Source of the DNA: a virus
Direction: 5' to 3' (one strand)
IMG/VR virus record: IMGVR_UViG_3300027743_000064
Coordinates: 1 to 34,106 of that record
Length of the DNA stretch: 34,106 nucleotides
This document shows positions 1 through 34,106 of this stretch, in pieces. Numbering within the stretch: the stretch's first letter is position 1; each line of letters opens with the position of its first letter. Made by a program: the position numbers and the translations under genes. The notes below the pieces were generated by a model. It saw only the letters and a list, made by a program, of their open reading frames with translations, was not told where the DNA came from and did no database searches.

Positions 1-1
1 A

Positions 2-907
2 CTCGGAATCCCCAATCGACCGAGTGCCGAGGGAAAGAAGGGTTGGGGAGTGCGCGATACGGCGAAGGAGCTAGATCGTGCTCTGGGCGGAGTGAGTGAG
101 GACTTGCAGCTTGCCCGTCTAGTTCGCATGAATCCCGCACTGAAGAACATCAAGGATCGAGCGACAGCGATTCGAGTCGTCAAGCAGACGGCTAAGAGGA
201 TGGTGAACGAAGAGGAGGCTGTCGTATCCGGTGATGTGTCCTGTGCCGATGAAGTCTACCTGGGTGAGGCTGTCTCGATCTTATCCCAGCTTCCCCAAAC
301 CGTATTCGATTTCTGCATCACCGATCCACCGTGGATGAAGTTCGAGAAGTCTGACGATCCTACGTTGAAAAGAGACGATTTCACATTGCCCGTGTTTCAG
401 GCACTCTACCGGACAATGAAGTTCGACTCGATCATGTATATGTTCGTCGGAGCAGACGATTTCGAATTTTACAAAAAGAAGCTACCAAATATTGGCTGGA
501 AAGTGCAGGGACATCCATGCGTATGGGTAAAAGAGGGGAGTTTATCGAGGACAGGGGTCCGGTCATGGGAACATGGACGGGATTTGGAGCTTATCCTGGT
601 GGCCGCCAAAGGTTCACCTGTTCTCGCATCGAGCACTCAGGTCTCCTCTATATTTCACCATGCGGTTGTGCCATCGAAGCATCTGATTCACCCGAACGAG
701 AAACCCGTTGGTCTCCTAGAGAAGATAGCAAAAAACTGCTCATACGTCGGTTCGTTAGGGGTTGACCCGTTTGGTGGTTCTGGATCATTCGGTGTGATGT
801 GTGATAATCTCAAACGTCATTACACCATCATCGAGAGGGAGCACGACAGATACAAGAAGATTCAAGAACGGCTGACGAGGAAGAAGGCGAGCCGAGTCGA
901 TGATTGA
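2..907 (+). CDS. DNA adenine/cytosine-N4 methyltransferase with ParB-like HTH region (5' partial)
   Basis: Predicted SAM-dependent DNA amino-methyltransferase that methylates an exocyclic amine of adenine (N6) or cytosine (N4). The frame is open to the window edge, so the gene probably begins upstream; a GTG at 50 is the first in-window start candidate. Numbering from that GTG, catalytic motif IV is DPPW at residues 92-95, an HPNEKP segment starts at about 214, and the SAM-binding motif DPFGGSGSFG lies at 239-248. The order IV before I is that of beta-class enzymes. The first 50 residues (RDTAKEL, VSEDLQLAR, NPALKNIKDR) resemble the helix-turn-helix part of ParB-like proteins, which are often fused to methylases in phages. 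There is no restriction partner nearby, so it is probably an orphan phage methylase. It overlaps the polymerase gene by 8 bases. Confidence 0.88.
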   Translation, partial: LGIPNRPSAEGKKGWGVRDTAKELDRALGGVSEDLQLARLVRMNPALKNIKDRATAIRVVKQTAKRMVNEEEAVVSGDVSCADEVYLGEAVSILSQLPQTVFDFCITDPPWMKFEKSDDPTLKRDDFTLPVFQALYRTMKFDSIMYMFVGADDFEFYKKKLPNIGWKVQGHPCVWVKEGSLSRTGVRSWEHGRDLELILVAAKGSPVLASSTQVSSIFHHAVVPSKHLIHPNEKPVGLLEKIAKNCSYVGSLGVDPFGGSGSFGVMCDNLKRHYTIIEREHDRYKKIQERLTRKKASRVDD

Positions 908-3440
908 GCGGAACTACGTGCGTGGGGAGGGACCACTTCACGCCAAGCTAATGGTTATTGGAGAAGCTCCCGGTGGAGATGAAGACCGTGAGAGACGTCC
1001 ATTTGTCGGCGCTTCAGGCCGTTTGCTTAATAAGTTTCTACACGAGGCCGGCATCGAAAGAAGCCAGGTATACGTTACAAACATTGTCAAAATCCGTCCA
1101 CCTGACAATAAGTTTGAAAGACTTAGAGAGTATGGAGTCTCTCCGATCGATTTCTTGCCCGAGTTGTGGGACGAGATCAGAGCCGTTCGACCTAATTGCA
1201 TACTTGCCCTCGGAAAGAATGCTCTTAAATTTCTCACTGGACGCTCTGGCAAAGGTAATTCAATCACGGAAAACAGAGGTAGTATCCTGCCGCTCGTGTC
1301 GGCGTCGAGATGCGAATGCAAAGTTATAGCCACCTTCCATCCGGCGTCCCTTCTCCATATGCGCGGCTCGGACTTGGCAGATCCGATGCAACGCATCTTC
1401 ATGCAGTCTGATTTCAAGAAAGCTGTTGAAGAGAGCGAATCGCCAGAATTCAACCTACCTCGTAGGTCTCTACTCGTAGCTCAAAACTCGCAGGACGTAT
1501 GGAGATACATCAATAGGAATCGGGATAAGATAAACCCACTCACTGGACGCAAGCTAATAGGTCTGGACATTGAAGTCAAGAGTGCCATTCCCACAGTCTT
1601 AGGTTTATCATTCGATCCATACGAAGCTCTAGCTATTCCCCTCTTAGATTTTCCATCAGCCCATCACGATGGCGACTGTCTCTGTGTCAGCCCCAGGGAC
1701 GTAGCTGATTCTCTCCGAACGGTCTTCCAATACATCAACGACGAGGAAGTAGATATTGTAGGTCAGAACTTCAAGTTCGACCATGACAAGATCGAACCTC
1801 GGGGCATGTGTGTCAAGGGACGAATCATTGACATCATGCTCATCCACGCTACGGTCTATCCTGAATTCCCCAAGTCCATTGAGTTCATGCTTTCCGTCCA
1901 TACTCGTGAACCATTCTACAAGAATGACACGATGTATAAGACGTCGCTGCGTAACCTGTGCATTGGGTGCGGGCGTGATGCTGCCGTTTCTGTTGAATTG
2001 GCTGGCATTCTCTTGCCTCTCCTCAAGGAATTTGGACTCTGGGACTTCTATTTCGGCTACGACAAGTCAAGCTGGAAATGGCCGCTCTGTGTGGAGCAGC
2101 TTCACAATATGTATCGTCAGATGGATCATGTAGGATTTCCATTTGACAAAGACAAGAACAAGGAGTTAAAGCACAAGTATTCTAGCATGGCTGCCACTCA
2201 GCAGGTCGAACTGGACCTATTGGTCGGAGCTAAGGTAAACGTCAATTCGTGGAAGCAAGTAGCCTTCCTGCTATACGAGCATCTGAAGCTTCCTAAACGT
2301 GGCAAGGATGGACAGGGAACAGATGAGGACACGCTCGTAGCCCTCATGAATTCTCCAGCGACGAAGAACGAAGAACACAGACGGATCATGGAGTTGATCT
2401 TAGAAATCCGTCGCATTAGAAAGAACATTGGAACCTATCTCAATGCAGAGCTGGATTTCGATGGGAGAATGCGGACGAACTATAAGATCGTAGGAACTGA
2501 GACTGGTCGAACGTCTACTTCCAAGCAAGATCCCCCTGTCCGCCCATACCCTATGGGACTGTCATTCCAGACAATGACCAAGCATGGGGAGATCGGTCCA
2601 GACTTGAGAAAGCAATTTCCTGTCGACTCTGGTTTCTGCTATTTGCAGGCAGACTCGAAGCAAGCAGAGGCACGCGTCGTATGGCTCTTGGCTGAGAACT
2701 ATGCTGGCTTGATCAGACTGGATGATCCGAATTATGACGTTCATGCCGAGACAGCCTCTTGGTTCTATCCCGGATCAGACGTCGAACTATTGAAGAAAGA
2801 CAAACCGAGACGATTTACGGGAAAGACGATCCGTCACTCCGGTCACTACGACGTGAGCAAGCGTCCCTGCATGATGCGATTCAACAGTGACGCCAAGAAA
2901 TTCAATCTTGACATCCAGATCACTGAATGGAAAGCCGGTCAGCTATTGGAGCTTTTCCACACGAATGACCCGTCCATCAAGGGCACATTCCATCAACAGA
3001 TTAGAGATGTCGTAGATGAGACACGAGTCTTAACTTCTCCATTCGGAAGAAGGAGAGAGTTCTTCGGGAATCCAGACGATCATGGCTTCTACAAGGAAGC
3101 GTATGCTCAGATTCCCCAAGCGACAGTAGCCGACAATACGAAAAGAGCGATGCTAGGGATTCGACATGAAGTCTCTGACATTCGATTCGTATTGGAGTGG
3201 CACGATGGCTTCTTAGCTATGGTTCCAATCAAAGAGGTCGAGCTTTATGCACGGCTCTTCAATGATTGGATGGAGAAACCAATAGATTTCAGTGAGTGTT
3301 CGCTCCCGAGAAAATCCATTGTAATTCCGTGCGAATTGGAAATCTCGGAGACGACCTACTACGACATGGAAACCTATGAATTGGATCGACGACGTCCTGA
3401 CGGGGACGGATCACGTCGAGACGCCCAAGCAATTCGTTAA
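900..3440 (+). CDS. Uracil-DNA glycosylase / family A DNA polymerase fusion
   Basis: Replicative DNA polymerase with an N-terminal uracil-DNA-glycosylase (family 4-like) domain. Residues 17-156 carry GEAPGGDED (21-29), PFVGASG, VTNIVKIRPP and FHPASLL (146-152). The CxxC that supplies part of the Fe-S cluster in classical family 4 enzymes is not seen before GEAPG. A 3'-5' exonuclease follows: DIE at 223-225, NFKFD at 290-294, D360. The polymerase part has TGRTSTS (535-541), motif A DSKQAEAR (585-592), motif B R638-x3-K642-x7-Y650, and motif C HDG (768-770). The position equal to E. coli Pol I Phe762 is His646, and the usual HDE of motif C is HDG. The last 65 bases overlap the downstream ATPase gene. 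The UDG domain may let the replisome sense or remove uracil (inference). Confidence 0.93.
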   Translation: MIERNYVRGEGPLHAKLMVIGEAPGGDEDRERRPFVGASGRLLNKFLHEAGIERSQVYVTNIVKIRPPDNKFERLREYGVSPIDFLPELWDEIRAVRPNCILALGKNALKFLTGRSGKGNSITENRGSILPLVSASRCECKVIATFHPASLLHMRGSDLADPMQRIFMQSDFKKAVEESESPEFNLPRRSLLVAQNSQDVWRYINRNRDKINPLTGRKLIGLDIEVKSAIPTVLGLSFDPYEALAIPLLDFPSAHHDGDCLCVSPRDVADSLRTVFQYINDEEVDIVGQNFKFDHDKIEPRGMCVKGRIIDIMLIHATVYPEFPKSIEFMLSVHTREPFYKNDTMYKTSLRNLCIGCGRDAAVSVELAGILLPLLKEFGLWDFYFGYDKSSWKWPLCVEQLHNMYRQMDHVGFPFDKDKNKELKHKYSSMAATQQVELDLLVGAKVNVNSWKQVAFLLYEHLKLPKRGKDGQGTDEDTLVALMNSPATKNEEHRRIMELILEIRRIRKNIGTYLNAELDFDGRMRTNYKIVGTETGRTSTSKQDPPVRPYPMGLSFQTMTKHGEIGPDLRKQFPVDSGFCYLQADSKQAEARVVWLLAENYAGLIRLDDPNYDVHAETASWFYPGSDVELLKKDKPRRFTGKTIRHSGHYDVSKRPCMMRFNSDAKKFNLDIQITEWKAGQLLELFHTNDPSIKGTFHQQIRDVVDETRVLTSPFGRRREFFGNPDDHGFYKEAYAQIPQATVADNTKRAMLGIRHEVSDIRFVLEWHDGFLAMVPIKEVELYARLFNDWMEKPIDFSECSLPRKSIVIPCELEISETTYYDMETYELDRRRPDGDGSRRDAQAIR

Positions 3441-4605
3441 GTGGTCACTCTACTCAGCCATTGCAGCTGTCACATCGCCAAATGTATCACTAAACAAGCA
3501 GGGAGCTTACGATCTATACCCAAACATCTATGTAATGCTCTTGGCAGAATCCGGCGTAGGTAAAGGGTTTGGCGTCTGGTTGGCAAAGTCAATGGTTACG
3601 GCGGTAGATACTACTCGCGTGTTTGCAGGGCGGAACTCGATTCAGAAGATCGTTACTGATCTGTCTATGGCAATGACCAAGGGTAAGGGAAAGGAGATGA
3701 TCAAGGATGGGCGCGCGTATCTGTCGTCCGGCGAATTCGTCAATTTCCTGTTACGCGATGAGCAGGCAATCTCAATCCTTACAGAATGGTATGACACTCA
3801 TTACGTTAGAGAGTGGGCAAATAGTCTTAAGAGCACTGGAACCGAAGTCCTCAAGGATATTAACGTCACCATGCTCGGCGCGTCTACCTCTGATTACCTC
3901 AGAGAGTCCGTGCCTATTGCTGCTATTAAAGGAGGATTTTTTGGGCGCCTCATGCTTATTTACTCGGCAGAGAAAGGTAAAGCAAACGCGCTCATCGACG
4001 ATGCGAAAGAGTCGGAACAAGTCGCCCCGAAAGTCAAAGACTGGTCGAAGTATCTAGTGGAGCTGTCGAAGATACCGACAGGATCAAAGTTCACAGTAAC
4101 GGAGAAAGCAAGAGAATTCTACAGACCTTGGTATTACGACCTACAACAGAAGATTAGAGATCGAATACTGGTTGACAAGACAGGCTATATTCATCGACTG
4201 CACGATCATGCTCTGAAGATTGCGATGATTATCAGCTTGTCTGAGGCACCCGATCTAGTCCTTACCAAGCTCCATGTAGAGGAAGGAATAGACCTAGCAG
4301 AGTCGCTCCTCACGACCATTAAAAAGACGGTAATTGGGATTGGTCTATCAGAGCTGGCACCCAAGAACGAAGTATTCTTACGATCACTGTTCCGAGCCGA
4401 CGACTACAGAATGACTCGTAAGATGATGATGCAGAACAACCACAACGAATTCGATGCCATCGAGATGGATCGTATCGCCTTGACTCTTGAAGACGCAGGG
4501 TTGATTAAGAAAGCAGGCCAAGGGTCGGCGGCGGAATTTCAATTAACAATGGTGGGAAGGAAGCAATTCCTAGATATTCAAACCGAGCTAAAGAGGAAGA
4601 AATGA
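3376..4605 (+). CDS. DUF3987-like P-loop ATPase (putative replication helicase/primase-associated protein)
   Basis: A 409-residue protein resembling phage DUF3987-type ATPases found in replication modules. The N-terminal segment MNWIDDVL through VKWSLYSAIAAV, then LYPNIYVML, leads into a Walker A-like loop AESGVGKG (57-64). The lysine is kept, but the first Gly and final Ser/Thr of GxxxxGKS/T are Ala and Gly. Further along are GEFVNFLL, a predicted beta-strand ending NVTMLGAST, and GGFFGRLMLIY, all characteristic of this family. The C-terminal 70 residues (ALTLEDAGLIKK, FQLTMVGRKQF) look like a winged helix. The ATG at 3376 sits inside the polymerase end, preceded by GGAA at a 4-base spacing. 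The position directly after the polymerase supports a replication role; the exact activity is not known from sequence. Confidence 0.75.
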   Translation: MNWIDDVLTGTDHVETPKQFVKWSLYSAIAAVTSPNVSLNKQGAYDLYPNIYVMLLAESGVGKGFGVWLAKSMVTAVDTTRVFAGRNSIQKIVTDLSMAMTKGKGKEMIKDGRAYLSSGEFVNFLLRDEQAISILTEWYDTHYVREWANSLKSTGTEVLKDINVTMLGASTSDYLRESVPIAAIKGGFFGRLMLIYSAEKGKANALIDDAKESEQVAPKVKDWSKYLVELSKIPTGSKFTVTEKAREFYRPWYYDLQQKIRDRILVDKTGYIHRLHDHALKIAMIISLSEAPDLVLTKLHVEEGIDLAESLLTTIKKTVIGIGLSELAPKNEVFLRSLFRADDYRMTRKMMMQNNHNEFDAIEMDRIALTLEDAGLIKKAGQGSAAEFQLTMVGRKQFLDIQTELKRKK

Positions 4606-4811
4606 TCAAGCGAGGAATGTATGAGCCAGAGTTCGGACCCTGCATCATCCGTCCGATGAGTGTTCATTGCAGTGAGAGAGTTCGGATAACTTGGACGTTA
4701 CCAGATGGAACCAAGGTCGATACGTGGCACACTTGTCCGACTCCGGAGATGGTCGAAGCTGGAAAAAATGAGAGTCGAAAAATTCTTCCCGACAGTCCTC
4801 ATCATCCTTGA
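4602..4811 (+). CDS. Small hypothetical protein
   Basis: A 69-residue protein of unknown function, coupled to the ATPase gene by an ATGA overlap. It has several cysteines (C14, C23, C45) and a central strand-like stretch RVRITWTLPDGT, but no family that I recognise. The last 44 bases overlap the next small membrane-protein gene. It is kept because of the coupled start and its place in a gapless + strand operon. Confidence 0.5.
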   Translation: MIKRGMYEPEFGPCIIRPMSVHCSERVRITWTLPDGTKVDTWHTCPTPEMVEAGKNESRKILPDSPHHP

Positions 4812-4908
4812 TCTGTGTGCTGCGGCAGTCTACCTATATCAAGGCGACTACCGCAGAGCAATTTACTGGACGGCAGCGGCGGTGTTGACGGCGTGCGTTA
4901 CCTATTGA
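4768..4908 (+). CDS. Small single- or double-pass membrane protein
   Basis: A 46-residue hydrophobic protein beginning MRVEKFFPTVLIILDL, then AAAVYLYQGDYRRAIYWTAAAVLTA. It has two short hydrophobic segments separated by a basic DYRRA turn. Proteins of this pattern are common as small phage membrane proteins of unknown role. A longer reading from an ATG at 4705 is possible, but its extra residues are basic and unlike a membrane protein, so the start at 4768 is preferred. The stop overlaps the convergent internal virion protein gene by 7 bases, so there is no room for a terminator between the two opposing operons. Confidence 0.6.
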   Translation: MRVEKFFPTVLIILDLCAAAVYLYQGDYRRAIYWTAAAVLTACVTY

Positions 4909-7900
4909 TACTTCCGTCTCGCAGATCGCCGTTTCTGGACGTTGGCGCTCTCTCCAAGGAACAACAATGGAGCAAGGATAGCTGCCAGTTCAGGATTTTC
5001 CTTCTGTATGGCATAGATATCCTGCAAGAACATCGCATTGGCTTTCTTGGATACTTCCGATTTCTCTAGCAGTTCTTCCCCAGGATGGCTCATAACCCTA
5101 TCTGAATCTGGAAGCCACTGAGGTTTCTCTCCAGTTATGGTCCTATTTTTCAGGTGGGTTATTGCTGTTGAGAGAGCTGGGGATGTCTTACCTTCCATAA
5201 AGGTTTGAATGGCATCCCATTCTGTTCTTGATCTATAACCTTTTCCAAATTCCCTGATTTCTCCTGTCTCTGTGTCCTTATATTTTCCACGCTTACCCAC
5301 GAACATTGGAGCTAGCTGCGAAAACAATCGGATGTATGATTGATGACCTCCACTGAAATCAATTCTTACATTGCCAATTTTAACCTTACCAAAATCAGAT
5401 GAGCGAGGATCTAGCTCAATATCCACTGCATCTCCACCAGCAGCTTTGAATATTGTTGCCATTCCTGCCCATTTCCCAGCAATCGTAGCTGCTGATTTGA
5501 GCATTTCCTTTCTTACGAATGGACTGGCTTTCGCATAATTGATGGGATTGAGCATATGTATTCTTGCTGCAGCAAGTCGTGGAGAGAAGAACATTGCATT
5601 GAGCAAGGGTGATGCATCATCCAACATCTTAGGTAGATTGCCACGTCCTGTCATGGCATTGACGAGTTTGGCAATCTCTGCATCTGACGAGACTTTCTTT
5701 CCCTTCTTTGCAGCATACTTTGCTGCCGATTCTGTCAAATTGTTAAACAGGTCCATTCTTGTCTGATTCAACAATCCAACGTAGCCACGTCCTGAGGCGC
5801 GCACTAGCTTACCATAGCCCGGAATTCTCTCAGCTAATTTCGACATGAAAAGTTCTTCAGTCTCATTAGCTTTCATCCCAGGTTTCGGTAGGTCTGAAAT
5901 AGCTAAGTCAGCTTTTCTGGCCCTAGCATAGTTAGGGTGATTCATAATAGCCTGTTGACTCTCCTTGAAGAATTTCTCACTTCCCACAGACTTTATCATC
6001 TTAGGGATATTCTTCCGCAATTCTGGCTTGTGCAGAGCTCCAACAGCTTGGCGGAATCCAGAGAGGTCAAGAGTGGACATCATTGCTCTGGGAACATTTA
6101 GAGCATCAAAAGCTTCTTCCTTGATCCTCTTACGACCCCCAGGAGTGAAGGGATTGGGAGCCTCTCTGGTAATGGGTTTAGCAGCTGTCCCTTTCGACTG
6201 ACCTAATCCAACTTTCAATGGATTCGCAGAAGATCCAGGTGCAGAAACATCTGGAGTCTTATTCCACCACGATTCGAGCTTCTCCACCCAGTCTGGACCG
6301 ACTTCCTTGGCAGCTTTGGCTTTCTGCCTATCGGTCATCTTATTGACGATGGCACTGAAGTTGACAGATCCCTTCTCATTCCTCAGACTCTCGGGGAGGA
6401 ACTGTTTCCATGACTCTGGGAACTTGAGCTTCGAGGCTGTTTTTACATCTTCCGGAGTGATTTTACCTTCCCGATCCAACTCCTCAAGCTCTCGCATCGT
6501 GCGCTTTCTTTGAGCTGCTGTTCTCAGGTCAGTGCGCTTTCGTCGAGGAACAGATCCGGTTTGATCGGCCAAGGTTCTCCTCAACCGACTGAAGATACCT
6601 GTGCTCTCAGGCAAAGCCTCGGTAGCTCCGACAGACTTACCAGATCCAACTTTCCTACCAAGAGGAGGAGTTCTGGTGGGAATTGCTGACGGTGGGGCAG
6701 GAACGTCTGGTGTGATAATCTCCGACGGTGAAATAGCCGGGGGATATGGAGCATTTGCTGCCGCAACTCGTGCTCTAAAAGCTTCCCTGGATTCACCGAT
6801 TCTCCTAGCCAGGGGTTCACCGACCTCCTCGGCAACGACAGCACCACCTCTAACTCTCGGGTCGACTGGAGAATAGACACCTGTCCTCGCGTTCCAATCA
6901 ATGACTTGTCTCTCCGCTGCTCTTCTCGCTCCCGTATAATTTGGACCAATTCCAGCACCTTCGACTGGTGGGAGATCCATCGTTGGAGGAACCCGCGGCG
7001 CAGGATACGCCGCCGAGACATCAGCAGGAATGTCAACGACGGGAATCTCCCTCGATCCGATAGTAGGAACAGGCTCGGGTGTCCTGGCGACGAATCTACC
7101 AGCTTCTCTTGCCGGGACAACACGTCCCGTAGTCGGACTAACAGTGCCGGAGGGACCTCTGACCGATCTGGGATCGAATGGCTTCCTTTCAAGAGGCGTA
7201 TACGGCCTCTGAGAATGAGTAGCCACTCCCGCTTCATCGACCACAAAATGTCCTTGTGCAGAGGCGGCTCGCTGCGGGAGGAGCTTCTGGACCGGGGAGT
7301 AGGATGGCGCCTTTGGATTGATGAGTGGAGCGACTTCTTCAGCGACTTCTTTTCCTCCACGTAGCCATCTCCCTGCACCTTTGAGAAGTGGGCCAACAAC
7401 CTTTCCAGTTGCCCAATCTGTAGCAAGTCCAACTGCCGACGATGATGGACGAGCTATGTTTTCATATGCCCATTGATCAAGAGCTGGAATGCTGGGCATT
7501 ATGGAAGCTGGGGAGTAACTTTGTGGATTCCATTTAGGAGTCCACCTCATTTCCTCTGGACCCCAAGCCTCTCTGGGAAGCTCAGGAAGTGCGGGTCTGG
7601 TCACGCCACGAATGGGAGGAAGATAGGACGATTCCCCGCCATAGGCAGTATCCATGACTCTCGAGAACATCGATGGAGGTGCGGATGGAATGTCGGGCAT
7701 CTTGCCCTCTGGCATATAGACGGGAGCACTACTCCAGTTTTTCGGGGGTGGTTCATCTATCCAATCTTCACTGGACCTATTGAATCCTGTGGGAGGTTGA
7801 ACTCCCTGCTCTCCTCTAAGAATGGACTTAATTTCATCCGGTGTCGGCGGACGAGATTTATTCCATGGAATTCTATCGACCTTGCCAGTTTTCTTGTTTC

Positions 7901-7919
7901 GAACTGTTACTTCTGGCAT
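4902..7919 (-). CDS. Large internal virion / ejected protein (putative)
   Basis: A 1005-residue protein, the last gene of the minus-strand structural operon. Residues 1 to about 480 are Pro-rich and low in complexity (repeated VPP, PARE and TPTGR-like stretches) and are probably disordered. The C-terminal half is helical and contains a conserved-looking region from residue 777, FFSPRLAAARIHMLNPINY followed by PFVRKEMLKS. I associate this with large proteins of podovirus-like and other phages that are packaged in the head and ejected with DNA (large polyvalent-type proteins). Together with the two genes before it, this matches the usual set of three internal core proteins. No lytic transglycosylase motif is evident. 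The start forms a TAATG junction with the preceding gene. The role is inferred from position and composition. Confidence 0.7.
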   Translation of the reverse strand: MPEVTVRNKKTGKVDRIPWNKSRPPTPDEIKSILRGEQGVQPPTGFNRSSEDWIDEPPPKNWSSAPVYMPEGKMPDIPSAPPSMFSRVMDTAYGGESSYLPPIRGVTRPALPELPREAWGPEEMRWTPKWNPQSYSPASIMPSIPALDQWAYENIARPSSSAVGLATDWATGKVVGPLLKGAGRWLRGGKEVAEEVAPLINPKAPSYSPVQKLLPQRAASAQGHFVVDEAGVATHSQRPYTPLERKPFDPRSVRGPSGTVSPTTGRVVPAREAGRFVARTPEPVPTIGSREIPVVDIPADVSAAYPAPRVPPTMDLPPVEGAGIGPNYTGARRAAERQVIDWNARTGVYSPVDPRVRGGAVVAEEVGEPLARRIGESREAFRARVAAANAPYPPAISPSEIITPDVPAPPSAIPTRTPPLGRKVGSGKSVGATEALPESTGIFSRLRRTLADQTGSVPRRKRTDLRTAAQRKRTMRELEELDREGKITPEDVKTASKLKFPESWKQFLPESLRNEKGSVNFSAIVNKMTDRQKAKAAKEVGPDWVEKLESWWNKTPDVSAPGSSANPLKVGLGQSKGTAAKPITREAPNPFTPGGRKRIKEEAFDALNVPRAMMSTLDLSGFRQAVGALHKPELRKNIPKMIKSVGSEKFFKESQQAIMNHPNYARARKADLAISDLPKPGMKANETEELFMSKLAERIPGYGKLVRASGRGYVGLLNQTRMDLFNNLTESAAKYAAKKGKKVSSDAEIAKLVNAMTGRGNLPKMLDDASPLLNAMFFSPRLAAARIHMLNPINYAKASPFVRKEMLKSAATIAGKWAGMATIFKAAGGDAVDIELDPRSSDFGKVKIGNVRIDFSGGHQSYIRLFSQLAPMFVGKRGKYKDTETGEIREFGKGYRSRTEWDAIQTFMEGKTSPALSTAITHLKNRTITGEKPQWLPDSDRVMSHPGEELLEKSEVSKKANAMFLQDIYAIQKENPELAAILAPLLFLGESANVQKRRSARRKYQ

Positions 7920-9088
7920 TAGTATCCCTCGTCATCATCGTAGTCGATTACCTTACCAGCATTGGGGTTAAAGATGCTTTCATTACTTTCGTCTGGTGAC
8001 GGCTGTCTACGGCGACCGAGAATCTCATCTTCAATAGCTACGACTCGACGCATGAACCGCTCGAACTGAATCCGATCAGGGCTACCTGGAGCAGCGGCCA
8101 TTGTATCAGGATTGAGAGATCCCTCAGCAGTTACATACTTAGCCCACTTGGGATTCTCTGCCTGTGCTCTGGACATTGCTGACTGACGAGCAGTGGATTG
8201 CTCGATAGCGGAGACTGGACGATTCTCGTTTCTATCCGCACGATCCTGAGAACGAATCGTTTGACCCAGCTGACCACGAGCAGTATTGGCGTTGTAGCCA
8301 GCAATTCCAGTTCTGGTCTGAGCATCAGTCAATCGTCCCTGCTCGAACTTCCAGTCAGTCGCTTTTTGATCAAGACCAAAATCTCTCTGCTCTCCAGTCT
8401 TTGGATTGACAGAAATTCTGTGACCCTTATCATTCACAAAGGTAGTCCATCCCCGACCCTGCAATTCCTCGATCTGAGCAGTTCGATACTTTTCCAGTGA
8501 TGTCTGCGCTCTCTCATCGAGGTCATGCTTTGCCATCAGACGCTTATAGTCCTGCTCGTCCTTTGCGACCTCACGAACTTCCTTCATGAAAGAGAGACGA
8601 CGACCGGTAGACTTGTCTTCTAACTCAGCCTGTCGACCAAGACCCTGCTCTTTCGTAGACCATTCTTCCATCGCCCGTTGATGAGGAAGGTTCAGCGCCT
8701 CTTGACCAGCCTTCCATCCAGCACCAGCGCCCTGTTGAAGTCCCGTCGCAGCTCCGACCAATGCTGATCCGAACCGATGCCATCCCCCAGGTTTCTGATA
8801 CTGGGGAATGTTCTTCATGTGTTCTTCGTATGCCTGAGTCGATGGACCCTGTCGTGTGTAAAGATCCTTCATCTCAGACAGATAACTACCCCACTCATTC
8901 TTAGGCTGTTCTGGTGTCTGAGTAGGAGCAGCAGTGGGATTCGTCATGGTATCATCGAATATGGCTTCTCGCCAAGGATTCGATTGGCTCATCATGCGAT
9001 TCTGTGTGGACGGAATCTGATTCGGCATCCCGAATTTCTTCGGTTTGGGAAGTGAGTTCGTCCAGCTATCGAATGGATTTCTGAACAT
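7919..9088 (-). CDS. Putative internal virion protein (helical, Gln/Glu-rich)
   Basis: A 389-residue protein. The N-terminus is polar and Pro-rich. A short small-residue segment FGSALVGAATGLQQGAGAGW follows (about residues 106-125), then a long charged helical region with coiled-coil character (about 140-225). The C-terminus is acidic and ends DYDDDEGY. It lies between the Gly/Ala-rich protein and the 1005-residue protein and is linked to the latter by TAATG. This place in the operon fits a podovirus internal core or ejection protein, but no enzymatic motif is visible and the call rests on context. Confidence 0.6.
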   Translation of the reverse strand: MFRNPFDSWTNSLPKPKKFGMPNQIPSTQNRMMSQSNPWREAIFDDTMTNPTAAPTQTPEQPKNEWGSYLSEMKDLYTRQGPSTQAYEEHMKNIPQYQKPGGWHRFGSALVGAATGLQQGAGAGWKAGQEALNLPHQRAMEEWSTKEQGLGRQAELEDKSTGRRLSFMKEVREVAKDEQDYKRLMAKHDLDERAQTSLEKYRTAQIEELQGRGWTTFVNDKGHRISVNPKTGEQRDFGLDQKATDWKFEQGRLTDAQTRTGIAGYNANTARGQLGQTIRSQDRADRNENRPVSAIEQSTARQSAMSRAQAENPKWAKYVTAEGSLNPDTMAAAPGSPDRIQFERFMRRVVAIEDEILGRRRQPSPDESNESIFNPNAGKVIDYDDDEGY

Positions 9089-10408
9089 TTACCACCTCGC
9101 CATTCCCATTGTCGGATCATATGGAGGAGCATATCCACCACCACCGCGCAATGCGCCCGCTCCAGTCATCAATCCACCAGCAGCACCGGCCAATCCACCA
9201 GCGATCTGACCGACCTGCTGCCACGGACTCGTATTGTTGCCCTGAGCGTTGTAGCGCATCCCGATCTGCTCATTGGACATACCAGCTCGACCACCAATGC
9301 TGCGCAGGATGTTCTCGTCATACATCCCAACTTCGCCTGGAGCCTGTCCTCTCAGGTTATAGAGTCCTCGAAGTCCCTCTTCTCGTAGACCCTCACGAAA
9401 CCGAGCATCAGCAGCAGACGCCGATGAGCCAGCCGAAGCAGCTGCCGCTTCAGCTCCCGCGACGCCCTCAAGACCTGAGGTTCCGAACATCCTCCCTCTT
9501 TGAAGGATGCTTTGAATATTCTGCTCCGACGACCCGAGATTTGTAGCTGCTCCCAGTCGATTCCCTGCAATAGCATTTGTCATGCTCATTTCTGTGCCGG
9601 ACGCACCACCCAATCCGGCGAGCTGGTTGCCCGTTACGAGGCCTTGGAGGGCACCCTCTGACTGAGCCGCTCCCTCTGCACCCCACTGTTTCCCACCTCG
9701 AATACGATCAGCGAGTCCTAGTTCAGTGTTGAGCGACGCCTCTGCTCCGGCTCGAGACTGATCGCGTGCAGCCCTCAGAGCCATCGCATTGCTCATCGCT
9801 CCCGATCCACCTCGGATTCTCCGACCCCGCGCCGCTTCTTCTGACATAGCGCCATACATCGCGGAGATCGGCGCGTTTCCTCTCGAACGGATGTTCTGAG
9901 CTTCTTGAGCTGACACTCCGCCAGTCTTAGCAAACTCATCGAAGACTCCAGATCCTCGCATACGAGCGCGAGCTGCTTCGTCCACTCCTCCCGTTTCTGC
10001 GAACTGACGGTATTTCGCGATGTCGCCCCCGATCCTCTCACGAGTCGCAGCATCGTATCCACCCGATCCAGAAAGTTCCGATAGAGTGCCATGTCCGGCT
10101 CGCATGGCTCCCTCATCCACACCACCACCACCCATGAAGTTACGATATGAATTCGCAACCTCACCATAGGTGCCGGGGAGAGAATAGCCACCACCGCCGA
10201 ATCCACCTGGAGCAGTGCCGCTCAGCAGATTACCGGCGGCCATGTCCCCATAGCCTTTTGCCATCGTGCCATAAAGTTCGTTGGATCGGCCATAGGCTTC
10301 GTTCGACCGACCAGCCTGCACATTGGAGAATTGATCGAACTGAGCATTGGTCTTCTTCTGCTCAGCCTCCAACATCTTGTTGGTAGTTTTCGTCTCACCC
10401 TTCGCCAT
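9089..10408 (-). CDS. Gly/Ala-rich internal virion protein
   Basis: A 439-residue, strongly Gly/Ala/Ser-rich protein. The N-terminus is a polar helix (MLEAEQKKTNAQFDQFSN) with a YGRSNELYG-type repeat. The body repeats short R-G-S/G-G units. Near the C-terminus (about residues 400-427) is a glycine-zipper-like hydrophobic stretch, QIAGGLAGAAGGLMTGAGAL, that could insert into a membrane. Phage ejection proteins often carry such segments. It overlaps the GNAT gene by 14 bases and is followed without a gap by the next internal protein. Role inferred from composition and order. Confidence 0.62.
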   Translation of the reverse strand: MAKGETKTTNKMLEAEQKKTNAQFDQFSNVQAGRSNEAYGRSNELYGTMAKGYGDMAAGNLLSGTAPGGFGGGGYSLPGTYGEVANSYRNFMGGGGVDEGAMRAGHGTLSELSGSGGYDAATRERIGGDIAKYRQFAETGGVDEAARARMRGSGVFDEFAKTGGVSAQEAQNIRSRGNAPISAMYGAMSEEAARGRRIRGGSGAMSNAMALRAARDQSRAGAEASLNTELGLADRIRGGKQWGAEGAAQSEGALQGLVTGNQLAGLGGASGTEMSMTNAIAGNRLGAATNLGSSEQNIQSILQRGRMFGTSGLEGVAGAEAAAASAGSSASAADARFREGLREEGLRGLYNLRGQAPGEVGMYDENILRSIGGRAGMSNEQIGMRYNAQGNNTSPWQQVGQIAGGLAGAAGGLMTGAGALRGGGGYAPPYDPTMGMARW

Positions 10409-10802
10409 TGGAAAGCTCCTTGACTAGAGCAATGCCTTTAACTGGTTTGAATTCGTAGTGCTTCTCGAGGATTTTCGCCAGCCCCTCGTCGTGAGCAAAG
10501 ACATGGAGCTGAGTAATTCCAGCCTCTACACATCCTCGCACAGCCTCTAGCATTAGCATTTCCATTGACTGAAGTCTATCGACCTTGGCTTCACGGAGGT
10601 CCAATACAGCAATAGCCTCCGAGAAGACCTTGACGACTCCGAATGCGATGATCTTCCCCTCTTTGACCACAACCGCACTTGTGATCTGATTACTAAGGTC
10701 CGGTAGCGAGAAGACATTATCGTGGCCAGAACGGTAAACCTCGTCGATACCAGCAACGTCTTCCCTCTTGATCGGACGGATAGTAAGCAATTTATCTTCC
10801 AA
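10395..10802 (-). CDS. GNAT-family N-acetyltransferase
   Basis: A 135-residue GNAT-fold protein that would transfer an acyl group from acyl-CoA to an amine. It opens with the GNAT beta1-alpha1 pattern LTIRPIKREDVAGIDEVY. The central strands SAVVVKEGKIIAFGVVKV and AIAVLDLREAKVD are followed by a helix, then the late-strand region ITQLHVFAHDEGLAKILEKHYEFKPV typical of GNAT C-termini. The acetyl-CoA loop (Q/RxxGxG/A) is weak: after VDRLQSME I see no clean motif, so activity is uncertain. It is wedged by 11- and 14-base overlaps between a module protein and an internal virion protein. GNATs occur near tail genes in other phages, where the substrate is usually unknown. Confidence 0.72.
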   Translation of the reverse strand: MEDKLLTIRPIKREDVAGIDEVYRSGHDNVFSLPDLSNQITSAVVVKEGKIIAFGVVKVFSEAIAVLDLREAKVDRLQSMEMLMLEAVRGCVEAGITQLHVFAHDEGLAKILEKHYEFKPVKGIALVKELSNGEG

Positions 10803-12465
10803 GAGAAAGAATCATCTCGCAGAATGCTGTCCCTTTGTCCGTCGTGACAGCTGCTACCGTCAGGTGATTCGACGTATTGTCTGTCGGATTGAGTCTCACT
10901 TGGTAGTTCGCGTCGGGAGGCGCCAATGCACCCTCTGGGACGTGATACAGCTTCGTGATGTATTCCTGAGCCTCTGGATTCTGTTCGAGCCAGTCGTCCA
11001 AGAAGTTCTGGACATTGCTGGGCGGCTCAACAGGAGGTGGTTCTCCAAGATGGATTGGATCACTTTCCTCCTTCTGACAGATATCACAGAGACCCTGACC
11101 ATTCTCTCCTGGATCCCACATATGTGGAACCTTAGACTCTGGGATCTCGTGGACCGAATCGAACCGAGAACGGCCACAATCGTCGCAAACTGCAGTGTCA
11201 TTCTCACCGCCGATATAGAGATGGGTTCCATCAGACGGTGGAGGTTCAGTCCCATCAACTGGGATAGGCTCCATCCACGGCTGACCAGCAGAGATGTCCT
11301 CACCCCATGCAGGATTGGTTGGAGTCTCATCACCCGCACCGATGATGATGTCGACAACTTTGTCTGGAACGGCTCGATACATAATGGCGTCGATGGCATG
11401 GCCGTTGTGTTGATTCTGTCCGGGTCGTTTTCCGACATGACCCCAGTTGGAATCTTTCCTAGACAATTCCCAGACGACCCGCTCAGTGAACTCACCAGCA
11501 GTTGCTCCTGTGTTCTGCTGCAAGAGATGTGGGAATTCGTTGTTGACTTCCTGAACGATGTCGAACTCGTATGGGATTTCAGTCATGGGTGGCTCAATCG
11601 GTGGCTCAATCGGTGGCTCAACAATGGGAACGAATAGATCGACGCGATGTTGGGTGAGGATGTTAATATCCATCATCCGAATGTGTCCTGCGATCTCACC
11701 CTCCGTGATCGACCAGACGACTCGGATGGTGTCAGCAGTTAGGACTGTCGTGTCCATCCATGCGTCGCCACTTGGGACTACAGAATAGCCAGTGAACGAA
11801 TTGAATGGATGGAGAACCACTCCATAAACGCCACTGTAATAGCAGATCCACCATTCTCCCTGAATGAAAAGAGCATGTGGTCCCCAGCATCCACCGGGGA
11901 GGATCTGTGGCATTGGAATGCCTTTGACGCGAAGGATAGATGGTCCCTCAGTCCAGATCGCCCTTTGTCCTCCAAGAAGCTGAAGATCGTAGACCACAGA
12001 AGGACTCAGATCCCATATGTATCCATCAACTTGCTGGACTACAGATTGAGCTCCTGACTGATAATTTGGAGCGTATGCAATCTCTCCCTCGGGACCAACG
12101 CTCAGAAGTCCGGCATAGGGAAGGTGCAGACCAGTCGATGCCCATAACCCAATACCAGGCAGAACTGTATGAGCCGCCCAAACTCCTCCGTCAGCAGAAA
12201 GGAAGTTGAATCCCATTCCATAGAACGGACTGGCAGGGTCTTGAATGGCTCTCCACTTTTCTCCGGTATGGACATTGTAGAAATGGAGATACCAACCTTC
12301 TCCAGTCTCACCAGGCCCACCACCATGCTGGTAGACAGCAATGTCGCCTATAGCTTTATTCAGCCAGCAGGGACCACCACCATAGTCGAACTGTGCATTG
12401 TTATAGAACGCACCCATCCCACCCTTGCCGTGGACAACATCTCCTGTCTTGCTAACGAAGGGCAT
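10792..12465 (-). CDS. Trp/Gly-rich virion-associated protein with paired CxxC-x8-H knuckles
   Basis: A 557-residue multidomain protein. Residues 1-280 are rich in Gly, Trp and Tyr, with repeated strand-turn units (DYGGGPCW, EGWYLHFYN, GGVWAAHTV, GEWWICYYSG), possibly a beta-propeller-like fold. A linker of EPPI units (about 283-293) follows. A third region (about 300-390: FDIVQEVNNEF, SNWGHVGKRPGQNQHNGHAIDAIMY) looks like a widespread phage domain without known function. Next come two similar metal-binding-like motifs, C427-x2-C430-x8-H439 and C460-x2-C463-x8-H472, and a C-terminal alpha/beta tail. It overlaps the methyltransferase gene upstream and the GNAT gene downstream, so it belongs to the modification-like module. 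It could be a tail appendage that receives or recognises the modification, but that is speculation. Confidence 0.6.
   Translation of the reverse strand: MPFVSKTGDVVHGKGGMGAFYNNAQFDYGGGPCWLNKAIGDIAVYQHGGGPGETGEGWYLHFYNVHTGEKWRAIQDPASPFYGMGFNFLSADGGVWAAHTVLPGIGLWASTGLHLPYAGLLSVGPEGEIAYAPNYQSGAQSVVQQVDGYIWDLSPSVVYDLQLLGGQRAIWTEGPSILRVKGIPMPQILPGGCWGPHALFIQGEWWICYYSGVYGVVLHPFNSFTGYSVVPSGDAWMDTTVLTADTIRVVWSITEGEIAGHIRMMDINILTQHRVDLFVPIVEPPIEPPIEPPMTEIPYEFDIVQEVNNEFPHLLQQNTGATAGEFTERVVWELSRKDSNWGHVGKRPGQNQHNGHAIDAIMYRAVPDKVVDIIIGAGDETPTNPAWGEDISAGQPWMEPIPVDGTEPPPSDGTHLYIGGENDTAVCDDCGRSRFDSVHEIPESKVPHMWDPGENGQGLCDICQKEESDPIHLGEPPPVEPPSNVQNFLDDWLEQNPEAQEYITKLYHVPEGALAPPDANYQVRLNPTDNTSNHLTVAAVTTDKGTAFCEMILSLGR
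11050..11187 (-). other. Two CxxC-x8-H zinc-knuckle-like repeats (encoded)
   Basis: Within the 557-residue protein, CDDC followed by H439 and CDIC followed by H472 have identical spacing (C-x2-C-x8-H) and similar flanks (VCDDCGRSRFDSVHE and LCDICQKEESDPIHL). The pair is separated by about 20 residues containing further His. This could be one four- to six-ligand zinc site or two knuckles; metal binding is inferred. Confidence 0.6.
11588..11623 (-). repeat. 12-bp tandem repeat coding for an EPPI linker
   Basis: The + strand unit ggtggctcaatc occurs twice in perfect tandem (11588-11599, 11600-11611), followed by a third copy differing in its last two bases. It encodes the Pro-rich hinge between the N-terminal beta-rich domain and the following domain. 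Confidence 0.85.
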
Positions 12466-13858
12466 CTTGAGTTACCTTTTTGAGAATGACCACTTCATTG
12501 GAGCCATCAACGACATGCTGATACTCCTCGAAGTTGGAAAGCCATCCCAGTCTGGAATCTAGAAGGTTATTCTCCCCATAACTGTATATGAGGATATACT
12601 TCACGTCTGGTCCGGCAGTCTCGAAGAATTCATTTCGAGTATCATCACCCATCTCCAGAAGGCGATTCACAGAGATCATGATTAGATCTCCAGACACGAT
12701 CGGGATGAGATTGACGATTCCTGAATGAAGAACCTTTCCACGGCTCAATCGAGCATTTGCTCTATTGTATCTTCCAGCGTCGATCTCTACTCCGATCAGC
12801 TGTGCTTCCGGGTAAATGATACCAAGTTTCTGGAGCAATGATGCGTTACCACAGCCAAGATCAATGATGCTAGTTAATCTCTCATCGATGGATTTCACCA
12901 TCTTAATGACAAAGCTATGAGCCTTGTTCATTGTATCTCTGGACGAGAATCCGTTGTCCGAGTAGTTCGTCTCATCTTCGGACTTGTAGAAGCGAACTGG
13001 AGAAATAACTTTGAATGGGAACTGATTACCAGATGCACCTTCTGAAGGATACACCATGCCATTCCTGTCCACAATAACTCTCTCGGATAGTGGATCACTC
13101 GACGTCACGATTTTCAGGACTGGAGTCGAAATGATAGCGATACCGTGGAGCGAGTCCCACCGGATAGGCCATTCCAACATCTGGCGCATCCAGTTAGACT
13201 CGTTCGGATAATACTCCGTGAAAGTCTGCATCAACTCATCAGCCATCTGTGCAGTCTTTTCACACTGGAAGTTGCATGGGAGATGACTCACCATTCTCAC
13301 GCCAAGCCAGCGGAGCAGAATATTGCAAGCTCCTGGCCCACTGACCCGATAATGGGTAGCATCCCCAAAGGTGTCGCGCACCATCGGATAGGTCAGATCT
13401 CGCCAGTGATCCACGACCCAGTTCCGATAGAAGAATTCCTGACAACAGGACGGGAAGCCTAAGGCCTCACCAATCTTCCTGTCATCATTACTATCCCATG
13501 CCTGCATGAACTCATAGACCTTGTCCTCGTTTCCAATGACGATTCGATAGACCCATGGCTTGCCCTCGACGAATTGCATCGCTGCATTGCCATAGGTTGT
13601 GGATGCCATTGCTTCCTGTCTCAAGGGAATGACAGTCAGGCCTAGATCCGAACATGCCCGCATGAGGGTCGGCAACTCTTTCGGGTCGCAATGCTGAAGA
13701 GCTAATGGCTTCAAGTCCTGCGATACTGCCAGCCTCTCGAAATAGATCCAAGCTCTGGAAATGTCAGAGATTCGCTTCTCCCAGATTGCACGTGCTTCTG
13801 GACTGACCCAGACGATCTGAGTGAATTCTGGGACGGAAAAGTCGAGTCTTATAACCAC
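12452..13858 (-). CDS. DUF483-like domain fused to SAM-dependent methyltransferase
   Basis: A 468-residue protein. The N-terminal half carries ALGFPSCCQEFF (132-143) and, further on, SHLPCNFQCE (191-200). Together they resemble the ALGYP-x-CC and SHxPC-x2-C patterns I associate with DUF483-type proteins, whose function is not established. The C-terminal half (about 300-465) is a class I methyltransferase: IIDLGCGNAS (331-340) is the SAM-binding loop, LIGVEIDAGRYNRAN the second strand with the acidic SAM-ribose ligand, and VSGDLIMISVN the later strand. It overlaps the radical SAM gene by 10 bases and the next gene by 14, so the three are probably made together. The vicinal cysteines C138/C139 plus C195/C199 could bind metal or be redox active. 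A partner role in modifying the neighbouring His/Asp repeat protein is inferred. Confidence 0.7.
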   Translation of the reverse strand: MVIRLDFSVPEFTQIVWVSPEARAIWEKRISDISRAWIYFERLAVSQDLKPLALQHCDPKELPTLMRACSDLGLTVIPLRQEAMASTTYGNAAMQFVEGKPWVYRIVIGNEDKVYEFMQAWDSNDDRKIGEALGFPSCCQEFFYRNWVVDHWRDLTYPMVRDTFGDATHYRVSGPGACNILLRWLGVRMVSHLPCNFQCEKTAQMADELMQTFTEYYPNESNWMRQMLEWPIRWDSLHGIAIISTPVLKIVTSSDPLSERVIVDRNGMVYPSEGASGNQFPFKVISPVRFYKSEDETNYSDNGFSSRDTMNKAHSFVIKMVKSIDERLTSIIDLGCGNASLLQKLGIIYPEAQLIGVEIDAGRYNRANARLSRGKVLHSGIVNLIPIVSGDLIMISVNRLLEMGDDTRNEFFETAGPDVKYILIYSYGENNLLDSRLGWLSNFEEYQHVVDGSNEVVILKKVTQDALR

Positions 13859-15036
13859 GTTACCTCAATGCCTTTGGAACTAGAATCGCCATGGGGAGAA
13901 TCGCCATGACAGTCCCCATGCGAATTGACAGACTTCGTCCCTTTGTTCAAAATTCCATCGAGAAGAATTTTCATTCTTCCCAAGTCTCTTGTGACAGGCC
14001 GACGATGACTCTCAATAATTTCCCGTTCGGTTGTTGCAAACAGATCATACCAAGTGGCACAGTGGACCGTTCGATTACGCCAATCCCCATCAATTGCCGT
14101 TCCGGGACAATTCCCTTTGCAAAAGACAAAGTATTGACAGTCTTTACATCCTCCGTGCTCTTGAGGAGTTTGGTGAAGGACAATGTATCGACTGAAATCT
14201 GGGACGTCAGCTTTGACCCAGTTGATTCCATCTTTATTAGTCCTTCCACAATTCTGAGCTGTGCCGTTTCTGGATACACCCTGGACAGCTGCTGTCGTCA
14301 TCGGATCGCAAGCATTCCAGACGCACATGACATTCTGACCATCGTCTAAGAGCAACTTGCGAATGTCCTCGAATGGTTGGAAGTGAATCTCGCTTACGAG
14401 CGAATAACGATAGAGAGCATGAAACGCCCCACAGGTCTCTTGCTCATCCATCGCTAAATGTTCCATCCCATGCTCCACTTCGAGTGGATGCAGGTTGATG
14501 TGCTTGATTCCGATCCTCTCCAATTTTCCAAACCAGTCCATCAGTTTGGGTCTACGCTCAGTCGAACCGTTCATTTTGTGAACAGTAACGATCAAGCTCG
14601 GAATAACGCCTTCCAGACAGAGAGCCTCGATCGCAGCAAGCGTTCGATTCGTATGAAGTCTTGTGTCGTCAGAGGACCGGGCGCGACGTAAGTCACTAAG
14701 CTCGTCGGGTCCATCACAGGAGATACCAACTCCAACTCGATACTTCTTAAAAAGTTCGATGTGTTGTTTCGTAATAAGCGTGCCGTTGGTTTGGATCCCA
14801 TTGCCTCCGAACCTTTCAAATCCAAATGCAAGCACTTCCTCAAGATGCTCAATGGGAGCCAGTAGAGGCTCACCTCCGAAAAGAGTAAATTGATGATTGT
14901 GCTTGATAAGTGCTTTTTTGGCTTTCTCCCAATCAGCGCGCGACGACGTATTACCAGCATCCCGCATGGGTTCCTGATAACAGTAATCACATCCAAGATT
15001 ACACGAGAGATCGACCGGCGTATATTCTATGCTCAT
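13849..15036 (-). CDS. Radical SAM/SPASM peptide-modifying enzyme (putative) with His-Gly-Asp tail
   Basis: A 395-residue radical SAM enzyme. The [4Fe-4S]-SAM motif is C12-x3-C16-x2-C19 (CNLGCDYC). FGGEPLL (53-59) is the SAM-contacting GGEP strand, and QTNGTLIT (82-89) and GISCDGP (104-110) are further core strands. The C-terminal part is a SPASM domain with C238, C243, C263, CKDCQYFVFCKGNC (C297, C300, C306, C310) and C326, enough for two auxiliary clusters. SPASM radical SAM enzymes typically modify peptides or proteins (e.g. sulfatase maturases, RiPP maturases). Unusually, residues 373-384 carry three His-Gly-Asp motifs, the same motif that fills the upstream neighbour. The start overlaps that neighbour's stop (ATGA). 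The likely substrate is the neighbouring His-x-Asp protein (inference). Confidence 0.88.
   Translation of the reverse strand: MSIEYTPVDLSCNLGCDYCYQEPMRDAGNTSSRADWEKAKKALIKHNHQFTLFGGEPLLAPIEHLEEVLAFGFERFGGNGIQTNGTLITKQHIELFKKYRVGVGISCDGPDELSDLRRARSSDDTRLHTNRTLAAIEALCLEGVIPSLIVTVHKMNGSTERRPKLMDWFGKLERIGIKHINLHPLEVEHGMEHLAMDEQETCGAFHALYRYSLVSEIHFQPFEDIRKLLLDDGQNVMCVWNACDPMTTAAVQGVSRNGTAQNCGRTNKDGINWVKADVPDFSRYIVLHQTPQEHGGCKDCQYFVFCKGNCPGTAIDGDWRNRTVHCATWYDLFATTEREIIESHRRPVTRDLGRMKILLDGILNKGTKSVNSHGDCHGDSPHGDSSSKGIEVTWL
13885..13920 (-). repeat. Three His-Gly-Asp motifs at the C-terminus of the radical SAM enzyme
   Basis: SHGDCHGDSPHGDS is encoded at residues 372-385, spaced every 4 to 5 residues as in the adjacent repeat protein. 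The codons for the Gly-Asp pairs differ (GGG GAC, GGC GAT, GGC GAT). Confidence 0.9.
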
Positions 15037-15935
15037 GGACCTATGAGAATCGGATAGTCATTGTGTGGCGTATCCCCATGAGCATCTGTATGACCATCCC
15101 CATGAGCAGCATCTGTATGCTCGTCCCCATGAAGATAGTCTTGATGAGTGTCACCATGAGAACCATCGCTATGGCTATCTCCATGATCACTATCTCCATG
15201 AGAAGAATCATCATGCTGATCCACATGATTCTGGTCAGTGTGAAATGAGTCATTGTGTTCATGGTCGTCATGGAAATCACAATGGAATCCTGGGGCTGGC
15301 TGTATGTTACTATCCTGATGATCGTCGTGACCGACTACCTCACCATTCTCAGTAAAAGTGCAGTCTGAATGTTGTTTGTATCCACCCTGAGGCCAATTTG
15401 ATGGATCATCTCCATGATTGTCCCCATGAGTATCATTGTGAGGAACGTCACCATGAGGAGTATCATCATGCCAATCATAATGACTATCGGAGTGTGGGAC
15501 GTCTCCGTGTCCGTCACTGTGCGAATCATCACCATGAGAGTCTCCATGTGCATAGTCGGAGTGTGGAACATCAACATGGCCTTGGTCTACATGCGTGTCA
15601 TTATGCGTAACGACTACAGGTATGTCCACATGGCCGACGAACTTGTTTGTTCCTCCCTGCTTGATCCAAGCTACGAGAGTTCCTTCTATCCAAGCAGATC
15701 CTGAGATAGCACCAGTCCTCGGTCCCATGTCTGGGCCAGGAATGTAATACTTGTGCAGTCCATACTCGGATACATAAACGAGGTTATTTCCTTCAATCCA
15801 TGCAGATCCTGGTTTAGCATTAGGATCTGGGGCAGCACCGGCATGATAGCCAGAGAACCGCCATTCGCGATTCGACGAATCGACATAATGAAACGAGTTT
15901 GCCTCTACCCAACACGATCCAGGGAGTTTAGCCAT
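15033..15935 (-). CDS. Tail-type protein with about 36 His-Xaa-Asp motifs (candidate modification substrate)
   Basis: A 300-residue protein in two parts. Residues 1-100 hold three copies of a short module: PGSCWVEANSFHYVDS, PGSAWIEGNNLVYVSEYG and SGSAWIEGTLVAWIKQGG. GS-x-WIEG-type repeats occur in phage tail and fibre proteins, suggesting virion attachment. Residues 102-293 hold about 36 His-x-Asp motifs spaced every 4 or 5 residues (e.g. AHGDSHGDDSHSDGHGDVP), in two blocks split by a segment with C192, and with a second Cys at 219. The density of His and Asp suggests metal binding or a repetitive substrate for enzymatic modification. The next gene in the operon, overlapping by ATGA, encodes a radical SAM/SPASM enzyme. 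The start forms a TAATG junction with the fibre gene before it. The function is not known. Confidence 0.75.
   Translation of the reverse strand: MAKLPGSCWVEANSFHYVDSSNREWRFSGYHAGAAPDPNAKPGSAWIEGNNLVYVSEYGLHKYYIPGPDMGPRTGAISGSAWIEGTLVAWIKQGGTNKFVGHVDIPVVVTHNDTHVDQGHVDVPHSDYAHGDSHGDDSHSDGHGDVPHSDSHYDWHDDTPHGDVPHNDTHGDNHGDDPSNWPQGGYKQHSDCTFTENGEVVGHDDHQDSNIQPAPGFHCDFHDDHEHNDSFHTDQNHVDQHDDSSHGDSDHGDSHSDGSHGDTHQDYLHGDEHTDAAHGDGHTDAHGDTPHNDYPILIGP
15057..15632 (-). repeat. His-Xaa-Asp repeat tract
   Basis: About 36 H-x-D units in 192 residues, x being mostly Gly, Ser, Asn, Asp, Val or Thr, in a 4/5-residue rhythm. The same amino-acid unit is written with different codons (CAT GGG GAT, CAT GGG GAC, CAT GGT GAC, CAT GGA GAT), so the repeat is conserved as protein rather than as recently copied DNA. 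Confidence 0.95.
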
Positions 15936-16408
15936 TAGCTCGTCGCGTATTTATCAACACCTACGGGGAGAACAAGTGCGCTCTTGAAATAGCCCTTTCT
16001 GAATTGCAGGGCAAATGATCCCACATCGTAGGTATTGTCAGCAGTTGGGGTCACAGAGGTGCTCAGAGTAAGGGCGGTGATACCAGTAATAGAGCCGCCG
16101 GTAATAGCCACCGCATTAGCATTTTGTATACCCATCGTGCCAATGCCGAGAGCCGTCCTTGCGGCCGCTGCCGTGTTTCCACCTGTCCCACCACCTGCGA
16201 CATTGAGCACCACGTCAGAGAAAACCGACCCACCGAATTCCTGCAACTTGACCTGACCCGCTCCCAGTCGAACCATCTTCACAGCTCCTACAGGCGGAGT
16301 TGTGGGATTATTCAGACAGAGAGTAATCGCGTCGACGTCACGCTCTTTACACTCAGCCAGGAATACGTCGTATTGAGTAGTCAACTGGGGATTGTCCCAA
16401 TTTGCCAT
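15935..16408 (-). CDS. Tail fibre / appendage protein
   Basis: A 157-residue protein. The N-terminus MANWDNPQLTTQYDVFLAECKERDVD is a pattern common to short phage tail-fibre or neck-appendage proteins. The middle, GGGTGGNTAAAARTALGIGTMG followed by AVAITGGSITGI, is the glycine-rich fibre repeat seen in many tail fibres. The end, DNTYDVGSFALQFRKGYFKSALVLP, is a typical trimeric fibre tail module. The ATG is preceded by GGGAG at 8 bases. It probably contributes to host attachment or links another fibre. The next gene, with the His-x-Asp tract, follows by TAATG and may extend the same appendage. Confidence 0.78.
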   Translation of the reverse strand: MANWDNPQLTTQYDVFLAECKERDVDAITLCLNNPTTPPVGAVKMVRLGAGQVKLQEFGGSVFSDVVLNVAGGGTGGNTAAAARTALGIGTMGIQNANAVAITGGSITGITALTLSTSVTPTADNTYDVGSFALQFRKGYFKSALVLPVGVDKYATS

Positions 16409-16559
16409 CTGTCTGCTCCCGAAGCCGAGTGATCTCTGCTGACATTTCCTCGATCTGTTTGTTCTGAGCCTGAATGACCTGATCGAGTTTGTATCTGATC
16501 GTATACTGCTCCCCGATGAGCGTATACATTTCTTCGATGGTTACGTTGAGCTGTGACAT
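16353..16559 (-). CDS. Small coiled-coil protein
   Basis: A 68-residue protein with a heptad-like helix (IEEMYTLIGEQYTIRYKLDQVIQAQNKQIEEMSAEITRLREQ) and a short basic tail. The start is a TAATG junction with the upstream tail gene, and the 3' end overlaps the fibre gene by 56 bases. Small coiled-coil proteins of this sort often precede fibre genes and may be fibre chaperones or trimerisation factors (inference). Confidence 0.6.
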   Translation of the reverse strand: MSQLNVTIEEMYTLIGEQYTIRYKLDQVIQAQNKQIEEMSAEITRLREQTDGKLGQSPVDYSIRRIPG

Positions 16560-17242
16560 TAGAGAATCCTAAGTGCTCTCGCATTAACAGTTAGAGTGAC
16601 ACCACTTGTCTGTTGTATTCGAAGTGTCAATCCAACAAGAGCTGGAGCTATAAGATTTCCAGCACTTAAGATAGCGAGTCGAGCAGCAGGGCCATCTGTA
16701 AACACAACGCACAGACCTGCATAATTCACCGGATCATTCGCGTTTATGAAGTAATAGACTAGATAGGCACCTAGTCCATTAGGAAAAGCGAAAACGCCCT
16801 CAGCAGTCCCACTAGCTACTAACGCTGATCCTTCTATTGATGCGAAACCAGCACCAGTAACTACTCTTCCTCTGAAATTGGCGTCACCAGTAGCCTTCGC
16901 AAGAGTAAGAGCTGCCGCAACTCCATACTCATTGATCGAATAGTTTCCACCGATACTTCCTGCCCCCCACTCGTTTGGTCCAGTCATGTCTCGGCTGAGC
17001 CACTGAGCATAGTTGAAAGCCAGAGTTTTTAAGGTTTGCTCAGGACCAAGAAACTCATTTTCAACATTCGTGAACGCAATGTTCGGTGGTATCGTAACCA
17101 CTGGGGGATATGGAGGCAATCTAGCTGGGTCCATAACTCCCTGCGTGATGATAGATGCATCCAGACCCAATGGACTCCAGCTCGCTCCGTTATCGGACGA
17201 CTTCTCGAAAATCTTCGTTCCTGAATTCCATCGCTGCCACAT
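16559..17242 (-). CDS. Tail appendage / fibre-like protein
   Basis: A 227-residue protein starting MWQRWNSGTKIFEKSSDNG. The ATG at 17242 is chosen because it forms the TAATG junction seen at many genes here; an in-frame ATG at 17266 would add only eight basic residues. The N-terminus (KSSDNGASWSPLGLDASIITQGVMDPARLPPYPP) resembles fibre and baseplate linker segments. The remainder (FAFPNGLGAYLVYYFINAND, LRIQQTSGVTLTVNARALRIL) looks like a beta-sandwich, perhaps a carbohydrate-binding or lectin-like fold. It lies between the Fn3-type tail protein and the fibre genes. No catalytic motif is seen. Confidence 0.62.
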   Translation of the reverse strand: MWQRWNSGTKIFEKSSDNGASWSPLGLDASIITQGVMDPARLPPYPPVVTIPPNIAFTNVENEFLGPEQTLKTLAFNYAQWLSRDMTGPNEWGAGSIGGNYSINEYGVAAALTLAKATGDANFRGRVVTGAGFASIEGSALVASGTAEGVFAFPNGLGAYLVYYFINANDPVNYAGLCVVFTDGPAARLAILSAGNLIAPALVGLTLRIQQTSGVTLTVNARALRIL

Positions 17243-18699
17243 TAGACGACGCCTCTGGCTTTCCACTCGATCGTCTTGCTCACCCGATTGCCAGTTGTGT
17301 CAAAGACATAGACCTTGAAGAATGTAGGATTGGGAATGTCCACAAAGTCCACAATGACAGTGAATGGCTCCGTCGGTGACAAAACTGTAGCTGTAATCGA
17401 CTCGACGTCCTTAAATGCCTTCGTGAAGTAAACAACAGACCCACCAACGTCTGTGACTAAGGCTGGTGCCTCTCCACCATCATTCTCACGCTTTACACTC
17501 AAAGACATGGTAAGATTGAAGAGTCGCATCAGAACTTTATCATTTTCTGATTCGAACTCCAGTCTCACCTTGAGATAACGCATCGTCGGGATGAACTGAC
17601 TCGCTCCCGGCGTGAATGGCGTGTAGGTGACATTATCAGACGACCAAGACAAATAGGTAAATACGTCGCAATCTCCAGCCGTTATCATCTCCGTATTATA
17701 CCGAACGACGGCAATGACGTTGCTGAGAACTACTTCGTAGTCTACAATCTCCTCATAAGAAGCTGTTAATTCTGCTGGCTGAATGTAGATCGGATAGCCA
17801 GCTGTGACCTGATCTTCCGGGTCGAGCCAGAAACGACTTGTGAAATGAACCTGCCAATTCTGAAATGCTACACAGACAAGTATGGACGGCCCAGCCCTAC
17901 GAAGCCCATTAACCAAAACTCCATTGAGCGAACTAACATGCTCATCCTGTAGAACGTAGTCTGGAGGCTGATTAACTACTAGCTCAACCTCTGAAACAGA
18001 TCCTACGTTATTGGCAATATCGACGGGGACGATGCCATACTTATAGGTGCCGGAAACAACTTCGAAGAAAGATAAGAAGGTGCTTCTGGTCGTCCCTTGA
18101 AAGACACCGTCCCGGTAGATGCTATAGAACTCAATGTTGAATGAGCCAATGATCGGATCAGTCCATGCCAGCAAGATATTATTGTCAATGACCGAAGCAT
18201 TGATGATTGTCGGTCCAGGTGGGATTACGTTGACGACAACAGTATCTTCTAACTCTGAATAGATTCCCTGATCATTGATGCTCTTGATTCGATACGTCCC
18301 AACTAGGCCAGTGAAAGGATTAACGTCAACACTGGTAGAGGCTGTCCTGACTACGAAATCGCTGGAGTCCCAATTAACAGCTCCAAATCGAATCTCATAG
18401 AGAAGAATGCCAGAAATCGAAGGGCGGACCCATGACAGACGAATGGTCGTGCCAGTTAGGACGTAGTCGAAATCATACGGAGGTTCGAGTAAGACTGAAA
18501 CTGCTACACGCTCGGCAAGAACCCTAGTAATTGGCGAGATCGATCGAGTAACTAGACCGACCTGCTCAGCCAATATCACCAGGGCTTCATAGAGCTTTGG
18601 ATCCTCGATGTGCCGACCACGAATGATCGCAAGAGCCTGCTCGGACCTATCCTTAATGATGGGCAGACCTAGAGCTATGAGGGCTGTGTTATCGGACAT
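17242..18699 (-). CDS. Tail protein with fibronectin III-like domains
   Basis: A 485-residue protein. After an N-terminal helical part (ALIALGLPIIKDRSEQALAIIRGRH, EDPKLYEALVILAEQVG) come two Fn3-like beta-sandwiches: about 80-160 (IRLSWVRPSISGILLYEIRFG, GTYRIKSINDQGIYSE) and about 170-245 (ILLAWTDPIIGSFNIEFYSIYRDG, GTYKYGIVPVDIANNVG). A larger beta-rich domain resembling central tail or host-specificity proteins follows (about 250-485). It is linked by TAATG to the nozzle gene upstream. It is likely part of the tail tip that positions fibres or contacts the host surface. Confidence 0.7.
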   Translation of the reverse strand: MSDNTALIALGLPIIKDRSEQALAIIRGRHIEDPKLYEALVILAEQVGLVTRSISPITRVLAERVAVSVLLEPPYDFDYVLTGTTIRLSWVRPSISGILLYEIRFGAVNWDSSDFVVRTASTSVDVNPFTGLVGTYRIKSINDQGIYSELEDTVVVNVIPPGPTIINASVIDNNILLAWTDPIIGSFNIEFYSIYRDGVFQGTTRSTFLSFFEVVSGTYKYGIVPVDIANNVGSVSEVELVVNQPPDYVLQDEHVSSLNGVLVNGLRRAGPSILVCVAFQNWQVHFTSRFWLDPEDQVTAGYPIYIQPAELTASYEEIVDYEVVLSNVIAVVRYNTEMITAGDCDVFTYLSWSSDNVTYTPFTPGASQFIPTMRYLKVRLEFESENDKVLMRLFNLTMSLSVKRENDGGEAPALVTDVGGSVVYFTKAFKDVESITATVLSPTEPFTVIVDFVDIPNPTFFKVYVFDTTGNRVSKTIEWKARGVV

Positions 18700-20564
18700 T
18701 ACGCCGGCTCCTCAACCCACCATGCAGAGTGATAGATCGTTATCCTCGTGATCTTGAATTTTTCTCCATAGGCATCCACAGAACCCTTCAGACGTCCTTT
18801 TTGACTCTGAACATTGAATTCGGACTGTTGAAATCTCCCAGGTGTTGGAGTCAGAACGACAGAAGGAATATTCGAGACGACCGCATCATCCAACCCCGAG
18901 AACTGCATGTCGATCGCGCCATTCCCAAAAGCTCTTAGCCGAATCCCACCGAAGTAATTGACGGCTATGCTCTCCTCGATCCCAACATATGCTGTCTGGA
19001 ACGTAGGATTGGGAATGACTCTGAGATCATCTCCCACCGCATCAGGATCAAGGTAATAGATATTGGCAACGAGAGAGCCTAACTTGAAGACTGGCTCACC
19101 ATCGTCATCCACATCAATTCCAATGCTGGATGGCACATAGCCATTGAACGTCCAGAGAGACCATCGGACGTCCTTTACTGTCATTCCATTTGAGAAATCA
19201 CAGTATGCGATCACATTGGGAGTCACAGAACCATCGATCGGAAGGAGAACGTATATGACCTCGTTGATCGCGTCGAGTGAGACTTGAATTTTCGAAAATG
19301 CTGTTTTCGTAATTCTAGCCCAGACGTCATCAATCTTCTCGGACAGAACATTCGCGAAAGTCCCATCGTAGGCAATCAGCCCCTTCTTGGATGCGAACAC
19401 ATATCTATCGACAGTGTTTCCTTCCTCATCCATGATAGCAGCGACACCAAAGACAGAAGTTCCTATCCCCGACTCAATCGGCCCCGTGACCTCCCAATAG
19501 ACTGGCTCATTGCCATTGTTTGCTGTCGAATAGACTCGTGAAGACTTGTGAATCATCAACGTCGATCCACGATAGGCGACGCAATTCTTCACTCCTCCAC
19601 CAGCAGTTGGCTCGACTTCGATTCCACCTTCGATCAACGAAATAGATTCAGGCTCGCCAGCCTTGGAAATGTATACGGACGATGGCTCCGTGTTAGGTGC
19701 CCACCCAACGAGTCCACCCGCGAATGTCGTGAATCCCAGAACAGCCGGGATCGTTGTCATCTCATCCTTGAGATAATCTGCCGATCGGACCAACTGTGAA
19801 TCATAGAATTCGAATTCGGCTTCCGTTTCCACATTGTTGAAAACAGAGTAATTCTCAACAAAGAAAAGTTCTGGCCCTTCCTGATCCCCATCGAACTCGG
19901 GGATAACTCTACTCGCCAAAATGTGGCGCGCAACAGTGCCGACCGGGCCAATCGGCAAATTGAGTATCTTTCCCTTGAATCCACCAGTGACTACGTATTG
20001 AGCGTATGTGGTAGGACCGGGCTTGGTTATGAATCCACTGTCTGTCTCGTAAGCCACAGCAATGAGGTGCATCCCCGGCTCGATGAATCCAGCATTGACT
20101 GAATCAATGACTCCGAGATCAAACCCTGATGGAGGGTTTCCTCCTGCCAATCGAGCCGGAACTCCAGATCCCTGATAGAGCCAGATGAACTGACCTGCCA
20201 TTCCCACGATACCATTATGAGGAGACAGATAGGCTCTGTCATTCATAACGATCATGGAGAAGTCGAGCATTCCAGGTATTTCGAGAAGGACTACTCCAGG
20301 GAATAGAGAGTCAAATATCTTTCCAGTATTATCAAGATAGATAACTCTGTCAGCTTGGCCCTCAATCGAATACGGGAAGAACCGACGCACGCCTGTTGGG
20401 ACAGCAAGAGAGATACTCGTCCCGTAACGAGTCTCAAATCCCCCATTGATATAACGGAGATTATTGGCTATTTGGAAGTGGTCTGTCGGGGTATTCTCCG
20501 CTGGTCCACGATTCCATAAACCGTTAAAATCCGTGATATGCGTAGGCGTCAGTTCTTCGATCAT
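18699..20564 (-). CDS. Tail nozzle / tubular tail protein (propeller-like)
   Basis: A 621-residue protein. The N-terminus (ITDFNGLWNRGPAENTPTDHFQIANNLRYINGGFETRYGT) matches the pattern of podovirus nozzle or tail hub proteins, which open with a short segment listing the net and a GG-x-ExRxGT turn. The body has repeated beta-strands with WxxTG/GYVP-type blades (ADRVIYLDNTGKI, MIHKSSRVYSTANN, DRYVFASKKGLIAYDG, DVRWSLWTFNGYVPSS), consistent with a beta-propeller. It would form the lower tail tube through which DNA leaves. Both ends are TAATG junctions. Confidence 0.78.
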   Translation of the reverse strand: MIEELTPTHITDFNGLWNRGPAENTPTDHFQIANNLRYINGGFETRYGTSISLAVPTGVRRFFPYSIEGQADRVIYLDNTGKIFDSLFPGVVLLEIPGMLDFSMIVMNDRAYLSPHNGIVGMAGQFIWLYQGSGVPARLAGGNPPSGFDLGVIDSVNAGFIEPGMHLIAVAYETDSGFITKPGPTTYAQYVVTGGFKGKILNLPIGPVGTVARHILASRVIPEFDGDQEGPELFFVENYSVFNNVETEAEFEFYDSQLVRSADYLKDEMTTIPAVLGFTTFAGGLVGWAPNTEPSSVYISKAGEPESISLIEGGIEVEPTAGGGVKNCVAYRGSTLMIHKSSRVYSTANNGNEPVYWEVTGPIESGIGTSVFGVAAIMDEEGNTVDRYVFASKKGLIAYDGTFANVLSEKIDDVWARITKTAFSKIQVSLDAINEVIYVLLPIDGSVTPNVIAYCDFSNGMTVKDVRWSLWTFNGYVPSSIGIDVDDDGEPVFKLGSLVANIYYLDPDAVGDDLRVIPNPTFQTAYVGIEESIAVNYFGGIRLRAFGNGAIDMQFSGLDDAVVSNIPSVVLTPTPGRFQQSEFNVQSQKGRLKGSVDAYGEKFKITRITIYHSAWWVEEPA

Positions 20565-20875
20565 TAGCCCAGCTTTGGATACTCGATCTCCGCCGTCACC
20601 ACGTCGCCAGTGACACCAGCGACATACGCAGCGGCAGCGTGCTCGACACCGGCGCTGTAAACGAGAACCTTGCCAGTCGCACGATCAAACTTGAAATCAT
20701 GCGTCCCTTTCCCTTCGATCCGAGCGAGAATGGGATTCTTCGTCGTTCCGGGCTTCACGATGCCAGTGGGAACTTCTCCACCAGCGACGTAATTGCCTGT
20801 GAACGCCAGAGTTCCAACGATCCTGATCGAGCGAAGACCAGGAAGGTCATGTGTCTTCGTGAAAACTACCGCCAT
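20564..20875 (-). CDS. Small beta-rich structural protein (putative decoration/minor head protein)
   Basis: A 103-residue protein, all-beta in appearance: SIRIVGTLAFTGNYVAGGEVPTG, THDFKFDRATGKVLVYSAG, GDVVTAEIEYP. Short proteins of this pattern with a GGE-x-PTG turn occur near capsid genes in many phages, some as decoration proteins. It lies between the adaptor and the nozzle genes and overlaps the adaptor by 10 bases. Exact role not established. Confidence 0.6.
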   Translation of the reverse strand: MAVVFTKTHDLPGLRSIRIVGTLAFTGNYVAGGEVPTGIVKPGTTKNPILARIEGKGTHDFKFDRATGKVLVYSAGVEHAAAAYVAGVTGDVVTAEIEYPKLG

Positions 20876-21501
20876 CTGTAACCTCTCCTTCTGACCGGTC
20901 GGTCCTGCAACCTCTTGGTCAATGCACTGATGAGAAGCCGCTTGAAATACTCAGCACGACCTCCAGCGGCATTCCCTCGTGCTGTTGCACTACCTCCGAA
21001 ATTTGATGCAAGAGCTGCCGTTTCCGCTGCCAGGAATTGCTTCGCGTTTGGAATTTCGATGACTGAGTTGGCTGCTGTGATAGCGTTGAGAGATCGGAGA
21101 TATCGGAGCTTGACCTGTCTCTCAGTAGTAGCTCCAAGGATCTGAATCCTTCCCTCACGAAAGACCCAAGTCTTGAGCTTTGTCTCAGGTTCGGCGTCTG
21201 GCTCCCAGCTGACTTCTTCCATCTGCTCGAATCTATGCTCCCCAACTGCCCTCTCGTCGAGATACATGGGGAACACAAAATCGTCCGGGAGGGTAATCTC
21301 ACGCGCTCCAGGTTCAACGGTGATAATGGATGCGATCTCGTGAAGTGGGGGCAGATCATTGCTCTCCAACTCAGCCTGCAATACCCCAATAGCCGATTTG
21401 AGATAGGGCAGTAAGATCGTATAGGGCCATCGAGCCTTCGCAGCATCATTGAGATAGACAGCTGCCGACTCATCCATCACATCTGATGCTAAAAGTATCA
21501 T
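20866..21501 (-). CDS. Head-to-tail adaptor protein (putative)
   Basis: A 211-residue protein with the helix-rich ends and central beta-hairpin expected of gp4/gp11-like podovirus adaptors. It begins LLASDVMDESAAVYLNDAAKARWPYTILLPYLKSAIGVLQAEL, continues with ITVEPGAREITLPDDFVFPMYLDERA and WVFREGRIQILGATTERQVKLRYLRSL, and ends in an Arg-rich tail (RPVRRRGYRWR). It sits between capsid genes and the nozzle, as adaptors do. The start overlaps the upstream gene by ATGA. Confidence 0.7.
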   Translation of the reverse strand: MILLASDVMDESAAVYLNDAAKARWPYTILLPYLKSAIGVLQAELESNDLPPLHEIASIITVEPGAREITLPDDFVFPMYLDERAVGEHRFEQMEEVSWEPDAEPETKLKTWVFREGRIQILGATTERQVKLRYLRSLNAITAANSVIEIPNAKQFLAAETAALASNFGGSATARGNAAGGRAEYFKRLLISALTKRLQDRPVRRRGYRWR

Positions 21502-21806
21502 GCTTCTGGTGCTCCAGTAACTGTCCCAGGTAAGACACCATCAGTCGATAGCTTTTCCAGAATCCTCTTATTCAGAGATTTCGTCGTGAAGTTTCCAGTG
21601 TTGACGAACTTGATGAAATCAGCCGCTTCCTGTCCTGTGTAAGCATGGCTATGAGGAATGTTGTTATTATCCCTCAAATTGATCATGACAATAGCCGGCG
21701 GGTCATCGGGGCCACCTTCCACACCAAACGTCGTAGACACGATGCGAAACTTGGATTTGGTTATCCCCGGAATGACCACCGGCTCTGTCAGGGCAAGTTC
21801 TTCCAT
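21498..21806 (-). CDS. Hypothetical structural-operon protein
   Basis: A 102-residue protein of unknown function. Strand-like KFRIVSTTFGVEGGPDDPPAIVMINLRDNNNIPHSHAY is followed by a helical C-terminus (GQEAADFIKFVNTG, KSLNKRILEKL). It is packed between the zinc-ribbon protein (1-base gap) and the adaptor gene (ATGA overlap), so it is probably a minor virion or assembly protein. Confidence 0.6.
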   Translation of the reverse strand: MEELALTEPVVIPGITKSKFRIVSTTFGVEGGPDDPPAIVMINLRDNNNIPHSHAYTGQEAADFIKFVNTGNFTTKSLNKRILEKLSTDGVLPGTVTGAPEA

Positions 21807-21807
21807 G

Positions 21808-22434
21808 CTAGACCTTTTCCATCGCTTCGACCATCTCGCGATACCGAACCATGTCGATGATTTCTCGACAGACTGGGCACTTCACCGCTCCGAATGGGAC
21901 TTCCGACTTGCAGTAGACGCAAGTGTTATCGGAATCACCTGTCCGGAGAACCCAAGGACGAGAGACAGCCAAACGTGTGGCTGCCATCCTCTGAAGATGA
22001 GAAACCGATGAGTGCCGGTTCGTGCGCGAGAAGGTGTCGTCGGCGATCTTGACCAGCTCTTCAAACCACCTAAGCTGCTTCTGCTCCGAGCTGAGAACCA
22101 TCTCCCCGAACAGGCTACGGATAACCCCCTCATCCTCATACTGTCCCGGCACCCAGAACAAGCCAGGCTCAGCAATGTCGGGGATTCGACCAATGTGTCC
22201 TCGCTGGAAGTCTCCAACGATTGATTCGGCGACAACGTCAAACGGGACGCGCACCTGAGTCTGGATGTCGTTCTTCGTCTCCTGGTAGTAGACGCTGTCA
22301 CCAATCGGCAAGAATGCCAAACCCTTAGTCGGTGCAGCCGGAATCACGAAGTAACCAGGATACAGACCGGGTTTTGGCTCCGAGATTTCCTCTGGAAATA
22401 GCGATACGATTGTAGCTCCCTGCTGATATGCCAT
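21808..22434 (-). CDS. Conserved phage protein with C-terminal zinc ribbon
   Basis: A 208-residue protein. Residues 1-165 have no recognised motif (VPFDVVAESIVGDFQRGHIGRIPDIAEPGLFWVPG, helical KQLRWFEELVKIADDTFSRTNRH). The C-terminus has a zinc ribbon, CVYCKSEVPFGAVKCPVC, followed by a short helix. Proteins of this layout lie near the coat gene in many uncultured phages; the role is unknown. The start is a TAATG junction. Confidence 0.65.
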   Translation of the reverse strand: MAYQQGATIVSLFPEEISEPKPGLYPGYFVIPAAPTKGLAFLPIGDSVYYQETKNDIQTQVRVPFDVVAESIVGDFQRGHIGRIPDIAEPGLFWVPGQYEDEGVIRSLFGEMVLSSEQKQLRWFEELVKIADDTFSRTNRHSSVSHLQRMAATRLAVSRPWVLRTGDSDNTCVYCKSEVPFGAVKCPVCREIIDMVRYREMVEAMEKV

Positions 22435-23063
22435 TAGATCTCACCCTTCGTTCCCCCAATAGTGCCGGGGATGATTACTTTTTCTGCTTCCCTCTCATAG
22501 TTCTTGGGAACTGTCACGACTGCGTGTGGATCAGTAAAGAGCCACGATCTATTCTCATCATCCAGAACATCCTTGAAATAGGAGACCGATTCGTCGAAGA
22601 GCTTCTTATCCCTCTCCGTCAGAATGTTCATCAACTCTCTAGGATTGTGTGGATGACGCTGCGCGTAGATAACGATCTCGCACACACGGAATAGTGGTTC
22701 GAGTGGTTCCTGATTTTGAGAGAGAAATGGATACATAATTTCATAGTGTCCATTCCTGCTTTCCGGTATCTCCAAAACAGGACAGTAGAGAAAAGTTTCC
22801 AGAACCCAGCAGTCGGGAAAGTGCGGATATTTCGGAACTTCCAACTCACCAGTCTCCTCTCGGAGAAAGATGTGCTGCATATAGTAAACGTGATAAGTCC
22901 CAAATCTGCGCTCTGTCTGAGAGGTTGACCAAGAGATTCTATACTTGGGACGTCCTTTGACAACGTCTCTCCCGTAACGAATTTCGAGAATGTGATTGAT
23001 GGCACGAGCTTCCTGCTGCCAGGGTGCGATATGAATTTTTCCAGCCGGATCTAATGATGGCAT
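22434..23063 (-). CDS. Conserved hypothetical protein
   Basis: A 209-residue protein of mixed alpha/beta character, with many aromatics (FGTYHVYYMQHIFL, HFPDCWVLETFLYCPVLEIPE) and a charged helix (PRELMNILTERDKKLFDESVSYFKDVLDDE). No family recognised. It follows the coat gene after a 45-base gap containing a hairpin, and is coupled by TAATG to the zinc-ribbon protein. Confidence 0.6.
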   Translation of the reverse strand: MPSLDPAGKIHIAPWQQEARAINHILEIRYGRDVVKGRPKYRISWSTSQTERRFGTYHVYYMQHIFLREETGELEVPKYPHFPDCWVLETFLYCPVLEIPESRNGHYEIMYPFLSQNQEPLEPLFRVCEIVIYAQRHPHNPRELMNILTERDKKLFDESVSYFKDVLDDENRSWLFTDPHAVVTVPKNYEREAEKVIIPGTIGGTKGEI

Positions 23064-23074
23064 TCTGTATAAAT

Positions 23075-23101
23075 GGGGGATGAGTTATTAGCCCATCCCC
23101 C
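23075..23101 (-). terminator. Hairpin directly after the coat gene (weak terminator or attenuator)
   Basis: The arms gggggatg (23075-23082) and catccccc (23094-23101) form a perfect 8-bp stem with an 11-base loop. On the minus strand it is followed by ATTTATA rather than a long U run, so partial termination or mRNA processing is more likely than a full stop. It is the only gap larger than about 30 bases in the head genes. Confidence 0.5.
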
Positions 23102-23108
23102 GGCCGGA

Positions 23109-24368
23109 TTAGTAACCCGCCGGCACTGTCAGGCCGTAGATGTAGGCGATCTCGGCCGGATTGCGAACGAAGTAGTTGAACGACGCAGTGATGTAGAACA
23201 CCTGCGACGTCGCAACTCCACCAGACGCGCCCCGGATCTCGAAGATACGCCGACCATCAACGGTGTAGAATCCCGGTGAGTGCATTTCTGCACGTCCCCA
23301 GGCATCGTTGGCGATGAAGTCGATGCGGGTCTTGTCCCACGAGAAGTGGGTCTTGATGGGAACTCCCGCGATCGTCATGTTCTCGCCGAAATAGAGATCG
23401 AGCTTCTCTCGACCACTCGCCGGACGATTGATCACGGACATCAAGTAACCAAGCTCTTCATACGCCACGAGCTGTGCCGGATGCATCCATGCGGTGACTT
23501 TCTTCCCCGCACCCATTCCGACACGATCTCCGACCTTGTTCATCGCAAGGCGAGCATGAGGAAGGGCCAATCCACCAGCCGCGTTGACCGAGTTCGCGCG
23601 GATCTCGGGGGTGAGCGCTCGATCGAAACCGAGCCAGAGTCCCGTCGAAGCGGATGAATGGTGGTATGGAACCCCAAGCAGCGATGTCGGCGGAGTCGCG
23701 ACGACGCCAGAAACGACGATTTTGTCGCCGTTTGCAACGCCCGCGACGTCCGCAAACTTGATCTGCTTGTCCGGCCCAGAGTGATACGTGATCGACCTCT
23801 CACCGGCAGCCGTCCGGTTCGTCGTGAGGGTCGAGTTGTAGATGTTGATGGGCTGACCGTAGCGCAGCAAACGCGCTCCGAAGCCGTCCGATCCCAGCGT
23901 TGCAGTCGTCACGCCCGCGGCTGACGAGAACGCTGAAATGGTCCCGAGCACACCGTCTCCTCCCTGCATCGACAGGGAATCGACGTTACGACGGAACTCT
24001 GCCATTGACGTTGCCAATAGATGACGCAGGGTGTTGACGACAGCTTTGCGCCTGTCATCCGTCGCCCACTCTGCCCGCTTCGTCCACTCCACGGCATGCC
24101 GCAGATTGACCGTGTTGATCACGGCCTTGTCGAAGACTGGGCCCTCGCCGCGTCCGAGATCGCCGCCGTCAGAATCGAAGTGACCGAACTTTCCACCCGG
24201 TCGCAGTTCGAGTGGAATACGCATGTCCCTCTCCGAGACGACCTGGACAGGCCGCTTCGAAATGAAGGAATAGAACGTATCCTCACGCTCGAACAGAACA
24301 GGAATGGCTCCGCTGTCGTCCACTCTCTCGAGTTCTGCGCCGACGACCTGAATGGCTGTCATTGCCAT
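23109..24368 (-). CDS. Major coat protein (P22-like)
   Basis: A 419-residue protein placed directly after the scaffold gene, as coat genes are. The N-terminal part (FEREDTFYSFISKRPVQVVSERDMRIPLELRPGGKFGHF) and central region (KAVINTVNLRHAVEWTKRAEWATDDRRKAVVNTLRHLLATSMAEFRRNVDSL) match the E-loop and spine-helix organisation of HK97-fold coats. The middle (about 190-260) contains a beta-rich insertion like the I-domain of P22-type coats. The end (RRIFEIRGASGGVATSQVFYITASFNYFVRNPAEIAYI) is also typical. AGGAGA lies about 7 bases upstream of the ATG, a strong ribosome site. Base composition is richer in G+C than most of the window. Confidence 0.85.
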   Translation of the reverse strand: MAMTAIQVVGAELERVDDSGAIPVLFEREDTFYSFISKRPVQVVSERDMRIPLELRPGGKFGHFDSDGGDLGRGEGPVFDKAVINTVNLRHAVEWTKRAEWATDDRRKAVVNTLRHLLATSMAEFRRNVDSLSMQGGDGVLGTISAFSSAAGVTTATLGSDGFGARLLRYGQPINIYNSTLTTNRTAAGERSITYHSGPDKQIKFADVAGVANGDKIVVSGVVATPPTSLLGVPYHHSSASTGLWLGFDRALTPEIRANSVNAAGGLALPHARLAMNKVGDRVGMGAGKKVTAWMHPAQLVAYEELGYLMSVINRPASGREKLDLYFGENMTIAGVPIKTHFSWDKTRIDFIANDAWGRAEMHSPGFYTVDGRRIFEIRGASGGVATSQVFYITASFNYFVRNPAEIAYIYGLTVPAGY

Positions 24369-24378
24369 GAGGTCTCTC

Positions 24379-25674
24379 CTATCGCCTCCCCTTCAGTGTC
24401 GCCTTGCCGCTCAGCACATCCATGTCAGAAGTTCTGTTCCAGTCGATATTTCGGGGACTGGTATCCCGAATTGTCTTCGGACGTGACGGGCTTCCGTGAC
24501 CATGCGGCCTTGGAGGTGGCTCGTTGCTTTCTCTCGGCTGACCGTTACCCCTCGCCTCAACCTTGAGTTTGTTTTCCTCTCTGACCTTTCTTGCGTGTTT
24601 GGGCAACACCTGTTTAGCGCGCTCCAGATACGCGGAGGTGATTCTGGACGTGTGCCCTCTCGCATATGATGCACGTCGTGCATTCGACCAGAGCCGATCC
24701 ATACGACGCATATGGTTCGGATCCCCAGTCAAATCCGCATCAACGAGTCGGGTAAGCTCGCTGATGAGTGCTCGACGTAGCGTTGGCTGTAGCTTGTTGT
24801 TCGGATCAATCTCGCGCTCGATGAGTGGGGACAGCCCAGTCATGATCTCGGTATTGACCGAACTCTGCGTCTCTCGGTATCGAGTCGTCTCGAACTGATT
24901 TTTCTTGTCCTCGAATTCCTTTTCACGAGGATCAGGACCAGACTTGGCAACTCCTGGAACTCCATCCCGGCCCATGAAAGTCCGCCAGAAATGCAGCGCC
25001 GAGTGCTCGAGATTTTTGTTTCCATCCCGACGACCCTTTGCGAATGCAGCGGTCACAAAGGCAGTGATCGGCTCGTCGATGATATCGTAGTAGAGTTCTC
25101 GGTTCTTCTCTTCCAGGGCGGGCAGGATATTCTTTGCCAGTCGAGCCGCGGCAGCCGGGTCAGCCTTCGCTACTTCGTCGTAGAGGAATGCGAAATCCCC
25201 CCGATCGACGAGTGCATCGGAAATCTGAGAGAAGCTGTCCTGAACGTCAGCGGCTTCCTGCGCTTCCTTTGGCGACGTGAAGATGTTCTTGAACTGAGAA
25301 TGCTCTGCGATGGCGACGCGCACCTCTGGGTGCTTCTTGAAGATGTCGGGATAGTCCTTCTTGAGGCCGCGGATAGATGGAAGCTTCGGACCTTTGGCCT
25401 CTACTTCTTCCTCATCTTCCTTGTCGACCTCCTCGTCTATCTCGTCTTCTTTTTCTTCCCCTTCTTCGGTGTCGTCAGGTTGTTCTTCGTCGACGTCGTC
25501 TTCATCAGATCCTTCATCGGATCCCTCTGCTTCTTCCCCTTCGTCCTCATCTGCATCACCTCCGAGTTCGTCAATGTCGTCAGCACCGACACTGGGAACT
25601 TCTGGGAGAGCCGTTACATCAGACCGACCACCACCGTCTCCATCAGCAAAGAATGGACCTACAACCTTAAACAT
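24379..25674 (-). CDS. Scaffold protein
   Basis: A 431-residue protein with a highly acidic N-terminal tract (about 30-95, long runs of E and D), a helical middle (GLKKDYPDIFKKHPEVRVAIAEH, PKEAQEAADVQDSFSQISDALVDRGDFAFLYDEV) and a basic C-terminus (KVREENKLKVEARG). Acidic helical proteins between portal and coat genes are typical scaffolds, whose basic C-terminus binds the coat. A TAATG junction joins it to the portal gene. Confidence 0.8.
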   Translation of the reverse strand: MFKVVGPFFADGDGGGRSDVTALPEVPSVGADDIDELGGDADEDEGEEAEGSDEGSDEDDVDEEQPDDTEEGEEKEDEIDEEVDKEDEEEVEAKGPKLPSIRGLKKDYPDIFKKHPEVRVAIAEHSQFKNIFTSPKEAQEAADVQDSFSQISDALVDRGDFAFLYDEVAKADPAAAARLAKNILPALEEKNRELYYDIIDEPITAFVTAAFAKGRRDGNKNLEHSALHFWRTFMGRDGVPGVAKSGPDPREKEFEDKKNQFETTRYRETQSSVNTEIMTGLSPLIEREIDPNNKLQPTLRRALISELTRLVDADLTGDPNHMRRMDRLWSNARRASYARGHTSRITSAYLERAKQVLPKHARKVREENKLKVEARGNGQPRESNEPPPRPHGHGSPSRPKTIRDTSPRNIDWNRTSDMDVLSGKATLKGRR

Positions 25675-28031
25675 TATGCTTCTCCACTTTCGACGCCGGC
25701 TGGCGCCTCTACTTTCCCAGGAGCTTCACTCCCAGATCCCTCAGGACTTTCTTCACCACCCGGCCCACCGAGAAGTCCCTGCTTCATTGCCTGCATCATC
25801 TCTCCCATCTCATGGGCCTTGAAATGAGCAATGCAATTCTGGAAACCAATGGGATTTTCCTTCTTGATCTGCTGTCCAACTTCTGAGATCAAGAAAGACT
25901 GAATGGTCTGCTTGTGAATGGCGTGGTTATCCAACTCCATGTCAGGCATGACAGACGGCATGAACTGAGGCTGTCCAGTCATGGGGTCCATCCCACCGGG
26001 CATGGGCTGACTTGCGAGCAATTCGATAATTTCGTTGAGCTGCTTCGATCTGTCGTCGTCTCCCGGAATATAGAAGTCGTCGAATCCCAAAAGCATCGCC
26101 ACGTTACCAGAATTCTCTGGATGGAACACAGCCGAATTGACTTCGGGAATTTCCATCTCCAAGAGCTTCAGCATCAGATCGCGCTTCTGGACATTAGAGA
26201 TTGGGAATGTCTCTGAAGTCTCTGCGACGACCTCTCCGATCTTTCCGGTCATCTCAGACTTACGAATCCACACATTGATGAATCCCATCTTGCCATGAGG
26301 CTTGACGAAACGCTCATCGTAGCGCAGATTCTTGAGATAATCCTTGGTCGCCTTGGTCATCATGTCAGTCCAGCAAGAACTGACGACACGCCAGGTTATT
26401 TGGAGTCGCTGGAGCGCTTGCGCCCGCGACATCTCATATTCCTTAGCTGTGCCCGAACCAGACGATATCGCACCGCCATAGATAGACGGAAAAGCTCCAG
26501 AAACGAACTGCCCGAATTCTTTGAGTTCTCCGGAAAAGTATCGGACTTCCTCGGAAAGTGTCGACGGCTTCGTTTCATGAATGAGATTGCCAATGGTCTG
26601 GCCTGCTGGAACCTTGACTGGATACATTGCTCCAGGTGCGACGCGAGAATCCTTGTATTTCTTCAGATTGAGCAGATCTGAATCTGCCATCATCATCGGC
26701 GTGCCATGCTCGATGTTATCAATCGTCATCGTGACTAGTTCATTCGTTAATTCCTGAACTGTCTTCAATGACTTACCAAGAGCTTGGCACAGCAGATGGG
26801 GCGAAGTCGGTGATGTAGAGATCGTCCAATGATCGTCCATGTCCTCGTTGTGCGCGTGAATGAAGTTATCACCCGCTTGGACGAAATAGACACCATCGGG
26901 GAACTTGGCTAGAAGGGACTCACGGATGGCATCATCCTCGATCTCCTCCAATGCCCAATTACGAAGCCATCGCTGTCGAACCGTGACCAGTGAAGTCTCG
27001 CCATATCCCCGATCATTCGAGAGATTGCGCGCCCAACGATCGTATTTCTCCTCGTCTCTCGTTGGATCTACCAGTTCTCGAATATCAGGGACCGATCCTT
27101 TGAACGCCGAAATGATCGCTCCGGGCGACTGCTCCGTGTCAAGCGTGATATAAGGGCATTCATCCTGAGAAGTAGCACGATGAGGAATACGGAAATAGAG
27201 AGGAGAATAAGCTTTGATGTCCTCAGTAATCCGTGGAACTTCTTCCTGACCGACAATCCCTGGAACTTGTTGTGGTATCTCATCAACGTCTGGTTGTCCT
27301 TGATATCCGCACGTAGGGCAAGTCGATCCCATCGCACCGGGCTGCATGTCTGTCCCACATTCAGGACAGTAAGTCTCCTGTTGCATCTGCTGAACCATCC
27401 CCGGAATCGGCTGGACTACCGTTCCGAGTTTGGGATCAGTTCTTGAATAATTGTAGAAACCGACGACTCCCTGATTCCACATAATATAGAGAGACCTAAT
27501 AAGAAGCAGAGGAGCTTTGTTCCTTCTCTGCAAAAGTTCGGCCGCTCTGGAGTAGACTTTAGATGTAGACACGTCTGCTTGCGAATCAGCGTCGTCAGGG
27601 AAGAACTTGGTTCCTGGAATACCCGACGCCATAGCCGCAATGACGGATTCTCCATGAGCTTTGTAGATGTTGACGGTCCTTGGTTCAAATCCTTCGAGGT
27701 CGAGATCGTCATTCTCGATTCTCATGTAGTCTTCGATCGGTCGCCAATCCTGAGCTGTCTCCGACCAGACATTGTGCTGGTTATCATTCCAGAAGTGCTC
27801 CATCAACTTCCATTCACGGAGCATCGTCTCCCGAAATTCCTCCTCAGCCAGCTCGTAACCATCGACGAGAGCCATCAGTGCATTCTGCTCGTCTTTATTC
27901 AGACCTCCACGCAGAGGTTCCGAGTCGATCTGAGCAGGCGCACCGACAGCTTCTGGATTTTCATTAACCAGTGCAGCCTGCTCTTGCTCTGCCAACGACT
28001 CAGGATCGCCTTCGTATGGTTGATCCATCAT
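25674..28031 (-). CDS. Portal protein with inserted zinc ribbon
   Basis: A 785-residue portal. The N-terminal core (about 60-200) has EWKLMEHFWNDNQHNVWSE, IYKAHGESVIAAMASGIPGTKFFPDD and LLLIRSLYIMWNQGVVGFYNY, the pattern of large podovirus portals. Residues 222-241 contain C-x2-C-x12-C-x2-C (CPEC, CPTC), a zinc ribbon inserted in the wing region. The stem and crown part (about 430-640) includes ETKPSTLSEEVRYFSGELKEFGQFVSGAFPSIYGG and AKEYEMSRAQALQRLQITWR. The end is Pro/Gln-rich. The portal forms the ring through which DNA is packaged. An ATG two residues after the first is an equally good start. Confidence 0.88.
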   Translation of the reverse strand: MMDQPYEGDPESLAEQEQAALVNENPEAVGAPAQIDSEPLRGGLNKDEQNALMALVDGYELAEEEFRETMLREWKLMEHFWNDNQHNVWSETAQDWRPIEDYMRIENDDLDLEGFEPRTVNIYKAHGESVIAAMASGIPGTKFFPDDADSQADVSTSKVYSRAAELLQRRNKAPLLLIRSLYIMWNQGVVGFYNYSRTDPKLGTVVQPIPGMVQQMQQETYCPECGTDMQPGAMGSTCPTCGYQGQPDVDEIPQQVPGIVGQEEVPRITEDIKAYSPLYFRIPHRATSQDECPYITLDTEQSPGAIISAFKGSVPDIRELVDPTRDEEKYDRWARNLSNDRGYGETSLVTVRQRWLRNWALEEIEDDAIRESLLAKFPDGVYFVQAGDNFIHAHNEDMDDHWTISTSPTSPHLLCQALGKSLKTVQELTNELVTMTIDNIEHGTPMMMADSDLLNLKKYKDSRVAPGAMYPVKVPAGQTIGNLIHETKPSTLSEEVRYFSGELKEFGQFVSGAFPSIYGGAISSGSGTAKEYEMSRAQALQRLQITWRVVSSCWTDMMTKATKDYLKNLRYDERFVKPHGKMGFINVWIRKSEMTGKIGEVVAETSETFPISNVQKRDLMLKLLEMEIPEVNSAVFHPENSGNVAMLLGFDDFYIPGDDDRSKQLNEIIELLASQPMPGGMDPMTGQPQFMPSVMPDMELDNHAIHKQTIQSFLISEVGQQIKKENPIGFQNCIAHFKAHEMGEMMQAMKQGLLGGPGGEESPEGSGSEAPGKVEAPAGVESGEA
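27309..27368 (-). other. Zinc-ribbon insertion in the portal (encoded)
   Basis: Four cysteines at residues 222, 225, 238 and 241 in two CxxC pairs separated by a glycine-rich turn (GTDMQPGAMGST). This is a standard zinc-ribbon spacing; zinc binding is inferred. Confidence 0.75.
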
Positions 28032-28711
28032 TAAAATCCGTGTCCACAGTTATTGCAAACCTGTTCATTCCATGAACGCTTACAGCTCGGGCAGCGTTTG
28101 GGCTTTATGGATCGTTCTGGACGAATATAGACCTTATCGACCGAAGATTTCACTGGATCCAAACAACCCCATTGCCGAGCCATCGCGTCTGCAATTCCTG
28201 TATAGGTTACTGACCGTCTATCGCCCCTGTAAGGACCAGAGGCAATGTTCCGAATCCGCTCGAAATGCGTGTGGGAGAAATCCTCAGTCTCAACTAGCTT
28301 CGGGAGATTCTTCAACCACAAACAAGTCGATTTCTGCTCTCCATCCCCGAACATATAGGGCTGGATTATCTGATCGGGTTTTCGTATGCGTGTTGAGATA
28401 ACTCCAACTGGATTCTCAATGGCAATTCGACCGACATTTGCCGTCATTAGGGCAGCCACGAAGAGGAGGGCATCCTCCTGCTCCTCTTTTTTGTCCTTGA
28501 AATACCTCGCCCCACTGACACATAAGTGCGTGCAGGGCGGAAATGCGATGAAAAGATCCCAACTATCGCGTAATGCGACCGTAACATCGCCTTCAATATG
28601 TCTGCCAGGACGCCGAGTCGGTTTGAAGTCACAACTCCAGGCTTCATGACCTAATTCATTGAAGGCATCACGAACCTTACCCGAAAATTCACACCCTACA
28701 AGAACTTTCAT
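28031..28711 (-). CDS. C5-cytosine DNA methyltransferase-like protein with zinc-ribbon tail
   Basis: A 226-residue, compact Dcm-like enzyme. Residues 1-15 (VLVGCEFSGKVRDAF) form the SAM-binding strand and loop, FPPC (57-60) contains the expected catalytic Cys60, and IENPVG (98-103) replaces the usual ENV motif. TCLWLKNLPKL and GIADAMARQWG match the C-terminal core. C207-x2-C210 and C219-x2-C222 add a zinc ribbon. The target-recognition region is very short, as in many phage orphan methylases. It could protect phage DNA or act on hypermodified bases. It is coupled by ATGA to the preceding membrane-protein gene and by TAATG to the portal. Confidence 0.75.
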   Translation of the reverse strand: MKVLVGCEFSGKVRDAFNELGHEAWSCDFKPTRRPGRHIEGDVTVALRDSWDLFIAFPPCTHLCVSGARYFKDKKEEQEDALLFVAALMTANVGRIAIENPVGVISTRIRKPDQIIQPYMFGDGEQKSTCLWLKNLPKLVETEDFSHTHFERIRNIASGPYRGDRRSVTYTGIADAMARQWGCLDPVKSSVDKVYIRPERSIKPKRCPSCKRSWNEQVCNNCGHGF

Positions 28712-28878
28712 CGCATCGGGACGTTGACAATTCCTGCAAAGTTAAGGAGATAGATCAGGACGAAGATGATCGCTACCACTCGGATGATCGTCTTGATCGG
28801 AGGACTCATCGGGACGTAGGTTTCCACAATGTAGAGCACAACGCCGATGATGATGAGCACTATCAGCACTGTAATCAT
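28708..28878 (-). CDS. Small two-segment membrane protein
   Basis: A 56-residue protein, MITVLIVLIIIGVVLYIVETYVP... then IIRVVAIIFVLIYLL. Two transmembrane segments are separated by a short polar loop with Pro (MSPPIKT). Short proteins of exactly this layout (a hydrophobic helix, then a TY-x-P-M-x-P turn, then a second helix) are common in phages and bacteria. The start overlaps the stop of the upstream gene and the stop overlaps the methylase start, both as ATGA, which supports it strongly. Its role is unknown. Confidence 0.8.
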   Translation of the reverse strand: MITVLIVLIIIGVVLYIVETYVPMSPPIKTIIRVVAIIFVLIYLLNFAGIVNVPMR

Positions 28879-29120
28879 TTGTCATTCCCCGGTTGACCGA
28901 TCTTAATTCGCTTGAGTCTGACCGAAACATCGGTCAATGGACGAACGAATCCACATTTCAGTGGAGTATTGTCGGGTAATGCAGCCCACGGCCCACCGAC
29001 AAGAACAGAATACTCAAGTCCCAGCCCATCATCAAATCGAACTGGCGTGCATGGAACTGAATAGACTACTCCTGTAACGAGCAGAAGCTCCATCCCGATC
29101 GGAATCTGGACCATCGGCAT
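28875..29120 (-). CDS. Small hypothetical protein
   Basis: An 81-residue protein (MPMVQIPIGMELLLVTG...) of beta character with two Cys. It has no recognised family. It is part of the gapless chain between the basic protein gene and the membrane-protein gene and ends in an ATGA overlap. Confidence 0.6.
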   Translation of the reverse strand: MPMVQIPIGMELLLVTGVVYSVPCTPVRFDDGLGLEYSVLVGGPWAALPDNTPLKCGFVRPLTDVSVRLKRIKIGQPGNDK

Positions 29121-29123
29121 GGG

Positions 29124-29597
29124 TTATCTCACGACGCGCGATCCGATGCCAGTGCCACCCTTGGTGCGCTTCTTGTGCTCTTCCCAGCGAGGATCATCGG
29201 GATCTCCTCCACGGATTTCTTTGATCCCCTCTTTGTCGAATTTCATTCCGTCGTAGGTCTCGCCAGCCTTCCGACGTCTCTCCCATTCTTTCTTGTAGGG
29301 AGCTTTGGATTCGGATACAGACTTCAACTTACCAATGACAAGATTTTTCTTCTCATCGGGCAGATTGATGTCCTTGCGAGCCTTGTTGTATGGAATGGAT
29401 CGACCAGGCCTTGTCGCGTAGGCATCCAGATCGTTGTCGCCAGGTTTCATCGGTGGCTTCCTGTATTGGTCGCCGGCCTTGTTTTTCGGGTCTTCATAGA
29501 CAACATCGTCGTCCTCTTTGACAACCCGAGACCCAGCACCATTGCCAGGAGACTTAACCTTCTTCTTGAACTGCTGGAGTGCGGCTTTGATTCCCAT
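29124..29597 (-). CDS. Hypothetical basic protein
   Basis: A 157-residue, highly charged protein (Lys/Arg/Asp/Glu-rich) with no hydrophobic core visible, probably disordered. The peptide GSRVV occurs near both ends (GAGSRVVKEDDD and GIGSRVVR). The ATG at 29597 is preferred over a TTG two codons upstream because GAGGG lies 6 bases before it. It may be a minor head or DNA-associated protein; this is a guess from charge and position. Confidence 0.65.
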   Translation of the reverse strand: MGIKAALQQFKKKVKSPGNGAGSRVVKEDDDVVYEDPKNKAGDQYRKPPMKPGDNDLDAYATRPGRSIPYNKARKDINLPDEKKNLVIGKLKSVSESKAPYKKEWERRRKAGETYDGMKFDKEGIKEIRGGDPDDPRWEEHKKRTKGGTGIGSRVVR

Positions 29598-29666
29598 TGT
29601 CAATCCCTCGAGAAAAGAGATCGCTTCTTCGGCGAAGTCTTGAGGACAAACTCACGAGCGACGGAC

Positions 29667-30089
29667 TTAGACGGCGTATCCACGCCCTTTGGTGTCGCCC
29701 CGTGGAGAGTCGCTTGCATCAACCTGTATTGCGCTTTCGACTTGGCCGGCATTGCTATCCTCCGCGGGAACCTGTTCGATCGTAGCTTCCCTCTGTCTCA
29801 ACTCGAATTCCTTAACGCGTCGTGACGCCTCAGCGAATGACATTGGCTTGGTTCTGATTGGTTCGGGCATTTCTGTCGAATCGACCCGACCCGCACCTTT
29901 TTGTGCGGCCAATATCTGATCCATCAGTCGATCATTAACGTCATGCGCTCGCTGTAGCTCGAACTCCAATCGTCGAATGTAGCTGGTATACAGCTCTTTC
30001 TCATTATCGACGACCCGGTCGCCCCCGATTGAAACGAGGCGAATGGTAGATGCGCGTGGGTTGGTCCACAGATTTGTTATCCTTTTCAA
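29667..30089 (-). CDS. Coiled-coil protein overlapping the terminase gene (start uncertain)
   Basis: The frame carries a convincing coiled coil (NEKELYTSYIRRLEFELQRAHDVNDRLMDQILAAQK), then SFAEASRRVKEFELRQREATIEQ, and ends in a polar tail. Small coiled-coil proteins after terminase are frequent in phages. No ATG or GTG lies near its expected start. A TTG at 30089 has GGAG four bases upstream and is used here, giving 140 residues and an 86-base overlap with terminase. An ATG at 30269 would extend it but would overlap terminase by 266 bases and add a sequence that looks like frame shadow. A CTG at 29993 is another possibility. Confidence 0.55.
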   Translation of the reverse strand: MKRITNLWTNPRASTIRLVSIGGDRVVDNEKELYTSYIRRLEFELQRAHDVNDRLMDQILAAQKGAGRVDSTEMPEPIRTKPMSFAEASRRVKEFELRQREATIEQVPAEDSNAGQVESAIQVDASDSPRGDTKGRGYAV

Positions 30090-31680
30090 ACTTCTCCATA
30101 GACCTGTAATACGAAGTCTGGTCTCCTGTCCGAGCCAGATTATCCACGATCCTTCCTTCAGCCACCAGCTTCTCAAGTTCTGCGTCTGGCGACCCAAGGA
30201 GGTCTTCAATGGCGTTGACTCCGTATCGAGTCTCGTCGTAGGCGTCGTCTCCGTCGAATTCTCTGACATCTTCAGGATTCTTTCCAGCCTTGCCAGGATC
30301 GTTATAAGTGCATTTCGGAATTATGTCTATCGTCTCAGAGCAATGCCTGAAAATAAAGAGCTTCGGGAGATTCCCTTCAGGTCTTTCGGGCTGGAACATC
30401 TCACGGTAATCCCGGAGTCCCTTCGTCCCATAGATCCTGAAGATTCGATTCGCAACGTCTTCATCATATCCTTCGGGCGGCACATATCGTGCGGGCCTTG
30501 GAGCCCATCGGAGGAATTCATGTAGAAGCTGCTTCCCTGCAATTCGATCATTCGTGGCCTTCTCAATAGATCGGAACTGTGAGGCCTGAACGAACTGCTC
30601 CATCAGTGTATGCTTCTCACCTCGCGATGCCCATGCTGATGGGTCGAGAACTACTCGACGAATCGGCTCGCCCGCACTGAGTCTTGCTACATCCGCTCCC
30701 CAGATGGCGATCTTATCTTTCGACGTGTATTCTCGATACTTGAACGCCTGCCGACCAGGAGCGATTGCATACCATCCAGCGATTGTCTTGGCCTTCAGGT
30801 CAGGGTTAATCCCACCCCAGTCGATCGCTAGGACACGCGGCCAGAATCCAGGAATTCTAAACGGGTCGATAACATGCAGAGCGTGCGCTGGTTCCCCGAT
30901 GAGATGATCTGTCCTGAACTCACTGAAGACCTGGCCAGCGAATACCCACCAATCTCCTTCGACCTTTGCTTTGTATTCAGCCGGGGGCAATCTCCTCAAC
31001 CTATTGATGTAATTCGGATCGTTCTTCATCAGGTATGGGTTATCTGTCAACCTTGCCCTGACGAAAGCTCTGTAGGTGCGCGTTAGTTCGTCATAGATTA
31101 TCGTATCCCCGAAACCATCCCTATCCGGTTCAACGAATAGTTTACGGACCCACGCATGTCCAATGTTTCCGGGATTGGAGGCACAACGGACGCAGGCTGG
31201 GAGTTCTGGGATTGTGCTTCGCACTCGTGAGCCGACGATGTAGGTGTATTCTCCCTCCTCGAAGTGGGTAAGCTCGTCGAAGGCAGCATAATGAAACTCA
31301 GCAGTATCGTGGCTTCGTGCATCTGCCATTGACTCCAGATAGCTGAACTTAATCGACGCTCCACTTGAGAACTTCCAGATGTGATCAGTCGCGTTGTAAA
31401 TCCCACCCTCGGCCTTGTAGATTTCCTCCGATCGAGGGATAAGAGATTCCTTCAACTCGGGCATTGTCCGCCGGAAGATGATCCCTCTGAAATTCTTGTT
31501 CTTATGCCATCCCATTAGGATGGGGATTAAGACCAGTAATTCAGACTTGCCACCTCCCACCGCTCCACCATAGAATGCCTCGAAGACCTCCCATGGCAAG
31601 CTGAGGAATTTCTCTTGGCGCGGGAAAGGTTTCCACGATCGCCTTACGCCACCCTCAAAGTATTCGATCTGAAGGGGCAT
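30004..31680 (-). CDS. Terminase large subunit
   Basis: A 558-residue packaging motor. The ATPase has Walker A GGAVGGGKS (38-46), Walker B YAAFDE (131-136) with the catalytic Glu, and coupling motif III CASNPGN (166-172). The nuclease has DWGG at 287-290 (first metal Asp in LAIDWG), and acidic DGDDAYDETRYG (476-487) provides the last metal ligands. It drives DNA into the prohead through the portal and cuts the concatemer. It lies directly after a small conserved gene, with the start adjacent to its stop codon. Confidence 0.93.
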   Translation of the reverse strand: MPLQIEYFEGGVRRSWKPFPRQEKFLSLPWEVFEAFYGGAVGGGKSELLVLIPILMGWHKNKNFRGIIFRRTMPELKESLIPRSEEIYKAEGGIYNATDHIWKFSSGASIKFSYLESMADARSHDTAEFHYAAFDELTHFEEGEYTYIVGSRVRSTIPELPACVRCASNPGNIGHAWVRKLFVEPDRDGFGDTIIYDELTRTYRAFVRARLTDNPYLMKNDPNYINRLRRLPPAEYKAKVEGDWWVFAGQVFSEFRTDHLIGEPAHALHVIDPFRIPGFWPRVLAIDWGGINPDLKAKTIAGWYAIAPGRQAFKYREYTSKDKIAIWGADVARLSAGEPIRRVVLDPSAWASRGEKHTLMEQFVQASQFRSIEKATNDRIAGKQLLHEFLRWAPRPARYVPPEGYDEDVANRIFRIYGTKGLRDYREMFQPERPEGNLPKLFIFRHCSETIDIIPKCTYNDPGKAGKNPEDVREFDGDDAYDETRYGVNAIEDLLGSPDAELEKLVAEGRIVDNLARTGDQTSYYRSMEKFEKDNKSVDQPTRIYHSPRFNRGRPGRR

Positions 31681-31887
31681 CTATGCAGGCTCGTAATTCT
31701 CCTCGAAGAACTTTGCAGCCACAACCCATTGATCCGTGTGATCCTTAGGATTGCGCGCGATCATGTCTCCGAGTTTGGGCGATCCTGCCAGTTGATCTGG
31801 GATGCTTACGGAGATTGCGTCCATGCTCTCACCCTCGACATAGGGCCGCATCTCCTGGAGCTGCTTCTTACGATACAGCTGGAACAT
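31681..31887 (-). CDS. Small conserved phage protein upstream of terminase
   Basis: A 68-residue protein (MFQLYRKKQLQEMRPYVEGESM...SVSIPDQ...MIARNPKDHTDQWVVAAKFFEENYEPA). The pattern YRKK-x-RPYV, then MIARNP, then Q-W-V-A-x-KFF, is a familiar short phage protein of unknown function. Two ATGs occur in a row; the second (31887) is chosen because GGAGG sits four bases upstream. Confidence 0.7.
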   Translation of the reverse strand: MFQLYRKKQLQEMRPYVEGESMDAISVSIPDQLAGSPKLGDMIARNPKDHTDQWVVAAKFFEENYEPA

Positions 31888-31908
31888 CATACCTCCAATA
31901 TTCGATTG

Positions 31909-32154
31909 TCAAAGAACGTCGGTCGTTTCGACACTAAACGCGCGCAGCCCTGTGTCAGTGCGGCCGGGCTGAAACTGAACCTTATCGCCTGGAGAAAGAT
32001 TGCGAAACTGCTTCGAGAATTTCGTCAGCTCAGACCAATGAAAGAAATAATCCCGACCGTCGGTTCCTTCTATGAAGCCGAATCCCTTATTGAGCCGGAC
32101 GATCCGCCCGTCTAACCTCCTATCTTCCTTGATTATCTGCTGAGTCTGTTCCAT
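31909..32154 (-). CDS. Cold-shock-domain protein
   Basis: An 81-residue protein with the OB-fold cold-shock signature. GRIVRLNKGFGFIEG includes RNP1 (KGFGFI), DYFFHWSEL corresponds to RNP2 (YFFH), and the usual distal strand is GDKVQFQPGRTDTGLRAFSV. It would bind single-stranded RNA or DNA. The start is placed at 32154, where GGA lies four bases upstream; an in-frame ATG at 32163 is the alternative. It overlaps the end of the terminase small-subunit gene and lies between the two terminase genes, which is unusual. Confidence 0.8.
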   Translation of the reverse strand: MEQTQQIIKEDRRLDGRIVRLNKGFGFIEGTDGRDYFFHWSELTKFSKQFRNLSPGDKVQFQPGRTDTGLRAFSVETTDVL

Positions 32155-32785
32155 TAGATCCATCCGATGGCAATTGATTTACGTATTTGACGTTGAATGC
32201 GTCAAGAGGACGACGCTCAGGAGCGTAGAGATGAAGATGGGAAGTGCGCTCATCATGGAGATGCTCACCCTTGTTGATCGTTCGATCTATAACAGAACTT
32301 AACTGATTCGCCATCTGTGCGGCCAATCGAGCTCGATCTTTCGGGGCGATGTGTTCGAGATTCTCCTCACTGATGAGATTGAGGGCAAGTAGGATCTTGT
32401 CCTGCGCAGCATCTCTTACTCGACTCAATCCTGCATAGATTGAGTCCCGGATCTTCTGATTCCGAGCCAATCGTTCTTCTGGATCAGCAAGTTCCCTGAT
32501 CCCTACACGAGCTAGAACGCTCGCATATCCAGGACTGACATTCCCAACTTCTGCCGCAGCCTCTGGACCTGCCACGATGCAAGTCGCAGCCACCACAGCT
32601 CGCATATCGTCATCGAGCAATGGCTTGTCGCGAGCCGATCCATCCTTGCGAAATCGTGCCGTGTCAAAGCTAACAGCCTTGCTGTCAGGACTGACAGGAG
32701 AAACCTCATCATGAAGCTTCAGTCTTGAAATTACATCATGATCGATCGAAGCTCGCTTGTCCAATTCTTCTCTTGAAATGAACAT
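32120..32785 (-). CDS. Terminase small subunit (putative)
   Basis: A 221-residue helical protein. Residues 62-92 (AVVAATCIVAGPEAAAEVGNVSPGYASVLARV) resemble a helix-turn-helix of the kind terminase small subunits use to recognise packaging sites. The following helices (KIRDSIYAGLSRVRDAAQDKILLALNLISEENLEHI, LAAQMANQLSSVIDRT) could form the oligomerisation core. It is upstream of the large subunit and downstream of the GIY-YIG gene by 2 bases. Sequence divergence is typical for this family, so the call rests on position and helix layout. Confidence 0.65.
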   Translation of the reverse strand: MFISREELDKRASIDHDVISRLKLHDEVSPVSPDSKAVSFDTARFRKDGSARDKPLLDDDMRAVVAATCIVAGPEAAAEVGNVSPGYASVLARVGIRELADPEERLARNQKIRDSIYAGLSRVRDAAQDKILLALNLISEENLEHIAPKDRARLAAQMANQLSSVIDRTINKGEHLHDERTSHLHLYAPERRPLDAFNVKYVNQLPSDGSNGTDSADNQGR

Positions 32786-32787
32786 GG

Positions 32788-33090
32788 CTATTGCACGTAT
32801 TCTTTGAATTTGGGATTGTTCACGATATTCAATTCAGGTTTGTGCGCCTGAATCATCTCGAACTCAAAGTTCCTCATGTCAATCCCTGACTCGAAGAACC
32901 AAATGTGAACTTCATCCGTGTCTCTGAGCTGATCCTTACGACCATTCCCAAAGATGTGATGCCCACCCAACCGAGTTAAAGGCGACTCTGTGCATCCAAC
33001 ATAAATGTAAACTCCTTCTCGCATTACTGCATAGACGAGTTTCCACTTTTTGATAGAGCCTGCCTTTAATGTCCAGTCAGGTGGTTCCAC
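32788..33090 (-). CDS. GIY-YIG nuclease-domain protein
   Basis: A 100-residue single-domain protein with the GIY-YIG pattern. VYAV (19-22) and YIYVG (28-32) form the two key strands, R40 in PLTRL matches the catalytic Arg, E78 (FEFEMI) the metal ligand and N88 (ELNIVNN) the late Asn. There is no added DNA-binding domain, so it is not a full homing endonuclease. A role in DNA processing near packaging is possible. The start is GTG, with AGAGG three bases upstream and a promoter-like sequence immediately before. Confidence 0.8.
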   Translation of the reverse strand: MEPPDWTLKAGSIKKWKLVYAVMREGVYIYVGCTESPLTRLGGHHIFGNGRKDQLRDTDEVHIWFFESGIDMRNFEFEMIQAHKPELNIVNNPKFKEYVQ

Positions 33091-33098
33091 GGGCCTCT

Positions 33099-33127
33099 AG
33101 GGTAACATGATACGGACGCGAAGTCAA
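33099..33127 (-). promoter_or_regulatory. Sigma70-like promoter of the minus-strand late operon
   Basis: On the minus strand a -35 TTGACT (33127-33122) is followed after 17 bases by TACCCT (33104-33099), preceded by TGT as in extended -10 promoters. The -10 matches consensus at only three of six positions. Transcription would begin around 33092, almost on the GTG of the GIY-YIG gene, implying a near-leaderless message or a different true start. Confidence 0.5.
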
Positions 33128-33153
33128 CCCCCCTTTTTATTGATGGAAAAAGT

Positions 33154-33168
33154 GTTCATCGAATGAAC
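33154..33168. promoter_or_regulatory. GTTCAT-N3-ATGAAC dyad (operator candidate)
   Basis: A perfect 6-bp inverted repeat with a 3-base centre, located about 26 bases upstream of the -35 box. Position and symmetry suit an activator or repressor site. The same arms and spacing occur once more at 28063-28077. Confidence 0.45.
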
Positions 33169-33300
33169 GGTTAGTCTGGGGTCATGTCTTGCTTCCCATA
33201 GATGAGGCTCATTTTCATTAGGAAAGTCTATGCTATCTACCCGTTGCGTGATGGATGCTCCGCATGGGCGGGGACGCATGGGACCCGTCGCAGCGAATAT

Positions 33301-33349
33301 GGGATGGAAGTAATGCCCTTATCTACGGGATAGGGATGGAAGTAATGCC
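33301..33349. repeat. Two 17-bp direct repeats, 32-bp period
   Basis: gggatggaagtaatgcc occurs at 33301-33317 and again, identical, at 33333-33349, separated by 15 bases. It could be a pair of protein-binding iterons; they lie just left of the nested palindrome. Confidence 0.85.
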
Positions 33350-33358
33350 TTACGTCCA

Positions 33359-33398
33359 TTACGCAAGACTACGTAACGCGTTACGCCAGGTTGCGTAA
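33359..33398. promoter_or_regulatory. Nested 40-bp dyad centred on a 14-bp palindrome
   Basis: The central 14 bases cgtaacgcgttacg (33372-33385) are a perfect palindrome. Exactly concentric with it, outer arms ttacgcaa (33359-33366) and ttgcgtaa (33391-33398) form a second perfect inverted repeat, with 5 unpaired bases between on each side. This is the architecture of a multimeric protein-binding site (operator, replication or partition site). Confidence 0.85.
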
Positions 33399-33401
33399 CG
33401 T

Positions 33402-33420
33402 CTGTTACAGGGTGTAACAG
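33402..33420. promoter_or_regulatory. CTGTTACA-GGG-TGTAACAG dyad
   Basis: A perfect 8-bp inverted repeat with a 3-base centre. Its GTTAC/GTAAC core repeats that of the adjacent 40-bp dyad, so one protein may bind both. Confidence 0.8.
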
Positions 33421-33436
33421 TTCAGGGTAGAGAAAA

Positions 33437-33458
33437 GGCCGCCCGTTTCCAGGCGGCC
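33437..33458 (-). terminator. Rho-independent terminator of the small gene at 33472-33711
   Basis: The stem ggccgcc (33437-33443) / ggcggcc (33452-33458) is a perfect 7-bp GC hairpin with an 8-base loop. On the minus strand it is followed by TTTT. It lies 14 bases past the stop codon of the small gene and isolates it from the late operon. Confidence 0.85.
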
Positions 33459-33471
33459 ATCGATCTAGCGG

Positions 33472-33711
33472 TTAGCGACGTCCGTAAACGTCTACGTGTG
33501 AACCGTGGTCGACCGCGACGTTGCGCGGGGTGCGCATGCGGATCGTCGTTGTCTCGCGGATCGTGGCGGCAATGGGATCGCCCAGTTCCACCATACGGCC
33601 CATGCTGTTAGGGCCAGTCTCGAAAGCGCCCGCAACGTCTAGCGCAGTCGCGCTCGTCTCGAAAGTCAGTGATACGCGGGTGCGGGTGTAGGGCTTGCCA
33701 GTCAGTTGCAT
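33472..33711 (-). CDS. Small hypothetical protein
   Basis: A 79-residue protein starting MQLTGKPYTRTRVSLTFETSATALDVAGAF, with strand-like and charged segments and a C-terminal basic tail. No family recognised. The ATG at 33711 is chosen over an upstream start at 33750 because AGAGG precedes it by 9 bases and the upstream extension would run into the intergenic hairpin. A terminator follows. The G+C-rich codon use resembles the neighbour at 33781. Confidence 0.65.
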   Translation of the reverse strand: MQLTGKPYTRTRVSLTFETSATALDVAGAFETGPNSMGRMVELGDPIAATIRETTTIRMRTPRNVAVDHGSHVDVYGRR

Positions 33712-33741
33712 TGTCTTAGACCTCTTGTCTGTTGTGAATGT

Positions 33742-33768
33742 GGGCGGCACCCGGAATGAGTGCCGCCC
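33742..33768 (-). promoter_or_regulatory. Intercistronic hairpin
   Basis: gggcggcac (33742-33750) and gtgccgccc (33760-33768) form a perfect 9-bp stem with a 9-base loop between the stop of the right-end gene and the ribosome site of the next. There is no U run after it on the minus strand, so it probably stabilises or processes the mRNA, or partly terminates. Confidence 0.6.
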
Positions 33769-33780
33769 CGTGCGATGAGT

Positions 33781-34092
33781 CTATTCGTCGTCGTCGTCCG
33801 CGAGCGCCTTCGTCGCCTTAGCGATCGCCTGCTCCCGCGTATACTTGCCGGGCTTCGCCTTCTGAATGTCGTTGGCCATTTTCTCAATGGCTTTCTCTGG
33901 GCCTTCAGCCGCGCTGCGCACGCGCTGTGAAGTGCGACCACGCGCTGCGAGGTCTGCGCCGTAGAGCGCAAACTTTTCGAGCGAGGGCTTGCGGGTATCC
34001 GGCACCGAGGGATCATCCTCTTTCATCGGAGCGCGGAGATTGCCGCTCGCGATTGCCAGAAGCGCCGCCCAGACCTGCTTTTCGGTCTTCAC
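33781..34092 (-). CDS. Small hypothetical protein, possibly 5' partial
   Basis: A protein of about 103 residues: helical KQVWAALLAIASGNLRAPM, basic middle (RGRTSQRVRSAAEGPEKAIEKMANDIQKA), another helix (TREQAIAKATKALA), acidic end DDDDE. A GTG at 34092 gives the shown start, but the frame stays open to the window edge and may begin further right. Function unknown. Confidence 0.6.
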   Translation of the reverse strand: MKTEKQVWAALLAIASGNLRAPMKEDDPSVPDTRKPSLEKFALYGADLAARGRTSQRVRSAAEGPEKAIEKMANDIQKAKPGKYTREQAIAKATKALADDDDE

Positions 34093-34106
34093 GTTGTCGC
34101 CAAGCG

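Follow-up and report, generated by a model that had tools for sequence, protein, structure and literature searches.

A GTAAC Repeat Cluster beside the Terminase Genes as a Possible Swappable Array of Protein Docking Sites in Soil Phages

Gene Content and Relatives of the Phage Fragment

The window analyzed here, that is, the whole stretch of 34,106 bases, is an IMG/VR virus record and represents a linear fragment from an uncultivated tailed phage; the record is without approximately 14 kb of the phage genome, including the early region. The features that set the scene for the repeat cluster are as follows.

30004–31680, minus strand: large terminase gene terL (PF04466, 2e-8; phrog_979, 3e-43)
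32120–32785, minus strand: candidate small terminase gene terS, N-terminus MFISREELDKR, conserved upstream of terL
33099–33127, minus strand: terS-operon promoter, TTGACT-17-TGT-TACCCT with an extended -10, read from the sequence and with a layout shared by relatives
33154–33168: GTTCA-N5-TGAAC palindrome, whose position is conserved in many relatives and which is a candidate operator for the terS promoter
33278–33286, minus strand (terS strand): 9-mer GGGTCCCAT, which bounds the variable slot on the right and is a candidate packaging signal
33437–33458, minus strand: intrinsic terminator of the upstream minus-strand genes, which bounds the variable slot on the left
33472–33750, minus strand: 92-aa ORF, flanked by the conserved upstream gene and the terminator
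33781–34104, minus strand: 3' part of the conserved upstream gene, whose product is 202 aa in relative G001 and has an acidic C-terminus

The name terS is based on position and conservation because the candidate matched no model in Pfam or PHROG, and no homolog of the 92-aa ORF was found in G001. The array is intergenic and lies between the minus-strand terminator (33458–33437) and the terS operon. A weak GIY-YIG-like ORF (32788–33090) has the terS promoter on one side and terS on the other; it was not seen at that position in close relatives and is possibly a homing-type insertion. A DUF3987 primase is encoded at the left of the window, and positions 900–3440 encode a fusion of a uracil-DNA glycosylase domain to a family A DNA polymerase (UDG-PolA; cf. 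HMO-2011-type phages). HMO-2011-type marine phages, a group name taken from PMC9038755, are among the named phages that TerL matches, at only approximately 30% identity.

Searches with TerL and the capsid candidate identified the syntenic relatives L002/G001, L113/G005, and L114/G006, which have 77%, 75%, and 76% TerL identity, respectively, and the remaining TerL loci that were kept for comparison encode TerL proteins that are 43–53% identical. In a search of genome contigs for prophages or hosts, the capsid candidate gave no match and TerL matched mostly Clostridia with 30–36% identity, and a blastn search with the array region against phages and plasmids gave no match. L122 (G005 47374–47607, minus strand) is a small phage protein with a PEP-CTERM-like tail, PVPEPASLMLLGSGLLAIARKASKRA, which is perhaps a clue to the host.

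Organization of the Array

The array consists of the following overlapping elements.

33301–33317 and 33333–33349, plus strand: 17-bp exact direct repeat GGGATGGAAGTAATGCC, spacing 32
33310–33418: nine GTAA/TTAC half-sites (33310+, 33342+, 33350-, 33359-, 33373+, 33381-, 33395+, 33405-, 33414+)
33357–33378: dyad 1, CATTACGC-AAGACT-ACGTAACG, center 33367.5, imperfect
33379–33400: dyad 2, CGTTACGC-CAGGTT-GCGTAACG, center 33389.5, perfect 8-bp arms
33402–33420: dyad 3, CTGTTACA-GGG-TGTAACAG, center 33411, perfect 8-bp arms
33372–33385: 14-bp palindrome CGTAACGCGTTACG, center 33378.5, where dyads 1 and 2 meet
33359–33366 and 33391–33398: outer inverted repeat, TTACGCAA and TTGCGTAA, center also 33378.5

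An earlier note on this DNA had described the 14-bp palindrome, the outer 8-bp repeat, the dyad with the GGG spacer, and at least five half-sites, and each of these is present as claimed. The full-length GTAAC/GTTAC motif does occur five times (33373, 33380, 33395, 33404, and 33414); the array is larger than that, extending over the nine shorter half-sites listed above, and the 17-bp direct repeat had gone unmentioned, as had the conserved 9-mer, the conserved palindrome, and the terS promoter, which lie 71–320 bp away. The concentric palindrome that the note had emphasized is also there, but tandem dyads are the simplest parse of the array, and the concentric symmetry about 33378.5 arises because dyads 1 and 2, which are similar 22-bp units, abut. 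The dyad centers step by 22 and then 21.5 bp, whereas the spacers are not uniform (6, 6, and 3). Judged by what characterizes a lambda-type array, the region has at least three dyads, shared half-sites, and near-regular spacing of approximately two helical turns, with the qualifications that dyad 1 is imperfect and the spacers vary.

The earlier suggestion that such order is unlikely by chance is borne out by the dyad, half-site, and internal-repeat statistics, all of which are based on shuffles and so take no account of selection on composition. Perfect dyads with arms of at least 8 and a spacer of at most 6 occur only twice in the 34,106-base window, with centers at 33389.5 and 33411. Although 30 dinucleotide shuffles of the window contained a mean of four such dyads, two of them fell within 64 bp of each other in only 2 of the 30 shuffles. 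The local dyad score is 8 versus a shuffle mean of 0.36 and was matched in 2 of 1,000 shuffles, and the internal-repeat statistic of the slot is 22 versus a mean of 2.1 (P = 0.0005, the floor of the test). Between 33310 and 33418, nine GTAA half-sites were observed versus 1.15 expected (P = 0.0003).

A Hypervariable Slot between Conserved Borders

In close relatives the order of elements is upstream gene, terminator, variable slot, GACGGGTCCCAT..CCC..TGCGnAGCAT, GTTCA-N5-TGAAC, promoter (TTGACA-17-TGn-TAnnnT), terS, cold-shock gene, and terL, and terminator hairpins occur at the matching position. The window agrees with this order apart from the GIY-YIG-like ORF inserted before terS. In many relatives GTTCA-N5-TGAAC is found 107–153 bp after GGGTCCCAT, just before the terS promoter, and TGAACACTT half-sites are also present upstream of the neighboring gene in L002 and L113.

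The slot, which extends from the terminator to the 9-mer, holds different repeats in each phage. In place of the GTAAC dyads of the window, we found the following.

L002: TATAG/TATAGC array with 18-bp steps
L113: five TGGTATGACCA palindromes, mostly AGTGGTATGACCACT, which occur nowhere else in that genome
L114: TATGACTC and TTGTATGGTCATCAATACA repeats
L228: TGTATTGACATCAATACA dyads
L195: AAAGTGCTTTG-type repeats
L200: TAAATGAACGTTCATTTA palindrome

Among 14 slots whose borders were chosen by eye, 8 are significantly self-repetitive at P < 0.02 (Fisher combined P approximately 7e-13) and 6 are without significant repeats, whereas conserved DNA of equal length just past the 9-mer reached nominal significance once, with a combined P value of 0.76. 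The exchange is seen between G005 and G006, whose core proteins are mostly 94–99% identical and whose TerS proteins are approximately 88% identical, whereas their slots are without homology: the two sequences cease to align where the upstream gene has its 3' end, and they align again from exactly GACGGGTCCCAT onward. Simple decay does not account for the slots, because L221 and L222 keep an identical slot beside DNA that has diverged. The G005 slot contains exact copies of its repeat unit, and such identical units argue for sequence recognition. In addition, CGATATCGTAGTATCC is found 108–154 bp before GGGTCCCAT in phages whose TerS proteins are approximately 25% identical.

A late-operon switch had been proposed in the earlier note, together with a comparison of the dyads with their flanks in close relatives. 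No relative that we found carries the array of the window or its dyads, and the terminator, GGGTCCCAT, GTTCA-N5-TGAAC, and the TTGACN-17-TGnTAnnnT promoter are kept; because the dyads are not conserved while promoter and terminator persist, a conserved late switch at the dyads is refuted. The conserved candidate operator is GTTCA-N5-TGAAC rather than GTAAC, and this palindrome is likely a conserved phage operator.

The dyad TGTTACA-N3-TGTAACA is not unique to the window, and such dyads form arrays elsewhere too. They are clustered in several unrelated phage contigs, including L351 (4058–4137) and L352 (12708–12787), each of which has three of them in 31–32-bp steps; those of L351 lie directly before a small ORF that appears ribbon-helix-helix-like by eye. 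We also considered a dispersed mobile palindrome and rejected it, since CGTTACGC-N6-GCGTAACG matched 13 viral contigs, which is approximately the chance estimate for a 16-base pattern given an approximate collection size; the matches fall for the most part within unrelated coding regions, with none in the vicinity of GGGTCCCAT.

The 9-mer as a Family Landmark

We counted GGGTCCCAT in 230 kb of DNA upstream of terL at 63 loci: all 63 occurrences are on the terS strand and none is on the opposite one, compared with an expectation of 0.9 per strand, a contrast that is inflated because the loci are related. There are 1–3 copies, often 200–400 bp before terS and in some cases within terS, and each of four larger records that were checked has 1–2 copies. 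Further positions are 1825 in L002, 1842 in L113, and 5082 in L119. The 9-mer is absent from 12 loci with long upstream DNA and was not found near terL in four reference relatives; a literature search for it yielded incidental matches only, in unrelated papers. In several members a second GGGTCCC is found 65–80 bp beyond GGGTCCCAT.

By its sequence distribution, GGGTCCCAT is a candidate packaging signal of the cos/pac type. Among 18 contig ends, 6 lie 150–200 bp upstream of GGGTCCCAT by distances measured by hand, a cluster that could be explained equally well by assembly breaks at the variable slot.

Candidate Binding Proteins and Alternative Explanations

The cooperative protein-binding hub that the earlier note envisaged belongs to the class of explanation that we favor, given the half-sites, the two-turn spacing, and the comparable arrays of relatives, although its specific proposals fare worse. 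With a probability that we place just below even, the cluster is an array of operator- or iteron-like sites particular to this phage that occupies a hypervariable slot and has as its binder a nonconserved protein, either host encoded or the product of a swappable gene. Because relatives keep the surrounding DNA and carry other repeat clusters in the same place, the cluster looks like a swappable docking array rather than a conserved switch. The array would fill a short slot bounded on one side by the upstream gene's terminator and on the other by the conserved control block of terS, which comprises GGGTCCCAT, GTTCA-N5-TGAAC, and the promoter. Because the dyad centers are approximately two turns apart, a dimeric protein with sequence-specific DNA binding probably occupies several neighboring dyads along a single face of the helix. 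The binder would most likely come from the host or from a swappable accessory gene and not be a conserved phage protein, because close relatives exchange the array and keep almost all core proteins; as G005 and G006 share their conserved proteins nearly unchanged, host factors or accessory products remain as candidates. The array would likely act on the terS/packaging locus as a regulatory or topological input. The array is approximately 230 bp upstream of the only recognized terS promoter, and no promoter was recognized within it.

Searches for the binder gave little. No helix-turn-helix or ribbon-helix-helix gene was recognized in the window, which is missing approximately 14 kb of the phage, and the early proteins of G001 gave no match to a DNA-binding regulator. 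A ribbon-helix-helix pattern search hit G005 only, where a small Arc-like gene lies just before the array (E = 0.0085, a weak match). The ParB-like protein at the left edge of the window, which the earlier note had named as one possible binder, is the C-terminal part of a fusion that in a full-length relative joins ParB_N to an N6/N4 methyltransferase, and we rejected a partition-type ParB because the protein is a methyltransferase. It is 95% identical in G005 and G006, whose arrays differ, and the window contains no parS-like match (TGTTNCACGTGNAACA-type) with three or fewer mismatches. The ParB_N-N6/N4 DNA methyltransferase fusion is located at 2–907 of the window, where it is truncated, and at 12887–14140 of L109. 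L234 has a near-parS sequence, TGTTTCACGTGGAACC, in its slot approximately 150 bp before GGGTCCCAT.

The spacing of the dyads would also suit replication-origin iterons, with an initiator bound to three tandem 19–22-bp dyads spaced by 21.5–22 bp. In the lambda origin, O dimers bind four iterons, and the geometry of the array is similar; GTTAC/GTAAC dyads in approximately 22-bp steps also occur inside a replication gene, O-like by eye, of the unrelated L348, and a GC-skew minimum lies approximately 1.0–1.3 kb away in G001, G005, and G006. However, the minimum is not at the slot itself, no O-like initiator was found in G001, AT-richness is not common to all slots, and the replication proteins of G005 and G006 are 94–99% identical despite their different arrays, and we regard an origin as unlikely. 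That same pair of phages bears on the possibility that the array is a cosB- or pac-like recognition element for TerS with GGGTCCCAT as the cleavage site or a second signal. The array adjoins terS, GGGTCCCAT is fixed in strand and close to terS across the family, and the contig ends described above would fit; yet the 88% identical TerS proteins of G005 and G006 have near-identical HTH-like segments and face unrelated arrays, L178 and L207 share slot elements although their TerS proteins are 25% identical, and as a packaging candidate GGGTCCCAT is preferable. Given that slot type and TerS do not covary, TerS is an improbable binder and we reject it as the main reading.

Two further explanations dispense with a DNA-bound protein at the dyads. 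Neutral or selfish repeats could accumulate in a permissive intergenic slot, which would account for the tolerance of complete slot replacement and for the slots without significant repeats. The strong dyad symmetry and regular spacing, the recurrence of elements across lineages at similar distances from GGGTCCCAT, and the identical slot of L221 and L222 beside diverged DNA make this explanation rather improbable. Finally, the terS strand can form consecutive 8-bp hairpins (-38.8 kcal/mol, z = -3.4) that might act as tandem elements in the processing or antitermination of read-through transcripts. But any dyad folds, a terminator precedes the array, the slots of relatives contain direct repeats and exact copies at the sequence level instead of a conserved fold, and no Rfam match was found up to E = 1, so that we consider an RNA-level element very improbable.

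Comparison with Known Systems

The closest geometric parallels to the array are the OR1–3 and OL1–3 operators and the ori iterons of lambda: as there, three tandem hyphenated dyads of approximately 17–22 bp with roughly two-turn spacing would suit cooperative dimers. Unlike the lambda systems, the window and the early proteins of G001 yielded no cognate repressor or O-like initiator, no divergent promoter pair overlaps the sites, and close phages swap them. With cos and pac regions the locus shares its position beside terS and a short strand-fixed element, GGGTCCCAT, in 1–3 copies that are sometimes inside terS, whereas the GTAAC array does not track TerS identity. The GlnR/TnrA box has the consensus TGTNA-N7-TNACA. 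Dyad 3 is the sole exact match to it in the window, but dyads 1 and 2 do not fit, and at no more than one mismatch there are 15 sites in the window compared with 11 expected, which is no enrichment.

Stoperators of cluster A mycobacteriophages are likewise phage-type-specific repeated sites with a specificity that varies between relatives (PMC6550527, PMC9283540). They are reported to be asymmetric, distributed genome-wide, and bound by a phage immunity repressor (PMC9283540), whereas the sites of the window are dyads clustered in one slot and a repressor gene was not found. The palindrome of L113, AGTGGTATGACCACT, includes the string TGGTATGACCA, which also occurs in a paper on PdhR (PMC7660256); this likeness to operators of the GntR/FadR/PdhR type lies in the sequence string and concerns the slot of that relative and not the window.

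Implications for Phage Biology

There is nothing uncommon about operator or iteron arrays as such; the unusual feature here is that unrelated ones are found between fixed borders in phages whose core proteins are mostly 94–99% identical, while the 9-mer at one border and the promoter past it do not change. An otherwise conserved phage family might keep a dedicated swappable slot beside its packaging and late-control region, in which each lineage places operator arrays whose host DNA-binding protein differs from lineage to lineage, a proposal drawn from these comparisons that we hold to be doubtful. If true, rapid swapping of noncoding cassettes would couple the phages to host-specific factors in late gene control, replication, or packaging. 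The constant 9-mer GGGTCCCAT is in addition a candidate packaging signal that can be tested, and it would apply to a large group of environmental phages with a distant relationship to the HMO-2011 type. Should host factors bind the arrays, host adaptation of uncultivated phages could be read from the slot, which would also offer a simple system in which to study rapid turnover of regulatory sites.
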